Positions 1-64,000 of a stretch of DNA of 64,000 nucleotides are shown here, one piece after another (the stretch's first letter is position 1; each line of letters begins with the position of its first letter). The position numbers were made by a program, and so were the translations under genes. The notes below the pieces were generated by a model. It searched no databases, had not been told where the DNA came from, and saw only the letters and a program-made list of their open reading frames with translations. The DNA lies in assembly GCF_030268085.1 (NCBI RefSeq), contig NZ_BSDE01000001.1, forward strand, positions 496,001-560,000, written 5' to 3'. This DNA comes from Geothrix limicola. GTDB taxonomy: Bacteria > Acidobacteriota > Holophagae > Holophagales > Holophagaceae.

Positions 1-1
1 C

Positions 2-1096
2 GCGGCGATCCATGCCGCCGCGATGCGCAAGCACCCCGAGGCGCCGGGGCTCTGGTCGAGCCTCGGCGTGCTGCACGCCTGTTTGAAGGAGGATGAGGAG
101 GCCGAGCGCTGTCTGCGCGAAGCCCTGAGGCTCAACCCGAACCATCACCGGGCGCGCTACAACCTCAGCTACATCCTCCTCCGCCAGATGCGCTTCATAG
201 AGGGCTGGGAGGCCCTGGAGGCGCGGGCCTGGAGCCTGGCGCTGAACGATCAGATTCCCGCGCCGCGGTGGCAGGGTGAGGATCTGGCCGGGAAGGCGCT
301 GCTCGTGGGCAGCGAGGCGGGTTTCGGCGACATGATCCACTTCGTCCGCTACCTCCCTCTGCTTAAGCAGTGCGGTGTGGCGCGCCTCGGCCTCGTGTGC
401 CCCGCGCCCCTGAAGCGCCTCTTCGCGAGCCTGCCGGGCGTCGATGCCGTGGTGGCCCTCGGTGAGCCGGTGCCGGACCTCGGCTGGGATCTGTGGACGC
501 TGCCGATGAGCGCGCCCCATCACTGCGGCACGCGGATGGAATCCATTCCGGCCTCGATCCCCTACCTGCGGGCGGATCCGGAGCAGGTCAGGACTTGGGC
601 GGAGCGGCTGCCCGCTTCGGCGCTGAAGGTGGGCCTTGCCTGGAAGGGGAACCCGCGCTTCGAGAATGATGCCGACCGTTCGCTTCCGGGGCTGGAGACG
701 CTGGCCCCGCTGGCTTCGGCGGGGATCCTGTTCGTGAGTCTGCAGAAGGGCGTGGCGGAAGCCGAGGCCCAGGATCCGCCGCCGGGCCTGGCGATCTTCG
801 ATCCGAGCTCCTGGATCGACGATTTCGCCGATACGGGCGCGCTCATGATGAACCTCGATCTGGTGATCACGGTGGACACGGCGGCGGCCCACCTCGCGGG
901 CGCCCTCGGCCGGCCCTGCTGGGTGCTGCTGCCCCATCACAAGACGGACTGGCGCTGGTTCACGGGGCGAGACGATTCGCCCTGGTACCCGGGTCTCATG
1001 CGGCTCTTCCGCCAGGGACCCGGCGGTTGGGAACCCGTCATCCGCGAGGTGGCCCAGGCCCTCCAGACGGTGGCTAAAGCCAAGAAGGAATCCTAG
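2..1096 (+). CDS. TPR protein with C-terminal glycosyltransferase-9-like domain (5' partial)
   Basis: The reading frame is already open at the window edge, and an alanine-rich stretch precedes the first ATG at 23, so the true start lies upstream and this is probably the 3' part of a longer gene. The first 55 residues or so read as tetratricopeptide repeats (LGVLHACLKEDEEAERCLREA, then LNPNHHRARYNLSYILL). From about residue 80 the sequence resembles the glycosyltransferase family 9 (ADP-heptose transferase-like) fold found behind TPR arrays in many bacteria, including GLAWKGNP and LDLVITVDTAAAHLAGALGRP. The sugar donor and acceptor cannot be inferred. It ends 110 bp before the next gene on the same strand, without an obvious terminator. 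Confidence 0.7.
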   Translation, partial: AAIHAAAMRKHPEAPGLWSSLGVLHACLKEDEEAERCLREALRLNPNHHRARYNLSYILLRQMRFIEGWEALEARAWSLALNDQIPAPRWQGEDLAGKALLVGSEAGFGDMIHFVRYLPLLKQCGVARLGLVCPAPLKRLFASLPGVDAVVALGEPVPDLGWDLWTLPMSAPHHCGTRMESIPASIPYLRADPEQVRTWAERLPASALKVGLAWKGNPRFENDADRSLPGLETLAPLASAGILFVSLQKGVAEAEAQDPPPGLAIFDPSSWIDDFADTGALMMNLDLVITVDTAAAHLAGALGRPCWVLLPHHKTDWRWFTGRDDSPWYPGLMRLFRQGPGGWEPVIREVAQALQTVAKAKKES

Positions 1097-1206
1097 CGGC
1101 CGTGGAAGCCCGAGGGACGCCGGGCCTCCAGTTTTTGCTCGCCGAACCGGCGCGGCCATGGCCTCATATATCAGATGTTAGTTGCTGATTCCGTCTCGAG
1201 GTTTTC

Positions 1207-3516
1207 ATGCCCGTGCTCCGCTCCATTCTGATTCCGGCCGCCCTGGTGATCCTGGGGCTGCCTCTCACCGCTTCCGGGGAAGGCGCCACGACTTCGCCGG
1301 CCCGGCTGCCGCTGGATCAGGGCTGGAAGTTCATGCCCGGCGACAATCTCGCCTACGCGGCCAGCGCCTTCGATGATCGGGCCTGGAAGCCCATCAAGGT
1401 GGGCCTCGCCTGGCAGAAGCAGGGCTGGGAGCAGGTGCAGGGCTACGCCTGGTACCGCGTGAGCTTCACGCTGCCCGAGAAGCTCAGGGCGCAGGACCTG
1501 CTCAAGGACGGTCTGCGGCTCAGCATCGGCAGCGTGGCGGACTTCGACCAGTGCTTCCTGAACGGGCAGATGGTGGGGGCGAATGGCACCGTGGTGCCCG
1601 TGGGCAGCACGCCCGACGACCTCTTCTGGAAGGCTGACGAAAGCCTGCCGGGTCAGCCCCGCACCTACCTGCTTGACCTGGAGGATCCCCGCCTGAAGTG
1701 GGGCCAGGAGAACGTCCTGGCCATGCGGGTCTACATGGTCAGCGGCTGGGGCGGCCTCATGGGCGCGCCCCTGGTGCGCATGATGGAGCCTGCGGACTAT
1801 GTCACCTTGAACCCCGACCTCGAACCCTTCGCATTCAAGGGATCGAAACTCGCGAAGACTTTCACCGTCTCCAACACCTCGGCCACCCGTCCGCTGCGAG
1901 GCCAGTTGACCCTCACGGCCAAGGGGCTCGTTTCGGGCGCGCCGGTGCTTTCGAAGGTCATCGAGCTGGACCTCAAGCCGAAGTCCAGCCAGAGCATCGG
2001 CTTCGAGATCCCGCGCCGGTCCGAAGCCTGTCGCATCCAGTACGGGCTTAGCTTCCAGGAGGGCGGCGCACCGCTGACGCGCAGCGAGGAAAGCCCCTAC
2101 GTGCTGACGCCCCAGGCCCCGGCCTCGCCGCGCATCAACGGTCCCGAGGTGGTGGGTGGCCGGCCCGGTCGCGCCTTCCTCTTCACCGTGCCCGCCAGTG
2201 GCCAGAAACCCATCCGCTTCGTCGCCAAGGGCCTGCCCCAGGGCCTGAGCCTCGATGCCGCCACGGGCGTCATCAGGGGCACGCTGCCAGCCGCCGGCAC
2301 CTACACGGTGACGCTCCGCGCGACCAATGCGAAGGGATCCACGCAGCGCAAGCTCGACATCGTCGCCGGTCCGCGGCTGGCCCTGACGCCGCCCATGGGC
2401 TGGAACAGCTGGAACGCATGGGGCCTGGCCGTGGACGAGGAGAAGGTCGTCGCCAGCGCCAAAACCATCGTGGACAAGGGCCTGCGCGATCACGGCTGGG
2501 CTTCGGTGAACATCGACGACGGCTGGGAGATCTCCACCCGCGACGGCGTGCCCCTGCGGGAAGCCGACGGCCGCATCAAGGTGAACGGCAAGTTCCCGGA
2601 CATGGCCCGCCTGGGCCGACGGCTCCACGACCTGGGCCTGAAGTTCGGCATCTACAGCTCGCCCGGGCCCGCCACCTGCGGCGGCTATGCGGGCAGCTAT
2701 CAGAACGAGGCATCTGACGCCCGGTCCTACGCCTCCTGGGGCGTGGACTACCTCAAATACGACTGGTGCTCGTACAGCACCATCGCCAAGAACCTGGATT
2801 CCCCCGAGGAGCTGAAGAAGCCTTTCGCGCTCATGAACGAGGCCCTCCAGAAGGTCGATCGCGACATCGTATACAGCCTCTGCCAGTACGGCATGGGCAA
2901 GGTGTGGGAGTGGGGCGATCAGGTGGGCGGCCAGCTCTGGCGCACCACCGGGGACATCAGTGACAGCTGGGACAGCATGAGCAAGATCGGCTTCTCCCAG
3001 GTGGAAGGCGCGCCCTTCGCCGGGCCCGGTCACTGGAACGATCCCGACATGCTGGTGGTGGGCTGGGTGGGCTGGGGCCCGAAACTCCATCCCAGCCGCC
3101 TCACGCCCGACGAGCAGTACACGCACCTGAGCCTATGGAGCCTGCTGTCGGCGCCGCTCCTCATCGGCTGCGACCTGCCGCGCCTGGATGCCTTCACCCT
3201 GAACCTGCTCACCAACGACGAGGTGCTCGCCGTCGATCAGGACCGCCTCGGCAAGCAGGCCACGCTCAGGCTCAAGCAGGGCGACTTCCAGATCTGGGTG
3301 AAGGAGCTGGCCGATGGCGGCCGCGCCATCGGCGTCTTCAACCTGGGTTCTGAGACGACCGCCTACACCCTGGACCTGAAGGCCCTGGGCCTCGCAGGCT
3401 CCCGGACGCTGAGGGATCTCTGGCGGCAGAAGGACGTGAAAGTCCGCACCTTCAAGGTGCCCGCCCACGGCGTGATGCTCCTCAAGGCCAAGGCCGCGAA
3501 GTCGGGCCAGTTGTGA
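1207..3516 (+). CDS. Secreted multidomain GH27 alpha-galactosidase
   Basis: Predicted to hydrolyse terminal alpha-galactosyl residues outside the cytoplasm. Residues 1-23 look like a signal peptide (hydrophobic IPAALVILGLPLTA). Residues of about 30-190 resemble the sugar-binding jelly-roll domain of GH2-like enzymes (WYRVSFTLPE, DFDQCFLNGQMVG). A stretch near 310-390 is a putative Ig-like He_PIG module (LPQGLSLDAATGVIRGTLP). The catalytic GH27 barrel starts near 394 (LTPPMGWNSWNAWG). It carries the nucleophile motif YLKYDWC (Asp519) and the acid/base region HWNDPDM (Asp612/614). A C-terminal beta domain follows. At 769 aa it is longer than single-domain GH27 enzymes because of the N-terminal modules. 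GAGG precedes the ATG by five bases. Galactosidase specificity is inferred from the family; related alpha-N-acetylgalactosaminidases share the motifs. Confidence 0.88.
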   Translation: MPVLRSILIPAALVILGLPLTASGEGATTSPARLPLDQGWKFMPGDNLAYAASAFDDRAWKPIKVGLAWQKQGWEQVQGYAWYRVSFTLPEKLRAQDLLKDGLRLSIGSVADFDQCFLNGQMVGANGTVVPVGSTPDDLFWKADESLPGQPRTYLLDLEDPRLKWGQENVLAMRVYMVSGWGGLMGAPLVRMMEPADYVTLNPDLEPFAFKGSKLAKTFTVSNTSATRPLRGQLTLTAKGLVSGAPVLSKVIELDLKPKSSQSIGFEIPRRSEACRIQYGLSFQEGGAPLTRSEESPYVLTPQAPASPRINGPEVVGGRPGRAFLFTVPASGQKPIRFVAKGLPQGLSLDAATGVIRGTLPAAGTYTVTLRATNAKGSTQRKLDIVAGPRLALTPPMGWNSWNAWGLAVDEEKVVASAKTIVDKGLRDHGWASVNIDDGWEISTRDGVPLREADGRIKVNGKFPDMARLGRRLHDLGLKFGIYSSPGPATCGGYAGSYQNEASDARSYASWGVDYLKYDWCSYSTIAKNLDSPEELKKPFALMNEALQKVDRDIVYSLCQYGMGKVWEWGDQVGGQLWRTTGDISDSWDSMSKIGFSQVEGAPFAGPGHWNDPDMLVVGWVGWGPKLHPSRLTPDEQYTHLSLWSLLSAPLLIGCDLPRLDAFTLNLLTNDEVLAVDQDRLGKQATLRLKQGDFQIWVKELADGGRAIGVFNLGSETTAYTLDLKALGLAGSRTLRDLWRQKDVKVRTFKVPAHGVMLLKAKAAKSGQL

Positions 3517-3550
3517 GAAAGGCCGATCGGCTCGCGCCGATCGGCCTTTC
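3517..3550. terminator. Intrinsic terminator hairpin between convergent genes
   Basis: A perfect 14-bp inverted repeat (GAAAGGCCGATCGG / CCGATCGGCCTTTC) with a 6-base loop starts directly after the stop codon of the GH27 gene. It lies between two convergent genes. A short T run is part of the 3' arm on the plus strand, so it probably serves the galactosidase transcript and may work in both directions. Confidence 0.75.
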
Positions 3551-3567
3551 CGTTGAAGAGACTGCGA

Positions 3568-3831
3568 TCAGTTCTGGACGGGTACCCGCGCGGCGAGATC
3601 GTCCAGCACCTTGAGCATGTGCTGGCACTCCTCGCAGCTGGTGTGGGGCGTGCCGCAGGGGAAGCCGTCGCTCTGCATGCCGAGGCAGCGGGGCTGCTGG
3701 ATGAAGCGCACCAGTTCGCCGAAGAGGCCCGAGACCTTCTGGCGCAGCGGGCTGTCGGGGATCTCCCGGAGGGCCATGATGATCTTCCATTCCTCGTTCG
3801 TGAGGGTGGTCTGGATGGCGGTATCGCTCAT
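3568..3831 (-). CDS. Small conserved-looking cysteine-containing protein of unknown function
   Basis: An 87-residue product beginning MSDTAIQTTLTNEEW. I do not recognise a family. The ATG at 3831 is preferred over the longer frame because a good GGAGG lies seven bases upstream, and the extra N-terminal residues would be read from the intergenic repeat at 3855-3960. The C-terminal half holds four cysteines in the order C-x11-C-x6-C-x2-C (starting RCLGMQ, ending SCEECQHM), which could bind a metal. It lies downstream of the 2-oxoacid oxidoreductase genes on the same strand, separated by the repeat. No membrane segment or signal peptide is visible. Confidence 0.6.
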   Translation of the reverse strand: MSDTAIQTTLTNEEWKIIMALREIPDSPLRQKVSGLFGELVRFIQQPRCLGMQSDGFPCGTPHTSCEECQHMLKVLDDLAARVPVQN

Positions 3832-3853
3832 GGCTGCCTCCTGGAAAGGAAAA

Positions 3854-3960
<107 letters not shown>

Positions 3961-5391
3961 TCAGTTAGCGAGGGATTCCACCGACTTGATGCCCCAGGCG
4001 AAAGCTTCTTCGTTGAGGGGGATCAGGGCGCACTTGTCCTTCAGGGCCACGCGGATGGCCGTGAGCATGGTGTCCTTGGGGAAGATGCCCGTGGCGGCCT
4101 GCAGCGCGCCCAGGGCCACGATGTTCTTCACCACGGCCTTGCCCAGGTCGGTGGCGATGCCGGTGAAAGGCACGGGGAAGACCTTGATGCTGGGATCCAG
4201 CACGGGGGCTTCGGTGACCACGGAGCTGTCGTAGATCACGTAGCCGCCCTTGCGCACGGTGGGTCCGAACTTGGCGAGGCTCGGCGCGTTGAAGGCGAGG
4301 AGCACCTGCGGATCGGGCGAACCGGGATTCAGCACTTCGGTCTCGGCCACGTGCACATCGGCGTAGGACGTGCCGCCGCGGCTTTCGGGGCCGTAGCTGG
4401 GGATGTGGGTGGCGTCGAAGCCCTCGCTGATGGCGGCGCGTGCGATGAGCATGGCCGCGGTCTGGGCGCCGTCGCCGCCGGAACCGGCGAGCTTGAGGGA
4501 GATGTCATTCAGGTCGAGGTGGGTGGGGAAGCCCTGGCAGAAACGCTCAGGACGTTCCGTTGTGGCACCCGCCAGGCTGAGGAGCTTCTCGCCCTTGAAG
4601 CAGGGTGGGTTGCGCTTGAACCAGGGTTCGACGGTGAGGTCCTTCTTCACGCCGAGGGGATAAACGGGCTCCATGCATTCCTTGACCCACTTCTCCGTGT
4701 CCTCGGGGCTCATCTTCAGGTGAGTGGGGCATTCGGCCAGCACTTCGATGAAGGAGTAGCCCTTGCCTTCCACCTGCAGTTGGAGGGCTTTCTGGATGGC
4801 CTTCTTCGCCTTGATGCGCTGCTTGGCGTCGAAGAGGGCCACGCGCTCCACGTAGACGGGGCCGTCGAGGCCCGCGATGAGCTCGGCCATCTTCATGGGC
4901 TGGCCGTTGTACTCGTTGCGGCCCGAGGGGCTGGTGGAGCTGGTCTGGCCCATCAGCGTGGTGGGGGCCATCTGGCCGCCCGTCATGCCGTAGATGGCGT
5001 TGTTGATGAAGATGACGGTGATGGGCGCGCCGAGCTGGGCCGTGGCTACGGTTTCGGCGAGGCCGATGGAGGCCAGGTCGCCGTCGCCCTGGTAGCTGAT
5101 GACGACGCTGTCGGGATTGGCGAACTTGTGGCCGAGGGCGACTACGGGGGCCCGACCATGAGCCGCCTGGGTGTTACCCACATCGAAGTAGTAGTAGAGG
5201 AACACGGAGCAGCCCACGGGGCTCACGGCCACCGTGCGGTCCTGGATGCCCAGGTTGTCGATGGCTTCGGCCAGGAACTTGTGGGCGAGGCCGTGGCCGC
5301 AGCCGGGGCAGTAGTGGGTGGCGTGGCCCTTCAGGCCCTCGCCGTGGGAATGGCGCTCGAACTTGTCGTAGATGACGCTGGCCTTGCTCAT
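3961..5391 (-). CDS. 2-oxoacid:ferredoxin oxidoreductase, fused TPP-binding beta and gamma subunits
   Basis: This 476-aa polypeptide carries two subunits normally made separately. Residues of about 1-280 are the thiamine-diphosphate (beta) subunit: YCPGCGHG near the N-terminus and the TPP/Mg motif GDGDLASIG with a downstream NN. Residues of about 290-476 are the gamma subunit (GSGGDGAQTAAMLIARAA, ESRGGTSYADVH). With the upstream gene it forms a complete enzyme that oxidatively decarboxylates a 2-oxoacid to an acyl-CoA and reduces ferredoxin. Its start overlaps the upstream stop as ATGA, so the two are translationally coupled. Similarity of the partner subunit suggests the branched-chain (2-ketoisovalerate, Vor-type) group rather than pyruvate. 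2-Oxoglutarate is an alternative substrate. Confidence 0.88.
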   Translation of the reverse strand: MSKASVIYDKFERHSHGEGLKGHATHYCPGCGHGLAHKFLAEAIDNLGIQDRTVAVSPVGCSVFLYYYFDVGNTQAAHGRAPVVALGHKFANPDSVVISYQGDGDLASIGLAETVATAQLGAPITVIFINNAIYGMTGGQMAPTTLMGQTSSTSPSGRNEYNGQPMKMAELIAGLDGPVYVERVALFDAKQRIKAKKAIQKALQLQVEGKGYSFIEVLAECPTHLKMSPEDTEKWVKECMEPVYPLGVKKDLTVEPWFKRNPPCFKGEKLLSLAGATTERPERFCQGFPTHLDLNDISLKLAGSGGDGAQTAAMLIARAAISEGFDATHIPSYGPESRGGTSYADVHVAETEVLNPGSPDPQVLLAFNAPSLAKFGPTVRKGGYVIYDSSVVTEAPVLDPSIKVFPVPFTGIATDLGKAVVKNIVALGALQAATGIFPKDTMLTAIRVALKDKCALIPLNEEAFAWGIKSVESLAN

Positions 5392-6788
5392 GCGAGCACC
5401 TCCTTCCGGCCCAGGACCCGGGTCATGATCTCGTTCTGCTGGGGCAGGACCCCGCCCATGCGGCGGACGGATTCGATTTCGGGGAACTCGCGGACACCGG
5501 CCTTGCTGAGGGCGAGGCGGACCTCATCCTCCAGCTGGCCCGCGCTGGCTTCCACCACGACGATGCGCTGGGCACCGTGGATGGCGGCTTTCAGATCTTC
5601 CACGGGGAAGGGCCAGAGGGTGATGGGGCGGAAGAGGCCGGCCTTGATGCCCTGATGGCGCAGCTCCTGCACCGCGCCCTTGGCGGTGCGGGCCGGGGTG
5701 TTGCAGGCGATGAGCACCACTTCGGCGTCGTCGCAGAGGAAGGTCTCGGCGCGGGCCTCCACCTTCATGGCTTCGTACTTGGCGTTCAGGTGGACGTTGT
5801 GGGCCTCGAGGTCGGTCTCCGTGAGGAAGATCGAGGAGATGAGGTTCTTGCGGTGCATGGCGTCGCCGTAGACCGCCCACTTGGGGATGCCGGGCTTGAG
5901 CATCGCGTCGGGCAGCTGCACCTTGCCGGTCATCTGGCCCAGGTAGCCGTCGCCCAGCAGGATCACGGGGTTGCGGTACTTGAAGCTGAGTTCGAAGGCC
6001 AGCATGGTCAGGTCCAGCATTTCCTGGGGCGTGGAGGGCGCCAGGGTGATGGCCTGAGTGTTGCCATGGCCGAGGCCGTGGCAGGCCAGCTTGATGTCGG
6101 ACTGCTCGGGGGCGATGTTGCCTAGGCCGGGGCCGCCGCGCATCACATCGACAAACACGCCCGGCAGCTCGGCGCCGATCATGTAGGAGACGCCCTCCAG
6201 CATCAGGCTGAAGCCCGGCGAGGAGGTGAAGGTCATGGTGGGCAGGCCCGCGCCGGCGGTGCCGTACATCATGTTCACGGCGGCCACTTCGCTGACGGCC
6301 TGGATGAAGGTGCCGTCGAGCTTGGGCAGGAACTTCGCCATCAGCTCGGCGCCTTCGGTGGAGGGCGTGATGGGGTAGCCGTAGACGTGGCGGCAGCCGG
6401 CCAGCAGGGCGCCCAGGGCCGAGGCGTACGTGCCCTTGATGACCAGGGGCTCGGTGCGGGGCAGGGGCAGCACTTCCGAGGGCAGGTCCACGGGCTCGGG
6501 GGCGTCGCAGGGCTTCACGCCGAAGAGCTTGGCGGGGTCTTCGAGCTCGAAGTCCTGGATCTCGCCTTCGTGGGCGGGGCGCAGGCCATAGGGCTCGGGG
6601 CAGGCGTCCATGCACAGACCGCAGGCGTTGCAGTTGGCCAGGTCCAGCTCGACGGGCACCAGGCCCGTCAGGGGATTGATCTGGTCGCTGAGCGTGATGC
6701 AGTCCTTGGCGCAGGCGTCGAGACACCGGCCACAGCCTTTGCAATACTCCGGCAGAAGAAAGGGTTTCGGTCGTTCTTTGAGGGCCAT
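5388..6788 (-). CDS. 2-oxoacid:ferredoxin oxidoreductase, fused ferredoxin (delta) and alpha subunits
   Basis: The ATG at 6788 has GGAGG four bases upstream and gives 466 aa; a longer frame to 7010 runs into the intergenic repeat and is rejected. Residues 1-75 hold two [4Fe-4S] motifs (CKGCGRCLDAC and CNACGLCMDACP). The remainder is the alpha subunit: YGYPITPSTEGAELM, SEVAAVNMMYGTAGAG and DVMRGGPGLGNIAPEQSD. This last region is closest in my memory to VorB/KorA proteins and most like VorB, the 3-methyl-2-oxobutanoate enzyme. Together with the overlapping downstream gene it encodes all four functional parts in two polypeptides. Cytoplasmic. Confidence 0.88.
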   Translation of the reverse strand: MALKERPKPFLLPEYCKGCGRCLDACAKDCITLSDQINPLTGLVPVELDLANCNACGLCMDACPEPYGLRPAHEGEIQDFELEDPAKLFGVKPCDAPEPVDLPSEVLPLPRTEPLVIKGTYASALGALLAGCRHVYGYPITPSTEGAELMAKFLPKLDGTFIQAVSEVAAVNMMYGTAGAGLPTMTFTSSPGFSLMLEGVSYMIGAELPGVFVDVMRGGPGLGNIAPEQSDIKLACHGLGHGNTQAITLAPSTPQEMLDLTMLAFELSFKYRNPVILLGDGYLGQMTGKVQLPDAMLKPGIPKWAVYGDAMHRKNLISSIFLTETDLEAHNVHLNAKYEAMKVEARAETFLCDDAEVVLIACNTPARTAKGAVQELRHQGIKAGLFRPITLWPFPVEDLKAAIHGAQRIVVVEASAGQLEDEVRLALSKAGVREFPEIESVRRMGGVLPQQNEIMTRVLGRKEVLA

Positions 6789-7099
6789 GGGGCCTCCATA
6801 TAGGGACGCAGATCCTACTTGCCGTGAAGTGTCGCCCTCGGCCCATGTGCCCGTGGTCACAAGCGGGGAATGACGCAGACCACCGCCGACCAATGGGGAC
6901 GGAATGGCCCTCTGGCCGGGCGGTCTGTCGTCACGGCGAGCGCCGACAGACTTCTTCAGGGCAAAAGGAAACTGCGAATGGCACGAACCGCCACTCGGTG
7001 CGCAACTCATGGCCCGGACGGGGCAACCGAATCAGCAGGTGGTGCTACCCAACCGCTGTTCCATTCGCGCCCTTTCGCGCCATTCGCGGTTCCCAGCTT
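6789..7099. other. Intergenic region with no gene, holding an inverted repeat
   Basis: This 311-bp gap separates the tail of nadK from the start of the fused alpha-subunit gene, both on the minus strand. It should contain the promoter of the oxidoreductase operon, but I see no convincing -35/-10 pair. Its half nearer nadK is occupied by the repeat at 6965-7095. Short open frames across it have no recognisable product. Confidence 0.5.
6965..7095. repeat. Intergenic GCGAATGG-type inverted repeat
   Basis: The left arm (AACTGCGAATGGCACGAA, starting near 6970) and the right arm (TTTCGCGCCATTCGCGGTT, near 7073-7092) are complementary with three or four mismatches. A further partial copy (CATTCGCGCCC) sits next to the right arm. 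The element ends within a few bases of the nadK stop codon. The unit differs from the CACGGAG repeat at 3855-3960, so the genome carries at least two intergenic repeat types. Confidence 0.6.
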
Positions 7100-7978
7100 T
7101 TAGCGGTCGCCCCAGTGCAGTTTCTGCTGGAGGAGGGCGAAGAAATCCAGGCCGGGCTGCTGCAGCAGCGTGATGCGGGCCTCGGCGCGGCGCAGCCGGA
7201 CCTCGTCTCCCGGCAGCACGCGATGGCCCACCTGGCCATCCAGCGTGAGGTGGGCGTCCTCGGCATCTTCCAGGGTGATGCTGATGGGCAGGGAGGCCGG
7301 CACCACCGAGGGGCGCAGGGTGAGCGTGTGCGGGCAGATGGGAGCGATGACGAAGGCCTCGAGGCTGGGGTACATGATGGGCCCGCCGGCTGACAGCGCG
7401 TAGGCGGTCGAACCCGTGGGCGTGGCCACGATGAGGCCGTCGGCCTTCATGGGGCCCGCGTCCTGGCCGCCCACCCGCAGGCGCATGTCCATGATGCGGG
7501 CGAGGGCGCCCTTGGCCACGACGGCATCGTTCAGCACGGTCTGCCTTGTGAGCAGAAAATCCTTCCGCCACAGCTCCGCTTCCAGCATGGGGCGCACATC
7601 CGGGACGAGGGATCCGGTGAGGAAGGCTTCCACCGCCTCACGGGCCCCCGATACGGGATGGGCCGTGAGGAAACCCAGGGACCCCAGGTTGATGCCGAGG
7701 ATCGGCGTGCCGCGCAGGCCCACGCGGCGGGCCGCGTAGAGCAAGGTGCCGTCGCCGCCCAGCACGAGGCAGAGGTCGGCGGGATCCTCGCTGGCACCCA
7801 GATTCAGGTCGATCTTCAGGCGGGATCGGTCGAGACCCGCCTGAACCCAGGCCTCCTCCAGGCCCGGTTCGCCGATCACGGTCCAGCCCCGATCCAGCAG
7901 GACCGGCAGCGCTTCACGCAGGGTGGACCCCAGGTGAGGGGATTTGACCTTGGCCACGAGGATGAGACGTTGGGGCAT
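7100..7978 (-). CDS. nadK: NAD kinase
   Basis: Phosphorylates NAD to NADP in the cytoplasm. The family signature GGDGT is present (catalytic Asp76), followed by GINLGSLGFLT near 95 and the substrate-binding stretch NDAVVAKG. The second conserved block reads ADGLIVATPTGSTAYALSAGGP. At 292 aa the length is normal for bacterial enzymes. The ATG at 7978 lies 36 bp from the divergent penicillin-binding-protein start, so the two genes share a very short promoter region. Confidence 0.95.
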   Translation of the reverse strand: MPQRLILVAKVKSPHLGSTLREALPVLLDRGWTVIGEPGLEEAWVQAGLDRSRLKIDLNLGASEDPADLCLVLGGDGTLLYAARRVGLRGTPILGINLGSLGFLTAHPVSGAREAVEAFLTGSLVPDVRPMLEAELWRKDFLLTRQTVLNDAVVAKGALARIMDMRLRVGGQDAGPMKADGLIVATPTGSTAYALSAGGPIMYPSLEAFVIAPICPHTLTLRPSVVPASLPISITLEDAEDAHLTLDGQVGHRVLPGDEVRLRRAEARITLLQQPGLDFFALLQQKLHWGDR

Positions 7979-8014
7979 GGAATAACTCTAGCGCTCTCCC
8001 GGTATCCTTGGCTC

Positions 8015-10498
8015 ATGGCTTCCAAGTCGACCCCCTCCTCCTCGCCCTTCCGACGCTGGATGCGGCGCTCCCTGTGGGCCTTCCTCGCCCTCGTCGTCCT
8101 GGGTTCGGGCATCTTCGCGGTGTCCTGGTCGGTGCTCTCTCGCGACGCCGACAGCTTCCTAACTCTGTTTGCCCTGCGGGTGCCCAAGACGATCACGAAG
8201 GTGCTCGATCAGCGGGGCAACGTCATCGGCATCTTCGCCGAGGAGCACCGCGTCGTGATCCCCTACGGCGACATCCCCAAGGCCTTCGTCAGTGCCCTGG
8301 TGGCCACGGAGGATACGGATTTCTGGGAGCACGGCGGCGTATCGGCCTGGGGCGTCGCCCGATCGGGATGGAATTTCGTCAGCAGCTTCGGCCGGAGGCG
8401 GGAAGGGGCATCCACCCTCACCATGCAGCTCATCCGCACCGTGACGGCCAAGCGGCAGAAGCGCCTGGACCGCAAGCTGAAGGAGATCATCCTCGCCCGC
8501 AAGCTGGAGAAGGCCTACTCGAAGAAGCAGATCCTGGAGATGTACGCCAACGAGGTCTACTTCGGCGGGGGGCGCTACGGCATCGAGGCGGCGGCGGAGT
8601 TCTACTTCGGCAAGAGCGCGCCGCAGCTCAACGTGGAGGAGTGCGCCCTGCTGGCGGGCCTCGTCCAGAATCCCAACTGGTACAACCCCTACAACCCCGA
8701 TCCCAGGGCCCGCGCCGCCGCCAAGGCCCGCCGCAACCACGTGCTCATCCGCATGGTGAAGATGGGTTTCCTCAAGGCGGCCGAGGCGAGCCAGCTCGTC
8801 GAACGCCCCATCCGCCTGGCCCGGGAAAACGCCCAGGAAGAAGCGGTGGCGCCCTATGTCGTGGAGGAGGTGCGGAAGTACCTGTATGAGAAGTACGGCC
8901 GGGAGCAGGTGCTGAACGGCGGGCTCGAGGTGACGACGACGGTGGACAGCTACTGGCAGGAGGCCGCCAACGCCGCCGTGCGCGCGGGCCTGAAGGCCGT
9001 GGACCGGCGCAGGGGTTTCCGCAAGGAGGCGGTGCAGTTCGTCAGCGACCCCGAAACGACGCAGCTGAATGGCTGGAAGCGCTACTTCGAAATCGGCGAC
9101 AGCGTGCGCGGCGTCATTCTGAACTGGAAGGGCGGCAAGGCCCGCGTGCGCATCGGCAAGACCGAGCTGGACGTGCCCGAAAGCGCCTTCGCCTGGGCCG
9201 GCAAGGACATCCAGAAGCTGCTGCCCCGGGGCGCCGCCCCCCTCTTCGCCGTGAAGGCCGCGGATGATGGCGTGCCCAAGACGCTGGAGCTGGATCAGGA
9301 ACCCTCGGTGGAGGGCGCGCTGATGGCCGTGGATCCGAAATCCGGCGAGATCCGCGCCATGGTGGGCGGCTACGATTTCAACCGCTCCAAGTTCAACCGG
9401 GCCACCCAGGCCCAGCGCCAGGTGGGCTCCACCATGAAGGCCTACGTCTACGGCGCCGCCTTCACCGCCGGGAAGACGCCCGCCACCATGGTCCAGGACG
9501 TGCCGACGCGCTTCCTCGACACGGTGGACTACCTCACGGTCACGCATCCCGATGGAACCTCGGATTACAAGCCCCTGCGACCCGGCGTGAAGCCCTACGA
9601 ACCCAAGAACTATGAGCGCGATTTCTGGGGGCCCATCCCCATCTGGGAGGCCCTGCGGGATTCGCGCAACGTGCCCGCTGTGCGCACGCTGGAAGAGACG
9701 GGCGTCCTGAACGTCATCGACTTCGCGCGCAAGTGCGGCGTCGCCGGCCCCATCCCGCCCTATCCGAGTATGGCGCTGGGATCCGGTGACTTCACCCTCA
9801 AGGAGATGGTGCGCGGCTATTCGACGATCGCCAACGGCGGCCTCCAGGCCCCCGTGCCCTTCTTCATCAAGAAGGTGGCGGACCGCAACGGCCGCGTGCT
9901 GGAAAGCCACAGCGGCGCCGCCACCGAGCAGGTGCTGGATCCCATGAGCACTTACCAGCTCATCCAGTGCCTGCAGGGCGTGGCGACCAGCGGCACCGGC
10001 GCCAAGAGCAACGAGCTGGAGTGGCCCGTGGCGGGCAAGACCGGCACCACGGACGAGCACACGGACGGCTGGTTCATCGGCTTCTCCACCAAGGTGGTCT
10101 GTGGCGTGTGGGTGGGGCTGGACGAGAAGAAGACCATCTACCGCGGCGCCGACGGCGCCAAGGTCGCCCTCCCCATCTGGATCGACTTCATGCGGGTGGC
10201 CCTGCCCACCACGGGCGAGAAGGAGGACTTCAAGGCGCCGGAGGGCATGGAGTGGGCGGACATCGACCGCTTCACGGGCCTGCTGGCCACTTCCGCCACG
10301 GCGGACCGCGTGCTGCACCTGGCCTTCAAGCCGGGCACGGTGCCCAAGTCCGGCAGCGATGCCGAGACCATCCGACAGGTGAAGGAGGCCCGGGACAAGG
10401 CCGCCGGACAGCCCGTGGAAAACCGCGTGTGGGGCCGACCCAAGCAGGTCGAAGAGGAGAAGCCCGTGGATCTGGGCGCTTCGGATCCCAACGCCTGA
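8015..10498 (+). CDS. mrcA: Class A penicillin-binding protein 1A (transglycosylase/transpeptidase)
   Basis: Bifunctional peptidoglycan synthase anchored in the inner membrane. The ATG at 8015 begins MASKSTPSSS followed by a single membrane anchor at about 17-40; the longer upstream frame overlaps nadK antisense and is rejected. The GT51 glycosyltransferase domain shows ATEDTDFWEHGG (catalytic Glu99) and EGASTLTMQLIR. A middle insert of about 130 residues resembles the OB-fold of PBP1A. The transpeptidase domain has the active serine in GSTMK (Ser472, Lys475), SRN as the second motif and KTGTT (Lys675). The C-terminal 90 residues are charged and low-complexity. 827 aa is usual for PBP1A. Confidence 0.93.
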   Translation: MASKSTPSSSPFRRWMRRSLWAFLALVVLGSGIFAVSWSVLSRDADSFLTLFALRVPKTITKVLDQRGNVIGIFAEEHRVVIPYGDIPKAFVSALVATEDTDFWEHGGVSAWGVARSGWNFVSSFGRRREGASTLTMQLIRTVTAKRQKRLDRKLKEIILARKLEKAYSKKQILEMYANEVYFGGGRYGIEAAAEFYFGKSAPQLNVEECALLAGLVQNPNWYNPYNPDPRARAAAKARRNHVLIRMVKMGFLKAAEASQLVERPIRLARENAQEEAVAPYVVEEVRKYLYEKYGREQVLNGGLEVTTTVDSYWQEAANAAVRAGLKAVDRRRGFRKEAVQFVSDPETTQLNGWKRYFEIGDSVRGVILNWKGGKARVRIGKTELDVPESAFAWAGKDIQKLLPRGAAPLFAVKAADDGVPKTLELDQEPSVEGALMAVDPKSGEIRAMVGGYDFNRSKFNRATQAQRQVGSTMKAYVYGAAFTAGKTPATMVQDVPTRFLDTVDYLTVTHPDGTSDYKPLRPGVKPYEPKNYERDFWGPIPIWEALRDSRNVPAVRTLEETGVLNVIDFARKCGVAGPIPPYPSMALGSGDFTLKEMVRGYSTIANGGLQAPVPFFIKKVADRNGRVLESHSGAATEQVLDPMSTYQLIQCLQGVATSGTGAKSNELEWPVAGKTGTTDEHTDGWFIGFSTKVVCGVWVGLDEKKTIYRGADGAKVALPIWIDFMRVALPTTGEKEDFKAPEGMEWADIDRFTGLLATSATADRVLHLAFKPGTVPKSGSDAETIRQVKEARDKAAGQPVENRVWGRPKQVEEEKPVDLGASDPNA

Positions 10499-10506
10499 TC
10501 CATCGA

Positions 10507-10557
10507 ATGGGCCATTTCGCAGGGGGCTGCCGGGCCTGAATCCGGCAGGTGACCCAT
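10507..10557 (+). promoter_or_regulatory. Structured 5' leader element, type unknown
   Basis: Between the PBP gene and the barrel gene, a 7-bp perfect hairpin (CTGCCGG / CCGGCAG, 8-base loop, 10527-10548) is enclosed by a second pairing, ATGGG (10507) with CCCAT (10553). It has no T run, so it is not a clear terminator. I could not match it to a riboswitch class I know. Confidence 0.3.
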
Positions 10558-10602
10558 GTCTCGGCGGGATTCCCGGATGCTGGGGTCTCACCGGAGTGTC
10601 TC

Positions 10603-11937
10603 TTGTCGCTGCGCCGATCCCTGACTGTCTGTTGCCTTGGCGCTGCCTCGCTGCTGGCCCAGGATGCGCGTCCCGCCGAGCCCGCCTTCGAGTACGGCTT
10701 CCAGCACCGGTCGCGATCCGAATCCTGGGACGACATCGTGGATCATCGCCGGACCACGCCGGACTTCAGGGTCCAGTACCGCTTCCGCACCAACGCCTGG
10801 GTGATCGTGCCTCTCGGCGAGGATCTGACCTTCACCGCCGGACTGGTCAACGAGAATCGGAAGCTCGTGCGCCCCGATGTGGCCTACAACGGTCGCGAAA
10901 TCATCTTCGACAGCTGCTACCTGGACTGGCGCATGGACCCCTCCTGGTCGCTGCGGGCCGGGCGCCAGACCCTGATGCGTGGCGATGGCTTCGTGCTCTG
11001 CGATGGCGGGGCCCTGGACGGCAGCCGCACGGCCTACGTCAACGCCGTCGACCTCACCTGGACCGGTGGCGACGCCAAGGTGGAGTTCCTCGGCATTTCG
11101 GATCCGGCCCGGGACCGTACCCTTCCGGGTCTGAACCACACGGACAATCCGAAGGAACGCACACTGCTCAACGAGCGGGACGAGGCGGCGCTCGCGGTCT
11201 ACGGCACCTGGCGCCGCGAAGGCCACGACGTGCAGGCCTACGTCTTCCACAAGACCGAGCGGCACGACGTCAGCGCCTGGACCGATCCGATCTTCGTGCC
11301 GGACCGCTGGGTCGAAACCCTGGGCCTGCGGGTCGCGGAAAAACTGGGAGGTGGTCTTTCCGCCATGGGGGAATTCACCGTGCAGGGTGGCCGCCAATCG
11401 GGCCACCCCGGCACGCTGGAACCCGCTTCCGACATCCGCGCCTGGGGCGGTCAGGCTCGCGTGACGCAGGCCTTCAATGCGCCGCTACGACCCGAGCTGA
11501 GCCTCGGCTGGGTGGGGCTTTCCGGCGACAATCCCTCCACGCGCACCCACGAGGGATGGGATCCGGTCTTCAGCCGCTGGCCCAAGTGGAGCGAGCTGTA
11601 CATCTACAGCCAGATTCCCGAGGGCGGCGTGGCCGTGTGGTCCAACCTGCGCATGTGGGAGGCCACGGTTCAGGCGAAGCCCCACGCCAAGCTCGGTCTG
11701 CGTGCCAGTGTGTTCTGGATGCAAGCCTTCCAGCCCGTCATCGGACACGGCCCCATCTTCGCTTCCGGCCTGGGTCGCGGCCGTCTGGACGAAGTGCGGG
11801 CGGACCTCAAGGTTTCGGACCAGTGGCAGGGCCGCCTGACCTACGAACGGCTGGACCCCGGCACCTTCTATGCGGGCCCCGCCACCGGCCGCTTCCTGCA
11901 GGTGGACATCATCTACACCTTCCGCCGGCACCGCTGA
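10603..11937 (+). CDS. Outer-membrane beta-barrel protein (alginate-export-like)
   Basis: A TTG start at 10603 with GGAG six bases upstream gives a clean signal peptide (SLRRSLTVCCLGAASLLAQDA); the ATG at 10549 would add an unlikely leader before it. The mature protein has alternating-residue amphipathic strands with many aromatics at strand ends (WVIVPLGEDLTFTAGLVNEN, RLTYERLDPGTF). It also has the RAGRQTLMRGDGFVLCDG stretch typical of alginate-export-like porins. The C-terminus ends in an aromatic strand (FLQVDIIYTFRRHR). 444 aa suits a barrel of 16-18 strands. The transported substrate is unknown; neighbours give no clue. Confidence 0.75.
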   Translation: MSLRRSLTVCCLGAASLLAQDARPAEPAFEYGFQHRSRSESWDDIVDHRRTTPDFRVQYRFRTNAWVIVPLGEDLTFTAGLVNENRKLVRPDVAYNGREIIFDSCYLDWRMDPSWSLRAGRQTLMRGDGFVLCDGGALDGSRTAYVNAVDLTWTGGDAKVEFLGISDPARDRTLPGLNHTDNPKERTLLNERDEAALAVYGTWRREGHDVQAYVFHKTERHDVSAWTDPIFVPDRWVETLGLRVAEKLGGGLSAMGEFTVQGGRQSGHPGTLEPASDIRAWGGQARVTQAFNAPLRPELSLGWVGLSGDNPSTRTHEGWDPVFSRWPKWSELYIYSQIPEGGVAVWSNLRMWEATVQAKPHAKLGLRASVFWMQAFQPVIGHGPIFASGLGRGRLDEVRADLKVSDQWQGRLTYERLDPGTFYAGPATGRFLQVDIIYTFRRHR

Positions 11938-11970
11938 GTCGGGGCGGAAAGGAGTCCCCAGAATTGAAAA

Positions 11971-11997
11971 GCGAAGCCCGGCTGAGCCGGGCTTCGC
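11971..11997 (-). terminator. Intrinsic terminator of the DEAD-box helicase gene
   Basis: A perfect 12-bp inverted repeat (GCGAAGCCCGGC / GCCGGGCTTCGC) with a 3-base loop lies 46 bp past the helicase stop codon. Read on the minus strand it is followed by TTTTCAATT, so the orientation is for the helicase transcript. It may also stop the convergent barrel gene. Confidence 0.75.
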
Positions 11998-12043
11998 GCG
12001 GGGGTCCGGGGGTGTGTGCGAAGCACGGAACCCCCGGAGAACA

Positions 12044-13702
12044 TCACCCCTTCTTCTTCCAGGTCTTCGCGGGGCGATCCTCGCCGTACTTGCCGGCGGG
12101 CTTGGCGCCGGCTTTGGCGCTGGGCTTCCAGGGGCGAGGCGTCTCCGCCTTGGCGGTGGGGCGTTCCTCCCAGGCCTTGCGAGGCTTTTCAGCTACGTCG
12201 GGACGGGGCTTGGCGTAGGGGCGGGGGCGCTCCTCGAAATCGCTGCGGGGCTTGAAGCTGCCGTCGGGTCGCGTCTTCGAGAAGGCGGAGTCGGGGCGCT
12301 CGGTGCCGCGTGCGGCGGCGCGCTCAGCATACGTACGCTGGGGGCGGGGGCCGCCTTCCTTGCGCTCGCGCGGGGAGTCGAACTTGGACTTGGGCTTCTT
12401 TTCCGGTTCGTTGGGCAGCTCGAACCCCGAGGCCTGGTCGGCCTGGACGAGGCCCAGCAGGCCGGCGACGAGGCGCACGGGATCGGCATCCTTCAGCATC
12501 TGGGTGGCCTGGTGGATGAGGGCGGCGCTGGCGGAACCCTGAATGCCGTCGAGCAGCTTGGCGGCCTGCGACTCGCGGATTTCCGCGGGCGTCGGCACGG
12601 GGCGCCAGTCCAGCTTGAGGCCGCCGCGGCGTCCCCAGGCCAGCAGGATGCGGCTTTCCTTCCAGCCCACCAGGGCCATGCTGGTGCCCTTGGCGCCGGC
12701 GCGGCCCGTGCGGCCGCTGCGGTGGATGTAGCTCTCCAGCTGGGTGGGGATGCCCATGTGGACGACGAGGGGCAGGCCGCCGATGTCGAGGCCGCGCGCG
12801 GCCACGTCCGTGGCCACCAGGTAGCGCAGCTTGCCATCCTTGAACTGGCCGAGGATGCGGGTGCGCGTCGCCTGGGCGAGGTCGCCGTGCAGGAAGGCCG
12901 CGGGCAGACCCGAGACGGTCAGCTCTTCGGCGACCTCCTCCGTCTGGGCCTTGGTCTTGGTGAAGATCAGGGCCGAGCTGGGCTGATCCTTCAGCAGCAG
13001 GTTCACGAGGGCGCGCACCTGCTGGTGGTCGGGCACGAGCACGGGGGTGTGCGCGATGTCGGCGTGGCTGGCGGTCTCGCCGGCCTCGGTGAGCTGCAAC
13101 TGGACGGGATCCTTGAGGAAGCGCTTGGCCAGCTTGGCGATGGGGGCGGGCAGGGTGGCGGAGAACAGGAAGGTCTGCGGGTTCGCGGGCACCTTGGCGA
13201 GGATGGTTTCCACGTCCTCGAGGAAGCCCATGTTCAGCATCTCGTCGCACTCGTCGAGCACGATCATGCTGACCTGGCTCAGGTCGAGGGTGCCGCGCTC
13301 CATGTGGTCCATCACGCGGCCGGGCGTGCCCACGACGACGGGCGAACCCATCTGGAGGGCGCGCAGCTGGGGCGTGTAGCTCATGCCGCCCACGAGGGAG
13401 GCGATGGGCAGCTTGGGCACGAGGCTGTGCAGCTCGGCGCCCACCTGCTGGGCCAGTTCGCGCGTGGGCGCGAGGATGAGGGCCTGGGTGCGGCGCTCAT
13501 CCGAAAGCCGCTGCAGCAGGGGCAGGCCGAAGGCGAGGGTCTTGCCCGAACCGGTGCGGCTCTGCACCAGCAGGTCGCGGCCTGCAAGGCCGGGCACGAT
13601 GGTCTGGGCCTGGACGGGCATGGGGGATTCGAAACCCCGCTTGGCCAGGGCGGCCAACAGGGCTTCGCTGCAGCCGAGGGCTGCGAAGGTCGTATCGCTC
13701 AC
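12044..13702 (-). CDS. DEAD-box RNA helicase with DECD motif II and basic C-terminal tail
   Basis: ATP-dependent RNA helicase of superfamily 2. The Q motif lies near residue 30, motif I is RTGSGKT (Lys54), then PTREL, motif II VLDECDEML (150-156), SAT and the helicase-C motifs (VATDVAARGLDIGG, HRSGRTGRAG). Motif II is DECD, as in eukaryotic UAP56, rather than DEAD. From about residue 410 the tail is a repetitive Lys/Arg/Pro-rich low-complexity extension (RPDGSFKPRSDFEERPRPYA) that probably binds RNA. Likely roles are ribosome assembly or RNA decay, as for RhlE/CsdA relatives; which one is not decidable. It is divergent from sixA with a 187-bp gap. Confidence 0.93.
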   Translation of the reverse strand: MSDTTFAALGCSEALLAALAKRGFESPMPVQAQTIVPGLAGRDLLVQSRTGSGKTLAFGLPLLQRLSDERRTQALILAPTRELAQQVGAELHSLVPKLPIASLVGGMSYTPQLRALQMGSPVVVGTPGRVMDHMERGTLDLSQVSMIVLDECDEMLNMGFLEDVETILAKVPANPQTFLFSATLPAPIAKLAKRFLKDPVQLQLTEAGETASHADIAHTPVLVPDHQQVRALVNLLLKDQPSSALIFTKTKAQTEEVAEELTVSGLPAAFLHGDLAQATRTRILGQFKDGKLRYLVATDVAARGLDIGGLPLVVHMGIPTQLESYIHRSGRTGRAGAKGTSMALVGWKESRILLAWGRRGGLKLDWRPVPTPAEIRESQAAKLLDGIQGSASAALIHQATQMLKDADPVRLVAGLLGLVQADQASGFELPNEPEKKPKSKFDSPRERKEGGPRPQRTYAERAAARGTERPDSAFSKTRPDGSFKPRSDFEERPRPYAKPRPDVAEKPRKAWEERPTAKAETPRPWKPSAKAGAKPAGKYGEDRPAKTWKKKG

Positions 13703-13889
13703 TTTGTCTCCCGGGGCTATCCCTGCGCGAGTGTGCCGAATGGCAATCTCTTATTGGCGGACAGCGCCAGCCGGGAGGGGCCCAAACGGCTATCATCTCG
13801 TGGAATGCCTTGAAAAACAAGGGAAAAGGCTGGATGGCACTCCCGGAGAACGCGAAGGCAGCTGCAGCGCGGGGCGTTAAGATCGGCGT

Positions 13890-14366
13890 ATGACGACGCT
13901 GCTGCTCATCCGTCACGGTATCGCCGAGGACCCGCGTCCCGGCCAGAAGGACGCGGATCGCGCCCTGACGGAGGAAGGCTGGACCAAGACCCGCGCCGCG
14001 CTGAAGGGTCTGGTGGCGCGGGGATACGTGCCGACGCGGGGCTACACCAGCCCCTACCGGCGCGCGGCGGAGACCATGACCTGTCTGCAGGAAGCCGCGG
14101 GCGCCTTCCCCATGGAAACCCGCGTGGAGCTTCAACCCAACGGCCGGCCGGCCCAGGTGGATCTCTGGCTGCGGGGACTCATGGCCGAGGCGAGGCCCGG
14201 CGACATCCTGGTCCTCGTCAGCCATCAGCCCTTCCTCAGCGACCTGATCTTCCACCTCACCCACCGCCAACTGGACGTGAAGAAGGTCGCCTGCACGGTC
14301 ATCCGCTGGAAGGAGGGCGTCTGGCACTTCGAACGCCAGTACCAGCCCGCCGAACTGAGGTCCTGA
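13890..14366 (+). CDS. sixA: SixA-type phosphohistidine phosphatase
   Basis: Histidine-phosphatase superfamily. The RHG motif (His9) follows a short beta strand (TTLLLIRHG), and the second conserved His lies in LVLVSHQPFL. 158 aa matches SixA, which dephosphorylates phosphohistidine on phosphotransfer proteins. ALTEEGWTKTR and YTSPYRRAAET are typical of the family. The stop codon is one base from the GTG of the next gene, suggesting co-transcription with the alpha/beta hydrolase. The physiological substrate is not evident here. Confidence 0.85.
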   Translation: MTTLLLIRHGIAEDPRPGQKDADRALTEEGWTKTRAALKGLVARGYVPTRGYTSPYRRAAETMTCLQEAAGAFPMETRVELQPNGRPAQVDLWLRGLMAEARPGDILVLVSHQPFLSDLIFHLTHRQLDVKKVACTVIRWKEGVWHFERQYQPAELRS

Positions 14367-14367
14367 G

Positions 14368-15189
14368 GTGCGCGCCCAGCCTACCTTCGCCAAGCTGACT
14401 TCAGGCCTGAAGCTGCACTACCGCGTGCAGGGGAATCCCGAAGGGCCCTGGCTCGTGCTGCTCAACGGCCTGCTTTCGGATACGACCATGTGGGCCGGTG
14501 TGCTGCCAGGCCTGTCCGACGCTTTCCGCATCCTCACCTTCGACAGTCGGGGGCAGGGCCGCTCGGACGCGCCCCCGGAGGGGCCCTATCCCACGGCGCT
14601 GCTGGCGGAGGAGGCCTGGGAGCTGTTCGGGCAGTTGAACGTGAGGCGTCCCTGGCTCATCGGGCTCTCCAACGGCAGCGCCATGAGCCTGGAATTGCTG
14701 AGCAGCCGGCCGGAAGCCTTCGCCGGGGCCGTGCTCACCAGCGCCATGCCCAGCTTCGATTTCGCCCTGAGCCTCAAGGCCGAGCACTGGGCCCACTGCC
14801 TGGAGGTGGGCGGGCCCCTCATGCAGTTCGACGCCGTCGCGCCCTTCCTGTGGGGAGACACCTTCCTGGAGGCCCGCCACGGAGTGTTGCGCGCCTACCA
14901 TCAGGTCGTGACGGGCGGCAACAAGCCCATGCACGGCAACCTGCATCAGATCCGCGGAACCCTGGGCTGGGACATCCGCGACCGCCTGGACCGCATCCAG
15001 GCGCCGGTGCTGCTGTTGAGCGGCGCCGAAGACCTGCTCACGCCGCCCTGGAAATGCCTGGAGACGGCGCGGCGGATCCCCCACAGCCGCTTCGAGATCG
15101 TGCCGGGCATCGGCCACGCCTATCCCGTGGAAAATCCCAAGGGATTCGTGGCTCAGGTGCGGGCTTTCATCACGGGAATTCAGATCTGA
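14368..15189 (+). CDS. Alpha/beta-fold hydrolase
   Basis: A GTG start overlaps the downstream side of the sixA stop, and the gene is probably translated with it. The 273-aa product is a single hydrolase domain: oxyanion region LLNGLLSDTTMW, nucleophile elbow GLSNGS (Ser101), acid residue in SGAEDLLTPPW and catalytic His in GIGHAYPVE. It resembles 3-oxoadipate enol-lactonase-type hydrolases, but that similarity is shared by many esterases, so no substrate is assigned. No signal peptide is visible; cytoplasmic. Confidence 0.8.
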   Translation: MRAQPTFAKLTSGLKLHYRVQGNPEGPWLVLLNGLLSDTTMWAGVLPGLSDAFRILTFDSRGQGRSDAPPEGPYPTALLAEEAWELFGQLNVRRPWLIGLSNGSAMSLELLSSRPEAFAGAVLTSAMPSFDFALSLKAEHWAHCLEVGGPLMQFDAVAPFLWGDTFLEARHGVLRAYHQVVTGGNKPMHGNLHQIRGTLGWDIRDRLDRIQAPVLLLSGAEDLLTPPWKCLETARRIPHSRFEIVPGIGHAYPVENPKGFVAQVRAFITGIQI

Positions 15190-15280
15190 TGCCCGGCGGG
15201 ATTTGGTCGATACGAAGATCTGACTTATCCTGTCCACATTCCCGAGCCACTCCTGACTCGCCCTGCCGCCGAGGTGACCT

Positions 15281-16573
15281 ATGGCCACCCCTTCTCAGTC
15301 TCCGATCATCTTGAGCTTGCAAGAGCTCAAGGAGCTATCCATCGGCAAGCTCGCCGAACTGGCGAAGGAGCTGCAGATCGAGAATCCGCTGGCCATGCGC
15401 AAGCAGGAGCTGGTGTTCCGGGTGCTGCAGGCCCAGGCCGAACGGGAAGGGCAGTTCTTCGCCGAAGGCGTGCTGGAAGTGCTGCCGGAGGGCTTCGGAT
15501 TCCTGCGCAGCCCCGATCAGAACTACCTCGCGGGGCCCGAGGACATCTACATCTCGCCCAGCCAGATCCGCAAGTTCAACCTGCGCACCGGCGACACCCT
15601 GTCCGGCATGATCCGCGCGCCGAAGGAAGGCGAGAAGTTCTTCGCCATGCTGCGCGTGGACGCCGTCAACTTCGATCCCCCCATGGTGGCCAAGGACCGC
15701 GCCCACTTCGATGACCTGGTGCCGCTCTACCCCAAGCACCACCTGCGCATGGAGCGGGATGCCCAGGAGCTGAGCACGCGCGTCATGGACCTGATGACGC
15801 CGCTGGGCAAGGGCCAGCGCGCGCTCATCGTGGCGCCGCCCCGCACGGGCAAGACCGTGCTGCTGCAGAACATCGCCAACTCCATCACGGCGAACCATCC
15901 GGAAGTCTTCCTCATCGTGCTGCTCATCGATGAGCGCCCGGAGGAAGTCACCGACATGGAGCGCAGCGTGAAGGGTGAGGTGGTGTCGAGCACCTTCGAC
16001 GAGCCCGCCACGCGCCACGTCCAGGTGGCCGAGATGGTCATCGAGAAGGCCAAGCGCCTGGTCGAGCACAAGAAGGACGTGGTGATCCTGCTGGATTCCA
16101 TCACGCGCCTGGGCCGGGCCTACAACACGGTCGTTCCGCCCAGCGGCAAGGTGCTTTCCGGCGGCGTGGACAGCAACGCGTTGCAGCGGCCCAAGCGCTT
16201 CTTCGGCGCGGCCCGTAACATCGAGGCGGGCGGCAGCCTCACCATCATCGCCACGGCGCTCATCGAAACCGGCAGCCGCATGGACGACGTGATCTTCGAG
16301 GAGTTCAAGGGCACGGGCAACAGCGAGATCGTGCTGGACCGCAAGCTCAGCGACAAGCGCATCTTCCCCGCCATGGACATCCAGAAGTCCGGCACCCGCA
16401 AGGAGGACCTGCTCATCGAGCCCGCCAAGCTCGCCAAGATCTGGGTGCTCCGCAAGATCCTCGGCGCCAGCGGCCCCAGCGAAAGCATGGAACTGCTCGT
16501 CGACCGCCTCGGCAAGGCAAAAACCAACGACGAGTTCTTGGCGAATCTACAAGAACCGCCCACACGACGGTAA
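15281..16573 (+). CDS. rho: Transcription termination factor Rho
   Basis: Hexameric RNA-dependent ATPase that ends transcription. The N-terminal Rho-N helix region ([19 protein letters not shown]) leads to the RNA-binding cold-shock-like domain ([14 protein letters not shown]). The ATPase core has Walker A APPRTGKT (around residue 190), Walker [17 protein letters not shown] and the Q/R-loop region near [13 protein letters not shown]. 430 aa is a standard length without the large insertions seen in some phyla. The N-terminal lead of about 15 residues is short. The gene stands alone and converges on a histidine kinase gene 31 bp away. Confidence 0.97.
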
Positions 16574-16604
16574 GGCCGCGGGGCGCCCCATCTCCGGCAC
16601 AGCC

Positions 16605-17792
16605 CTATCGCGATGACGCGTGATTCTGCCCCAGGCCGTTGATCTGGGACGGGGCCACGTGCGCTCGATGGCCTTGGCGCCGATCCTGGTAGACCGGGAG
16701 AAAGACCTGGAAGGAGCTTCCATGGCCCGGCCGGCTTGAGACCCTGAGGTTCCCGCCGTGCCTTTGAATGATGTCGTGCACGACGGAAAGACCGAGCCCG
16801 GTCCCCTGGCCCGCATCCTTCGTGGTGAAGAAGGGTTCGAAGATCCGCTCCATCGTCTGGACCGACATCCCGCACCCCGTATCTTCCACGGTGAGCTGGA
16901 TGCAGGGGCCGGAATAGGAGGGATCCACCAGGCCCTGCTCGTTGGCCACTTTCTGAACCTGGATGTAGAGTTCCCCGCCTGCGGGCTGCATGGCCTGGCT
17001 CGCGTTGAAACCCAGGTTCATGATCACCTGGTGAAGCTGGGAGGAATCTCCGGGGACTTCCAGGCCCTCGGCGATGTCGCTCCGCAGTTGCACGTTCTCC
17101 GGAAGCGCGTTCTGGAGGAGCTTGGCCACTTCTTCCATGAGGCTGGTGAAGTCCACTGGGGTCCAGGGACCATCGGAGCGGCGGCTGAAGTTCATGATCT
17201 GCGACGCCAACTCCTTGGCGCGGCCGCCCACCCGCCGGATGATCTCGAATTTGGATTGGATGCGGCTGTCGGGACCGACCTGCATCTCCATGAGGTCGAC
17301 CGTGGTGAGCACCACGCCGATCAGGTTGTTGAAGTCGTGGGCAACCCCCCGGGCCAGGGCGCCGAGGGTGCCCATTCTCTGGGCCACCCGCGGGTGCCAG
17401 TCATTCCCCGATTCCAGGGTGATGTCCCTCAGCCGGACGATCAGTGACTCGACCAGCCCCTGTTCGTTCTGCACGGGAGAAAGGGTGCCCTCGAACCAGA
17501 TTTCCCGCCCGGCGCGGGTCCTGAGGAAGACGCGGCCCATCCAGGCCTTGCCCGTGCGCGCTTGATCAAGGGCGGTGGCCAGGATGTTGTATTGCACTTC
17601 GGGTCCAAACAAGTCCAGCAGGTTTTGCCCCGCGGGCCAGGGACCGGACTGGTTGAAGATCCGCGAGAATGCGGCGTTCGAATGCAGCAAGGTCCCGGTC
17701 TTGGCATCCAGGAGGGCGAGCCCCTCCGGGACCTGGTCGAGGGCAGAAGCGAGCCCCCGTTCCATCCGGGGATCAGGTGCGAGACCGCTCAT
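16605..17792 (-). CDS. PAS-domain sensor histidine kinase, apparently soluble
   Basis: The ATG at 17792 is preceded by GGAGG at good spacing; the longer frame adds an Arg-rich run unlike protein and is rejected. Residues of about 15-125 form a PAS domain (ALLDAKTGTLLHSNAAFSRI). The phospho-acceptor box is ALARGVAHDFNN (His152), followed by a HATPase domain with N box NLGFNASQAM, G1 EDTGCGM and G2 GQGTGLGLS. No membrane segment is visible, so it probably senses a cytoplasmic signal. No response regulator is directly adjacent in its operon; the LytTR regulator at 18025 lies 232 bp upstream on the same strand but has its own kinase. Confidence 0.88.
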   Translation of the reverse strand: MSGLAPDPRMERGLASALDQVPEGLALLDAKTGTLLHSNAAFSRIFNQSGPWPAGQNLLDLFGPEVQYNILATALDQARTGKAWMGRVFLRTRAGREIWFEGTLSPVQNEQGLVESLIVRLRDITLESGNDWHPRVAQRMGTLGALARGVAHDFNNLIGVVLTTVDLMEMQVGPDSRIQSKFEIIRRVGGRAKELASQIMNFSRRSDGPWTPVDFTSLMEEVAKLLQNALPENVQLRSDIAEGLEVPGDSSQLHQVIMNLGFNASQAMQPAGGELYIQVQKVANEQGLVDPSYSGPCIQLTVEDTGCGMSVQTMERIFEPFFTTKDAGQGTGLGLSVVHDIIQRHGGNLRVSSRPGHGSSFQVFLPVYQDRRQGHRAHVAPSQINGLGQNHASSR

Positions 17793-18024
17793 GCCGCCCA
17801 GCCTCCAGAACCGGCCGGGGCACCGAAAGCGCAGGCAGTGGGGGATGGGCACATGTCCGGCTCCTGGATGTCGATGTCTTCGCCTAGGCCGGCCTGGGCC
17901 AGCCCTATGGCCAGAATCATAGGGAGGGCACCCGTCGCTTGTAATCCAGTTCCGCCGAACGGTGGTTTTCCTACCCCCGAACGGGCATTCCTTCACCAAG
18001 GTCTCACTGGTCCGGATTGCGCCT

Positions 18025-18771
18025 TCAGTCCGGTTCGGTCCGCAGGTAGGCTCGCATTCTCGGGGTCATGGCGCGGCTGACCGTCAGTTCGACCTTCGGG
18101 GCGATCATCACTTTGACCCGCCCGACCGTGGCGGGTCGAATGCCCCGGACCATCTTGGGCCGCAGAAGCAGGTGGCGCTGGATCCTCAGCATCCCATCAT
18201 CGGGAAAGGCCTGTTCCACTTCCGAAAGGGTGGTCCAGCGGGTGACGTACCGGTTCATGCCGCGGCAGGCCCAGACGTGATCATCCTGCAATTCGAAGTG
18301 CGTGATGAGGTCCAGTTCCATGAAGATCTCGCCGTCGCCCGCGCGGATGGGGAACCGCACGGGAGGCGGGAGCAGCGTCTTCAATTCGCTGGGATTGAGG
18401 GGCCTGACGAGGTTCTGGCGCAATCGCTGGAGGCACTTGGCCAACCGGTCCTCGAAGACCGGCTTGAGCAGGTAGTCCGCGGCGGCCAGCTCGAAGGCAC
18501 GCACGGCGTAGGTGGAGTGGGCGGTCACGAAGACCACGGGCGGACAGGACGGGGCCTCTGCCAGCACCTCCATGCCGTTGGGGCCCGGCATCTGGATGTC
18601 CAGGAAGATGACATCCAGCTCCTGCGGCTGCTTCAGCCACTGGAGCAGGGCCTGTCCGTCGCTCAACTCGCCGACGACCGCGCAGTCCGCTTCCTGAAGC
18701 AACCGCGACAAGCGCTCCCTGGCCAGGGGCTCGTCATCGACCACCAGGGCTTTTAAGCGCTTCATCGGCAT
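18025..18771 (-). CDS. LytTR-family response regulator
   Basis: The receiver domain spans residues of about 6-120, with the acidic pair DDE at 12-14, the phosphorylated Asp58 in FLDIQMPG and the conserved Lys in YLLKPVF. The LytTR DNA-binding domain follows at about 140-245 (VRFPIRAGDGEIFMELD, MLRIQRHLLLRPKMV). The gene overlaps the upstream LytS-type kinase by 38 bases, a firm sign of a dedicated pair. LytTR regulators often control peptide-based signalling and bacteriocin genes, which is of interest given the peptide and LanB genes beside it. Confidence 0.9.
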   Translation of the reverse strand: MPMKRLKALVVDDEPLARERLSRLLQEADCAVVGELSDGQALLQWLKQPQELDVIFLDIQMPGPNGMEVLAEAPSCPPVVFVTAHSTYAVRAFELAAADYLLKPVFEDRLAKCLQRLRQNLVRPLNPSELKTLLPPPVRFPIRAGDGEIFMELDLITHFELQDDHVWACRGMNRYVTRWTTLSEVEQAFPDDGMLRIQRHLLLRPKMVRGIRPATVGRVKVMIAPKVELTVSRAMTPRMRAYLRTEPD

Positions 18772-19813
18772 AGTCTACTTGGTTCGCCTCCAGGCGGATG
18801 CAGGCAAGCGTGCCCTCGTTCGAAGGGCCTACCTCGAAGCTGGCGCTCGTGCCGAAGTGCAGGGAGAGCCGCGAACGCAGGTTCTTCACGCCCAGGCCCC
18901 CTCCTCCCTGTCGATCGGAATAGGGCACGCCGGAATTCCAGACTTCCAGATGAATCACCCCCTCCTGGTTCCGGGCGCGGAGAATCAATTCCCCGCCGCG
19001 GATGCTGGGGGCGATGCCGTGCTTGATGGCGTTCTCCACCAGGGGCTGGACGAGCAGCGGCGGCACTTCGATGGCATCCAGACCCTCGTCCCACTCCCAG
19101 GTGACCCTGAGCCGATCCTCCAGCCGGATGGCCTCCAGGGCCAGGAAATCTGAAATGACCCTGCGCTCTTCCCCGAGGGGCATCCGCATGGACTCCGAAG
19201 CGGTCATGATGCGCCGGAGCAGGTCCGAGAGGTGCCGGATGGCTCGTTCCGCCGCCTTGGGGTTCTTGTTGACCAGTTCTGCGAGACCATTGAGGGCATT
19301 GAAGAGCACATGGGGATGGATCTGGCTCTGCAGCAGCCGGTTCTTGGCCACCCGCGCTTCGGCGACCGAGGCCTGCCGCAGCTCCTCGGAACGGGCGCGG
19401 GCGGCGACCAAACCACCGACGAGCATCATGCCTGGACCAACCAGTGACACATAGAGCTCCACGACCTTGCCCAGGCTGAATTTGAGGCTTCCATGAGCGA
19501 GTATCCAAGCGTCAAGAAGTGGGAGAAGGGCCGAGATTGGTTCACAAATGAGGATCGAAAGAGCGAAGCCAACAATGAAATTCCAAGGCGAAGATAAGTG
19601 GCGGGGCAGGATCCAAGGCAAGGGAGCCAGCAGGGCAAAGGCTCCAATGTGCGTTAGCGGGGAGGAGATGGCGCTGATCCAGATCCAGCTAGATCCGAGT
19701 CGGTGGCCCGCCCAGTGCCCTTGGAGAATCAGCAGCACCAAAATCGCGTAGCAGACCCCCATGAATCGCCAGTTTTTGGCCAGGGGGAAACAAGAAGCCC
19801 AAGAATTCGTCAA
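18734..19813 (-). CDS. LytS/YehU-type membrane sensor histidine kinase
   Basis: About five membrane segments occupy the N-terminal half (YAILVLLILQ, IGAFALLAPLPWIL, FIVGFALSILICEPI and others). A short coiled segment follows, then the His_kinase block QIHPHVLFNALNGL and a HATPase domain (PPLLVQPLVENAIKHG, GGGGLGVKNL). The family consensus is QINPHFLFN; here the motif has His and Val substitutions. The start is uncertain: a TTG at 19813 has GGAG eight bases upstream, an ATG at 19762 lacks a Shine-Dalgarno, and the longest frame (ATG at 19906) would overlap the peptide gene at 19857. Partner of the overlapping LytTR regulator. Confidence 0.85.
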   Translation of the reverse strand: MTNSWASCFPLAKNWRFMGVCYAILVLLILQGHWAGHRLGSSWIWISAISSPLTHIGAFALLAPLPWILPRHLSSPWNFIVGFALSILICEPISALLPLLDAWILAHGSLKFSLGKVVELYVSLVGPGMMLVGGLVAARARSEELRQASVAEARVAKNRLLQSQIHPHVLFNALNGLAELVNKNPKAAERAIRHLSDLLRRIMTASESMRMPLGEERRVISDFLALEAIRLEDRLRVTWEWDEGLDAIEVPPLLVQPLVENAIKHGIAPSIRGGELILRARNQEGVIHLEVWNSGVPYSDRQGGGGLGVKNLRSRLSLHFGTSASFEVGPSNEGTLACIRLEANQVDYADEALKSPGGR

Positions 19814-19856
19814 TCCTAGGGCTCCGCGATCACCAAGCTCGGCGAATTCGGGCCCG

Positions 19857-20009
19857 TCATCCCTGCGTCGTGAGGACAGTGGTGAAGGAGAAGGGCTTCT
19901 GCTCACGGGCAGCCTTCAAGCCCTGGGCTTTCTGCGCCTGGTGGAGCGATTCGCTGGCGGAGCTCGAACGCTGGATGGATTCTTTGCGGAAGGAGAGGCG
20001 GCTGTTCAT
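19857..20009 (-). CDS. Candidate RiPP precursor or signal peptide (50 aa)
   Basis: A 50-codon frame with strongly GC-biased third positions lies immediately upstream of the LytS/LytTR pair on the same strand and divergent from lanB. It begins MNSRLSFRKESIQ, which resembles the L-x-x-x-K-E-[ST]-[IL] start of many class I lanthipeptide leaders. The end is KPFSFTTVLTTQG, a Ser/Thr-rich tail suited to dehydration. There is no cysteine, so no lanthionine ring could form. GGGA lies six bases before the ATG, a weak ribosome site. That it is a LanB substrate is inference from position and leader-like sequence. It could instead be a peptide pheromone for the adjacent kinase, or not be translated. Confidence 0.5.
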   Translation of the reverse strand: MNSRLSFRKESIQRSSSASESLHQAQKAQGLKAAREQKPFSFTTVLTTQG

Positions 20010-20219
20010 GGGAATTCCCGGGTAGCGCCATGGGGCGCAACCACGGTTCTGAGGCTTGCCGGGATGAAAGCCAAATCCTTTCCATGAACGGTATCTAAGC
20101 ACGACTTCAACCGTTGGGGGGCGCTTCGAACACCTTTCGGCGGCCGGCTCGAATTCGGGATTGGATGGCTGTATTCCTGGGTGGGTCCTGTTCTTCTAGG
20201 TGAAGGAAGCAGCCACGCC

Positions 20220-23200
20220 ATGACACATCGGCCCCCTTGCCAGACTGCAGCGTTCTTCGTACTCCGCACGCCGGGGCTGGCCTCGGACGCGCTTTCACGC
20301 TGTGCCCCTGATCCTGGAGGAGCCCATGGCCTGGCCCCTTCCGAGAGTGGATTGGAGGAAGACCGGAACGCGCTGCGCCAGCGCCTCCGTCAGCTGATCC
20401 AGGATGGGGCGGTGCGCGAAGCGGTCGCCCTCGCCTCCCCGGATCTGGCTTCCCGACTGGAGGCCTGGCAGGACGGTTCGATGGAGCCCACGGCGGCACG
20501 GCGGCTGGAGTGGGCTCTGTTGAAGTACCTCAGCCGGATGAGCCATCGCGCGACGCCCTTCGGACTGTTCGCGGGCGTGTCCCTGGGGAGCTGGACAAGC
20601 ACCAGCCGCCTGTCTGTGCCGGCCTGGCGGGAGGGCCGCAAAGTCATGCGTCTCGACTGGGGTGTTCTGGAATCCGCGGTGGACCGCCTGGAGCAGGAGG
20701 CCGACGTTCGGAACCTTCTGACCTACCGGCCCAACTCGAGTTTGTATGCACGCGGCGGTTGGTACCGGTACCTCGAGCGCCGCCCCTCGGGGAAGGGCCA
20801 GGAGCGGAGCTACCACTTGGAAGCGGTGGAAGCCACGGCCCACCTCGACGTCGTGTTGCAGCAGGCCCGGGAGGGGGCCCGCCTGGTGGACCTCACCTCG
20901 AGCCTGGCCCACCGCATGGCGGTGGATCCCGCGGAAGCGCGGTCGTTTCTGGAGCAGGTCATCGAGGCCCGGTTCCTCTGCGGAAACCTGCATCCACCGC
21001 TGACCTGTCCCGATCCCATGGGCTGGGTCACCGCCCTCCTGCGATCGGATCCCACCGCCGGGCATCGAGCCGAAGCGCTGGAGGCCGTGGCCAGGGATCT
21101 GGAGACGGCTCGGGAAGCGCCCATCGGAACCCAACCCCAAGGCTACGGCGGCCTCGCGGCCTCGCTGGCGGGCCTCGGGATTTCTCCTGAAACGAAGGAT
21201 GTCCTCCAGGTGGATCTCTTCAGACCGGTGACGGACCTGACCCTGTCTCCTCTGGTTCAGCGGGCCTTGGAAGATGGTGCCGAGACCCTCCGCCGGCTCA
21301 CACCACCGCCCGCCGAAGGGCCCCTGGATCGCTTCCGCGTGGCCTTTCTCGACCGGTACGGCGCCCGGTGGATGCCCCTCCTGGAGGTGCTCGACGAGGA
21401 GAGCGGCCTCGGCTTCGATGGCGGCCTGCCCCTGGATTCGCCGCTACTGGAGGGCCTGGCCTTTCCCAGCGCCTCAAGGCCGCGCCTGCTGTCCCGTCGG
21501 GATCAATTCCTTCTGAAGCAGATCCATCGATGGCACGACACTCGGATCTGGGAGCTGAGCGATGCGGATGTGGAGGCGCTCGAAAACCCCGACCCGCCGC
21601 GCTTCCCGCCTTCCTTCGCGGCCTTGACTTCTCTCGCGGCCGACAGCCCGGAGACCCTGGACCGCGGGACCTTTCAATTCTGGATGGAGCAATATTCCGG
21701 GCCCACCGCCGCACGCTGGCTCGGCCGCTTCGCCTCGGGCGATCCGGGCTTGGAGCAGGTCCTGAAGGACCACTTGCGCAAGGAGGAAGCAGCCTGCCCC
21801 GAGGCTCTGTTCGCCGAGGTGGTCCACGTGCCCGAGGGGCGCATGGGCAACGTGCTCGCGAGGCCGGCGCTGCGGGTGTACGAGATCCCCTTCCTCGCGA
21901 CTCCGGGCGTTTCCGATGAGAAGACGATCCTGCCATCGGATCTCCGGGTGACCGTGCGGGGAGGCCGCGTGGTGCTCGCCTCGGCACGCCTCGGGCGGGA
22001 GGTGGTCCCGCGGCTCTCCTCCGCCCACAACTTTGCCCACGGGCCCGTGGTCTACCGGTTCCTGGCCCGCCTGCAGGACCAGGATGGCCGCCCGGGCGGG
22101 TGGTCCTGGGGGGCTTTGTCCGAACAGCCCTTCTTGCCCCGGGTCAGTTGTGGACGGCACGTGCTCAGCAAGGCCCGCTGGCGCATCGAAGCCGCAGAAC
22201 TGAAGTCAGCCCTGGATGATTCCCGCGAAGGCGCCTGGGGGGCCTTCCAGGCGTTGCGGGAGCGGCGCGGGCTTCCTCGGTTCGTCGTGCTGAACGACGC
22301 CGACAACGGCCTGCTGGTGGACCTGGACCGGGTGCTGTGGGTGGAGGCCCTCCACCACCTTGTCTCCGGGCGTCCCTTCTTCCTTCTCACGGAGTGTTTC
22401 CCCGATCCGGGCCAGGCCCTGGTCACCTCACCAGAAGGCGCCCTGGCCCACGAGCTGGTCATCCCCTTCGAGGCGGCGTCTCCCGACAGGCCCGGGCTGG
22501 GCCCTCTCCCCGAGGCACAGCAGGATTCGGGTGCGAGGGCCTATCCGCCTGGCTCGGAGTGGCTCTACCTCAAGCTCTACTGCGGAGCGGCCAGCGCGGA
22601 TCGCCTCCTGGTGGAACTGGAGCCCTTCCTGCGGGCGACCCAGGCCCAGGGGCTTTGGGATCGCTGGCACTTCATTCGGTACCGCGATCCGGAGCATCAC
22701 CTGCGCCTTCGCTTCCACGGCGTTCCAGGCCGGCTCCTCGCCGAACTGTTGCCGCTGGTTCATGGGCACCTGAAGGAACCCCTGGCCCAGGGGCTGCTGT
22801 GGAAGTGGCAGGTCGACACCTTCGAGCCGGAGCTGGAGCGCTACGGCGGCCCCCACGGCTTCGCCCTGGCGGAGGCCTGGTTCTTCGAGGACAGCGGACG
22901 CGTCCTCGAACATCTGGTTGCCGGCCCGACGATGGAAGCCCGGTGGCGATCAGGCTTCGTGGGCGTGGATGCCATCTGGGCGGCTCTTGGGTTGGATCTC
23001 CGCGAGCGAAAAGATCTCGCCCAGGCCTCCCGGGAGGCCTTCCGGAAGGAGTTCGGAGACACCGGGGAAACGGTGGTGCAGATCGGCGCGAAGTTCAGAA
23101 ACCTGCGCAAGGACCTGGAGCGTGCGTTCCAGGACGCGGCGGAAGGGGCCACGGCGTCCGGCAGTCTGGCGCGCATCCGCGAGGCCATTGAGCAGGGACT

Positions 23201-23357
23201 GATCCAGGAGGATCGGATCAGCCTGGCCAGCAGCCTGGCACACATGCACCTCAACCGGCTGTTCCGGGACAACCCCCGGGAGCAGGAATGGGTGCTCATG
23301 GAATTCCTGGCCCGGATGTACGAGTCCCGGATGGCGCGGCAGCCTGCCCCTTGTTGA
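20220..23357 (+). CDS. Full-length class I lanthipeptide dehydratase (LanB-type)
   Basis: Dehydrates Ser/Thr of a precursor peptide using glutamyl-tRNA. The ATG at 20220 with AAGGAAG upstream is preferred to the GTG at 20181, because the family opens just there (FFVLRTPGLASDAL). Residues of about 1-700 are the glutamylation domain (RMSHRATPFGLFAGVSLG, RLDWGVLESAVD, LPRFVVLNDADN). The SpaB_C elimination domain follows from about 780 (WLYLKLYCG, WHFIRYRDPEHHLRLRFHG). With 1045 aa and both domains it is the canonical unsplit form rather than the split thiopeptide type. No LanC cyclase, LanP protease or LanT exporter is adjacent, so either they lie elsewhere or the product is only dehydrated. Confidence 0.9.
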   Translation: MTHRPPCQTAAFFVLRTPGLASDALSRCAPDPGGAHGLAPSESGLEEDRNALRQRLRQLIQDGAVREAVALASPDLASRLEAWQDGSMEPTAARRLEWALLKYLSRMSHRATPFGLFAGVSLGSWTSTSRLSVPAWREGRKVMRLDWGVLESAVDRLEQEADVRNLLTYRPNSSLYARGGWYRYLERRPSGKGQERSYHLEAVEATAHLDVVLQQAREGARLVDLTSSLAHRMAVDPAEARSFLEQVIEARFLCGNLHPPLTCPDPMGWVTALLRSDPTAGHRAEALEAVARDLETAREAPIGTQPQGYGGLAASLAGLGISPETKDVLQVDLFRPVTDLTLSPLVQRALEDGAETLRRLTPPPAEGPLDRFRVAFLDRYGARWMPLLEVLDEESGLGFDGGLPLDSPLLEGLAFPSASRPRLLSRRDQFLLKQIHRWHDTRIWELSDADVEALENPDPPRFPPSFAALTSLAADSPETLDRGTFQFWMEQYSGPTAARWLGRFASGDPGLEQVLKDHLRKEEAACPEALFAEVVHVPEGRMGNVLARPALRVYEIPFLATPGVSDEKTILPSDLRVTVRGGRVVLASARLGREVVPRLSSAHNFAHGPVVYRFLARLQDQDGRPGGWSWGALSEQPFLPRVSCGRHVLSKARWRIEAAELKSALDDSREGAWGAFQALRERRGLPRFVVLNDADNGLLVDLDRVLWVEALHHLVSGRPFFLLTECFPDPGQALVTSPEGALAHELVIPFEAASPDRPGLGPLPEAQQDSGARAYPPGSEWLYLKLYCGAASADRLLVELEPFLRATQAQGLWDRWHFIRYRDPEHHLRLRFHGVPGRLLAELLPLVHGHLKEPLAQGLLWKWQVDTFEPELERYGGPHGFALAEAWFFEDSGRVLEHLVAGPTMEARWRSGFVGVDAIWAALGLDLRERKDLAQASREAFRKEFGDTGETVVQIGAKFRNLRKDLERAFQDAAEGATASGSLARIREAIEQGLIQEDRISLASSLAHMHLNRLFRDNPREQEWVLMEFLARMYESRMARQPAPC

Positions 23358-23399
23358 ATGGGTCCGGATGGAAGCTGGCGGGACCACTCCCGCGCAGGC

Positions 23400-24383
23400 T
23401 CACCTCGCCCGCTTGTCCCTGAAGAAACGCCAGGCCTCTTCGGCACTCTCGACATCGCCGTTCTGCTTGCCGCAGACAGCCGTATAAAGGAGGCCGTATC
23501 TGTGCGCCAGGCTTGGCTCGCAGTGGCCGCCGCCTTCAACTTTGAGCAGCACGACCTGGGGGCCGCCGGGATCGCCCCAGGTCATGCGGGTCACGCGGGT
23601 GGGATCGCCGGAGCGTCCAGCCGGGGGGATCGTTTGCTGAGTGGGAACACCGCCCAGCCCGTCCACCTTTCGCCAATAGGCCAGGGAAGCTTCCGTGCCG
23701 AGCACCGCGCCGCGGAGCTTCTTGTAGAAGTGCACCTGGCCGCCTTCGTAGGGCATGAGCGGATCCTTGGTGCCTTCGATCATGAGCACGGACATGGGTC
23801 GTGAAGCCGGCGCGGGCGCGTGGTCGCCGGGCATGGAGGCACAGGTCGCGGCGATGGCGGCCAGGGGATGGTCGAGTTCCAGGGCCAGGCGGAACGTGAA
23901 GACGCCTCCGTTGGACATGCCCATGGCATAGACGCGCTGGGGATCCGTGTTCTGGTCACGCTCCATGCGGTCGATGACGGCTTTCGCGAAGGCCACGTCA
24001 TCGGTGGTGGGGTTGCCGGTGCTGCCGGGTCGTCCATCATTCCAGCCCTGTTTCCCATCCTCGCCCTTCGCCCCGTCGAGCGCGGCCACGACGAGTCCTT
24101 CTCGGTCCGCGATGGCGGCCCAGGCGGAGAGGGGACATCGCTCCTGGAGGCCCGTGCCCAGCGTGTTCTTGGCGTTCCCCATGTGGCCGTGCAGCACGAT
24201 CACGAGGGGGCGCCTGGGCTGCGCGGGCCCCGCAGGTACGGCCACGAGAAAGTGCCTGGGGCCGTCCTTGGTAGCGACGATGCCCTCGGTGATGGAAGCT
24301 GCCTGTGCGGGGATTCCGAGGCATCCCACAAGTAGCGCGGAAGGAAGGATGTTTCGAAGGATCATGCGCAGGAGCATAGCCAT
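23400..24383 (-). CDS. Secreted LpqC/feruloyl-esterase-like alpha/beta hydrolase
   Basis: The start at 24383 gives MAMLLRMILRNILPSALLVG and a signal peptide ending near AQA (residue 28); ATGs at 24377 and 24365 are equally possible. The mature part is a polyhydroxybutyrate-depolymerase/feruloyl-esterase-like domain: oxyanion region VLHGHMGNAKNT, nucleophile GMSNGG (Ser157), acid in EGTKDPLMPY and His in GGGHCEP. Extracytoplasmic hydrolysis of an ester or polymer is expected, but the substrate is not evident. It converges on lanB with a 42-bp gap and is not obviously linked to it. Confidence 0.82.
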   Translation of the reverse strand: MAMLLRMILRNILPSALLVGCLGIPAQAASITEGIVATKDGPRHFLVAVPAGPAQPRRPLVIVLHGHMGNAKNTLGTGLQERCPLSAWAAIADREGLVVAALDGAKGEDGKQGWNDGRPGSTGNPTTDDVAFAKAVIDRMERDQNTDPQRVYAMGMSNGGVFTFRLALELDHPLAAIAATCASMPGDHAPAPASRPMSVLMIEGTKDPLMPYEGGQVHFYKKLRGAVLGTEASLAYWRKVDGLGGVPTQQTIPPAGRSGDPTRVTRMTWGDPGGPQVVLLKVEGGGHCEPSLAHRYGLLYTAVCGKQNGDVESAEEAWRFFRDKRAR

Positions 24384-24483
24384 GCCCGGTAAAAAAACAA
24401 CCTGGCAGTGGAACGCGCGGCTGGGGTGTCGGCCCCTGGCTGGGTGTCGAAGGCTAAACTGGGGCCCATTCGAGGTTTCAGTC

Positions 24484-25095
24484 ATGACCGAGCACAAAGA
24501 GCACTGGGAGCACATCCACGCCACCAAGGGGGACGCGGTGAGCTGGTACCAGCCCGCCTCCACGGAGTCGTCGCGGCTGATCCGGGCCTGTGGGCTGCCG
24601 GTGGGTGCCACCGTGCTGGACGTGGGCGCTGGTGCCTCGGTCCTGGTGGATGAACTCCTGGAAGCGGGGTTCCGGCCCACCCTGCTCGACATCGCGGAAT
24701 CAGCCTTCGTGCGCGTGCGGGAACGCCTGGGGGCGCGCGCCTCCGAGGTGGCCTTCCTCGTGGGCGACATCACGGCCATCGATCTTCCCAAATCCCAGTT
24801 CGACCTGTGGCACGACCGGGCCGTCTTCCACTTCCTCACGGAGCCGGAGCAGCGACAGGCCTACGTCCAGGCGCTGAAGAAGGCCCTGCGACCCGGCGGC
24901 TTCGTGGTGCTGGGAGGATTCGCGCCCGACGGCCCGGAGAAGTGCAGCGGCCTGCCGGTCTGCCGCTACGACGCACAGGGCTTCGCCGATCAGCTGGGTG
25001 AGGGCTTCGATCTGCTGGAAGCCTCGCGGGAGCTGCATCCCACGCCTTTCGGGACCCTGCAGGCATTCCAGTACGCGAGGTTCCGGAGGCTCTGA
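24484..25095 (+). CDS. Class I SAM-dependent methyltransferase
   Basis: The ATG at 24484 opens MTEHKEHWEHIHATKG; the larger open frame upstream overlaps the divergent esterase and is rejected. The SAM-binding motif I is VLDVGAGAS (44-52), motif II the acidic LLDIAESA, then the VGDITAIDLP region and a LRPGGFVVLGGF strand. 203 aa. It resembles small-molecule methyltransferases of the UbiE/thiopurine group (FDLWHDRAVFHFLTEPEQR); the substrate is unknown. The stop codon lies inside the first of a series of hairpins. Confidence 0.82.
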   Translation: MTEHKEHWEHIHATKGDAVSWYQPASTESSRLIRACGLPVGATVLDVGAGASVLVDELLEAGFRPTLLDIAESAFVRVRERLGARASEVAFLVGDITAIDLPKSQFDLWHDRAVFHFLTEPEQRQAYVQALKKALRPGGFVVLGGFAPDGPEKCSGLPVCRYDAQGFADQLGEGFDLLEASRELHPTPFGTLQAFQYARFRRL

Positions 25096-25205
25096 ATCCG
25101 GCTGTGCCGGATTCAGAGCTGGGGAACGCTGAGCGTTTCCAGACGATCCCCTGTTCGGGATGCGCAGCATCCCCATCTCGGGATTTGGTCGTAGGCCAGA
25201 TCCCG
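25089..25205. repeat. Cluster of consecutive intergenic hairpins
   Basis: Three or four inverted repeats follow in tandem between the methyltransferase and dus genes. The first is a perfect 14-bp stem (GCTCTGAATCCGGC, loop TGT, 25089-25119). The second pairs GGGAACGCT with AGCGTTTCC (25122-25140, one mismatch). A weaker one around 25148-25174 pairs GGGATG with CATCCC. The last pairs CTCGGGATTTGG with CCAGATCCCGAG (25174-25204, one internal mismatch). The first could terminate the methyltransferase transcript, although no T run follows it. The purpose of the rest is unknown. Confidence 0.6.
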
Positions 25206-25245
25206 AGCCATCCGGTAAACTGTAGGGTCATCCGAAAGCCTCCCC

Positions 25246-26226
25246 GTGACCTTCCCGCACACGCCATTCCAGATCCGCGACGTCGAGGTGCCCAACCGCC
25301 TCGTCATGGCGCCGCTCCACGAAATCACCGATCAGCCCTTCCGGAAATTCATCCGCGAGATCGGCGGCGTGGGACTCGTCGTGTCGGAGATGATCAGCAG
25401 CGAGGCGCTGATCCGCCATGCGGTGAAGGCGGAAAGGATGATGGCGGCCACGGGCGAGCGGCCGCTCTCCATGCAGATCTCCGGCGGCCGTCCCGAGGCG
25501 CTGGCCGAAGGCGCGGAACTGTGCGCGGCGGCGGGCGCGGACCTGGTGGATCTGAACATGGGCTGCCCAGCCAGCAACGTCACCAAGGGCGGCGCGGGCT
25601 CGGCGCTGCTGCGCGACATCCGCCTGGCCGAGCGCTGCGTCTCGGGGATGGTGAAGGCCGTGAAGGTGCCGGTCACGGTGAAGATGCGGGCCGGCTGGGA
25701 CGCTTCGCAAAAGGAACGCGGCGAGTTCCTGGACTTCCTGCGCATGTTCGAGGCCGTGGGCGTGCAGGCCCTGGCCATCCACCCGCGCACCCGCGCCCAG
25801 CAGTACGAGGGGAACGCGGACTGGAGCATCATCGCCCGCGCCGTGGACGCGGGGACCTCGTATCCGATCATCGGCAACGGCGACGTGAATGCGCCCGCGG
25901 ATGCCTTCCGCATGATCGAGCAGACGGGTTGCGCCGCGGTGATGATCGGCCGCGGCGCGCTCTACAATCCCTTCTTGTTCCGCCAGATCCTGGATCCGGA
26001 ATTCGCCGTGACGACGGAGATGCGCATCGACGCGACGCTGCGGCTCTTCCAGATCCTGCTGGACCTGCTGGAACCGCGGGAGGCCTTGCACAAGATCAAG
26101 AAGATCGGCGCCTGGTTCACCAAGGGCGTGCCCGGCGGCAGCGGCTTCCGCCAGAACCTGCACGCCGCCAGCGACCCCCAGGCCCTCATGGCGGCCATTG
26201 ATGCCCTGCGGCACCAGGCAGCCTAG
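25246..26226 (+). CDS. dusB: tRNA-dihydrouridine synthase (DusB-like)
   Basis: Flavoenzyme reducing uridine in tRNA. It uses a GTG start; TFPHTPFQIRDVEVPNRLVMAPLHEITDQPFR-type opening is split here only by family norms (VMAPLHEITDQPFR visible). The hallmark NMGCPASNVTKGGAGSALL holds the active-site Cys near residue 107. VKMRAGWD, AIHPRTRAQQYEG and IGRGALYNPF follow in the expected order. 326 aa is normal. No clear ribosome site precedes the GTG. It converges on the cation efflux gene with only six bases between the stop codons. Confidence 0.92.
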   Translation: MTFPHTPFQIRDVEVPNRLVMAPLHEITDQPFRKFIREIGGVGLVVSEMISSEALIRHAVKAERMMAATGERPLSMQISGGRPEALAEGAELCAAAGADLVDLNMGCPASNVTKGGAGSALLRDIRLAERCVSGMVKAVKVPVTVKMRAGWDASQKERGEFLDFLRMFEAVGVQALAIHPRTRAQQYEGNADWSIIARAVDAGTSYPIIGNGDVNAPADAFRMIEQTGCAAVMIGRGALYNPFLFRQILDPEFAVTTEMRIDATLRLFQILLDLLEPREALHKIKKIGAWFTKGVPGGSGFRQNLHAASDPQALMAAIDALRHQAA

Positions 26227-26232
26227 CTGAAT

Positions 26233-27222
26233 TCAGGCTGGTCCCGCGGCCGTGGCATCTTCCAGTGTGAACGCCGCATCGGCGGTCTTTGGAGCGAGGC
26301 GGATGGCACAGCCTTCCACGGGGCAGCGGTCGCAGTAGAGACGTCCGCAGGGATCCACGTGGGTGTGCACCTCGCCTTCGATGTCGGCGGCCTCCAGGGC
26401 CTTCTTTCCGAAGTCTTCGCAGAGGTCGTGGGCCCGCCGCACGGGGTAGAACTCGGGAACGACGATGTGGACATCCACGTGGGTGTAGCGGCCCGAGCGG
26501 AAGGACCGCATTTCGTGGACTGCAATGATGTCCGGGGTCCGGACGGTGTTCATGGAGGCGAGGACCTTGTTGAGCGCTTCGGGATCTTCCATGTCCAGCA
26601 GGGCCTGGGAGGATTCCTTCACCAGCCGGAAGCCCGTGCGGGCGAGCAGCAGGCCTACGATGGCGGCCATGAGCGGATCGAACCACTTGATGCCCGTGAG
26701 CTTCACGGCCAGCAGACCCGCGGCGATGCCCACCGTGGTCCAGAAGTCGGAGAGGATGTGGTGGCCATCGGCCTCCAGGGCCTTGGATCGGGTCTTCCGC
26801 CCCTGGGTGAGCAGGAACCAGCCCAGCAGGCCGTTGATGAACCCCGCCAGCAGATTGATGGCCAGGCCCTTGCCGAGGTCCTTGAGCTCGACCCCGTAGA
26901 TGAGCCCCCGGCCGGCTTCGAGCAGGATGAACACCGCGGCCAGGGAGATGAGGCCGCCTTCGAAGGCGGCGCTGAAATGCTCGATCTTGCCGTGTCCGTA
27001 GGGGTGTTCCTTGTCCGCGGGCTTGCCCGCGAAGATCACGGCTCCCAGCGCGAACACGGCCGCGACGACGTTCACGACGCTTTCGATGGCGTCGGACTTC
27101 AGGGCCACCGAGCCAGACAAGGCAAAGGCCAGGTACTTGAGGCCGAGCACACAGGTGCCCGCCACGATGGACAGGCTGGCGACGCGGATCCGGAATCTCT
27201 GTTCGAGGTGCTCAGCGGACAT
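26233..27222 (-). CDS. Cation diffusion facilitator with Cys-rich C-terminal tail
   Basis: The ATG at 27222 has AAGGA six bases upstream. Six membrane segments span residues of about 12-205. Metal-site residues are recognisable: Asp44 in LKSDAIESV, the HPYGHGKIE motif at 73-81 and the HxxxD pair His155/Asp159 in GHHILSDFW. A cytoplasmic ferredoxin-like domain follows (YTHVDVHIVVPEF, EGEVHTHVDPC). The family exports Zn, Fe, Co or Mn by proton antiport. The tail carries an extra cluster, CGRLYCDRCPVEGC, near residue 302, not usual for the family and possibly a metal sensor or additional site. 329 aa. Confidence 0.9.
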   Translation of the reverse strand: MSAEHLEQRFRIRVASLSIVAGTCVLGLKYLAFALSGSVALKSDAIESVVNVVAAVFALGAVIFAGKPADKEHPYGHGKIEHFSAAFEGGLISLAAVFILLEAGRGLIYGVELKDLGKGLAINLLAGFINGLLGWFLLTQGRKTRSKALEADGHHILSDFWTTVGIAAGLLAVKLTGIKWFDPLMAAIVGLLLARTGFRLVKESSQALLDMEDPEALNKVLASMNTVRTPDIIAVHEMRSFRSGRYTHVDVHIVVPEFYPVRRAHDLCEDFGKKALEAADIEGEVHTHVDPCGRLYCDRCPVEGCAIRLAPKTADAAFTLEDATAAGPA

Positions 27223-27245
27223 GGTCATTCCTTCGATGCACAGGT

Positions 27246-28433
27246 TCAGCCGAGATCTTCGAACAGGCCTCGCTGAACGCCATTGCCGGGGTCGGCAGGA
27301 AAAGGGTAGGCCTCGGCCGGAGCCCAGGGACGGTCCGGATCGAAGCGCCCGGGCGGCGGCAGACCCGGCGGCAGCCAGCGGATGGCCGGGGCGGGCTGGA
27401 TCTGGCCAAGAAGGGTCTGGGCCCCGGCCTCGGGAGGCACCGCGGGCACCCGCAGGAGCGCGACGGGCGGATGATCCAAGGTCTCCAGCCAACCCTGCGG
27501 TAGCATGGCGCGGGCCTCGAGGGGAACGGGATCCCGCGGATCCGCCGCCAGGCCAGGTGTGAAGGCGCCGGGGGCGGGGGGCAGGGGCAGGCTGGCGCGC
27601 CAGGGGTGGCCTTCCCGCAGGGCCTGGCGGCCCAGCAGTGCGGCCACCTGGAGATCCTCGCAGGCGCCCAGGTGGATGGGGGCGCGCAGGCGCTCTTGCA
27701 GCAGCGCCTTGAGCGCCCGCAGTTGTCCAAGGGCCGCGGGCCAACTGCCACCGGCCCGCAGGAATTCGGCGCCTCCAGCCAGGGAGAGCCGCCATCCCAC
27801 GGCCCTTCGCGAAAAGGGCAGGTCCACCCAGGCTCCTGAAGCCAGGCGCTGGGCGAGGCCCCGCTCGGCGGTGCCCTGGGCTTCCGACATCGCCGCGATC
27901 AGGGCCTCTCCTGAGGCGAGGGCCGGCAGGGCGCCGAGGGCGAGAGCCGCTTCGCCCCACAGCCAGCCGGGGCCCGCCTCGTCTCCCGAATGGGCCACGC
28001 CCAGGCCCGGTAAAGTCCAGTCCCGGCCCGGGCGTGGCACCCATCCGATCACGCCCTGGCGCCAGAGTTCGCCCAGGGGGCCCTCGGGCATCTCCGATGT
28101 GTGCGCCCAGCCGCGGAAGGCGCCCCCCGGTAGTTGCTGAGCGGACTGAGGACCAAGATGGAGGCTCAGGTGAGGGATGGCCGTGATGGCCTCCCACCAG
28201 CCCTGGCGGGATTCGGAAGGCAGGGCCTGCATCCAGGCCGGGGGATGGTCCCAGATCAGTCCGAAGCCCCCCGGAAGCAGCGAGACCAGGTTCATGAGGC
28301 GGGCCAGGGCCCTGCCGGGGGCGGCATGCACCGAGGCCAATCCCTCTTCCAGGAACCGGGATCCGGCCCATCCGGCCCAGGGGCCGTCCGGCGCGACGTT
28401 CAGGATGAATCCCCGTCCTTCGGTTCCCGTCAC
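27246..28433 (-). CDS. Uncharacterised protein co-transcribed with thiD
   Basis: A GTG start overlaps the thiD stop as GTGA, so the two are translationally coupled. The 395-aa product is rich in Trp, Pro, Gly and Leu and has no signal peptide or clear membrane segment. I recognise no motif. The sequence falls into an N-terminal half with several Trp residues (GFGLIWDHPPAWMQALPSESRQGWWEAI) described only by composition, and a C-terminal Pro-rich part ending in a probably unstructured tail. Alternation of hydrophobic and small residues suggests a folded, possibly surface-exposed or protein-binding product. Function unknown; proximity to thiD is the only clue. Confidence 0.6.
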   Translation of the reverse strand: MTGTEGRGFILNVAPDGPWAGWAGSRFLEEGLASVHAAPGRALARLMNLVSLLPGGFGLIWDHPPAWMQALPSESRQGWWEAITAIPHLSLHLGPQSAQQLPGGAFRGWAHTSEMPEGPLGELWRQGVIGWVPRPGRDWTLPGLGVAHSGDEAGPGWLWGEAALALGALPALASGEALIAAMSEAQGTAERGLAQRLASGAWVDLPFSRRAVGWRLSLAGGAEFLRAGGSWPAALGQLRALKALLQERLRAPIHLGACEDLQVAALLGRQALREGHPWRASLPLPPAPGAFTPGLAADPRDPVPLEARAMLPQGWLETLDHPPVALLRVPAVPPEAGAQTLLGQIQPAPAIRWLPPGLPPPGRFDPDRPWAPAEAYPFPADPGNGVQRGLFEDLG

Positions 28434-29275
28434 GGTGTCTCCTGAGGGGCGGGGGGCGGCGCGAACGTCGGCGTGAACATGGGACGTCCCACACCGCCGG
28501 GCGCGAAGGCGCGGTTCCAGCGGGCCCTCAGGCGGCGGGCGGAGGCTTCGGCCGCGGCCAGGTCATCCAGGCCCTGAAGCCTCAGGCCCAGCCAGGTGGC
28601 CGAGAGGAGACAGCCGGTGCCCCGCCGTTCGCCGGGAAGCCTGGGGGTGGCCTCCAGGGGCTGGAGGCGCCCCTCGGTGATCCAGACGTCCTGCACCTGG
28701 TCGCCAGCCCCGTGACCGCCCTTGAGCCAGACGGCGGCCGCACCGGCCTTCAGCCAGGGGAGCGAGAGCTCCTCCGCCGAGGCGGTCCGGATGGCCTCAG
28801 GAGGCAGCCCGGCGAAGGCGGCGGCCTCCCCACGGTTGGGGCTCACGACCCAGCCGCCCATGGGCAGCAGCTCGGCGGCCATGCGGCGAAGGTCCTCGCC
28901 ATCGTGCAGCCCTACGCCGGCGCTGGGCGCGAGGATGGGATCCCAGATGCGGATGGGGGGCGCCAGGTGGCGCAGGGTGGCGCAGAGGCGCCGGAAGGTT
29001 CCGGCTTCCAGGGCGCAGAGGCTCAGCTTCACGCCCCAGCGGCCCACCAGGTGCGGTGCGAGGGTTTCGATCCGCTGAATCGGATCCATGGCGGGGGGCT
29101 CGATGCGGACGCAGGCCAGGCCGTTCTGCAGGGTTTCGGCCAGGCTGACCGCCATGGGCTGGCAGCCCAGCTCCGACAGGGCCAGGACGTCGCGAAGGAG
29201 ACCGGCCCCGCCCGACGGGTCCATCCCGCCCAGGCAGAGGGCGAGCGGCGGGGCACTGGCGGGGGCGGCAACCAT
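28430..29275 (-). CDS. thiD: Hydroxymethylpyrimidine (phosphate) kinase ThiD-like
   Basis: Ribokinase-fold kinase of thiamine biosynthesis or pyridoxal salvage. GGMDPSGGAGL at residues 16-26 is the substrate-binding start of the family. WDPILAPSAG near 131 and the anion-hole motif GERRGTGCLLSATW near 214 complete the active site. The usual family form is GTGCTLSSA; here it reads GTGCLLSAT. 281 aa. The C-terminal 35 residues are Pro-rich and probably disordered. The downstream gene overlaps it by four bases. No other thiamine genes are present in the window. Confidence 0.82.
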   Translation of the reverse strand: MVAAPASAPPLALCLGGMDPSGGAGLLRDVLALSELGCQPMAVSLAETLQNGLACVRIEPPAMDPIQRIETLAPHLVGRWGVKLSLCALEAGTFRRLCATLRHLAPPIRIWDPILAPSAGVGLHDGEDLRRMAAELLPMGGWVVSPNRGEAAAFAGLPPEAIRTASAEELSLPWLKAGAAAVWLKGGHGAGDQVQDVWITEGRLQPLEATPRLPGERRGTGCLLSATWLGLRLQGLDDLAAAEASARRLRARWNRAFAPGGVGRPMFTPTFAPPPAPQETP

Positions 29276-29316
29276 GGACCTTCCAGGATGCCACAGGATG
29301 GCCGCGGCGGCCCGAT

Positions 29317-29625
29317 CTACACCCGGCGGTCGGAATCCACGATCTCGGTGACGCGCAGGCCCAGACTGTCTTCCAGGACGGTCACCTCGCCGCGGATGAG
29401 CACGCGGTCCTTGCAGAGCACGTCCATGGGTTCGCCGGCGCTCTTCTTCAACTCCACGAGGGACCCAGGTTCCAGGTCCAGCAGGTCGCGGATGGTCAGG
29501 CGGGCCTGGCCCAGCTGGATTTCCAGCTTGAGGGGCGTATCGATGAAGGGCATGACCTCGGCCACGACCTGCTCGAAGCTGAGCACGCGGTCGCTGTCGA
29601 TCCGATCCCCCCGCTTGATGGCCAT
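29317..29625 (-). CDS. fliN: Flagellar motor switch protein FliN
   Basis: A 102-aa surface-presentation-of-antigens (SpoA) domain: LKLEIQLGQARLTIRDLLDLEPGS is the conserved region, seen here as LGQARLTIRDLLDLEPGS plus VLIRGEVTVLEDSLGLRVTEI. It forms the C-ring of the flagellar motor with FliM and FliG. It is short but normal for FliN without an N-terminal extension. It lies 93 bp downstream of fliL on the same strand. FliM, usually between the two, is absent here. A type III secretion paralogue is a less likely alternative because FliL is beside it. Confidence 0.85.
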   Translation of the reverse strand: MAIKRGDRIDSDRVLSFEQVVAEVMPFIDTPLKLEIQLGQARLTIRDLLDLEPGSLVELKKSAGEPMDVLCKDRVLIRGEVTVLEDSLGLRVTEIVDSDRRV

Positions 29626-29718
29626 GTCCCTCCCGCCGGTCCTGTCAAAGCATGGACTCAGGCTTCCGGCATCGCAACGGCCATGCCAGGAGCTCCGTTT
29701 CGCGCTTCACTGCCGGCC

Positions 29719-30366
29719 TCACTGCTGGATGGCCCAATCCACGATGAGCACGCTCTTGATGGGCCGTTTGGGCTTCTTGTGCTTGGGATCTTCCTTTTCG
29801 CCCGGTTTCGGGGGATGGGGTTTGAACTGCTCGTTCAGTTTGTCCTTCATCTCCTTACGCAGAGCTTCGCGGGACTCGGGGTCGGTGGCCTCCTCCACGC
29901 TCTTGCCCGAGAGGATGCCGAGCACGATGGACTGGATGAGGCTCTTCTCGGGCGAGGGTTTGTCGCCGGAGACCAGCTTGCCCAGTTCACTGTCGCAAAA
30001 AAGGATGTTCAGCTCGCAGCGCAGGAAGGCGTTCCGGCGGGGCCCCGTGAGGTTCACGGTGCGCGTCAACACCATGACGGGGGCCGCTTCGGGCCCGCTG
30101 TGTCCCCCGCTTTCGTGCTTCTCACCGGTCTCTTCGCAATCTTCGGAATCCTCGCCGCCAGGGCCGGCAGAGTCCGCGGCGGGTTCGCCCTGGGATTGGG
30201 CCTCGCGGGCCTTGGCCTTTTCCTCTTCCGCGGCTTTCGCCGCGGCCCGCTTCTTCAGGAACAACATGGTGCCGGCTCCGCCACCGCCAAGGACGACCAG
30301 CGCGGCCACCAGGAGGATGATCAGTTTCATGGGGCTTTTTTTCAAAGCGGCTGCGTCGTCGGACAT
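29719..30366 (-). CDS. fliL: Flagellar basal-body protein FliL
   Basis: Single-pass inner-membrane protein that associates with the stator. A short cytoplasmic N-terminus (MSDDAAALKKSPMK) precedes one membrane helix (LIILLVAALVVLGGGG). A long low-complexity Glu/Ala-rich linker runs to about residue 95, followed by the FliL domain (VNLTGPRRNAFLRCELNILF, KSLIQSIVLGILSGKSVEE) and an unusual Lys/Pro-rich insert near the C-terminus before IKSVLIVDWAIQQ. 215 aa is longer than the usual 150-180 because of linker and insert. Confidence 0.82.
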   Translation of the reverse strand: MSDDAAALKKSPMKLIILLVAALVVLGGGGAGTMLFLKKRAAAKAAEEEKAKAREAQSQGEPAADSAGPGGEDSEDCEETGEKHESGGHSGPEAAPVMVLTRTVNLTGPRRNAFLRCELNILFCDSELGKLVSGDKPSPEKSLIQSIVLGILSGKSVEEATDPESREALRKEMKDKLNEQFKPHPPKPGEKEDPKHKKPKRPIKSVLIVDWAIQQ

Positions 30367-30564
30367 GGAGACCTCGTCGGATTCCCCTTCATCGGATGGG
30401 CGGGAGAGGAGCCTGAATTGCGGTGCTCGTGCCTCGAACCAGATTCAATTCCAATGGGATGGGGGTTTTTCAACGGGAATGGATCGGATAGGTCCTGGCA
30501 GCCTTCTTCTGTGGCTACAGGAATGAATGGAATGTTAGTCCATCAAAAATTGGAGTTGATGAAA

Positions 30565-30592
30565 CACGGGGCCTGTCATGACAGGCCCCGTG
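30565..30592 (-). terminator. Intrinsic terminator of the HU gene
   Basis: CACGGGGCCTGTCA and its exact complement abut, giving a 12-bp stem with a 4-base loop, 37 bp past the HU stop codon. On the minus strand the stem is followed by TTTCATC, a short T run. Confidence 0.7.
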
Positions 30593-30629
30593 GGTTCGAC
30601 GTTCCGGTGGATGCCCGGAGTCTTAGATC

Positions 30630-30926
30630 CTACTTGCGCTTCTTGCCGCCCTTGCCGTTGACTTCGTCAGCGAGCTTCTTGCCGGGCTTGAACTTGGCAA
30701 CCTTCTTGGCGGCGATCTTGATGGGTTTGTTGTCGCGGGGATTGCGGCCGGTGCGGGCACCGCGGTTGGCGACGGAGAAGGTGCCGAAGCCGACGAGGGT
30801 GACCTTGTCGCCCGCGCGGAGAGCACCAGCAATACCACCGAGGACCTGGTCCAGGGCCGCAGCAGCCTGGGCCTTGGTGATGCCGGCCTTGTCGGCGACG
30901 GCGCTGACCAGTTCAGCCTTGTTCAT
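30630..30926 (-). CDS. hup: HU-family histone-like DNA-binding protein
   Basis: Small dimeric nucleoid protein. The ATG at 30926 has GGAGG six bases upstream and yields MNKAELVSAVADKAGI, the classical HU start; a longer frame to 31025 is rejected. The signature GFGTFSVANRGARTGRNP is present with the DNA-contacting Pro arm. 98 aa, with a C-terminal basic tail GKGGKKRK a little longer than in E. coli HU (90 aa). Its monocistronic arrangement, with its own terminator and a long upstream region, suggests independent high expression. Confidence 0.95.
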   Translation of the reverse strand: MNKAELVSAVADKAGITKAQAAAALDQVLGGIAGALRAGDKVTLVGFGTFSVANRGARTGRNPRDNKPIKIAAKKVAKFKPGKKLADEVNGKGGKKRK

Positions 30927-31277
30927 GAGAACCTCCGAAATTGGGGAGTTGTATCCCCGGGGGTGAAAGAAACGATTCCATCTCCAGGAAGAGATGGCCG
31001 TATTTATTGGGTTTTCGAACATCATGAGCCCCGAGAGGCTGATGAATCCTGTATTTCCTAAACTGCCAAGAAACTACGCCGCAGATGCAGCATGGTCAAG
31101 GATTTTCTTTCCGAAAAAAATGGAGAGCGGCACTGTTGGGCGATCTGAAGGGGCATGGAACATGAAAGTGGCCGGAAATGCTCGACCATAAGTCTCGTGG
31201 ATCTCGTAGATCCCCGTAGAACGGCTGCTCCGGCCATCTCCTGACCACTCGAACCGGTCCAGGCCTAAGATGGAGCG
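30927..31277. other. 351-bp intergenic region between divergent hup and truA
   Basis: No gene is visible. It is clearly richer in A and T than its surroundings around 31000-31130. It must hold the promoters of hup (minus) and truA (plus). A small hairpin, CCATCTC / GAGATGG (30978-30997), lies in the hup leader. I find no -35/-10 pair good enough to name. Confidence 0.5.
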
Positions 31278-32078
31278 ATGTCCTACCCCTACTTTCTCAC
31301 GGTGGCTTACGCTGGGACCGGTTTCCACGGCTGGCAGATCCAGACATCCCTGCGCAGCGGTCAGGGCGAACTCTGGAAGGCCTTGAGGGCTTTCGATGCC
31401 GAGGCACCCATGCCACAGGGCACCGGGAGGACGGACGCGGGCGTGCATGCGCGGGCCCAGGGTGTGCTCGTGCATGTGCGAAAGGCCTGGGAGCCGTACC
31501 GGCTGCTCATGGCCTTGAACGCGCACCTGCCCAGGGATCTCCGCGTCATGGCGGTCCAGCCGGCGCCGGGGGGCTTCTTCCCCCGTCAGCATGCCGTGGC
31601 CAAGCGCTATGTCTACCGGCTGGGCCTGGGACCCGCCGCAGATCCCCTCCAGGCGACCTTCAGGTGGCAGGTCCACCAGGCGGCCCCGCTGGATCTGGAG
31701 GCCATGGCGAGGTCAGCGGCACCGCTCCTCGGAACCCACGACTTCTCCAGCTTCCGCTGCGCCGAATGCGTCGCCAAGACGCCCGTGCGGACCCTCCATG
31801 CCATCCGGATCCAGGAGGTGGAAGGGGGCGCGGACCTGGTCTTCGAAGGCAGCAGCTTCCTCATGCACCAGGTGCGCATCATGGCCGGCACCCTCGTGGA
31901 GGTTGGCCGGGGCAGGCGCGCCGAGGATTCGCTGGCGGAGGTGCTTGAGGCGAGGGATCGGGTGCGGGCCGGCCTCACGGCGCCCCCCCATGGATTGTGT
32001 TTGGAGAAGGTCTGGTACGAAACCCGGTGGGGCCTGGGAGAACCCAGCCCCTTCGGCGACCGCGATCAGTCGAGGTAG
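31278..32078 (+). CDS. truA: tRNA pseudouridine synthase A
   Basis: Makes pseudouridine at positions 38-40 of tRNA anticodon arms. The catalytic motif GTGRTDAGVHA holds Asp53. The opening TVAYAGTGFHGWQ, FSSFRC near residue 156 and FLMHQVRIMAGTLVEVGRG are family marks. 266 aa is standard. The start ATG has GGAG close upstream. Its last 13 bases overlap the end of the convergent TonB-like gene. Confidence 0.93.
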   Translation: MSYPYFLTVAYAGTGFHGWQIQTSLRSGQGELWKALRAFDAEAPMPQGTGRTDAGVHARAQGVLVHVRKAWEPYRLLMALNAHLPRDLRVMAVQPAPGGFFPRQHAVAKRYVYRLGLGPAADPLQATFRWQVHQAAPLDLEAMARSAAPLLGTHDFSSFRCAECVAKTPVRTLHAIRIQEVEGGADLVFEGSSFLMHQVRIMAGTLVEVGRGRRAEDSLAEVLEARDRVRAGLTAPPHGLCLEKVWYETRWGLGEPSPFGDRDQSR

Positions 32079-32773
32079 AACCCGACGCCCTGCCAGACCT
32101 TGAAGCGGGTCTTCCCGTCCTTGGAGGACGCCGGATCGAAGACGAGGTGCTTGGCGGCCTCCACGCAGGCCTCTCCTGCATCCCGGGCCTCCGGGGACTC
32201 GCCAGCGAGGCCCTGGATCAGACGGGCGGCGATCACATCACCCTTCTCGCTGATCAGGACGTTGACCACGACCACGCCCTTGGGACGGGCCGCGAAGAAG
32301 CTGGAGGACTTGAGGCGTGGGGTCGCGCGGTTGAGGTTGATGGGTCTTGCGGGTTGAATCTCTTCGCCCAAAGGAACGAGGTCCCCCTCGCCCGGAATGG
32401 CGCTGGCTTTGACCTGGAGCGTCGCGTTCTCGGACTTCAGGCGCTTGACCTCTTCCTGGGCCTCCGCCGCGGCGGTCTTGGTCTCCCGGAGTTCCTTCAG
32501 GATGGCGTCGCCGCCTCCCTGGTTCTCCTTGAGGGTGGCTCGGAGCAGGTCCGCTTCCTTGCGGGCCGCCTCGGCTTCGGATCGCGCGAGATCCCTGGCC
32601 TTCTTGGCGCTCGCGACCTCCTCCTGCAGGTCGGCGGTGGCCGCGAGGCGCTGTTTCAAATCATCACGCTCTTCCGTGAGCCGGTTCACCTGGCTCTGAA
32701 GTTGGGCGGTCGTGGGCTTCTTGGCCGCGGCCAGGGGCAGGGCCAGGAGAAGCAGGGACAGGACAAGACGCAT
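32066..32773 (-). CDS. Secreted coiled-coil protein with TonB-like C-terminal domain
   Basis: The ATG at 32773 has GGAGG five bases upstream; the longer frame reads through the preceding gene and is rejected. Residues 1-17 are a signal peptide (MRLVLSLLLLALPLAAA). Residues of about 20-120 form a charged coiled coil (QVNRLTEERDDLKQRLA, ARSEAEAARKEADLL). The last 90 residues resemble the TonB C-terminal fold (KGVVVVNVLISEKGDVIAA, RFKVWQGVGFYLD). No membrane anchor besides the signal is seen, so a periplasmic scaffold is more likely than an energy transducer. It lies 23 bp after the DUF4388 gene and is probably in one operon with it. Confidence 0.7.
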   Translation of the reverse strand: MRLVLSLLLLALPLAAAKKPTTAQLQSQVNRLTEERDDLKQRLAATADLQEEVASAKKARDLARSEAEAARKEADLLRATLKENQGGGDAILKELRETKTAAAEAQEEVKRLKSENATLQVKASAIPGEGDLVPLGEEIQPARPINLNRATPRLKSSSFFAARPKGVVVVNVLISEKGDVIAARLIQGLAGESPEARDAGEACVEAAKHLVFDPASSKDGKTRFKVWQGVGFYLD

Positions 32774-32796
32774 GAGACCTCCGGTGGCGGGAGGGT

Positions 32797-33921
32797 TCAG
32801 CGCTGGGTCCTGAACTGATCGCCTCCCTGGGCGGGTTTCGTGGTCTTGAGAATCCCACGCTTCAGCAGCTTGGAGAAGATGCTGAGGCATTCGGCCGGCT
32901 CAAACGGGGCGATGGAAAGGATGTCGCGGATGCTCCACAGGCCGTTCACGCGGCTGGCGAGGAAGGCCTCGTTGGGGCCGAGGTTGGTGGTCATCAACTC
33001 GTCCAGGGAGACCGCGAGTTCGGGAACCAGGTCCTGATCCAGTTTCTTTTCTTCGAGAAGATCCTGGACCACCGCCATCATCTTGTTCGCGTCGAGGTGG
33101 CGCGGCTGGTCCTTGAGGATGCGCCGAAGCTCCTCCTGGGCTTCCTGGAGCTTCTGCTTCTCCACCAGGGCCCGGGCCCGCTGAAGCTGGAGGCTGGGGT
33201 TCTCGCCCAGGTTGCCGCCCGCGTTCACGATGCGCACGAGGCCCTTCTCGTGCAGGTCGAAGAGCAGCTTGTTGATCTTGTATTCGGGCATCCGCATGTC
33301 GATCACCAGCTGATCCACACGCTTGTTCCCGTCGAGCCGGGCGAGGATGTCTGCGTCTTCGGGCGCGAGGGGTAGCCGCTCGGCGATGGCTTCGGAAATG
33401 GCCGACAGCACCGCGTCGCCGCCCTTGATGACCTTGCGGATGCGCTTCCAGTCGTCCAGGCGTCGGGCGCCTTCGAGCACGATGCCGGTGACGTCCAGGC
33501 TGAGCAGCATGGACTTCTGATGGGAAGCCGCGCCATCGTGGAACTCGAAGCTGCCGACGTTCCAAAGGAAGGTGTCGAAGATGCTTTCCTCGACCTTCAG
33601 CTGCACGATGCGGCGGATCTCGGCTTCGGTGACCAGCTGCCGGTTGATGAGGATCCGGCCGAGTAGTTGCTGTTCATCCTCCTGGGTGGCCAGGGCGTCG
33701 CGCAGCTGCTCTTCGCTGATGCGGTTGAAGGCGAGCAGGTACTGGCCCAGGTACTCCCGAGGATCGGAAGACCAGATGCTCGTGATGCGCCCCTCGTGAA
33801 AGGCCACCCGCTTCGTGTGCAGGGGCCCCTTGAGTTCCAGCACACCGGTCTTCTTGCCCACGGCAAGCCACTGGAAGATGTCTTCCAGTCCCATGGTCGC
33901 CAGATCACCACTTAGCGCCAA
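32797..33921 (-). CDS. DUF4388-domain protein
   Basis: A TTG start at 33921 with AGGGGAGG six bases upstream. The N-terminal 95 residues are the DUF4388/PATAN-type domain (GDLATMGLEDIFQWLAVGKKTGVLELKG), known from gliding and signalling proteins of deltaproteobacteria and related phyla. It continues with a winged-helix-like middle region (LAPEDADILARLDGNKRVDQLV) and a helical, TPR-like stretch (LQRARALVEKQKLQEAQEELRRIL). A final segment reads SIRDILSIAPFEPAECLSIFSKLLKRG. Probably a cytoplasmic signalling or scaffolding protein; partner unknown. Confidence 0.75.
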   Translation of the reverse strand: MALSGDLATMGLEDIFQWLAVGKKTGVLELKGPLHTKRVAFHEGRITSIWSSDPREYLGQYLLAFNRISEEQLRDALATQEDEQQLLGRILINRQLVTEAEIRRIVQLKVEESIFDTFLWNVGSFEFHDGAASHQKSMLLSLDVTGIVLEGARRLDDWKRIRKVIKGGDAVLSAISEAIAERLPLAPEDADILARLDGNKRVDQLVIDMRMPEYKINKLLFDLHEKGLVRIVNAGGNLGENPSLQLQRARALVEKQKLQEAQEELRRILKDQPRHLDANKMMAVVQDLLEEKKLDQDLVPELAVSLDELMTTNLGPNEAFLASRVNGLWSIRDILSIAPFEPAECLSIFSKLLKRGILKTTKPAQGGDQFRTQR

Positions 33922-34055
33922 CGGCTGCCTCCCCTTGCGACAAGCCTACCCCGGTCCCTGTCATAAAAACCAGATCCATCCAAAAATACAAACGCCATCT
34001 CCACCCTGCCTCACCTATCGGCACCCCCAAACGTTTCGATAGGGGGAGATCGGTC

Positions 34056-35045
34056 TCAGAGCCTGGAAAGGGTTTCCCGGATGGCCCGGTTCAGCAGGTC
34101 GGGATGGTGCCGGGCCATGGGTGCCTCGGGGTCCAGTAGGGGGAACTTATAGACCGGGATGTCCAGGATCCGGTCGGCCTCGGTCAGGAGCGGTTCCCCG
34201 CCTTCGACCTGGTACCGCGCCAGCATGTCCGGGCGCAGGGGGGCCGCATTGGCGATGATGGCGGAGATCCGGGTGCGCCCGAAGGCAGAAATGGCCGCCA
34301 CGTGGGTCTCCAGGTCCAGGCCGGACGTTTCCCCGGGCTCGGTCATGAGGTTCGCAACATAGACCACCGGCGACCGGGAGGATTCGACGGCCTCCTGCAG
34401 ATCCTGCAGCAGGAGGTTGGAGATGGTGGAGGTGTAGAGGCTGCCGGGGGAGAGCAGGATCAGATCCGACCTCAGCAAGGCCAGCACGGCCTCGGGCAGG
34501 GGTTCAGCATCCTGTGGCTCCAGCCAGAGCCGCGCGAGGGGAGGGGTGCAGGACCCGACCGACGTCTCGCCGATGTAGTGCTTCCCGGCCATGTCCTCGG
34601 CGCAAAGCGTGACCGGCACGACGGTGGAGGGAAAGAGGCGCCCCAGGGTGACGAGCACGCCGGACAGCTGCCGGATGGCCCGCACCCAGTCGCCGGTGAG
34701 ATCCGCCAGGGCCCAGAGCATCAGGTTGCCCAGCGAATGTCCGGCCAGATTGCCGTCGCCCCGGAACCGGTAGTTGAGCAGATCGGACAGCGCCGAGTCT
34801 TCCAGCGTGAGGGCCGAGAGGCAGTTGCGCAGATCCCCGGGGGGGATGCCGCCCAGCTCGTCCCGCAGGCGGCCGGAGGAGCCGCCGTTATCCGAGACGG
34901 TGACGATGCCCGTCAGCTTCCATGGGTCGCGGCTGCGCCCGGCCTCGCGTTTGAGGGCGCGCAGGAGCGCCGCGAGACCCGTGCCGCCACCCAGCGCCAC
35001 CACCCGCAGGGGTTGGTCTGGATCAAGGCCTGTGAGGCCAGCCAT
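34056..35045 (-). CDS. yvcK: YvcK/CofD-like gluconeogenesis factor
   Basis: Binds UDP-sugars and in Bacillus is needed for growth on gluconeogenic carbon and for envelope control. The Rossmann-like start VVALGGGTGLAALLRAL (residues 15-31) is typical. TVSDNGGSSGRLRDELGGIPPGDLRNCLSAL, visible as VSDNGGSSGRLR and PPGDLRNCLSAL, is the family hallmark, as is LSPGSLYTSTISNLL. 329 aa. In many genomes it stands beside rapZ and whiA; neither is present here. It is followed 15 bp upstream, on the same strand, by the TPR-like gene at 35061. Confidence 0.9.
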   Translation of the reverse strand: MAGLTGLDPDQPLRVVALGGGTGLAALLRALKREAGRSRDPWKLTGIVTVSDNGGSSGRLRDELGGIPPGDLRNCLSALTLEDSALSDLLNYRFRGDGNLAGHSLGNLMLWALADLTGDWVRAIRQLSGVLVTLGRLFPSTVVPVTLCAEDMAGKHYIGETSVGSCTPPLARLWLEPQDAEPLPEAVLALLRSDLILLSPGSLYTSTISNLLLQDLQEAVESSRSPVVYVANLMTEPGETSGLDLETHVAAISAFGRTRISAIIANAAPLRPDMLARYQVEGGEPLLTEADRILDIPVYKFPLLDPEAPMARHHPDLLNRAIRETLSRL

Positions 35046-35060
35046 GGCTGATCCCGGGGC

Positions 35061-35594
35061 TCAGCGGCCTTCGGTGAAGGCGAAGAGCGGAGACTTGCGG
35101 ATGGGATTGAAATCCGGCTCCATGTGCCACTGGTAGACGAAGTCCGCATCCAGTTCCACGGCCTTCTTCAGGGACTCCGCCGAGGCCTCGGTGTTCTCGT
35201 CCTGCGCGAAGGCGACGGCGCGCAGGTAGTGGAGCGAACCCATGGTCGGGTGGGCCTTGATGGCTTTTTCGCTGAGCTTGAGGGCCTCTTCGGTCTCGCC
35301 GCGGTTCAGGCAGGCCTGGATCTCCGTGACGGGGTCGGCGGCGACGGCCTTGGCGGGATGGTTCTTGGAATCCGCCAGGGCGAGATAGACCTGGGCCCGG
35401 CGCTTCATGGACCAGTCACCGGCGGCCTGGGCCGCCTCCGCCAGGGCCTGCAGCGCGCTGGCGGCCTCGGGGAACTTGCCGGCTTCCACCAGCTTCACGG
35501 CCTTGGTGAAGTCGAGCACGAGCTGGGAGGGCACGGCCGGCGAGGGCGCCGAGGTGGACTTGGATGCGGATTCGGTCTTAGCCTTCGTCGCCAT
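35061..35594 (-). CDS. TPR-like helical repeat protein
   Basis: The ATG at 35594 gives a 177-aa product with a Lys/Ser/Ala/Pro-rich disordered N-terminus (1-24), then helical repeats compatible with TPR units (AVKLVEAGKFPEAASALQAL, GETEEALKLSEKAIKAHP, NTEASAESLKKAVELD). The tail reads HMEPDFNPIRKSPLFAF, the kind of segment that closes TPR proteins with partial repeats. No signal peptide. It is 15 bp upstream of yvcK and likely co-transcribed. Function unknown. Confidence 0.7.
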   Translation of the reverse strand: MATKAKTESASKSTSAPSPAVPSQLVLDFTKAVKLVEAGKFPEAASALQALAEAAQAAGDWSMKRRAQVYLALADSKNHPAKAVAADPVTEIQACLNRGETEEALKLSEKAIKAHPTMGSLHYLRAVAFAQDENTEASAESLKKAVELDADFVYQWHMEPDFNPIRKSPLFAFTEGR

Positions 35595-35682
35595 GCGGGG
35601 ATCCTCTAGATGCTTTGAAGAAACTATAGAGTGACAGGGTTTCTCCGGCAAATCCGGGTTCGCATGGCGACGGGGACGTTGA

Positions 35683-36873
35683 TCACATTTTGAACAGGGC
35701 TTTTTCCTGGTTCAGGATGCGGGTCGAGACCAGGGTCATCAGGCCCGCGAGGCCCACTGTCATGGCGAAGGAGACCAGGTATTCCAGCCAGCTGAACTGC
35801 TGACTGAACAGTTTACGGAGGGCCAAGCAGACGTTCACGACGGGCACGTAGGAGAGGAAGGCCATCTTGTCCACGCCCGGCGCCATGGTGAACACGCCCA
35901 GGAAGATCACGAGGAACATGCCCGGCATGATCGCCGTGCCCGCTTCGACCGTGGTTTTGGCCTGGATGCCCATGAGCAGGATGAAATTCGCGAAGAACAG
36001 GCCCAGGGGAACCATGATCATGAAGGTGAGCCCCAGGGTCATGGGGTTGGCGATGGCCGACATGGTCTGCACCGAACTGGTGGAATCGCTGCCCAGGATG
36101 GAGATCGAGAGGCCCAGGCTCACCAGGTTCAGTAGGGCGGAGATCACCCCGATGCTGAAGATGTAGAGCAGCTTCCCGAGGATGATCTGGATCCGGGGCA
36201 GTCGCGTGGCCATGAGGCTCAGCAGCGTCTGGCGCTCCTTCTCGCCGGCCGTGGCGTAGATCCCGTGCTGCATCGAACCCGAATACATCATGATCATCAG
36301 CAGATAGGGCAGCATCGTGCCGATGGCCTTGCCCACCTCCAAGGCCGTGTCGGCGGCGTTCTTCACCTCGAGCTTGAGGGGCTCGGCCAGTTGCGGCGAG
36401 GCGCTGAGCGTCTTGAGGCGGGTCTGGATCCAGTTCTTCTCCTGGGGCTCCAGGGCGCCCTTCAGCCGCTTGAGGGCGATGTTCGAGGCGCGCTCGCTTT
36501 CGTCCACCGTGGCCGTGACCTGGAAGGTCTCCTGCTTCTGGAGGGCCGCGCCGGCTTCGGGGGCGACTTCCAGCGCCAGCTCCAGCTTCTGATCCCGGAT
36601 GGCCTGCCTGAGGTCGCCCTCGGGCTTGGCCACCAGTTCGAACTGCTTGGGATCGGCTTTCAGGATGGGGACCAGGGTGGCGGAGGGGTCAACGAGGTAG
36701 ATCCGGCTGGCCTTGTTGCGGTTCTGATCCTCGCTGCGCTTGCCCAGCTTCGCCATCATGGTGAAGATCGCCGGGTAGAGGAGAAAGGGCATCACGAAGA
36801 CGAGAAAGAGGGTCTTCCGGTCCTTGGTGAGCTCCAGGAATTCCTTCTTGGCAATGAGCAGGGCGCCGCGCAT
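35683..36873 (-). CDS. natB: NatB-like ABC-2 transporter permease
   Basis: An N-terminal membrane helix (FLVFVMPFLLYPAIFTMM) is followed by a large extracytoplasmic loop of about 150 residues and five or six further helices from about 190 on (MLPYLLMIMMYSGSM, LLYIFSIGVISALLNLV, MIMVPLGLFFANFILLM). This matches the ABC-2/NatB layout (Na+ or small-molecule export). Its start overlaps the stop of the ATPase gene by one base. 396 aa. The substrate is not decidable from the sequence; drug or sodium export are the usual family roles. Confidence 0.83.
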   Translation of the reverse strand: MRGALLIAKKEFLELTKDRKTLFLVFVMPFLLYPAIFTMMAKLGKRSEDQNRNKASRIYLVDPSATLVPILKADPKQFELVAKPEGDLRQAIRDQKLELALEVAPEAGAALQKQETFQVTATVDESERASNIALKRLKGALEPQEKNWIQTRLKTLSASPQLAEPLKLEVKNAADTALEVGKAIGTMLPYLLMIMMYSGSMQHGIYATAGEKERQTLLSLMATRLPRIQIILGKLLYIFSIGVISALLNLVSLGLSISILGSDSTSSVQTMSAIANPMTLGLTFMIMVPLGLFFANFILLMGIQAKTTVEAGTAIMPGMFLVIFLGVFTMAPGVDKMAFLSYVPVVNVCLALRKLFSQQFSWLEYLVSFAMTVGLAGLMTLVSTRILNQEKALFKM

Positions 36874-37634
36874 CAGTTGGCTCCTTCGGATTCAGCCGCG
36901 AGTTGGAAGAAGACTTCGTCGAGCGTCTTGGCGCGCCGGGATTGCAGGATTTCCCGCGGTGGCGCGTCCCCGTGCAGCTTGCCGTCGAAGATGATGCCCA
37001 CGCGGTCGCAGATGTCTTCGACCATGGGCATGACGTGGGTGGAGACGATCACGGTGCGGCCCTCTTCGCGCATGATGCGCAGCAGGTCCAGCACGGTCTT
37101 GGCGGTGAGCACGTCGAGGCCCGTGGTGGGTTCGTCGAAGATCACCACCTTGGGATCGTGCAGCAGGGCCCGGGCGATGCTCACCTTCTGCTTCTGGCCC
37201 GACGAGAAGCCGTCCATCTTGACGTCGGCGAAATCCGAGAGCTGGAGCTTGTCCAGCAAGTGAAGGCCGCGGCGCTCGGCCACGAGCGGATCCACGTCCT
37301 GGAACTCGCCGAAGAGACGCAGCAGCTCCCGGGGTGTGAAGCGGGTGTAGACGCCCATGTCCGTGCTGAGGTAGCCCAGGCAGCTGCGGACGGCCTCGGG
37401 CTTCTGCTTCGTGTCCTGGCCGCACACTTCGATGCTGCCGGAGTCGGGGTCCATCAGACTGGCGATCATCCGCAGCGTGGTGGATTTGCCGGCGCCGTTG
37501 GGCCCAAGCAGCCCGTAGATCTCGCCGGGCTTCACGGTGAGGGAAATGCCGCGCACGGCATCGATGCACTTGCTGCTTCGTGTCTTGCGATCCTTCACGG
37601 TGAAGGATTTGTGGACCTCATTCAGGTGGATCAC
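36873..37634 (-). CDS. natA: NatA-like ABC transporter ATP-binding subunit
   Basis: The nucleotide-binding domain has Walker A GPNGAGKST (Lys50), signature FSSGQKQKVSIARAL and Walker B VVIFDEPTTGLDV, with the switch His in IVSTHVM. 253 aa. YLSTDMGVYTRFTPRELL is a typical Q-loop neighbourhood of NatA-type subunits. It is translationally coupled to the permease gene downstream (TGATG). The pair forms a complete two-gene exporter. Confidence 0.9.
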   Translation of the reverse strand: MIHLNEVHKSFTVKDRKTRSSKCIDAVRGISLTVKPGEIYGLLGPNGAGKSTTLRMIASLMDPDSGSIEVCGQDTKQKPEAVRSCLGYLSTDMGVYTRFTPRELLRLFGEFQDVDPLVAERRGLHLLDKLQLSDFADVKMDGFSSGQKQKVSIARALLHDPKVVIFDEPTTGLDVLTAKTVLDLLRIMREEGRTVIVSTHVMPMVEDICDRVGIIFDGKLHGDAPPREILQSRRAKTLDEVFFQLAAESEGAN

Positions 37635-37767
37635 CTGGGCCTCCGGATGGGAAGGCCCCAGTTTACGGAAGGGCGCGAAAGAACCCTTCCGCCCATCGGC
37701 GAACGGGGCGGGCCGACCGGCGAACGGAAGGGGCTGGACCCCCAGTGGTGGCCCCCAATCGTGGCGT

Positions 37768-38649
37768 TTAGTGGTGACCGAGCACGCCGCTGAGCCCGAG
37801 CGCCAGCATCACGGCGCCCATGCCCAGGCAGTAGAGGGCGAAACCGTTGAGCCGGGGCTTGCGCGTGAACCGGTCCAGCAGCCCGATGGCGAGGTAGCCG
37901 GAGATGGCGGAGGCGATCACGCCCACGACGCAGAGCATCACGGGAGAAGCGGAACCCGCAGGGAAGGCCATGTCCGGGGGCAGGGGCAGGTGCTTCATGA
38001 GGGGCTTGAGCAGGCCCCGCAGCTCGACCACCGCCGCCGCGGCGATGGTGGGCATGCCCAGCAGGAAGCTGAAGCGGGCCGAAGCCGGGAGCTTCAGGCC
38101 GCGGAACACGCCGACGGAAATGGTGGATCCCGAACGGGACAGCCCGAAGCCGCCGCCGATGCCCTGGATGGTGCCCACGGCCAGTGCGTCCATGGCGCGC
38201 AGGTCCTGGATGTCGCGGCCTGCGAGATCCTGCTCGTTGAGGCTCGCCCTCTCCTTGCTGAGGTGGTTGGCGATGAACAGCAGCACGGCGGTGCAGAGTA
38301 GGCCCACGCCGTAGACCCAGAGGTGCTCCTTCGCGGCCTCCTTCACGCCCCGTGTGGCCATGCCGAAGATGCCCGTGGGGATCATCGCGACGAAGAGCCA
38401 GATCGCCAATCGGCGCCCCTCCTTGTCCCGCCCGAAACAGCCCATGAGCACCTGGACCAGTTCGTGGCGGAAGTAGATGGCGAGGGCCACCAGGGTGCCC
38501 ACGTGCAGCAGCACGTCGAAGGCGAGTGGCATGGCGCGGCCCCCGAACATCAGGTGCTCGGCCAGCGTGAGGTGCGCCGTGGAGGACACGGGCAGGAATT
38601 CCGTCAGGCCCTGGATGAGACCCAGGAGGATGGCGTGCAACAGGTTCAT
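37768..38649 (-). CDS. uppP: Undecaprenyl-diphosphatase UppP
   Basis: Recycles the peptidoglycan lipid carrier by removing a phosphate from undecaprenyl diphosphate. Family signatures are GLIQGLTEFLPVSSTAHL near the N-terminus and GTIQGIGGGFGLSRSGSTI near residue 160. About eight membrane helices. 293 aa. In place of the common GxxQ-A-LIPGxSRSG, the second motif reads IGGGFGLSRSGS, losing the usual Pro. Overproduction of this family gives bacitracin resistance. It stands alone. Confidence 0.93.
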   Translation of the reverse strand: MNLLHAILLGLIQGLTEFLPVSSTAHLTLAEHLMFGGRAMPLAFDVLLHVGTLVALAIYFRHELVQVLMGCFGRDKEGRRLAIWLFVAMIPTGIFGMATRGVKEAAKEHLWVYGVGLLCTAVLLFIANHLSKERASLNEQDLAGRDIQDLRAMDALAVGTIQGIGGGFGLSRSGSTISVGVFRGLKLPASARFSFLLGMPTIAAAAVVELRGLLKPLMKHLPLPPDMAFPAGSASPVMLCVVGVIASAISGYLAIGLLDRFTRKPRLNGFALYCLGMGAVMLALGLSGVLGHH

Positions 38650-38709
38650 TCGGGCTCCGGCACAAAGGATCAGTGTGCCAGAGCGCCGCTATTCCACAGA
38701 ATCCCGTCT

Positions 38710-39441
38710 CTAACCTTCCTCCACGGGAATACGCCTCAGGATCGCCAGGTATTCGCGGTGCTCCTTCCAACCGCGCACCATGGCCAGGGCGCCCCAGATC
38801 AGCACCACATAGATGAGGACGAGAATGCCGACGCCCAGGACGTCGCCGAAGAGCCCCCATCCCTGCTTCAAGGGCGGGGCGGGCGGTCCGAAGCTGAAGA
38901 TGAAGAAGGGGATGAGCCAGAGCATGCACTGGCCCACCAGCACCACGTAGGCGCGGGCTTCCTCGATGCCGCGGATGGCCCAGGGCATGGCCAGGAGGTA
39001 GAGGAACGGCATCACGAGAATCCACATCGGAGTCGGCTGGAGGGCCGCCTGAGGCGGATGGGCGACCAATCGGCCCGACGCGAAGGCATAGAGGGCCGCG
39101 AGCAGGACCGCGAGCAGGAACAGGGCGAGGCCCAGGATCCAGCGCCACCGGCGACGCTCATAGGCCACGTCCGTCAGGGCGCGCACGGGACCCAGTCCCC
39201 GGTAGACGAGTGGCCCGATGATCGACTTGGCCACCAGCCAGAGCAGGGGGACCCACACGAGGAATTCCACGAGGAGGCGGTTGAGGACATGGATACCCAT
39301 GAAGTTCGGACTGAGTGCTGCGACGACGAGGACCACGGCCAGTAGCCCGCCCAGTGCGGTCGCCAACCCGCTCTTCCGGGCTTGGAAGGTCGCGTAGTCG
39401 CGGGTGAGGGTTTCCAGGGTCTTCAGATCGGGCGTGGTCAT
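38710..39441 (-). CDS. Six-helix membrane protein of unknown function, partner of the winged-helix regulator
   Basis: The ATG overlaps the stop of the regulator gene (ATGA). 243 aa, with about six hydrophobic segments (ALGGLLAVVLVVAAL, LLVEFLVWVPLLWLV, LGLALFLLAVLLAALYA, ILVMPFLYLLAMPW, LIPFFIFSF, GVGILVLIYVVLIWGALAM). No transporter or enzyme motif was recognised. Pairing of a small winged-helix regulator with a membrane protein under one operator recalls drug- or stress-responsive envelope operons, but that is inference. Confidence 0.7.
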   Translation of the reverse strand: MTTPDLKTLETLTRDYATFQARKSGLATALGGLLAVVLVVAALSPNFMGIHVLNRLLVEFLVWVPLLWLVAKSIIGPLVYRGLGPVRALTDVAYERRRWRWILGLALFLLAVLLAALYAFASGRLVAHPPQAALQPTPMWILVMPFLYLLAMPWAIRGIEEARAYVVLVGQCMLWLIPFFIFSFGPPAPPLKQGWGLFGDVLGVGILVLIYVVLIWGALAMVRGWKEHREYLAILRRIPVEEG

Positions 39442-39773
39442 GGCTTTCCTTCCTTCGGCAGCAGGGCCCGGAGTTGCTGGTGGTAGAGGCGCAGGGCCGT
39501 GCGGCCCTCTTCGGTGATGCGGAAACTGGTGACGGGGATGCGGCCCTGGAAAGCCTTCACGGTTTCGAGATAGCCGGCGGCTTCCAGCTTCTGCGTGTGG
39601 CTCGACAGGTTCCCCTTGCTGAGGCCCGTGACGCGCTGGAGGAAGAGGAAGGCCACCTCCTCGGCGGAGGCGAGCACCGTGAGCACGGCCAGCCGCGCGG
39701 GTTCGTGGACGATCCGATCGAGGTCGAGGATGGCTTTGGGGATGGCGCTGGGATGGGAGCCTGTTTTGACCAT
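39438..39773 (-). CDS. Winged-helix transcriptional regulator (MarR/ArsR-like)
   Basis: 111 aa from the ATG at 39773; a TTG at 39788 lies inside the operator and is less likely. A single winged helix-turn-helix domain is visible: DLDRIVHEPARLAVLTVLAS, then the recognition region FLQRVTGLSKGNLSSHTQKLE and a wing (VTSFRITEEGRTAL). This is the HTH_27/transcriptional-regulator type found with membrane-protein partners. No clear ribosome site precedes the ATG; the operator half-site ends directly at it. Probably an autorepressor of the two-gene operon. Confidence 0.85.
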   Translation of the reverse strand: MVKTGSHPSAIPKAILDLDRIVHEPARLAVLTVLASAEEVAFLFLQRVTGLSKGNLSSHTQKLEAAGYLETVKAFQGRIPVTSFRITEEGRTALRLYHQQLRALLPKEGKP

Positions 39774-39802
39774 GAAACTAGTTTGCAATACAAACTAGTT
39801 TC
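39774..39802. promoter_or_regulatory. Perfect palindromic operator at the regulator start, with adjoining -35
   Basis: GAAACTAGTTTG and its exact complement CAAACTAGTTTC flank a 5-base spacer. Each arm itself holds the 10-bp palindrome AAACTAGTTT, so the site offers two dyads 17 bases apart. One arm touches the ATG of the winged-helix gene. On the minus strand TTGACG (39807-39802) directly adjoins the outer arm and could be the -35 box. It lies 37 bp from the divergent threonine aldolase start, so both directions could be controlled. Confidence 0.75.
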
Positions 39803-39839
39803 GTCAACCGAAAACCTGCACCCGTGATTGAATCGTTCC

Positions 39840-40868
39840 ATGCGACCCATCGATCTTCGTTCCGACACTGTCACAAAGCCCTCGGCCGAGATGCGCGCGG
39901 CCATGGCCTCCGCCGAGGTCGGTGACGACGTGCTGGAGCGCGATCCCACGCTTGCGCGCCTGGAGGGCCGCGTAGCGGATCTGCTGGGCCTGGAGGCGGC
40001 GATCTGGGTGCCCTCGGGCTGCATGGGCAACCTCATCGCGCTGATGCTGCACCTGCGCCGCGGCGACCGGTTCCTGGCTCCGGCGCAGGCGCACGTGCTG
40101 GGTTCCGAATTGGGAACAGGCGCCTGGCTGGCGGGGGGCATGCCCGAGGCCCTGGCCTGGGAAGGCGGCCCCGGTCGGCCCACGCCCGCGCAGATCACCA
40201 AGGCCGCCGGGGCGCCGGGGCCTTATTACACGTTGCGCACCACGCTGCTCTGCTTGGAGAACACGCACAATTTCGCGGGCGGCACGGTGACGCCCGTGGC
40301 GGAGCATCGCGCCCTCGTGGCCGCGGCCAAGGCCGCCAAGCTGGCCGTGCACCTGGACGGCGCGCGCCTGTGGCACGCGGCGGCGGCGCTCGATCTGCCC
40401 CTCTCTGCTTTGACGGAGGGCGTGGACACGGTGCAGGTCTGCCTGAGCAAGGGCCTGGGCGCGCCCATGGGATCGCTGCTCTGCGGCTCGAAGCCCGCCA
40501 TGGAGGAGGCCCGCCGGGTGCGCAAGATGCTGGGCGGCGGCGTGCGTCAGGGCGGCGTGATCGGCGCGGCGGGCCTGATGGCCCTGGACTACCTGCCCCG
40601 TATCGAGGAGGACCACGCCAAGACCCGGCGCCTGGCCGAGGGTTTACGCGGCTTCGGCGTGGCCGCGCCGGTGCCCGAGACGAACATCCTCCTGCTGCCG
40701 GTGCCCGATGCCCCGGCGGCGCTCGCGGCCCTGGAAGGCGTGGGCGTGCGCGTCCTGCCCGTGGGATCGGCCATCCGCTTCATCCCCCATCGCGACCTCG
40801 CCATGGCCGATATCGAAGAGGCCCTGGGCCGCATCGAGCCCCTGGCGCACCTGCTCCGGAGCGCCTGA
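39840..40868 (+). CDS. ltaE: Low-specificity L-threonine aldolase
   Basis: PLP enzyme cleaving L-threonine or allo-threonine to glycine and acetaldehyde. The ATG at 39840 gives [15 protein letters not shown], the classic family start. [28 protein letters not shown] and the PLP lysine in [11 protein letters not shown] (Lys204) are in place. The tail has the family motif NILLLPVP. 342 aa. It is two bases from the next gene, which starts just after its stop codon. Confidence 0.92.
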
Positions 40869-40869
40869 G

Positions 40870-41739
40870 ATGAAGGCCCGCACCGTTCTCGCCGCGCTCC
40901 TGGTGCTCGCGATCCTCGGCGGGGCTGGGTACCTCGTCTACCTCGACACCCTGATCCCCGTGCCCCTGGCCGCGGGGCAGGATCTCTTCGTCAAAGCGAA
41001 CCCGGATTTCGGGGAAGACGCCGCCCGACTGGAGGCGCTGATGCCTGCAGGGCAGGGGCTCGAGGCCTTCCTGGCGGCCCAGTCCGATCTCAGCCTGATC
41101 GAGCAGGATCCGTCGGGTGCCTGGGCCGGGCAGCTGGCTTCCGGACTCGAGGTCTCGCGTCACGGACGGCGCTGGCGCATCACGTTGCGCGAGGGCTGGC
41201 GGATGCAGAACGGATCCACCCTGGACGCCGCGCAGGTTCAAGCCGCGCTCCGGGCTGAAGTCGCAGCCCTCGGTGGTGAGATCCGCCTCGTCGACACCGG
41301 CACCCTGGACCTGCGGTTCAAGCAGCGGCCGAAGAATCTGCGATACCGGCTGGCCCACTGGCGGGTGCCGGGCAGCGGACCCTTCATCCGAAAAGACCAC
41401 ACCCTTCTCCGCTTCGATGCATTCACCCGCGGAAAGGCCGGTGTGGCTGGGCTCACCGTCATCACAGACTCAAGCCTGATGGAAAGCCGGGCCTGGGCCG
41501 AGGGGCTGGTTGCGGGCCGCTGGGCCTGGGCGGTGTTTCCCGGCAACATCGCGCCAGAGGACATGGCCAAGGTGCGGCTTGCCCCCTACGACGAACTCCG
41601 CATGAAGGATGGCAGCGTCTGGTTCCTGTCCCGCCGTCTTCGACGACTGCGCCCCAACACCGCGGACTGGACGGGCACCCGGATCTTCGGTGCCTGGAAG
41701 GGTGCCATCGATCTGCCCTTCGATCCGCTCGGCCTTTGA
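40870..41739 (+). CDS. Membrane-anchored half-length solute-binding-protein-like protein
   Basis: An N-terminal helix (VLAALLVLAILGGAGYLVYL) serves as signal anchor. The rest recalls only the first part of family-5 (oligopeptide/nickel) substrate-binding proteins: RWRITLREGWRMQNGSTLDAAQVQAAL matches their FTLRDGVKFHDGTPL-type block, in the form WRITLREGWRMQNGS here. Then GPFIRKDHTLLRFDAF resembles the return strand. At 289 aa it is about half the family length (500-550), and no permease or ATPase is nearby. It could be a degraded or re-purposed binding domain. The start is one base after the aldolase stop, so the two are co-transcribed. Confidence 0.55.
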   Translation: MKARTVLAALLVLAILGGAGYLVYLDTLIPVPLAAGQDLFVKANPDFGEDAARLEALMPAGQGLEAFLAAQSDLSLIEQDPSGAWAGQLASGLEVSRHGRRWRITLREGWRMQNGSTLDAAQVQAALRAEVAALGGEIRLVDTGTLDLRFKQRPKNLRYRLAHWRVPGSGPFIRKDHTLLRFDAFTRGKAGVAGLTVITDSSLMESRAWAEGLVAGRWAWAVFPGNIAPEDMAKVRLAPYDELRMKDGSVWFLSRRLRRLRPNTADWTGTRIFGAWKGAIDLPFDPLGL

Positions 41740-41771
41740 CGCTGCGGTCTCCAGGCGCAGACCCTCTTCCG

Positions 41772-42557
41772 TCAATCCAGCAGGAACCAGCCTTCGATCA
41801 CCTTGACGGCCCGGCCTCCGATCCGCACACGTTCTCCCACCAGCTCACAGGCCAATTCGCCACCTCGCGGAGAGGCCTGGAAGGCGCGCAGGCGACGCTT
41901 TCCCAGGCGCTCGGCCCAGTAGGGAATCAACGTGCAGTGCGCGCTTCCCGTGACGGGGTCCTCCGGGATGCCGTCTCCGGGAAAGAAGCAACGGGACACA
42001 AAATCATGACCCAGGCCAGGCGCGGTGATGAGTAGCGCCATGCCAGGCAGGCCCTTCATCGCTTCGAAGTCGGGTACCACGGCGCGCAGGGCGGCTTCAT
42101 CGCTCAGCACCGCCATCACATCCCGGGATTGCCGCACCTCCTCTGGCGGGAGACCAAGGATCGAGGCCACCTGATCGGCCAGCTCGGGTGCAGGCCGGCC
42201 CGGCCTCGATGGGAAATCCAGGACAAGTTCCTCCCCCACGCGATCCACGAAGAGGGGGCCGCTCTGGCTTTGGAAGGCGACTCGGCTGGAAGCGGGTTCC
42301 AGCTCGTTCAGGATGAGCCAGGCGCTGGCCAGGGTGGCGTGGCCGCAGAGGTCCACCTCAGCGACGGTCGTGAACCAGCGGATCCGCCACTGATCGGCCT
42401 CTTTCACCAGGAAGGCCGTTTCCGACAGGTTGTTCTCCGAGGCAATGCGCTGCATGAGGGCATCGGGGAGCCAGGCTTCCAGGGGCATCACGGCGGCGGG
42501 ATTGCCTTCGAAAGGGCGGGAGGCGAAGGCATCGATCTGGTACAGGGGCAGACGCAT
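41772..42557 (-). CDS. PhzF-family isomerase/epimerase-like protein
   Basis: Diaminopimelate-epimerase fold. Family marks are YQIDAFASRPFEGNPAAVM, the catalytic Glu46 in NNLSETAFL, RWFTTVAEVDLCGHATLAS and GIPEDPVTGSAHC. 261 aa, slightly shorter than PhzF (about 280). Members act on trans-2,3-dihydro-3-hydroxyanthranilate in phenazine synthesis, but most homologues outside phenazine clusters have unknown substrates, and no phenazine genes are present here. Cytoplasmic. Confidence 0.85.
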   Translation of the reverse strand: MRLPLYQIDAFASRPFEGNPAAVMPLEAWLPDALMQRIASENNLSETAFLVKEADQWRIRWFTTVAEVDLCGHATLASAWLILNELEPASSRVAFQSQSGPLFVDRVGEELVLDFPSRPGRPAPELADQVASILGLPPEEVRQSRDVMAVLSDEAALRAVVPDFEAMKGLPGMALLITAPGLGHDFVSRCFFPGDGIPEDPVTGSAHCTLIPYWAERLGKRRLRAFQASPRGGELACELVGERVRIGGRAVKVIEGWFLLD

Positions 42558-42629
42558 GGGGGCCTCTACGGTGGCTTGGCGAGGAAGTCGTGATGAACCT
42601 TTCGAGGGGTTCTGTTGGAGAAACCTCGC

Positions 42630-43505
42630 CTATTCCAGGTTCGCGGACTGCTCCCGGATCTGGTCCAGGACGCCCTTGGCCTCCATCACGGCGCGCGTCA
42701 TGTCGATGCGTTTGCACTTGCTGCCGGTGGTGTTGAGTTCGCGCAGCACCTCCTGGCACCAGACGTCCACGGCCTTGCCTTCGAGGCGGCCCTTGGCGAG
42801 CCGTTCGGCGAAATCATCGAGGTGGGCCGCGAGCCGGATGAGCTCTTCCCGCACGTCCTGCCGCTCGGCCAGCACGCCGGCCTCCGCCAACAGGCGTTCC
42901 GCGGGCAACTGACCCGCGAGGCGCGCATCCTCCAGGATCTGCTCGATGCGCTGGCGGTAGAGGCCCGGCAGCTCGGCGGCCTGGGTTTCCGCCTCGGCCT
43001 GCAGACGTTCCCGCAGGGCTTTGAGCCGCGCCAGACCCTGTTCGAAAAAGGGCCGCAGCCGGTCCGCCTCGCGTGAGCGACCCGCGTTCCACGTCTCGAG
43101 CAGGGCCTTCAGGGCTTCGTGGACGGGTCCCTCCAGCCGCTCGCCGAGATCCGAGGCCGGCGGCTGGAAGGCGCCGGGGAGGCGGAAGAAGGCCTCGGCC
43201 GTCAGGGCCGGGAGATGCAGCCATTCGGCATCCTCCTGCCAGCCCTTGGCCACGGCCCGCAGCAGGGCGCGGTTGAGGCGTGGTTCGAGGGAAGGCTCAT
43301 CCTGCACCTCGATGCTGAGGTCGAGCTTGCCGCGCTGGGCCGCGTCGCGGATCCGCGCGCGGAGGCCGGCTTCCAGGGGAAACAGCGCGGGGGGAAGGCG
43401 CAGGCTCAGGTCCAGGGATTTGGAATTGACGCTGCGCAAGGTGAGGCGCAGCTGGCCGGCCTCCAGTGGGCGGACAATTTCGGCGAAGGCGGTCATGGAT
43501 TTCAT
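42630..43505 (-). CDS. yicC: YicC/YloC-family endoribonuclease
   Basis: The N-terminal block MKSMTAFAE with LTLRSVNSKSLDLSLRLP is diagnostic of the family, as is the C-terminal VDVWCQEVLRELNTTGSKC followed by ELIRLAAHLDDF. YicC proteins cleave RNA and influence sRNA decay in Enterobacteria. The middle part is a long helical region. 291 aa is normal. It is often beside gmk and rpoZ; they are not present here. Confidence 0.88.
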   Translation of the reverse strand: MKSMTAFAEIVRPLEAGQLRLTLRSVNSKSLDLSLRLPPALFPLEAGLRARIRDAAQRGKLDLSIEVQDEPSLEPRLNRALLRAVAKGWQEDAEWLHLPALTAEAFFRLPGAFQPPASDLGERLEGPVHEALKALLETWNAGRSREADRLRPFFEQGLARLKALRERLQAEAETQAAELPGLYRQRIEQILEDARLAGQLPAERLLAEAGVLAERQDVREELIRLAAHLDDFAERLAKGRLEGKAVDVWCQEVLRELNTTGSKCKRIDMTRAVMEAKGVLDQIREQSANLE

Positions 43506-43671
43506 GGGCGATCCTGGTCAGGTAGGCCCCAGCTTAGCGCAGGGCCCGCTACGGGTTCCCGAACTGGGACCTCCGAGGCGTTTATAAAGGGGATGGCTGG
43601 GTGCCCTTGCTTCTTGAGGATTTGAACCGATTGTACGGGATGGTTCGTCTGGGCCGGGATGCGGGTGTGCG

Positions 43672-44406
43672 ATGCGACACGTGTGCCGAGTGGTCATGGC
43701 CTTCTTTCTTGTTGTCTCGGCAGGGTGTGTTCACCGCCCGGCCGAATCCCCTGAGGTCCGTCAGCAGCGCTACGAGGTCTGCCTGGCCCAGGGCCGCGCC
43801 TTCCTGGCCGAGGCCGATTACGGGCAGGCCGTGCAGTCCTTCGAGGCGGCGGTTCGCTGGGTGCCGGATTCGTCTCAGGGCCAGGCACTGCTCGGGTTCG
43901 CGTATCTGAAGATTCGAAGAGTGGATCTCGCAGAGAGGGCATTGTTGAAGGCGGTCGCCCTGGATCCAGGCAACGTGCCCGCGCTCTGCAACCTCGGCGT
44001 GGTGAGCGTCAAGAACCAGAAGTTCGAGGAGGCGCGGGTCCGCCTGGAGCGGGCTGTGGCCCTCGATCCCGCCTTCGCCGTAGCCCAGTTCAACCTCGGG
44101 AACCTGTTGATGCACATGGGCGATTTCGCGAAGGCCAGGCAGACGCTGGCGCGGGCCTTCGAGCTCGATCCGAGCCTCGCGGCCTCGGCCCCCTCCAGCA
44201 CCGTCGGCTTCCAGGGGGATGCGCATCCTCTGCAGACCTGCCTGGGCTTCGTGCGGGTGTACGCCCTGACCGGCAACGTCGAGGAGACCGTGCGGTTCAT
44301 GGAGGAGGCCCGCCGTCTGGGCTTCAGGGACTGGCGCCCGCTGCTGGCCGAGGCGGATTTCGACAAGGTGCGGGACCATCCTGAGGTTCAAGCCTTCCTT
44401 CTGTGA
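43672..44406 (+). CDS. TPR-repeat lipoprotein
   Basis: Residues 1-18 are a lipoprotein signal with lipobox VVSAGC (Cys19). TPR units follow: AEADYGQAVQSFEAAVRWVP, VDLAERALLKAVALDPGN, KFEEARVRLERAVALDPA and DFAKARQTLARAFELDPS. A tail with GNVEETVRFMEEARRLGF closes the fold. Such proteins usually act as periplasmic or outer-membrane scaffolds. It stands alone between a 166-bp upstream gap and the convergent leuD. Confidence 0.83.
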   Translation: MRHVCRVVMAFFLVVSAGCVHRPAESPEVRQQRYEVCLAQGRAFLAEADYGQAVQSFEAAVRWVPDSSQGQALLGFAYLKIRRVDLAERALLKAVALDPGNVPALCNLGVVSVKNQKFEEARVRLERAVALDPAFAVAQFNLGNLLMHMGDFAKARQTLARAFELDPSLAASAPSSTVGFQGDAHPLQTCLGFVRVYALTGNVEETVRFMEEARRLGFRDWRPLLAEADFDKVRDHPEVQAFLL

Positions 44407-44437
44407 GAAAAGCCTGAACCTCGACCCAGCTTCGGGA

Positions 44438-45040
44438 TCAGACCTTCTGGATGTCCAGCCAGGGCGCCTCCTGGCGGCGGCGCGCCTCGTAGGCGGTGAT
44501 GTCGGCCAGGTTCGCCTCCGTGCGCTTGATCTCGTCCAGGCCTTCCAGCAGGACGGCCTTGCGCGCGGCCTCGATCTCGAAGGTGAAGGTCTGTCCTCCG
44601 CCGCGCACCTGCTGGGCGGGGAGATCGATGGTGAGCGGGCCTTCGCAGGCCGCCAGACTCTCAATGGCTTCGCCGGGCAGCGTCACCGGCAGCAGACCGT
44701 TGGAGAAACAGTTGTTGAAGAAGATGTCGGCGAAGCTCGGCGCGAGGATGGCTCGGATGCCGAAATCCTTGAGGGCCCATGGCGCGTGTTCGCGGCTGGA
44801 GCCGCAGCCGAAATTGGGGCCCGCGAGCAGGATCGAGGCCTTCCGGTAGGGCGCCTGATTGAGCACGAAATCGGGCCGCTCTCGGCCATCGGAGTCGTAG
44901 CGGATCTCATGGAAGAGGTTCCGCCCGAGGCCCGAGCGCACGAGCGTCTTGAGGAACTGCTTGGGGATGATGAGGTCCGTGTCGATGTTGGCGCGGAGCA
45001 GGGGCGCGGCGGTCCCGGTGAGTACGGTGAACGGATCCAT
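44438..45040 (-). CDS. leuD: 3-isopropylmalate dehydratase small subunit
   Basis: Swivel domain of the isomerase that converts 2- to 3-isopropylmalate in leucine synthesis. ANIDTDLIIPKQFLK and GPNFGCGSSREHAPWAL are the family marks, and APSFADIFFNNCFSNGLLP follows. 200 aa is the standard length. The start is one base after the leuC stop codon, consistent with subunits made from one transcript. Confidence 0.95.
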   Translation of the reverse strand: MDPFTVLTGTAAPLLRANIDTDLIIPKQFLKTLVRSGLGRNLFHEIRYDSDGRERPDFVLNQAPYRKASILLAGPNFGCGSSREHAPWALKDFGIRAILAPSFADIFFNNCFSNGLLPVTLPGEAIESLAACEGPLTIDLPAQQVRGGGQTFTFEIEAARKAVLLEGLDEIKRTEANLADITAYEARRRQEAPWLDIQKV

Positions 45041-45041
45041 C

Positions 45042-46451
45042 TCAGGCTCCCATCAGGCGGCGGACATCGGTGAAGTGGCCCGCGACAGCGGCGGCGGCGG
45101 CCATGCCGGGGCTCACCAGGTGGGTGCGGCTGCCGCGGCCCTGGCGGCCCTCGAAGTTGCGGTTGCTCGTGCTGGCGCAGCGGACGCCTTCGGCCAGCCG
45201 GTCATCGTTCATGCCGAGGCACATGCTGCAGCCGGGCTGGCGCCATTCGAAGCCGGCTTCCGTGAAGATGCGGTCCAGCCCTTCGGCTTCGGCCTGGCGC
45301 TTCACCAGGCCCGAGCCCGGCACCACCAGGGCGCGGATGCCCGCGGCGACCCTGCGGCCGCGCGCCACGGCGGCGGCTTCGCGCAGATCCTCGATGCGGC
45401 CGTTGGTGCAGGAGCCGATGAAGACGGCCTGCAGGGCGATGTCTTCGATGGGCGTCCCGGGCTTCAGGTCCATGTATTCGAGGGCCCGGAGCATGGCCTG
45501 GCGGTCCTCGGCGCTGGTGGCCTGGTCGGGATCGGGCACGCGACCGGCGACGTCCGTCACCCACTGGGGACTGGTGCCCCAGGTGACTTGCGGAGCGAGT
45601 GCGGAGACATCCAGCACGACGTCGGTGTCGAAGCTGGCCTGCGCGTCGCTGGCCAGTGTGCGCCAGTGCGCGAGGGCGGTGTCCCACAGCGCTTCCTTGG
45701 GTGCGAGGGGGCGGCCCTTCAGGTAGGCGAAGGTCGTCTCGTCCGGGGCGATCAGGCCCGAGCGGGCGCCCGCTTCGATGCTCATGTTGCACAGGGTCAT
45801 GCGGCCTTCCATGGAGAGGGCCCGAACGGCATCGCCCGTGAACTCCATGACGTGCCCCGTGCCGCCGGCAGTGCCGATGCGGCCGATGAGGGCGAGGGCC
45901 AGGTCCTTGGCGCCGAGGCCCGCGGGCAGGGCGCCTTCGAAGCGCACGCGCAGGTTCTTGGATTTGCGCTGAGGCAGGGTCTGGGTGGCCATGACGTGTT
46001 CGACTTCGCTGGTGCCGATGCCGAAGGCGAGGGCGCCGAAGGCGCCGTGGGTGCTGGTGTGGCTGTCGCCGCAGACGATGGTGGTGCCGGGCAGGGTGAA
46101 GCCCTGCTCGGGTCCGACGACGTGGACGATGCCCTGGCGTTCGTCCAGCAGAGGCAGGTAGGGCACACCGTAGGAGGCCACGTTGGCTTCGAGCGCCTCC
46201 ACCTGCAGGCGGCAGGTCTCGTCGGCGATGCCCTTTTCGCGGTCGATCGTGGGCACGTTGTGGTCGGCGACCGAAAGGATGGCGTTGGGCCGGCGCAGGG
46301 GGCGCCCGGCCTCGCGGAGGCCCTCGAAGGCCTGGGGGCTGGTGACTTCATGCACGAGGTGGCGGTCGATGTAGAGCAGGCTGGTGCCATCGGCGCGCGT
46401 GGTGACGAGATGCTCGTCCCAGATCTTGTCGTAGAGGGTGCGGGGACTCAT
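45042..46451 (-). CDS. leuC: 3-isopropylmalate dehydratase large subunit
   Basis: Aconitase-fold subunit binding a [4Fe-4S] cluster. Cluster ligands are visible in FIGSCTNGR and CSMCLGMN (CxxC). [20 protein letters not shown] and [19 protein letters not shown] are family hallmarks. 469 aa is normal. Its ATG overlaps the stop of the LysR gene (ATGA), so regulator, leuC and leuD form one operon, divergent from leuA. Confidence 0.96.
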
Positions 46452-47368
46452 GTTCGCTTTCTCCTGGCAACGGCTTCGGTGTGGGTGAAATCGGTGGCGC
46501 GGATGAGCTGGAGGAAGGCCTTGGCGGCGTGCGACATGGCCTCCTCGCGCCGGGTGACGATGCGGATGAGCTTCTCGACCTGCAGCTCCTTCACGGCCAC
46601 CTCCACCAGCCTTCCCCGGCGGACGGCCTCCAGCACGGTCATGCGGGGGAGGATGGCCAGTCCCGCGCCGAGGGCGACGAACTCCTGGATGGTGGCGAGG
46701 GACCCCAGCTCCATGGTGATGCGCAACGGTGTGCCGCAGCGGGCGAAGAGGTCGATGATGGCGTTGCGGGTGGGCGTGATGGCGTTGTGGGCCACGAAGG
46801 TTTCGCGGCCGAGGGATTCCAGCGAGATCTCGTGGCGCCGCGCCAGCCGGTGATCCGGGGGCACCACGAGCACCATGTGGTCGCGGAGGATGACCTCGCT
46901 CATCAGCTCGGGGTGCATGGGGTCATAGGAGACGAAGCCGATGTCGAGACGCCGTTCCAGCACCTCGGCGGGAATGCGTTCGGAACTCTGCCGGTAGGCC
47001 TGGATCCGGATGGCGGGGTGGGCCTGCTGGTAGGCCAGCAGCACGCTGGGCAGCAGGAATTCCGTCACACTTTCGTTGGCGCCGATGTTCAGGCGGCCCT
47101 GCTGCAGGCCCTTCAAGGCGCCGAAGGTGTCGAGGATCTGCTTGCGCAGGTCGAACATACGCTGCGCCAGGGGCAGAAGCGTGGCTCCGGCGTCCGTCAG
47201 GGTGCCGCCCTTGGTGGTGCGGTCGAGCAGGGTTTCGCCCAGCTCCTCCTCCAGCCGCTTGAGCGCGAGGCTCACGGCGGGCTGGGTGCGGTACAGGCGT
47301 TCCGCGGCCCGCGAGAAACTCTTCTCCCGCGCTACCACCAGAAAGGTCTCCAGCTGCCCAAGGTCCAT
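46448..47368 (-). CDS. LysR-family transcriptional regulator of the leucine genes
   Basis: The N-terminal helix-turn-helix ([28 protein letters not shown], seen as [20 protein letters not shown]) is followed by the LysR effector-binding domain ([42 protein letters not shown]). 306 aa. Being first in the leuCD operon and divergent from leuA, it probably senses a pathway intermediate such as 2-isopropylmalate, as LeuO/IlvY-like regulators of branched-chain genes do. The effector is inference. Confidence 0.9.
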
Positions 47369-47400
47369 GACGGCTCCGTTCCGAAGTGTAGGATCCGAAG

Positions 47401-47442
47401 AATAACTTATGGAATGATAAAAAAAATTAAATATATTTATGA
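47401..47442. promoter_or_regulatory. AT-rich divergent operator/promoter region between lysR and leuA
   Basis: An island of A/T-rich sequence, unique in this high-GC region, lies in the 138-bp gap. It contains TTAT-N6-ATAA (47407-47420), the dyad form commonly bound by LysR regulators, and then an A run and TATATTTAT that could include a -10 box. It is well placed to control both lysR-leuCD and leuAB. Confidence 0.55.
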
Positions 47443-47506
47443 TCCTACTCGCGCCATCTTCAGGTGATCCCTCCGGTCAGTCCGGGCTCAAGGAGCATCC
47501 CGAATC

Positions 47507-49057
47507 ATGGGTACCCAGCGGATCACCATCTTCGATACGACCCTCCGCGATGGCGAACAGTCGCCCGGCTGCAGCATGAACCTGGACGAGAAGCTGCAGA
47601 TGGCCCGCCAGTTGGAGGTCCTGGGCGTGGATGTCATCGAGGCCGGCTTCCCCGTGGCTTCGGACGACGACTTCGCTGCCGTGCAGGCCATCGCCCGCGA
47701 ATGCCGCAAGCCCGTGATCGCAGCCCTGTGCCGGGCCATCCCCCGCGACATCGACCGGGCCTGGGAGGCCCTCAGGGAGGCCGAGCGGCCGCGCATCCAT
47801 ACCTTCCTGGCCACCTCGGACATCCACCTGGCCTACAAGCTGCAGAAGACTCGCGAAGAAGCCCTGGAGATGATCCGAGAGGGCGTGGGCCGGGCCAAGT
47901 CGTACTGCGACGACGTGGAATTCTCCGCCGAGGACGCCACCCGCAGCGATTGGGATTTCCTCGTGGAAGTCTTCACCGTCGCCATCGAGGCCGGCGCCAC
48001 CGTGCTGAACGTGCCGGACACCGTCGGCTACACGGTGCCCGATGAATACGCGAAGCTCATCACCCACCTGCGCGAGCGCGTGCCCGGTATCGATGGCGTG
48101 ACCATCAGCGTGCATTGCCACAACGATCTCGGCCTGGCCGTCGCCAACTCGCTGGCCGCCGTTTCGGCCGGGGCGCGGCAGGTGGAATGCACGGTGAACG
48201 GCATCGGCGAGCGCGCCGGGAATGCCGCGCTGGAAGAAGTGGTCATGGCCCTTTCGGTCCGCCGCGACGTGATGCCCTTCGCCACGGGCGTGAACCAGGA
48301 GGCCATCTACCGCACCAGCCAGACCCTGGCCAACATCACCGGCATCGAGGTGCAACCCAACAAGGCCATCGTCGGACGCAACGCCTTCGCCCACGAGAGT
48401 GGCATCCACCAGCACGGCATGCTGAGCCACCGCTCCACCTACGAGATCATGACGCCCGAATCCGTCGGCGTGCGCCGTACGCACCTCGTGCTGGGCAAGC
48501 ATTCCGGCCGCCACGCGCTGGCCAAGCGCTTCGAGGAGCTGGGTTACCCGCTGGATCGCGCCGAGCTCGACAAGGCCTACAAGCTCTTCACCAAGCTCAG
48601 TGATCAGAAGAAGGAGATCTTCGACGAGGATCTGCTGGCCATCGTCCGCGACGGCCTCACGCACATCCCCGAAACCTTCAAGCTGCGTGCGCTCCAGGCC
48701 ACGGCCGGCACCTCGATGTTTGCCACGGGCCTCGTCACCCTCGCGACCGATGAGGGCGATGCCACGGAGACAGCCATGGGCGACGGCCCCGTGAATGCGG
48801 TGTTTGCGGCCGTGGACAAGCTGACGGGCCTGAAAGGGCGGCTGCTGGATTTCCGGATCCACGCCATCACCGGCGGGGCGGACGCGGTGGGCGAGGTGTT
48901 CGTCCAGGTGGAATTCGACGGGGTGGCCCACGGCGGCAAGGGCGCCAGCACGGACATCGTGGAAGCCAGTGTCCGTGCCTATCTCAACGCGACGAACAAG
49001 GTGCTCTTCGCCCGCCGGGCGGCCCTCGCGCCGCTCGAAATCCAGGCGAGGCCGTAA
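47507..49057 (+). CDS. leuA: 2-isopropylmalate synthase
   Basis: First committed step of leucine synthesis: 2-oxoisovalerate plus acetyl-CoA gives 2-isopropylmalate. [14 protein letters not shown] at the N-terminus and [19 protein letters not shown] carry the metal-binding residues, and [20 protein letters not shown] follows. The C-terminal regulatory domain (about 390-516; [17 protein letters not shown]) is present, so leucine feedback inhibition is expected. 516 aa fits the LeuA1 form. AAGGAG lies 11 bases before the ATG, somewhat far. Confidence 0.96.
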
Positions 49058-49069
49058 ATGGAGGACAAG

Positions 49070-49195
49070 ATGCCCGATCCCAAATCCGACGCAGCCGAGC
49101 TTCCGGCCAAGGTGGTTCAGAAGATCCAGCCCTCGGGCACGAACGGCGCCGAAGGCGCTAACCCCGAACCCGATGCCTACGGCTGGGGGGTGTGA
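49070..49195 (+). CDS. Unrecognised 41-residue small protein between leuA and leuB
   Basis: The frame starts 12 bases after the leuA stop, with a perfect GGAGG five bases before ATG 49070, and ends two bases before the leuB ATG. The product is hydrophilic and Pro/Ala/Gly/Asn-rich, starting [16 protein letters not shown] and ending PDAYGWGV, with no membrane segment. The spacing, strong ribosome site and in-operon position argue for translation. It may couple leuB translation or encode a small accessory protein. I recognise no family. Confidence 0.6.
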
Positions 49196-49197
49196 GC

Positions 49198-50274
49198 ATG
49201 GACGTCCGCATCACCGTGCTTCCCGGCGACGGCGTCGGTCCCGAGGTCACCGCCGAGGCTGTGGCCTGCCTGAAGTCCGTGGCCGAGCGGTATGGCCACC
49301 GGTTCGAATTCCAGGAGGCGCTCATCGGCGGTGCCGCCGTGGATGCCACTGGCGATCCCTTGCCCGAGGCGACGCTGAAGGCCTGCCAGGGCAGCGATGC
49401 CGTGCTGCTGGGCGCCGTCGGCGGCCCGGCCTGGGACAAGCATCCACGGGACCAGAGGCCCGAGTCGGGCCTGCTGCGCCTGCGGAAGGCTCTGGGTCTC
49501 TACGCCAATCTGCGCCCCGTGAGCGTGCACCCGGCCCTGGAGGATGCCTCGCCGTTGAAGCCCGAGGTGGTGCGTGGGACGGATCTGATGTTCGTGCGCG
49601 AACTGTCGGGGGGCCTCTACTTCGGCGAGCCCCGCTCGTATTCGGATCAGGCGGCCGTAAACACGCTGGCCTACACCCGTGCCGAGGTGGAGCGCGTGGC
49701 CAAGATGGCCTTCGAACTGGCCTCGTCGCGCCGGAAGCGCCTCACGTCCGTCGACAAGGCGAACGTGCTGGAGACGTCGCGGCTCTGGCGCAAGGTCGTG
49801 GATGATCTCGCCCCGGCCTATCCGGATGTCGCCGTGCAGCACGCCTACGTGGACAGCTTCGCCATGTCCCTCATCACGCGGCCTCGCGACTTCGACGTGG
49901 TGCTCACGGAAAACCTCTTCGGCGACATCCTCAGCGACGAGGCTGCCGTGCTCGCGGGTTCCCTCGGCCTGCTGCCTTCGGCGAGCCTGGGCGGCAGCGT
50001 GGGGCTCTACGAGCCCATCCACGGCTCTGCACCCGATATCGCGGGCCAGGATCGCGCCAACCCCATCGGCACGATTCTCTCGGCCGCCATGCTGCTGCGC
50101 CACGGCCTGAATCTCACCGCCGAAGCCGCTGAGCTGGAAGCCGCCGTCGATCAGACGCTGCGCGAAGGGCACGGCACTGGCGATCTGAAGGGCGCCCGCC
50201 AGGCTCACGGCACCCGTTCTCTGGGGGCCTGCGTCCGCGAGCGGCTCGCCGCCGCCGTCACTCCTTCACGATGA
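49198..50274 (+). CDS. leuB: 3-isopropylmalate dehydrogenase
   Basis: Oxidative decarboxylation of 3-isopropylmalate to 2-oxoisocaproate with NAD. The ATG at 49198 has a G run seven bases upstream; a GTG at 49192 overlaps the small-ORF stop. [13 protein letters not shown], the substrate region [20 protein letters not shown] and [22 protein letters not shown] are family marks. [16 protein letters not shown] is the NAD-binding loop. 358 aa is normal. Confidence 0.96.
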
Positions 50275-50306
50275 ACGAATCCCGCGTGGCTGCAGCCAAT
50301 CTTGTC

Positions 50307-50335
50307 TTGACAGCCTGCGGGCCCACCCCGACACT
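50307..50335 (+). promoter_or_regulatory. Probable promoter of the ilv attenuator and ilvD-ilvC genes
   Basis: TTGACA, a perfect -35 match, is followed after 17 bases by GACACT, a weak -10 (three of six). The predicted start lies near 50342, on top of the leader-peptide ATG, so the leader may be translated without a ribosome-binding site. leuB transcription could also read in from upstream. Confidence 0.45.
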
Positions 50336-50337
50336 CG

Positions 50338-50469
50338 ATGCCTATGAACGCCCCCTCCACCACCATTCAGGCTTCCGCGACCCAGTCGTCGCCGGTCGTC
50401 CGCCTGCTGGTAGGCCTGGTAGCCATCTCCGCCGTCCTGATTATTAGCGGCGAGGTGGGGGCACCCTAG
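50338..50469 (+). CDS. ilv leader peptide of the attenuator
   Basis: An ORF of 43 codons (or 41 from the second ATG at 50344) without homology to any enzyme. Its middle is a dense run of branched-chain residues: VVRLLVGLVAISAVLII, that is six Val, four Leu and three Ile in 17 codons. Codon choice there includes GTA and ATT, otherwise avoided in this high-GC sequence. The reading frame ends inside the 5' arm region of an antiterminator and just before an intrinsic terminator, exactly as in ilvGMEDA/ilvBN leaders. The function is regulatory: the translation rate reports charged tRNA for Val, Leu and Ile. Confidence 0.85.
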   Translation: MPMNAPSTTIQASATQSSPVVRLLVGLVAISAVLIISGEVGAP

Positions 50470-50524
50470 GTTCGGAAGATTCACCGAAACCGGCCCCGCA
50501 CCTCGAAAGATGCGGGGCCTTTTC
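50451..50524 (+). terminator. Attenuator: antiterminator and intrinsic terminator before ilvD
   Basis: The terminator stem is GGCCCCGCA (50492-50500) with TGCGGGGCC (50511-50519), a 10-base loop and then TTTTC. The competing pairing is CGAGGTG and GGGGC (50451-50462, inside the last leader codons) with GCCCC and CACCTCG (50493-50505): 12 pairs with one bulged G. The two cannot coexist. A ribosome stalled early in the Val/Leu/Ile run would leave the antiterminator free; one that reaches the stop codon would cover its 5' arm and let the terminator form. Confidence 0.85.
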
Positions 50525-50577
50525 ACATCTGGTCCCAATGTCTTCGAGGTCGGCGGCCTTCCCCAGAAGGAAGACGC

Positions 50578-52266
50578 ATGACGGACGCAGGACAACCCCT
50601 CAACCGGAACAGCCGGGTCATCACCCAGGGCGCCCACCGCGCGCCGGCCAGGGCCATGCTGAAGGCCGTCGGATTCACGGACGAGGATCTGGCCAAGCCG
50701 ATCATCGGCATCGCGAACACCTGGATCGAGATCGGTCCTTGCAACTACCACCTGCGCGAGCTGGCGGAGCGTGTGAAGGCGGGCGTGCGCGCCGCGGGCG
50801 GCACACCCATGGAGTTCAACACCGTCTCGATCAGCGACGGCATCACCATGGGCACCGAAGGCATGAAGGCCTCGCTGGTGAGCCGCGAGGTCATCGCGGA
50901 TTCCGTCGAGCTGGTGGCTCGCGGCAACGCCTTTGACGGCCTCGTCTGCCTCTCGGGTTGCGACAAGACCAACCCCGGTGTGGCCATGGCCCTGGCCCGC
51001 CTCGATATCCCCGGCCTGATCCTCTATGGCGGTTCGACAGCGCCTGGCGAATGCGATGGCAAGGACCTCACGGTGCAGGATGTCTTCGAGGCCGTGGGCG
51101 CCCACAGCTCCGGCAAGCTGGACGACGCGGGCCTGAAGGCCGTCGAGGATGCGGCCTGCCCCGGCGCCGGCGCTTGCGGCGGACAGTTCACGGCCAACAC
51201 CATGGCCGCCAGCCTCGAGCTCATCGGCCTCAGCCCCATGGGTTTCAATGGCATCCCCGCGGAAGACCCGCGCAAGGGAGAGGCCGCCGAGACCTGCGGA
51301 CGCCTGGTGATGGACCTGGTGCGGAATGATGTGCGCCCCAGCGCCATCCTGACCCGGGCCGCCTTCGAGAACGCCATCGCCTCGGTGGCCGCCACCGGCG
51401 GCTCCACCAACGCCGTGCTGCACTACCTGGCCCTGGCCCGGGAGGCGGGCGTGCCCCTCAGCATCGATGATTTCGACCAGATCAACTCCCGCACACCGCT
51501 GCTGGCGGATCTCAAACCCGGCGGGCGCTTCACGGCGCCGGATCTCCACGCCGCAGGCGGCATCCGGTTGGTGGCCCAGCGGCTGCTGGAAGGCAAGCGG
51601 CTGCATGGCAGCGCCCTGACGGTCACGGGCCGCAGCCTGGCGGAGGAGTTGGCTTCGGCTCAGGAGACGCCGGGCCAGCAGGTGGTGCGTCCCTTCGCGA
51701 ACCCCATCAAGCCCAGCGGCGGCCTCGTCATCCTGAAGGGCAGCCTGGCTCCCGAGGGCTGCGTCATCAAGGTGGCCGGTCATGAGCGGCTGCACCACAC
51801 GGGCCCGGCCCGCGTCTTCGAAACGGAGGATGACGCCTTCGCCGCCGTGCAGGCGGGCCGCATCGACCCGGGCGACGTGGTGGTGATCCGCTACGAAGGC
51901 CCCAAGGGTGGCCCCGGCATGCGCGAGATGCTGGGCGTGACGGCAGCCCTCATGGGCGCGGGTTTGGGCGATTCGGTGGCGCTGCTCACGGATGGCCGCT
52001 TCTCCGGCGCCACCCGCGGCCTGATGGCGGGCCACGTGGCACCCGAGGCGGCCGTGGGCGGCCCCATCGCGCTGGTGCGGGAGGGTGACACGGTGGTCTT
52101 CGACGTCCCGACGCGAAGGCTCGATCTGAAAGTTTCCGAAGACGAACTGGCGAAACGTCGGGCCGAGTGGAAAGCTCCGGCTCCCCGCTACCGCACGGGC
52201 GTCTTCGCCAAATTCGCCGCGACGGTGACCAGCGCCTCCGAAGGCGCCATCACGGTCGCGCGGTAA
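50578..52266 (+). CDS. ilvD: Dihydroxy-acid dehydratase
   Basis: Iron-sulfur dehydratase giving 2-oxoisovalerate or 3-methyl-2-oxopentanoate. Cluster and active-site regions [10 protein letters not shown] and [16 protein letters not shown] are present, as are [10 protein letters not shown] and [26 protein letters not shown] lies four bases before the ATG. 562 aa is normal. First structural gene after the attenuator; it lies 11 bp upstream of ilvB. Confidence 0.96.
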
Positions 52267-52277
52267 AGGAGGAAAGC

Positions 52278-54002
52278 ATGTCCGAATCAGGCTCCTACAC
52301 CGGCGCACAGCTCATCTGGGAAAGCCTGCTCCGCGAAGGCGTGGACACGGTCTTCGGCTACCCCGGCGGCGCCATCCTGCCGGCCTACGACGCCATGGTG
52401 AGCTACCCCATCCGCCACGTGCTCGTGCGCCACGAGCAGAGCGCCTGTCACATGGCGGACGGCTACGCCCGTGCCAGCGGCCGCGTGGGCGTGGTGGTGG
52501 CGACCTCCGGCCCCGGCGCCACGAACCTCGTCACGGGCCTGGCCACGGCCATGCTGGATTCCACGCCGCTCGTCGCCATCACGGGGCAGGTGGGCTCGGC
52601 CCTGCTGGGCACGGACGCCTTCCAGGAAGTCGATATCACGGGCATCACCATCCCCGTCACCAAGCACAACTACCTGGTGACGCGGGCCGAAGACATCGTC
52701 CCCGCCATCCGCGAGGCTTTCGCCGTGGCTCGCAGCGGCCGTCCCGGCCCGGTGCTGGTGGATATCACGAAGGATGCCCAGCAGTCCCGCGCGGCGCTGG
52801 ATTGGGAGGCGGCCACCCCCCAGCGGCATCGCCGCCACCTGCCGGCGCCGCTGGATCCGGAGGCGCTGGCCCAGGCCCTCGACCTCATCCGCCAGGCCAA
52901 GCGCCCCATCATCCTCGCGGGTCACGGCATCCAGCTGTCGGGCGCCCGTGCCGAAGTGCTCGCCCTCGCCGAACGTGCCGACATCCCCTTCGCGCTCACG
53001 CTGCTGGGCCTGGGCGCCGTGCCCGCCACGCATCCCCTCAGCCTCGGCATGATGGGCATGCACGGCGAATCCTGGGTGAACCGCGCCATCCAGGAGGCGG
53101 ACCTGCTGATCGCCCTCGGCATGCGCTTCGATGACCGCGTCACGGGCAAGCTCAAGGAATACGCGCCCCACGCGAAGAAAATCCACATCGATATCGACGC
53201 CAGCGAGCTGAACAAGAACGTGCCCGTGGACGTGGCCATCGCCGCCGATCTGGGCGACGTGCTGCGGACCCTGCTGCCCCAGCTACCCGTGGCGGACCGC
53301 TCCGGCTGGCTGGAGACCATTCGCGAATGGCGCGGCGATTCCGCCGTGCGCGACATCAAGAACCTGCCGGACGACGGTCACCTCTACGCGGCGCATGTCA
53401 TGCATGACCTGTGGCGCCTCACGAAGGGCGAGGCCGTGGTGGTGACGGACGTGGGCCAGCACCAGATGTGGGAGGCCCAATACTACAAGCACGACGGCGA
53501 ACGCAGCCTCATCACCAGCGGCGGCGCGGGCACCATGGGCTTTGCGCTGCCCGCGGCCATCGGCGCCAAGGTGGCCCGGCCCGATGCGGAAGTCTGGGTG
53601 GTGGCGGGGGACGGCGGCTTCCAGATGACCTTCGCCGAACTGATGACCGCCGTGCAGGAGGGCGTGAAGGTCAACATCGCCGTCATCAACAACGGCTACC
53701 TCGGCATGGTCCGCCAGTGGCAGGCCATGTTCTACGAGGGGCGCTACGCCGCCACGCCCATCCTCTCGCCGGATTTCGTGAAGCTGGCGGAGGCCTTCGG
53801 TGTCCAGGGCCAGCGGGTGGAATGCCGCGGTGACCTGGCCGCGGCCGTCGCCAAGGCCCGCGCTTTCGAAGGGGCCGCCCTCATCGAGTTCAAGGTCGAG
53901 CAGGAGGATAGCGTCTATCCCATGGTGCCGGCGGGCGCGGCGCTCCACGAAATGATCCGGCGGCCCAGCGCTTTGGCCGAAACCGGTTCCGATCCCGTTT
54001 GA
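52278..54002 (+). CDS. ilvB: Acetolactate synthase large (catalytic) subunit
   Basis: TPP/FAD enzyme forming acetolactate or acetohydroxybutyrate. The start at 52278 has AAAGGAGG close upstream; longer frames are rejected. The catalytic Glu lies in VRHEQSACHMADGYA. The TPP motif is VVAGDGGFQMTFAELMTA with INNGYLGMVRQWQ. GYPGGAILPAYDAM is the typical start. 574 aa. It is followed by ilvN after 11 bp; together they form the feedback-regulated holoenzyme. Confidence 0.96.
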   Translation: MSESGSYTGAQLIWESLLREGVDTVFGYPGGAILPAYDAMVSYPIRHVLVRHEQSACHMADGYARASGRVGVVVATSGPGATNLVTGLATAMLDSTPLVAITGQVGSALLGTDAFQEVDITGITIPVTKHNYLVTRAEDIVPAIREAFAVARSGRPGPVLVDITKDAQQSRAALDWEAATPQRHRRHLPAPLDPEALAQALDLIRQAKRPIILAGHGIQLSGARAEVLALAERADIPFALTLLGLGAVPATHPLSLGMMGMHGESWVNRAIQEADLLIALGMRFDDRVTGKLKEYAPHAKKIHIDIDASELNKNVPVDVAIAADLGDVLRTLLPQLPVADRSGWLETIREWRGDSAVRDIKNLPDDGHLYAAHVMHDLWRLTKGEAVVVTDVGQHQMWEAQYYKHDGERSLITSGGAGTMGFALPAAIGAKVARPDAEVWVVAGDGGFQMTFAELMTAVQEGVKVNIAVINNGYLGMVRQWQAMFYEGRYAATPILSPDFVKLAEAFGVQGQRVECRGDLAAAVAKARAFEGAALIEFKVEQEDSVYPMVPAGAALHEMIRRPSALAETGSDPV

Positions 54003-54013
54003 AAGGAGGTTCC

Positions 54014-54589
54014 ATGACACACGCTCCCGGGCAACAAGTTCCAGGGCCCCACGTCCTCGTCGTCTACACCGATGACGAACCAGGCGTCCTCACCCGCGTG
54101 GCCTCGCTGATCCGGCGCCGCGGCTTCAACATCCACTCGCTGACCGTCGGCCCCACCGAGCGGGCGGGCCTCTCCCGCATGACCATCGTGGTGGATTCGG
54201 ACGCGCAGCGCGTGCGCCAGGCGGTCGAGCACCTGCGCAAGCTCGTGAATGTGCTCGAGGTCGAGCAGCTCGCGGACAAGCCCATGGTGGTCCGCGACCT
54301 GGTGCTGCTGCGCGTGGCCACGGCGTCCGCGGTGCGCTCCGAAGTGCTGCAGCTGGCCCAGGTGTTCCGGGCCGCGGTGGTCGATATCGCCGAAGACAGC
54401 GTCGTCATCGAGTGCACGGGCAGCCTCGCCAAGATCGATGCGCTGGTGGATTCCATGCGCCCCTTCGGGATTCTCGAAATGGGCCGCACGGGCGCCGTGG
54501 CCATGGCCCGCGGTACCCGCACCCTCACGAAAGCGCGCCCGGCCCTGCCGCTGCGCACGGGCACCAGTCCCGAAGCCATGTCCGTCTAG
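54014..54589 (+). CDS. ilvN: Acetolactate synthase small (regulatory) subunit
   Basis: The ATG at 54014 follows a strong AAAGGAGG. The N-terminal ACT domain (YTDDEPGVLTRVASLIRRRG, FNIHSLTVGPTE) binds valine, and a second ferredoxin-like region (VLLRVATASAVRSEVLQLA) follows. 191 aa, longer than the E. coli IlvN (about 96) and like the IlvH/IlvN long form. The C-terminal 25 residues are basic and Pro-rich. Confidence 0.93.
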   Translation: MTHAPGQQVPGPHVLVVYTDDEPGVLTRVASLIRRRGFNIHSLTVGPTERAGLSRMTIVVDSDAQRVRQAVEHLRKLVNVLEVEQLADKPMVVRDLVLLRVATASAVRSEVLQLAQVFRAAVVDIAEDSVVIECTGSLAKIDALVDSMRPFGILEMGRTGAVAMARGTRTLTKARPALPLRTGTSPEAMSV

Positions 54590-54628
54590 ATCGTTCACCC
54601 TTCCACCTTTCACCCCACAGGAGCCACC

Positions 54629-55645
54629 ATGGCCACCATCCACTACGAAGCCGATCTCGGTCTCATCCGCGCCCGCAAGGTCGCCATCCTGGGCTACGGT
54701 TCCCAGGGCCACGCCCATGCCCTCAACCTCCGCGACAGCGGCGTCCACGTGCGCGTGGGCCTGCACGCCGGATCTGCCTCCAAGGCCAAGGCCGAGGCCC
54801 AGGGTTTGACGGTCACCAGCCCCGCCGAAGCGGCGGCCTGGGCCGACGTCATCATGGTGCTGACGCCCGACACCGGCCAGGCGGCCCTCTACCAGGAAGC
54901 CATCGCGCCCCATCTGACCCCTGGCAAGACGCTGATGTTCGCCCACGGCTTCAACATCCGATACGGCTGCATCGAACCCCCCGCGGGCGTGGACGTGAGC
55001 CTGGTGGCGCCCAAGAGCCCCGGCCACCGCGTGCGCGAGGTGTTCGTGGAAGGCGGCGGCACGCCGGCGCTTGTGGCCGTCCACCAGGACGCCAGCGGCC
55101 AGGCCCTGGCCTTGGCGCTCTCCTATGCCGCAGCCCTAGGCCTCACTCGGGCAGGCGTCCTGGAGACAACCTTTTCGGAGGAAACTGAAACCGATCTCTT
55201 CGGAGAGAAGGCCGTGCTTTGCGGTGGTGCCAGCGCGCTGGTGAAGGCCGGCTTCGAAACGCTGGTCGAAGCGGGCTACCAGCCCGAGATCGCCTACTTC
55301 GAGTGCCTGCACGAGCTGAAGCTCATCGTGGACCTGATGTACCGCGGCGGCCTCAGCTTCATGCGCTACAGCGTGAGCGACACGGCCGAGTACGGCGACT
55401 ACACCGGCGGCCCCCGCCTGGTGACCGAGCAGACCAAGGCCGAGATGAAGGAGATCCTCAAGGAGATCCAGGACGGCCGTTATGCCACGGCCTGGATCGA
55501 GGAGAACCGCACGGGCCGCCAGTGGTTCGAGGCCCAGCGCGCGGCCGATCACGATCACCCCATCGAGCAGGTGGGTCGGAAACTTCGCGGCATGATGCCC
55601 TTCCTGGATCCCGTCGAGGCTCCGGCTCCCGCTGTGAAGGCGTGA
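54629..55645 (+). CDS. ilvC: Ketol-acid reductoisomerase
   Basis: Isomerises and reduces acetolactate to dihydroxyisovalerate. The dinucleotide motif [17 protein letters not shown] and a cofactor loop [15 protein letters not shown] suggest NADPH preference, with Ser residues where NADPH enzymes bind phosphate. Metal ligands lie in [19 protein letters not shown]. 338 aa is the short class I form. A 39-bp gap after ilvN holds a weak ribosome site (CAGGAG). Last gene of the operon, followed by a strong terminator. Confidence 0.96.
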
Positions 55646-55654
55646 GAAATTCCC

Positions 55655-55714
55655 GTGACGGGGTTCGACCTTCTTGACTCCAGGTCAAAAGGTTGAACCC
55701 CGTCACAGCTTTTT
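55655..55714 (+). terminator. Rho-independent terminator of the leu/ilv operon
   Basis: An 18-bp stem (GTGACGGGGTTCGACCTT with its complement, one G-U pair) is topped by an inner TTGAC/GTCAA stem. It is followed by a TTTTT run at 55710-55714. It lies 10 bp after the ilvC stop codon. Confidence 0.88.
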
Positions 55715-55766
55715 AAGCCCAGAATGGGTCTTGTGCGGAGCAAGTCCCGCGCCCCGGAGCCCCAGA

Positions 55767-57494
55767 ATGGCCGAGTCCTTCTTCAAGACCGCCACCGCGC
55801 CGACCCTGCAGGGCTGGCAGGCGCCGGGCTCGCTCGATTTCCAGGCCGCCTTCCTGCGGGCCGGTGGCTGGGCACTGCCCCGCACCGATGCCTTCCCCGA
55901 CGCGGCCAAGCTGCGCGCCCGGCTGGAGGAGCTCAAGGCCTCCATGCGCGAAGGCGCCAAGATCGGCCTCGATCTGCGCGGCCTGAGGGACAGCGCGGAT
56001 GCGGTCATGGCCGCGGCCCGCGAGGCGGGCGTCGCCTTCCTGCTGCACACGGCCGAACTGCCGCCCTCGCTGGCCATGCTGCGCCACGCCAACATGCCGC
56101 GCCTCGTCGCGGTGCAGAATCCCGAGGAAGCCGCCCAGGCCAAGGCCGGCGGCGCCTCCGCCCTGCTGGCCAAGGCCGGGCTCGTGGCGGCGCTCCGTTC
56201 CATCGGCCTGCCCGTGATGGCCGTGGCCGATACGGAAGCCGAGGCCAGGCAGGCCATGGCCGACGGCGCCATCGGGCTTCAGCCCCGCACGCCCTCGCTG
56301 CTCGACGCCTCGCCCCTGGCGGCCTTCCGCACGCGCCTCATGGCGGGCCTGGATTCCATGGCGCAATCGCTCGTGCGCCAGGGAGCCTGCACGCTGCCGC
56401 GCCTGCGCATCCGCAACCTCGATCTGGCCTATCCCATCCAGCAGGGCGGCATGGGCGTCGGCATCTCCTGGGAGGGCCTCGCGGGCGCTGTGGCGCACGA
56501 AGGCTGCGTGGGTCTGGTGTCGGCCATCGGCACGGGCTATCACGGCTCTGCCAGCCCCAAGATGCGCCTGGGACGCCCCGACGGCACCGATTCGCTGAAC
56601 CCGCCCAAGGCGCTGGAGTGGATCATCCGCGCGGCGCGTGAACGCTCCGCGGGCCGCGGCGCCGTGGGCGTGAACATCCTCTGTGCCATCGAAGGCTATG
56701 AATCCGCCGTGCGCGCCTCCATCGCAGGCGGCGCGCAGATGATCGTTTCGGGCGCGGGTCTGCCCTTGGCGCTGCCAGGCTACGTGGGTGATGCGGACGT
56801 GGCGCTCGTGCCCATCGTGTCCTCAGGTCGCGCGCTCCAGGTCATCTGCAAGCAGTGGCAGCGGAAGTACAACCGCCTGCCGGATGCCGTGGTGCTCGAA
56901 GGCCCCGAAAGCGGCGGTCACCAGGGCTTCAGCCACGAGGGCTGCGCCGATCCGGCCCACACCCTCGAGAACATCCTGCCCGAGGTCATCGCGGAGCGGG
57001 ACAAGTGGGGCGACTTCCCCGTGCTGGTGGCGGGCGGCGTCTGGGACCACGCGGACATCCAGAAATTCCTGGCCCTTGGCGCATCGGGCGTGCAAATGGG
57101 CACGCGCTTCATCGGCACCTTCGAGTGCGACGCCTCACCCTTCTTCAAGGAAGTCATCCTGCGGGCCAAGGCGGAGGACATCGAGCTGATGAAGTCCCCC
57201 GTGGGCCTGCCCGCGCGCGGCGTGCGCACGAGCCTGCAGCGGCGCATCGAGGCCGGCACGGCGCCCCAGGTGCGCTGCGTGAGCAACTGCCTGTCGCCCT
57301 GCGGCCACGGCAAGGGCGCCATGGCCGTGGGCTACTGCATCGCCGACCGTCTGGCCGATGCCATGAAGGGCGACCAGGAGAACGGTCTCTTCTTCACCGG
57401 CAGCAACGGCGCCAAGCTCCGCGAACTGGTGAGCGTACGCGACCTCATCGAGGAACTGACCCAGGATCCTGGGCTTCAGCGGGTCTACGCCTAG
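55767..57494 (+). CDS. Nitronate-monooxygenase-like flavoprotein with an extra N-terminal domain
   Basis: The ATG at 55767 has CGGAG upstream. Residues of about 210-575 form the 2-nitropropane-dioxygenase/NMO-type TIM barrel: YPIQQGGMGVGISW, GVNILCAIEGYESAV, LEGPESGGHQGFSHEG, VLVAGGVWDHADIQKFLALGASGVQMGTRF (seen as GVWDHADIQKFLALGASGV). Near the C-terminus is a Cys pair in CVSNCLSPCGHGKGA. The first 200 residues look like a degenerate barrel half (VAVQNPEEAAQAKAGGASAL, GLPVMAVADTEAEARQAMAD). That is an addition not seen in typical NMOs of 320-350 aa. FMN-dependent oxidation of alkyl nitronates is the family role; the true substrate is unknown. Confidence 0.78.
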   Translation: MAESFFKTATAPTLQGWQAPGSLDFQAAFLRAGGWALPRTDAFPDAAKLRARLEELKASMREGAKIGLDLRGLRDSADAVMAAAREAGVAFLLHTAELPPSLAMLRHANMPRLVAVQNPEEAAQAKAGGASALLAKAGLVAALRSIGLPVMAVADTEAEARQAMADGAIGLQPRTPSLLDASPLAAFRTRLMAGLDSMAQSLVRQGACTLPRLRIRNLDLAYPIQQGGMGVGISWEGLAGAVAHEGCVGLVSAIGTGYHGSASPKMRLGRPDGTDSLNPPKALEWIIRAARERSAGRGAVGVNILCAIEGYESAVRASIAGGAQMIVSGAGLPLALPGYVGDADVALVPIVSSGRALQVICKQWQRKYNRLPDAVVLEGPESGGHQGFSHEGCADPAHTLENILPEVIAERDKWGDFPVLVAGGVWDHADIQKFLALGASGVQMGTRFIGTFECDASPFFKEVILRAKAEDIELMKSPVGLPARGVRTSLQRRIEAGTAPQVRCVSNCLSPCGHGKGAMAVGYCIADRLADAMKGDQENGLFFTGSNGAKLRELVSVRDLIEELTQDPGLQRVYA

Positions 57495-57605
57495 ACTTCC
57501 ACGCCTAGACTCCGCATCCAGCCTCAGAACGATTGCAGGGGCACCGGCCTTGGCCTACTCATGGATCCATGTGTATAAAGGCCTCTGGGGAGGAATATCC
57601 GCGAT

Positions 57606-57663
57606 GCCTGTTGGATTTTTGTTGATATTAAACAAGGCCTGTTTATTTTAGATCAAGCCTGTT
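57606..57663 (+). promoter_or_regulatory. Promoter with three GCCTGTT direct repeats
   Basis: GCCTGTT occurs at 57606, 57637 and 57657, spaced 31 and 20 bases (about three and two helical turns), in an AT-rich stretch. A promoter can be read between the copies: TTGATA (57622-57627), 16 bases, TATTTT (57644-57649). This would place the second repeat in the spacer and the third near the start site, as expected for a repressor. Confidence 0.5.
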
Positions 57664-57701
57664 GCGACAACGAGAATTCAATCCGATTCCGGAGGATGGC
57701 C

Positions 57702-58415
57702 ATGACCACCGAATCCGCCAGCGTCCAACTGGACGCCCGACACCGGCTCTACACCGTCGCCTCCTGGGGCGTCGTGTTCATCGTGCTGCTGGGCTTCGCG
57801 AAGACCTACTACCTGAAGCTGGCCTTCGGCACGCCTGCGCTCCCACCTCTGCTTCATCTCCACGGCCTGGTGATGACCCTCTGGTTCGCGCTCTTCCTGG
57901 TGCAGACCCGGCTGGTGGCGGCCCGGCGCGTGGACCTGCACAAGAAGCTGGGTCTGCTCGGCGCTTTCCTGGCCGCATCGGTGCTCGTCGTGGGCACGGT
58001 CACGGCCATCACGGCGGCCCGCCTGGGCCATACGCCCGGGCCCCCGGCGCTGATTTTCCTCGTGGTGCCGCTGGGCGATATGGTCGTCTTCGGCACCCTC
58101 GTGGGCACGGGCTTGGCGATGCGTCGGAACCGCGAGGCGCACCGCCGCCTCCTGCTGCTCTCCTGCGTGGGCATCCTCGCCGCGGCCATCGCGCGCATTC
58201 CCTTGGACGTCGTCGCCAAGGCCGGCCCCGTGGCCTATTTCGGTCTGACGGATCTCGCGGTCATCGGATGCGCGCTCTACGACCGGTCCCGCCACGGGCG
58301 CTTCCATCCGGCCTTCCTGTGGGGTGGCGGCTTCGTCATCCTCTCGCACTGGCTGCGCCTCGCCCTGGCGGGAACGGGGCTCTGGATGCAGATCGCGACC
58401 TGGCTGACGCGGTAG
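57702..58415 (+). CDS. Multi-pass membrane protein of unknown function
   Basis: GGAGG six bases before the ATG at 57702 supports this start over the ATG at 57696. 237 aa with about seven hydrophobic segments (YTVASWGVVFIVLLGF, LHLHGLVMTLWFALFLV, LGAFLAASVLVVGTV, FLVVPLGDMVVFGTLVG, LLLLSCVGILAAAIARI and a C-terminal pair). Conserved-looking His residues occur in LLHLHG and in RNREAHRRLLLL, a pattern found in some haem- or metal-handling membrane proteins. I recognise no family. It has its own regulated-looking promoter. Confidence 0.65.
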   Translation: MTTESASVQLDARHRLYTVASWGVVFIVLLGFAKTYYLKLAFGTPALPPLLHLHGLVMTLWFALFLVQTRLVAARRVDLHKKLGLLGAFLAASVLVVGTVTAITAARLGHTPGPPALIFLVVPLGDMVVFGTLVGTGLAMRRNREAHRRLLLLSCVGILAAAIARIPLDVVAKAGPVAYFGLTDLAVIGCALYDRSRHGRFHPAFLWGGGFVILSHWLRLALAGTGLWMQIATWLTR

Positions 58416-58444
58416 TCCGCGGTTTCAGTTTCTGCTCAACACGC

Positions 58445-59443
58445 TCAACTCGCGTTGGGGTGCCGTTCCAGCATCTGCCTTAGCGTCGGGTTCCGCTTCA
58501 CGATGTCCTGTCGGCGGAGGTGGGCGATGAGCGGGGGCGGGGCGGCGCTCCAGCGCGCGATGTTCTGGACGAGCAGGGTGGACGTGTAGGTGCGGCGGCA
58601 GAGGATGGCGGTGGCGTGGCTGTCGATGGTGAGGCCCACGAGGCTCGCCAGGCAGCGCCCTTCGGTGGTGAGGATGAGTTCGGCCCGCTCCTCGCCGGCC
58701 CGCTGATTGAAGGTGGTGCGCAGCAGGTCCCGGGCCATGGCGCGCACCTGCTCGGGCACGTCGTGGGAGATGGCGACGAGGTACTGGTCGAGCAGCCGCT
58801 TGGGCGCCCAGAGGCGGCGGAAGAGGCCGGCCGGCAGCAGGGGATTCTGCAGCAGGGCGCGCCGCACGCCGGGATCGTTGGTGAAGCCCAGGCGGGCGCC
58901 CACCGCCTCCAGCCCCGCGGTCGTGCGGTGGTGGGTGGCGATGAGGCGCGCGTGCAATGTGCCCGTGCGCGGGTTCTCCAGCAGCGCGCGGATCACTTCG
59001 GCGGTGGGATCGAAGCACCAGGCGCTCAGGTCCGGCTCGACGGCCACCTGGGCCTGGGCCACGCGCTGGTCCAGCGGCCGGGCGTGGAGGTGCTGCTCGA
59101 AGAGCTGGCGGTACGAGGCGGCCTTGGCCATGGCGGCGGGAGAATCCTCCTCGATCGGTTCCTCCGGGCCGGCTTCGGGCGCGGTCGCCTGGACGGCAAC
59201 CACGACCGGCGCGGGAACGGGGGACGGCGGGGACGGAGGCACCGGGCCCTTCTCCGGAGCCACGGCCCCGAGGTGGACGAGCTGCTCCAGCATGCCGGCA
59301 ACTTGGCCCTCGCCCAGGTTCATGAGCGTGGCGAGGGTGGGCACGTCCAATGTGCCGTCGAGCCGCGACAACAGGTAGCCCTGCAGGGGATCGAGGGGCA
59401 GGTGGGGGTCGGCCTCGGCCCGGGGAGTGGGTTTCCACGTCAT
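58445..59443 (-). CDS. Uncharacterised protein with winged-helix-like N-terminus and repeat-like C-terminus
   Basis: The ATG at 59443 gives MTWKPTPRAEADPHLPLDPL; a longer frame overlaps radA and is rejected. Residues of about 20-68 (GYLLSRLDGTLDVPTLATLM, VAGMLEQLVHLGAV) resemble the winged-helix segment found in DUF4388-type and other signalling proteins. A Pro/Val/Ala linker follows. The C-terminal 200 residues show short helical repeats (EVIRALLENPRTG, GVRRALLQNPLLPAGLFRRL) like leucine-rich-variant or HEAT-type repeats. Function unknown. It lies 61 bp downstream of radA on the same strand. Confidence 0.65.
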   Translation of the reverse strand: MTWKPTPRAEADPHLPLDPLQGYLLSRLDGTLDVPTLATLMNLGEGQVAGMLEQLVHLGAVAPEKGPVPPSPPSPVPAPVVVAVQATAPEAGPEEPIEEDSPAAMAKAASYRQLFEQHLHARPLDQRVAQAQVAVEPDLSAWCFDPTAEVIRALLENPRTGTLHARLIATHHRTTAGLEAVGARLGFTNDPGVRRALLQNPLLPAGLFRRLWAPKRLLDQYLVAISHDVPEQVRAMARDLLRTTFNQRAGEERAELILTTEGRCLASLVGLTIDSHATAILCRRTYTSTLLVQNIARWSAAPPPLIAHLRRQDIVKRNPTLRQMLERHPNAS

Positions 59444-59504
59444 GGAACGAGCGTAGATCCGAAAGGGGAAAGAGGCATCTGGAGAATCAATGGGACTCCA
59501 GGCC

Positions 59505-60869
59505 TCATTCCTCGACGACGGCCTTGAGCCAGGCCTTGCTGCGCAGGCGCTCCACGCTGGTCTCGGGAAACAGATCCAAGGGGCTCTTGCCCTCCAGACC
59601 GAGGCGGGGCACGGCGGCGGCGGCAAACCCCAGGCGGGCGCCTTCCTGGAGGCGGAGCGGGAGCTGAGCCACGGGGCGCACTTCGCCGGTGAGGCCCACT
59701 TCGCCCATGAAGAGGCATTTCTCGGCGAGCAGGCGGCCGCCGGCGCTGCTGCAGAGGGCGGCGATGACGGCGAGATCGGCGGCGGGATCCTCGATCTCCA
59801 GGCCGCCCGCCACGTTCACATAGACGTCGCGGTCGTGCAGCTGCACGCCACCCCGGCGCTCGGCCACGGCGCAGAGCATGGACAACCGCTGTCCATCGAT
59901 GCCGAGGGCCGTGCGGCGGGGGATGCCCAGGCCCGCGGCGGCCACCAGGGCCTGGATCTCCACCACCATGGGCCGCGTGCCGCTGAGCACGACGGTGGCG
60001 GCGCAGCCCGGCCGCGGCTCGGCGTCGAGGAAGAAGGGATTGCCTTCGGCGGGCACGAGACCCTTTTCGGTCATGGCGAAGACGCCCAGCTCGAAGGCGG
60101 CGCCGAAGCGGTTCTTTAGGGCCCGCAGCAGGCGGTGGTGGTGGTGACGGTCGCCCTCGAAGGCCAGCACCGTGTCCACGAGGTGCTCCAGCACCTTGGG
60201 GCCCGCGAGGCTGCCGTCCTTGGTGACGTGGCCCACCAGCACCAGGGGCGTGCCCGTGGTCTTGGCCCAGCGGGTGAGCATGGCGGCGCATCCGCGCACC
60301 TGGCTCACGCTGCCCGCGCTGCTTTCGAAATCGGGATCGAAGAGGGTCTGGATGCTGTCCACCAGCAGCAGACCCGGCTTCATGCGCTCGGCCGCTTCGA
60401 GGATGCGCCGCACGTCCGTTTCGGCCAGCAGGTGGATGCCCGGGTTCTCGGCGCCCAGGCGCTGGGCCCGCAGCTTGATCTGGCGTTCGCTTTCCTCGCC
60501 ACTGGCATAGAGCACCGTGCCGTCGGTGGTGGCGGCCCACTGCAGCAGCAGGGTCGATTTGCCGATGCCCGGCTCGCCGCCCAGCAGAGCCACCATGCCC
60601 GGCACGACGCCGCCCCCCAGCACGCGATCGAGTTCACGCAGGCCCGTGGGCACGCGCTGAGTGTCCGTGATCTCCACGTCCGGCAGGGCCACGGGGCCCG
60701 TGTAGTGGCTTTGGGCGTAGGCTGACCCGGCGCGCTGCAGGTCGCGCTTCAGCGAGCCGCGCACCTCCTGGACGGTGTCCCAGGCGCCGCAGGCCGTGCA
60801 TTTTCCGAGGGCCTTGGGGTGGCGCGCACCGCAGGCCGTGCATTCGAAGAGCGGGCTCGTCTTCGCCAT
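59505..60869 (-). CDS. radA: DNA repair protein RadA
   Basis: RecA-like branch-migration helicase in recombination. A C4 zinc finger opens the protein (Cys10, 13, 24, 27). Walker A is GGEPGIGKST (Lys104). The RadA-specific KNRFG motif is present (LKNRFGAAFELGVF), and the C-terminal Lon-protease-like domain follows (GGLEIEDPAADLAVIAAL). 454 aa is normal. Its start overlaps the upstream B12-binding gene stop by one base (TGATG). Confidence 0.95.
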   Translation of the reverse strand: MAKTSPLFECTACGARHPKALGKCTACGAWDTVQEVRGSLKRDLQRAGSAYAQSHYTGPVALPDVEITDTQRVPTGLRELDRVLGGGVVPGMVALLGGEPGIGKSTLLLQWAATTDGTVLYASGEESERQIKLRAQRLGAENPGIHLLAETDVRRILEAAERMKPGLLLVDSIQTLFDPDFESSAGSVSQVRGCAAMLTRWAKTTGTPLVLVGHVTKDGSLAGPKVLEHLVDTVLAFEGDRHHHHRLLRALKNRFGAAFELGVFAMTEKGLVPAEGNPFFLDAEPRPGCAATVVLSGTRPMVVEIQALVAAAGLGIPRRTALGIDGQRLSMLCAVAERRGGVQLHDRDVYVNVAGGLEIEDPAADLAVIAALCSSAGGRLLAEKCLFMGEVGLTGEVRPVAQLPLRLQEGARLGFAAAAVPRLGLEGKSPLDLFPETSVERLRSKAWLKAVVEE

Positions 60870-61267
60870 CAGTCGCGGACTTCCTTCCGAATGAAGGCGA
60901 CGATGTCATCGGTGTTGGTGCCGGGCTGGAAGATTTCGCGGATGCCCTGGGCCTTGAGCGGGGCGATGTCCTCGTCGGGGATGATGCCGCCGGCGAAGAC
61001 CAGCACGTCGTCCGCGCCCTGCTCCTTCAACAGGCGGAGCACCTCGGGGAAGATCTGGTTGTGGGCGCCACTGAGGATGCTCATGCCCAGCACCCGGGCA
61101 TCTTCCTGCACGACGGCGGCCGCGATCTGCTGGGGCGTCTGCCGCAGGCCGGTGTAGATGACTTCCATGCCGGCGTCGCGCAGGGCGCGGGCCACGACCT
61201 TGGCGCCGCGGTCATGCCCATCCAGGCCGGGCTTGGCGATGACGACGCGTATGGGCGCTTGGCTCAT
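60869..61267 (-). CDS. Stand-alone B12-binding domain protein (methylmalonyl-CoA mutase small-domain type)
   Basis: The cobalamin motif DGHDRG (Asp16-x-His18-x-x-Gly21) with [17 protein letters not shown] and [15 protein letters not shown] is identical in layout to the C-terminal domain of methylmalonyl-CoA mutase. 132 aa equals the separate small subunit of split acyl-CoA mutases. The large catalytic subunit is not in this window. It is coupled to radA by a one-base overlap and preceded 12 bp upstream by trmL, so it sits in an operon with RNA- and DNA-maintenance genes, which is unexpected for metabolism. Confidence 0.85.
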
Positions 61268-61279
61268 GGGAGACTCCGG

Positions 61280-61735
61280 TTACCAGTTCTCAGTCTGCCT
61301 GAGCGCTTCGTAAAGGCCAATGGCCGCCGCCTGGGCCTGGTTCAGGCTGCGGTGGTGGTCGCCCAGCATGGGGATGCGCACGAGGTGGTCGGGATAGGCC
61401 TTGAGGATCTCCTCGGGCAGGCCCGCGGTCTCGCGGCCGAAGACCAGGCCGTCGCCGAAGGCCCAGGACACCTGCGTGTGGCGGCGGGCGCCCTTGGTGG
61501 TGAAGAACCAGAGCCGCTTGGCCGGATTGCGGGCCAGGAAATCATTCCAGTCCGTGTAGTGGGTGGGATCCAGCTTTTCCCAGTAGTCCAGGCCGGCCCG
61601 GCGCAGGTAGTAGTCCGAGGTCTCGAAGCCCAGCGGATGGATGAGGTGCAGTTTGGCGCCGTTGTTCACGCAGAGGCGTCCGATGCTTCCGGTGTTCTGC
61701 GGAATCTCGGGCTGGTGCAAGATGATGTGGAACAT
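61280..61735 (-). CDS. trmL: tRNA (cytidine/uridine-2'-O-)-methyltransferase TrmL
   Basis: SPOUT-class enzyme methylating the wobble base ribose of tRNA-Leu. Family start HIILHQPEIPQNTGSIGRLC, LHLIHPLGFETSD and FGRETAGLPEEIL are present, with the knot region VRIPMLGDHHRSLNQAQAAAI. The usual RSLNLSNAAAI reads RSLNQAQAAAI here. 151 aa is normal. It is divergent from hinT with an 11-bp gap between start codons. Confidence 0.92.
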   Translation of the reverse strand: MFHIILHQPEIPQNTGSIGRLCVNNGAKLHLIHPLGFETSDYYLRRAGLDYWEKLDPTHYTDWNDFLARNPAKRLWFFTTKGARRHTQVSWAFGDGLVFGRETAGLPEEILKAYPDHLVRIPMLGDHHRSLNQAQAAAIGLYEALRQTENW

Positions 61736-61746
61736 CGGAGGTCCTG

Positions 61747-62106
61747 ATGAGCGCCCCTGCGAGCGAGTGCCTGTTTTGCAAGATTGCGCGGAAGGAGATT
61801 CCGGCGGCCGTCGTGTATGAAGACGATACTCTGCTCGCCTTCAAAGACATCTTCCCCCAAGCGCCCGTGCATCTGCTCATCATTCCGAAGGTCCACTGCG
61901 AGGGCCTGGCGGACATGACGCCCGAGGCCGCCGCCGCCGCGGGGCGGATCCTTCAGGTGTCCGCCCGATTGGCCGCGGATCACGGGATCCAGGACAGCGG
62001 CTGGCGCCTGCTCAGCAACTGCGGCGCCGACGCCGGCCAGTCGGTCTTCCACCTGCATTTCCACCTTCTGGGCGGAAAGACGCTGGGCGGAAAGCTCTGC
62101 CAGTAA
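61747..62106 (+). CDS. hinT: HIT-family purine nucleoside phosphoramidase (HinT-like)
   Basis: Histidine-triad protein acting on AMP-lysine-type phosphoramidates. The triad is HLHFHLL near residue 105, with CLFCKIARKEIPAAVVYEDD at the N-terminus and FPQAPVHLLIIPKVH in the middle, all standard. 119 aa. The Cys pair CLFC is typical of this subfamily and may bind zinc. It shares a very short intergenic region with divergent trmL. Confidence 0.92.
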   Translation: MSAPASECLFCKIARKEIPAAVVYEDDTLLAFKDIFPQAPVHLLIIPKVHCEGLADMTPEAAAAAGRILQVSARLAADHGIQDSGWRLLSNCGADAGQSVFHLHFHLLGGKTLGGKLCQ

Positions 62107-62183
62107 TCCGTGCATCTGATTTGAGTCTCGGATCTGGGCCGGGTGGGCTTCGACTCAGCTTGAACCACAAGATCTGTGAATAA

Positions 62184-62205
62184 CCCGGTTGCCTCGGCAA
62201 CTGGG
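62184..62205. other. Hairpin in the hinT to sensor-kinase intergenic region
   Basis: CCCGGTTGC, loop CTCG, GCAACTGGG: a 9-bp stem with one G-U pair. There is no T run, so it is not a clear terminator. The 247-bp gap otherwise holds nothing recognisable and no defined riboswitch that I could identify. Confidence 0.4.
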
Positions 62206-62353
62206 CGGCGCGCCTTTCAGCCTCCGGCGAAGAAATCGACAAATCTGGAATGAACGATCCGGCGATCCGATAAGCCGGCAGCGGTCCGTTCAGGTCGCCT
62301 GCCCAGAATCTCGGATGTTCCAAATCGATGCGTGGCCCTATGAGGGAAACAGC

Positions 62354-64000
62354 ATGGAAGCCAATCCACCCATCCACATCCTGCTGGTTGAGGACTCGGA
62401 GGGTGATGCGCTCCTGTTGGAGCGGCATCTGCGGGCTCAGGGCCTGCTGTTCGATCTCAGGAGGGTGGATACGCTCGCGGCCCTCCAGGAGGCCCTGAGC
62501 GGCTCCGCCTGGGACATCCTGCTGACGGATTTCAACCTCCCGGGCCTGGACGGGCTGGAGGTGCTGCAGGTGGTGGGCGAGCGGGCGCCGTACCTTCCCT
62601 GCATCCTCGTCTCCGGCGAGCTGGGCGAAGAAGCGGCCGTGGAATCCCTGCGCCGGGGCGCCAAGGATTTCATCAGCAAATCGAGGCTGGCGAGGCTTGT
62701 CCCGGCCATTCAGCGCGAGGTACATGAGCAACGGATCCGGGCGGCGGCCGAAAGCACGCGGGCGGAACTCCTGACCCTGGAAGACCGGCTCAGGGCCATC
62801 ACTTCGGCGACCGTGGATGGCATCGTGGTGATGGATGGAGAGGGACGGATTTCCTTCTGGAACCAGGCCGCCGAACGTCTGTTCGGCTATACCGAATCCG
62901 AAGCCATGGGTCGGGACCTCCACGCCCTGATCGCGCCGTCCCGCCTCCAATCCACCAGCGGTTCGGGGGTGGCGAGGCTCAACGAAATCGGGCCGTGCTC
63001 GGCCGCCGGAAGGGTGATCCAGCTGGATGCGCGCCGGAAGGACGGCACCGAATTCCCCGTCGAAGTCACGCTTGCGGCCCTTCGCCAGGGCGACACCTGG
63101 CATTCCGTGGGCGTGGTGCGGGACATCACGGAACGCAAGGACCAGGAGAGCAAGCAGTTCGAGACGCTGCAATTCCTCCGCACCCTCATCGAGACGATCC
63201 CCAGCCCCCTCTACTACGAGGACATGGGCGGCCGGATTCTCGGCTGCAACCGGGCTTTCCAGGCCTTCCTGGGACTGCCGGCCGAGGCCGTGATCGGTCA
63301 TCTGACGGCGGATCTCCTCGCCGGTGCGGAAGAGGACCAGGCCCATGAAACGGAACCCGGGTTCCTGCGCATTCCCGATGCCTACGACACCTCCTTCCAC
63401 ATGCCGCTCGCCGGTGGCCGGACCCGGCACGCCCTGTTCAAGAAGGCCCCCTTCTGGGATGCGGAAGGAAGGCCCGAGGGCTACGTGGCGACCCTCCTCG
63501 ACATCACCCGGCTCAAGGAGACCGAGGAGGCGCTGCGGCAGAACGAATGGTTGTTCTCCGCCATCCACCGCCACGTCGTCGATCTCATCGCCATCATCGA
63601 TCCGCAGGGGCGGAGGATCTACACGAGCCCCTCGTACCAGTTCGTCCTGGGCTACTCCGACGAGGAGATGGAGAGGTTGTCCTCGCTGGACCTGCTGCAT
63701 CCCGCCGACCTGGACCGGGTCTCCCAGGCCCTGAGGGGGATCATGGAAGGGCAGGCCGCCCAGGGCCTGGAGTACCGCCTCAGGCACAAGGATGGCCGCT
63801 GGCTGTACTTCGAAAGCAAGGCCGCCATCATCCCCGATCCGGGAACGGGCAACGTGCGGGCCCTGGTGGTCGCGCGGGATATCACCGAGCGGAAGGAGGC
63901 CGAACAGAGCCGTTCGGCCATGGAGGTCCAGCTGCGTCAGGCCCAGAAGCTGGAGGCCATCGGCCAACTGGCGGCGGGCATCGCCCACGAGATCAACACG
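62354..64000 (+). CDS. Hybrid receiver/multi-PAS sensor histidine kinase (3' partial)
   Basis: The frame runs off the window end after 549 codons. It starts with a receiver domain (LLVEDSEGDALLLERHL, Asp59 in TDFNLPG), unusual at the N-terminus of a kinase but known in response-regulator/kinase hybrids. Three PAS domains follow (about 145-265, 275-385 and 395-515), linked by GVVRDITERKDQE, ATLLDITRLKETEE and VVARDITERKEAEQ. Then comes the beginning of the kinase box (GQLAAGIAHEINT). No membrane segment is seen, so it is probably a cytoplasmic sensor activated by phosphorylation of its own receiver. GAGGG lies upstream of the ATG. Confidence 0.88.
   Translation, partial: MEANPPIHILLVEDSEGDALLLERHLRAQGLLFDLRRVDTLAALQEALSGSAWDILLTDFNLPGLDGLEVLQVVGERAPYLPCILVSGELGEEAAVESLRRGAKDFISKSRLARLVPAIQREVHEQRIRAAAESTRAELLTLEDRLRAITSATVDGIVVMDGEGRISFWNQAAERLFGYTESEAMGRDLHALIAPSRLQSTSGSGVARLNEIGPCSAAGRVIQLDARRKDGTEFPVEVTLAALRQGDTWHSVGVVRDITERKDQESKQFETLQFLRTLIETIPSPLYYEDMGGRILGCNRAFQAFLGLPAEAVIGHLTADLLAGAEEDQAHETEPGFLRIPDAYDTSFHMPLAGGRTRHALFKKAPFWDAEGRPEGYVATLLDITRLKETEEALRQNEWLFSAIHRHVVDLIAIIDPQGRRIYTSPSYQFVLGYSDEEMERLSSLDLLHPADLDRVSQALRGIMEGQAAQGLEYRLRHKDGRWLYFESKAAIIPDPGTGNVRALVVARDITERKEAEQSRSAMEVQLRQAQKLEAIGQLAAGIAHEINT

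Follow-up and report, generated by a model that had tools for sequence, protein, structure and literature searches.

The window analysed here, a 64,000-nucleotide stretch of the Geothrix limicola genome (contig NZ_BSDE01000001.1, positions 496,001 to 560,000), carries a compact four-gene module. A short peptide gene, a LytS-type histidine kinase gene and a LytTR regulator gene lie on one strand, and lanB, encoding a class I lanthipeptide-type dehydratase, diverges from them across a putative three-box operator. The module is probably (roughly 60%) an autoinducing pheromone circuit that signals through a linear, cysteine-free peptide dehydrated by LanB. Sequence comparison across the family indicates that the module, its coding peptide, the variable, cysteine-free and threonine-rich tail of that peptide, the catalytic residues of LanB and the operator are conserved, and that the tail covaries with the kinase sensor. 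Dehydration, cleavage, export, sensing by ligand binding and activation would be the steps that connect these elements. The features are as follows, with positions numbered from the start of the window.

18025..18771, minus strand: response regulator with a LytTR DNA-binding domain (Pfam)
18734..19906, minus strand: LytS/PF06580-type histidine kinase (Pfam) with four predicted membrane helices and a GTG start
19857..20009, minus strand: precursor peptide gene, 50 aa, with leader LSFRKESIQ... and a Thr-rich, Cys-free tail
20025..20038, minus strand: 5' leader hairpin (GCGCC-4 nt-GGCGC) preceding the ribosome-binding site
20046..20074, minus strand: candidate weak promoter for the peptide operon (TTGGCT, 17 nt, CAGAAC; read by eye)
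20087..20136: putative operator between lanB and the peptide gene, three LytTR-type boxes at 22-bp steps (minus strand: box1 20131-20136, with one mismatch in the window; box2 20109-20114; box3 20087-20092)
20220..23357, plus strand: lanB, full-length class I lanthipeptide-type dehydratase (Lant_dehydr_N and Lant_dehydr_C)

Organisation and conservation of the module

The preliminary description of this DNA placed a short peptide, a LytS-like kinase and an overlapping LytTR regulator at positions 18025-20009. All three reading frames are present on one strand as described; the range lacks lanB and the operator. The regulator and kinase genes overlap by 38 nt. GTG 19906, the best start candidate of the kinase, lies 50 nt within the peptide gene, and an in-frame ATG or GTG is available to the kinase in all 32 loci that have the peptide, giving overlaps with the peptide gene of 44-65 nt. 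Overlaps thus link all three genes in a chain, suggesting a translationally coupled operon. For lanB, ATG 20220 is a likelier start than GTG 20181. A PAS-HisKA-HATPase kinase (16605-17999, minus strand) lies directly 3' of the regulator on the same strand; with the window counted, relatives of it are found downstream in 9 of 36 clustered loci, so the operon may have this kinase as an additional member.

Conservation was assessed in 77 genomes of the same family, queried with LanB and the kinase. We took 38 kinase matches, down to E 2.8e-86 (the next match listed was 40% identical, E 5.9e-61), and kinase matches below 43% identity were excluded from gene mapping. Two of the 38 rows are halves of one split gene (G032). 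Counts are based on the 36 rows, window included, with at least 250 nt of upstream sequence. Among these 36 loci the peptide accompanies the kinase in 32, a divergent lanB in 32 (some cut by contig ends, and that of L093 truncated) and the regulator in 35. L080 and L106 end at contig edges, with no lanB and no regulator seen, and at L097 the peptide gene is broken, its 5' end missing. Beyond the four genes, no cluster of neighbours occurs in more than 9 of the 36 loci; the module therefore sits in different places. One genome (G046) carries two modules with differing tails. Another (G020) keeps peptide, kinase and regulator beside a lanB that is cut short, and also has a second kinase-regulator pair without a peptide. 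In the former of its loci (L093, G020:C1 near 861407-862021) the open frame of lanB spans approximately 254-294 codons, and peptide, kinase and regulator are open.

The three genes had previously been considered independently of LanB. This separation does not hold: in 32 of the 36 loci lanB and the peptide gene point away from each other on either side of the boxes, and the three loci that have no peptide at all (L098, L099 and L101) have no lanB either, so that lanB is best counted as the fourth circuit gene. The same three loci bear on a further point. Genomes that keep kinase and regulator without the short reading frame had been named as evidence that would refute a circuit, and such pairs do occur in 3 of 36 loci, which counts against the circuit reading. 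However, L098 and L099 retain two boxes spaced by 22 bp and module-like promoter sequence just upstream, and at L101 the last box alone is intact. The absence of the peptide thus reads as secondary loss, and these may be receiver-only loci. All three (in G009, G010 and G020) lie downstream of two large genes that appear by eye to be of the recB/addB helicase-nuclease type.

The peptide resembles a RiPP precursor

Over codons 4-17 the peptide frame shows a pN/pS of 0.27 in 28 loci (31 motif-bearing loci minus the divergent L104, L108 and L109; L103 was added later by eye), indicative of purifying selection. The other two frames over the same codons give 2.21 and 1.12. An HMM built from the 32 peptides, with at most 87 first-look candidates scored per genome, recovered 33 copies in 32 of the 77 genomes, all at the module, and beyond these only two marginal matches with stops. 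Together, the pN/pS values and the HMM search rule out a chance reading frame for the 50-aa peptide. A competing frame of 60 aa (20085..19903), which is open in many of the loci, was rejected on the pN/pS values outside the peptide frame; that its ATG abuts box3 was also counted against it.

Residues 5-13 of the leader read LSFRKESIQ in 20 of the 32 peptides by position, and in one more (21) when L094 is credited with a one-residue deletion. Conversely, the tails are hypervariable, with 32 distinct sequences among 32 peptides. Threonine accounts for 35% of residues among the last 12 and for 5-7% elsewhere in the peptides; 29 of 32 tails contain at least three. None of the 32 12-residue tails contains cysteine; the first 31 peptides, 1620 residues in total, contain a single cysteine, which belongs to the L095 leader. 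No Gly-Gly site was found in the module peptide. A scan of the 32 peptides with NCBIfam gave no matches, and one with Pfam gave two single weak matches. Precursors near other LanBs of the same family share a [KR]-E-T-[IL] leader motif, but have four cysteines (L112, L114). In its fixed leader and variable core, the peptide looks like a RiPP precursor and unlike a plain pheromone.

LanB is conserved in the absence of LanC

The own genome carries one LanB, to which the nearest PDB entries are 5ehk, 9g04 and NisB. In the 30 module-type LanBs longer than 900 aa, the residues aligned with NisB Y80, R83, R87, T89, R784, R786 and R826 are identical in every case. The histidine matching NisB H961 is likewise identical in 30 of 30, its position being assigned by motif spacing, as the NisB alignment stops short of it. 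R786 and R826 also have roles in NisB. According to the available text of PMC4341554, the Y80F and H961A substitutions in NisB abolish dehydration, R83A and R87A reduce it and R784A has a mild effect.

No LanC was found at the module, and none over the cut-off in the own genome, where one match scores 9.9 bits against a cut-off of 23.2. Seven of the 77 family genomes have a LanC above the cut-off; six of these carry it no more than 1 kb from a LanB of a different type, and G066 carries it elsewhere. With no cysteine in the tail and no LanC, a lanthionine ring would not form, and we propose that the product is a linear dehydrated peptide. C39 peptidases, present in 18 of the 77 family genomes, occur in 8 of the 32 genomes with the module peptide and are absent from the remaining 24; none was found in the own genome. 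An exporter or leader protease was not found in the module; together with the missing Gly-Gly site and the missing C39 peptidase of the own genome, this counts against the reading as a signal circuit, which leaves release of the peptide without an explanation.

The kinase and the regulator

The kinase matches Pfam His_kinase (PF06580) with 68 bits, while its HATPase_c match falls below the cut-off for that family; the regulator comprises Response_reg and LytTR domains. The hydrophobicity profile of the kinase has four peaks. An AlphaFold2 model (42-row alignment, mean pLDDT 80, pTM 0.62, with residues 7-42 of low confidence) places helices at residues 44-69, 72-92, 106-125 and 140-213, the fourth continuing into the kinase core. 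The H-box and the conserved N-box region characteristic of LytS/PF06580 kinases are present. The H-box reads Q[IVL]HPHVLFNAL in 36 of 37 kinase rows; L107 ends at a contig edge ahead of it. The departure of this box from the usual form had been taken as the sign of a divergent subfamily. The departure is real, but valine in place of phenylalanine is also found in two of six other kinases read from the own genome (L006, L008) and is therefore not unique to the subfamily, leaving the claim mildly true. The own genome has nine PF06580 matches in all. In a wider contig collection (genome_contigs), among the matches listed, which may miss near records, the best of 80 kinase loci kept belongs to Holophagaceae bacterium UBA1801, with 45% identity across the kinase core. 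The best two named matches among those listed, both from one Holophagaceae genome, are 45% and 41% identical. None of the 80 loci kept has a LanB match.

Operator, promoter and leader RNA

A search for LytTR direct repeats upstream of lanB and the peptide, suggested by the preliminary description, revealed such repeats as predicted sites. Box2 (AACGGT; ACCGTT in L103) lies at -106/-105 from the peptide start in all 32 loci. Box1, as AACGG or AATGG, lies at -128/-127 in 27 of 32, and ACCGTT is found at -83 in 27 of 32. The box pattern also matches the plus strand. Under a strict pattern, two boxes 22 bp apart are present in 32 of 36 loci; of the exceptions, L086 misses by a single base, divergence accounts for L108 and L109, and one box is lost at L101. 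With at most one mismatch allowed, the three-box pattern is found at the module, on both strands, in 24 genomes. Matches beyond the module number 7 against 5 for a reversed control, showing no excess. Further operator targets were rejected because matches remain at the control level, and the lack of such targets counts against the circuit reading. Between box1 and the lanB ATG there are 75-90 nt in 26 of 32 loci; two more have 98-99 nt and three a longer distance, with the ATG unseen in one. These distances give the locus a near-symmetric divergent layout.

TTGGCT, the first element of the possible weak promoter, begins 9 bp below the 9-bp box ACCGTTCAT. LytTR Regulatory Systems autoregulate through 9-bp repeats that are separated by 12 bp, or 11 or 13 bp in a minority, and lie about 10 bp above the -35 element, according to the available text of PMC6193735. 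The module is alike in that its repeats are spaced by 13 bp and end 9 bp short of TTGGCT. It differs in having three boxes where those systems have two, and a histidine kinase where they have an inhibitory membrane protein; the locus also holds a peptide and LanB. A scan with the sigma-70 consensus returned a single site at 17916-17945 and none in the gap between peptide and lanB, an observation that counts against the circuit reading.

The five-pair hairpin of the leader is kept in 99.4% of 160 cells, with both-side (compensatory) changes at two pairs (3 cells). The leader of the window folds somewhat better than shuffled sequences (z -2.0), and by a measure of pair types the kept hairpin is equalled by 79 of 500 shuffles. 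A second hairpin covering the ribosome-binding site was rejected, because 4-5 of 32 rows disrupt two of the three pairs in it. A pairing of box1 with box3 proposed by RNAalifold was read as operator DNA and not as RNA structure.

The peptide tail covaries with the kinase sensor

Covariation was assessed in 27 of the 32 peptide loci; L106, L080 and L093 have no usable partner protein, and L108 and L109 were left out as too distant. The sensor was defined as the membrane module of the kinase, residues 40-170. A partial Mantel test of tail against sensor, controlling for kinase core, regulator and LanB, gave r 0.46 with p 0.0005, a value that is the floor of 2000 permutations and comes from a type of test that is over-confident under shared ancestry. 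Across four data variants, the partial r ranged from 0.38 to 0.51. By comparison, the tail correlated far less with LanB (0.14, p 0.06-0.07, full set), the kinase core (0.05, p 0.24) or the regulator (-0.02).

The specificity of this signal for the tail is tempered by several smaller correlations. The middle part of the peptide correlates weakly with the sensor (0.13-0.23, p 0.01-0.10), falling to between -0.01 and 0.12 once tail and leader are controlled. The leader also correlates with the sensor (0.23, p 0.04), which weakens the tail-specific case, and with LanB (0.30, p 0.03; 0.07 with gaps ignored). The tail correlates with the first part of the kinase core in one variant (0.14, p 0.05). 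Furthermore, the tail adjoins the DNA encoding the sensor, and the correlation is strongest for helices 1-2, the part closest to it; some of the signal may therefore come from linkage.

A proposed circuit and its alternatives

In the circuit that we propose, LanB would bind the conserved leader of the precursor and dehydrate threonine and serine residues of the C-terminal tail, converting threonine to dehydrobutyrine. The tail would then be cleaved and released through a host route not encoded at the module, after which the kinase would detect it with its four-helix membrane module and phosphorylate the LytTR regulator. The regulator would bind the three-box operator and activate the peptide-kinase-regulator operon and, divergently, lanB, creating a positive feedback loop. 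The pheromone circuit envisaged in the preliminary description is supported by conserved gene order, upstream LytTR-type repeats and tail-sensor covariation, but its signal would be no plain pheromone, given the RiPP-like precursor. Tentatively, and at somewhat less than even odds, the module may represent a new kind of pheromone system, in which a linear, dehydrobutyrine-containing, cysteine-free peptide is made by a lantibiotic-type dehydratase without a cyclase and read by a four-helix LytS-type kinase. The tail-sensor pairs would be diversified genus-wide, one genome would run two channels in parallel, and the receiver-only loci may eavesdrop.

Three other explanations deserve consideration. 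The module might encode a minimal bacteriocin, with the dehydrated peptide as the antimicrobial and the kinase-regulator pair detecting it to drive autoinduction, in the manner of nisin or bovicin HJ50. LanB is best known from antimicrobial lanthipeptides, and related kinase-LytTR pairs are found in classical clusters of the same genus. The products nisin and bovicin HJ50 are themselves termed autoinducible in the available text of PMC10663231. We nevertheless regard a bacteriocin as unlikely: the absence of any neighbour common to more than 9 of 36 loci means that there is no conserved exporter or immunity gene, the tails are without cysteine and the module without LanC, and covariation of the tail is stronger with the sensor than with LanB. 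It is slightly less plausible still that the peptide stays unexported and acts on the kinase as a small regulator from within the producer or its membrane. Such a cis-acting ligand would fit the covariation equally well, and would suit a module without an export gene in a genome without a C39 peptidase. However, 32 distinct tails and the two modules of G046 with different tails look like private channels, and kinase and regulator are kept without the peptide at three loci.

A kinase that senses something unrelated, with the peptide a LanB product merely co-regulated by the pair, seems very improbable. PF06580 kinases are numerous in the own genome, and three loci have the pair without a peptide. 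Against this stand the persistence of the tail-sensor covariation after kinase core, regulator and LanB are controlled for, and the candidate kinase start within the peptide gene in every peptide locus.

Relationship to known systems

Agr and ComCDE circuits combine a peptide, a multi-pass kinase and a LytTR regulator. The module shares these components and has predicted direct repeats upstream of its peptide operon; AgrA binds two direct repeats upstream of its promoters (PMC4227749, available text). It differs from them in having LanB where they have AgrB or a Gly-Gly exporter, and three boxes between divergent genes; a dedicated export or processing gene was not found at the module. As in lantibiotic autoinduction (NisRK, BovKR), a two-component pair lies beside a precursor and a modifying enzyme. 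In the nisin, subtilin and bovicin HJ50 (LanR-LanK) systems, a peptide modified by lanthionine enzymes induces its own operon through such a pair (PMC10663231, available text), which is what we propose here. Multi-helix kinases such as BovK and AgrC sense peptides at the membrane (PMC5266694, available text). NisK has two membrane segments and a large outer region, in contrast to the four predicted membrane helices of the module kinase. Unlike nisin-type systems, the module is without tail cysteines, LanC or a conserved transporter, protease or immunity gene.

Measured against class I lanthipeptides, the module has a LanB with conserved catalytic residues. Core cysteines are absent from the 32 tails and LanC from the own genome, and neither a Gly-Gly leader end with a C39 exporter nor LanT/LanP was found. 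Class I precursors of Bacteroidetes carry an LxLxKx5L leader (PMC7268733, available text), which the module leader resembles: the match is exact in L108 and L109, exact in L104 except for phenylalanine at the second leucine, and partial in the others. Bacteroidetes-type systems also share a full-length LanB with the module, but the latter is without a Gly-Gly site or tail cysteines, and its own genome without LanC or C39. Cysteine-free substrates of other lanthipeptide synthetases occur alongside a cyclase, whereas here the peptide is the sole precursor found and LanB is without LanC. In the best reading, the module works like NisRK or Agr circuits, yet it lacks features that define lanthipeptides.

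Ring-forming antibiotics are the products for which LanB enzymes are best known. If the circuit is as proposed, a LanB without LanC, acting on a cysteine-free substrate with a dedicated receptor, would extend post-translational dehydration to signalling, and the compact four-gene circuit with its natural tail-sensor pairs would offer a test bed for a kinase reading a dehydrated peptide. Among the titles and abstract openings listed from one open-access library, none resembled this system; the nearest of those listed is a LanM-like effector of Agr quorum sensing (PMC10301443, available text). A large lanthipeptide survey used LanC as bait and discarded cysteine-free ORFs, a design that, as set out in the available text, could not see such modules (PMC7268733).

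One genome of the same genus, G033, has both the module and a classical cluster (L213, 3037-16014). A PF06580 kinase, two LytTR regulators and a four-cysteine Gly-Gly precursor are encoded on one strand of that cluster, and a C39-ABC transporter, HlyD, LanB and LanC on the opposite strand. That a kinase and LytTR regulators adjoin the precursor there too speaks for the proposed circuit. The module of the window looks like a stripped, re-purposed relative of such clusters. Across the phylum, a LanB relative was found in 31 of 396 genomes, with at most two candidates scored per genome. The ten of these that lie outside the family were inspected for precursor-like ORFs only. In the regions around LanBs from other families of the phylum, such ORFs are present at L207 4514-4684, L209 12710-12895 and L212 2640-2858, with 5-7 cysteines and a [KR]-E-T leader motif.

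Follow-up and report, generated by a model that had tools for sequence, protein, structure and literature searches.

A conserved, predicted ribosome-mediated transcription attenuator upstream of ilvDBNC in Geothrix limicola and related Holophagae

In the stretch of Geothrix limicola DNA analyzed here (the window, 64 kb), leuB ends at 50274 and ilvD starts at 50578, and the gap between the two genes holds a short open reading frame (ORF) followed by a hairpin region. This arrangement raises the question of whether the gap controls ilvD and the genes behind it and, if so, in what manner. A preliminary description of the same DNA proposed that an attenuator of ilvD and the following genes splits one leu-ilv operon. 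The first part of this proposal is well supported by the conserved leader and its competing pairings, one compensated base change, and the geometry of the ribosome on the leader; judging from the sequence and from folding models, the element very probably attenuates transcription through a translating ribosome and has a promoter of its own. The splitting of one operon is the weaker part, given the conserved promoter-like element located ahead of the leader. The names assigned earlier to leuA, leuB, ilvD, ilvB, ilvN, and ilvC agree with the NCBIfam models, and the gene order is conserved in the Geothrix loci compared. The features are collected in Table 1.

Table 1. Positions in the window of the predicted attenuator and of the genes around it
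Feature	Position	Strand	Basis or detail
leuA, leuB	upstream of leader	+	NCBIfam models
leuD, leuC, LysR-type regulator	near the element	-	neighbouring genes
Promoter-like element, TTGACA-N17-GACACT	50307-50335	+	conserved spacing to leader ATG in relatives
Putative leader peptide ORF	50344-50469	+	41 codons; MNAPSTTIQASATQSSPVVRLLVGLVAISAVLIISGEVGAP*; stop codon at 50467
Control codons of leader	50395-50445	+	Val/Leu/Ile run
Rare control codons GTA (50410, 50419) and ATT-ATT (50440-50445)	50410-50445	+	codon usage of window genes
Small upstream hairpin, 50430-50434 with 50448-50452; possible pause hairpin	50430-50452	+	leader fold; weak
Antiterminator 5' arm (arm 1), within final leader codons	50451-50462	+	folding, duplex energies, pair counts
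Shared arm, antiterminator 3' arm overlapping terminator 5' arm	50493-50505	+	folding, duplex energies, pair counts
Predicted intrinsic terminator stem, 9 bp, 50492-50500 with 50511-50519	50492-50519	+	folding; 97% of cells paired in 11 sequences
Short T run after terminator, TTTTC	50520-50523	+	sequence
ilvD, first gene under predicted control	50578-52266	+	NCBIfam TIGR00110, above cutoff
ilvB, ilvN, ilvC, rest of putatively controlled unit	52278-55645	+	NCBIfam TIGR00118, TIGR00119, TIGR00465

Two in-frame ATG codons, at 50338 and 50344, could open the leader. The former, taken as the start in the preliminary description, proved slightly off and was dropped because relatives keep only the latter. 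The run VVRLLVGLVAISAVLII is rich in codons for branched-chain amino acids (BCAA), as had been reported, with valine, leucine, or isoleucine at 12 of 17 positions rather than at 13. Elsewhere in the six frames of the window this density is reached by a single segment, a 356-residue stop-to-stop stretch that is not a leader, and no segment attains it in 20 dinucleotide shuffles of the 64 kb. The codon usage of ten window genes, in which ATT accounts for 3.7% of the Ile codons and GTA for 1.3% of the Val codons, bears out the view that the leader contains rare codons; it uses ATT for three of four Ile codons (p about 2e-4) and GTA for two of six Val codons (p about 3e-3). The start, stop, and length of the leader are the same in eight Geothrix relatives, and the ORF of a ninth is 12 nt (4 codons) longer. 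The BCAA run is also conserved among these relatives, and ATTATTAGC is conserved in most Geothrix copies and in the genus g20. A Pfam search with five of the leader peptides gave no match. The pN/pS of the leader is about 0.9, a value at which the ratio is uninformative, so that conservation of the peptide is no proof of leader translation and the ratio was dropped as evidence of coding. As read from the sequence, the ORF has the form of an attenuator leader, in that it is short and would carry a stretch of codons for the amino acids that the operon serves to make.

The 12-pair antiterminator proposed earlier, with its 5' arm in the last leader codons, is borne out by folding and duplex energies; G50498 is bulged and the energy is about -26 kcal/mol. 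The terminator, for which a T run had been described, does have a 9-bp GC stem (about -20 kcal/mol) between the leader and the first gene, but its tail contains four T only. A simple terminator scan requiring five T missed it, and TTTTC-like tails are found on other intrinsic terminators of the same genome (L091 and L092). Both pairings use the shared arm and are mutually exclusive, as the preliminary description held, with the precision that the outer stem of the terminator takes 50492-50500. Among 500 dinucleotide shuffles of 50446-50524, the antiterminator energy was matched in one, the terminator energy in none, and both in none. The only focal candidate for a protector (1:2) hairpin is the weak upstream hairpin, which just touches arm 1 and is mostly not exclusive with the antiterminator; in L050, a CCTCGT/ACGAGG pairing lies over arm 1.

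The end of the leader, the shared arm, and the terminator are conserved among relatives. In a MAFFT alignment of 11 sequences, from which L057, L059, and L062 were left out since their arms align poorly, standard pairs fill 93.5% of the antiterminator cells and 97% of the terminator cells, and the paired cells fall to 28-59% when the partners are slid. The arms pair with a mean energy of -23.5 kcal/mol in their native combination, compared to -20.3 kcal/mol when swapped between genera. Most pairs are invariant. One clear triple compensation is present in L049 and L050, two loci of one genus, where a C-to-A change in the shared arm is matched by G-to-T changes in its two partners, the antiterminator 5' arm and the terminator 3' arm, probably a single event in two related genomes, and changes of the terminator closing pair are also seen. 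In the covariation that had been suggested as a check, the terminator exceeds shuffles, but the antiterminator is not clearly beyond them. On this comparison of sequences, relatives keep the mutually exclusive antiterminator and terminator pairings.

Copies with a focal-like leader and a promoter-like element are referred to here as type B, and those with a different leader as type A. In type B copies, a TTGAC(A/T) -35 sequence ends 28-31 nt before the leader ATG, the spacer is 16-17 nt, and a -10-like hexamer lies 6-9 nt ahead of the ATG (12 loci in 3 genera). The latter distance is 8 nt in nine of nine Geothrix copies listed, where two copies scripted at 9 nt are counted as 8 nt on account of an AAAACT also carried at that distance. 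The Geothrix hexamer has the form (G/A)ANACT, and the focal one is poor (3/6). No Shine-Dalgarno sequence fits before the leader ATG in these copies. The fixed promoter-to-ATG layout, together with this absence, corresponds to the layout of a leaderless mRNA, from which the leader is probably translated. The promoter-like element is a probable start element of the ilvDBNC transcript, with initiation near 50342-50344, and its position 8 nt before the leader ATG suggests that ilvDBNC is most likely transcribed as a separate unit, to which readthrough from leuAB may be a second input.

In the proposed mechanism, transcription would begin at or beside the leader ATG, and a ribosome initiating on the leaderless 5' end would trail the RNA polymerase. 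As long as Val-, Leu-, and Ile-tRNAs are charged, the ribosome would arrive at the stop codon and cover arm 1; with arm 1 covered, no antiterminator would form, the terminator hairpin would fold, and transcription would end near 50523. If one of these tRNAs is short, the ribosome would stall in 50395-50442 and leave arm 1 free, and the antiterminator would capture the shared arm on its exit from the polymerase, so that ilvD, ilvB, ilvN, and ilvC would be transcribed. Equilibrium folding of the full-length leader always gave the terminator, regardless of the ribosome, and was replaced as non-discriminating by a model in which the leader is masked to 12 nt past the start of the A-site codon and the downstream RNA is folded at growing exposed lengths. 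With stalls at GTC50434, CTG50437, or ATT50440, the antiterminator probability is 1.0 up to the exposure of 50514, and for stalls at 50434 and 50437 up to 50517. A ribosome at the stop codon brings the probability down to 0, and the terminator forms. RNA free of ribosomes gives 0.98 up to 50511, from which the simple model predicts that untranslated RNA would read through. In the folding model, stalled and finished ribosomes would therefore select different structures. Since the terminator wins thermodynamically at full length, the choice would be made during transcription, with the antiterminator acting kinetically.

Searched against 93 genomes of the class, a covariance model built from 11 of the element sequences matches 25, of which a few of the lowest-scoring are due to chance. 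In about 25 Holophagae genomes, spread over several genera, a related element lies ahead of ilvD, ilvB, or a probable ilvE, and in a search of 396 phylum genomes nearly all model matches fell within this class. Matches outside the training set include L069, upstream of ilvB (E 2e-20); L085, upstream of a probable ilvE that was read by eye as a branched-chain aminotransferase gene (2.5e-7); L078, L081, and L083, before a gene read by eye as LysR-type; and L084, L088, and L089. Such matches have their own BCAA-rich leaders, e.g., one ending in VLALSNLSVVVIIDHGAGAI*. The matches L086, L090, L091, L092, L094, and L095 were discarded because they look like tRNA, coding DNA, or plain terminators; that of L086 is a chance match on a tRNA. 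In other genera of the family, L060 and L062 are of type B with longer valine runs, and the L060 leader ends in ISGEVGAP as in the focal one. In the second family of the class, L045, L047, and L048 carry two BCAA-rich leaders in series before ilvD, each with its own terminator (e.g., MTLHHIVVIIVVVIISLSS*, then a second leader of 50 residues), and L049 and L050 carry one leader. A weak match in another family, L093, combines a leader-like ORF containing VLGLLVIDVLVL with a following gene that reads as ilvD. In a scan upstream of ilvD across many phyla, a few Verrucomicrobia and Acidobacteria had a leader-like ORF together with a terminator, suggesting that the principle is wider than the focal sequence. 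As separate observations, L119, L128, and L136 (Verrucomicrobia, Opitutia-type) show a BCAA-rich ORF and a terminator before ilvD with a conserved ALI(A/V)LITVVLA-like stretch, and L049 and L050 have a long 5' region between the TTGACA element and the BCAA ORF with a common CATACTATCG-like motif.

Within Geothrix, the arrangements vary. Type B is the sole attenuator in the focal genome, in which a search with the covariance model R1 found no second copy, and in G020 and G029. Type A is the sole attenuator in 11 Geothrix genomes; it lies directly after leuB, often ends in ...LVLRLTG or similar, and in no case has the promoter-like element of the type B layout, and several type A leaders have AGGA-like sequences upstream. 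Type A followed by type B is found in tandem before ilvD in six genomes and before ilvB in G007 (loci L038-L042, L056, and L069), where type A is again promoterless and type B has the promoter-like element. In the IlvD tree the genomes with both cluster in a single group with support, and the distribution of the arrangements agrees with the branching. A tentative and rather doubtful reading is that in this clade every transcript entering ilvDBNC meets its own attenuator: leuAB readthrough would meet the promoterless type A with its ribosome-binding site, and transcripts from the ilv promoter would meet the leaderless type B, translatable only from that promoter; relatives would have both steps in tandem, and several lineages, the focal one among them, would have lost one or the other. 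If true, this would be promoter-specific attenuation. In many genomes of the same genus (G001, G009, G019, and others), some nearly complete, no close ilvD of the focal type was found; they may use other IlvD or lack the pathway.

These comparisons bear on whether the attenuator has a promoter at all, as it could be purely internal to a leuAB-ilvDBNC transcript, the reading of the preliminary description. Only 69 bp separate leuB from the leader, no terminator lies between them, and in 11 Geothrix genomes the promoterless type A attenuator is placed directly after leuB. However, type B copies, in other genera as well, place the -35 and -10-like sequences at a fixed distance from the ATG, and a leader devoid of a Shine-Dalgarno sequence would be translated poorly, if at all, on a transcript that reads through from leuAB, which makes an internal attenuator unlikely.

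An attenuator with its own promoter also has to be weighed against readings in which the ORF or the antiterminator is given another part. It is very unlikely that an ordinary terminator after leuB is combined with a promoter and the ORF is incidental: similar GC hairpins do end other genes of the genome (L091, L092), but here the terminator follows the promoter-like element and immediately precedes ilvD, the BCAA-rich ORF and the competing arm are conserved in several genera while the flanks are not, and the shuffles give the combination a small chance probability. The hydrophobic stretch and the start and length conserved in Geothrix could instead point to a functional small membrane peptide. 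The pN/pS value, an N-terminus that is free to vary, the lack of a Pfam match, and the retention in other genera of only BCAA richness and the RNA arm render this highly improbable. Just as improbable is a riboswitch-like leader that binds a metabolite or protein and uses the same terminator. The inner hairpin at 50470-50491, conserved in Geothrix, could belong to such a leader, yet no conserved aptamer-like core exists across genera outside the arms, and no Rfam family fits. In the window, Rfam gave no match at the gathering score and nothing credible at E up to 5, the best weak match being Thr_leader with 16 bits versus the 55 needed; the element belongs to none of the known Rfam amino-acid leader families (Leu, Thr, His, Trp, and Phe leaders).

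Leader-peptide attenuators of ilv genes are classical, and in E. coli trp a protector hairpin is used, in contrast to the focal element, for which the model predicts readthrough when no ribosome is present. The ilvGMEDA and ilvBN attenuators of E. coli share with it a BCAA-rich leader, an exclusive antiterminator and terminator, and the control of ilv genes, which we infer for the focal element; they differ in sequence and phylum, and the focal element has no clear 1:2 protector hairpin, probably has a leaderless start, and is outside the Rfam and Pfam models. The preliminary description regarded such attenuation as best known from Enterobacteria, whereas the kind is also known outside them (PMC1262725, PMC11857589). 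In Corynebacterium glutamicum ilvBNC, IlvL is translated in the absence of a ribosome binding site, its transcript beginning 1 nt from the start codon, and the system resembles the focal element in its BCAA codons, ilv genes, and probable leaderless leader; IlvL is, however, the 15-residue MTIIRLVVVTARRLP, its three-hairpin model has H1 shield initiation, and the sequences are unrelated (PMC11857589). The actinobacterial ilvB leaders are likewise short ORFs with Ile/Val/Leu codon runs and terminators, but their codon runs and the terminator overlap, and how they act was unclear (PMC1262725).

The tandem arrangement of relatives, which may be promoter-specific, is less usual than the focal element. 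The tandem attenuators of Salmonella mgtCBR, termed a singular example, resemble those of the Geothrix relatives and of L045, L047, and L048 in having a pair of leader ORFs with two successive attenuation steps; the signals sensed by mgtCBR are ATP and proline, whereas the Holophagae tandem leaders are both BCAA-rich and the focal genome has only one (PMC3641672). Leader-peptide attenuation has long been reported in Proteobacteria and Actinobacteria and later in Firmicutes, and Naville and Gautheret left almost all of their predicted Acidobacteria attenuators without an assigned function (PMC2965389). A literature search covering few subscription journals found no description of attenuation in Acidobacteria or Geothrix. 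The mechanism is a known one that has hardly been described before in Acidobacteriota, and the present element adds a specific example that is conserved in Holophagae, with named genes and a covariance model that works. The closely related species, some of them cultured, range naturally from single to tandem arrangements, a series in which the gain or loss of an attenuation step is testable.

A further small ORF lies between leuA and leuB at 49058-49195, starting from ATG 49058 or 49070 and encoding up to 45 aa. It occupies the same place in the seven Geothrix relatives examined, where its C-terminus, D-x-Y-(G/L)-W-G-V*, is conserved and the remainder is variable.
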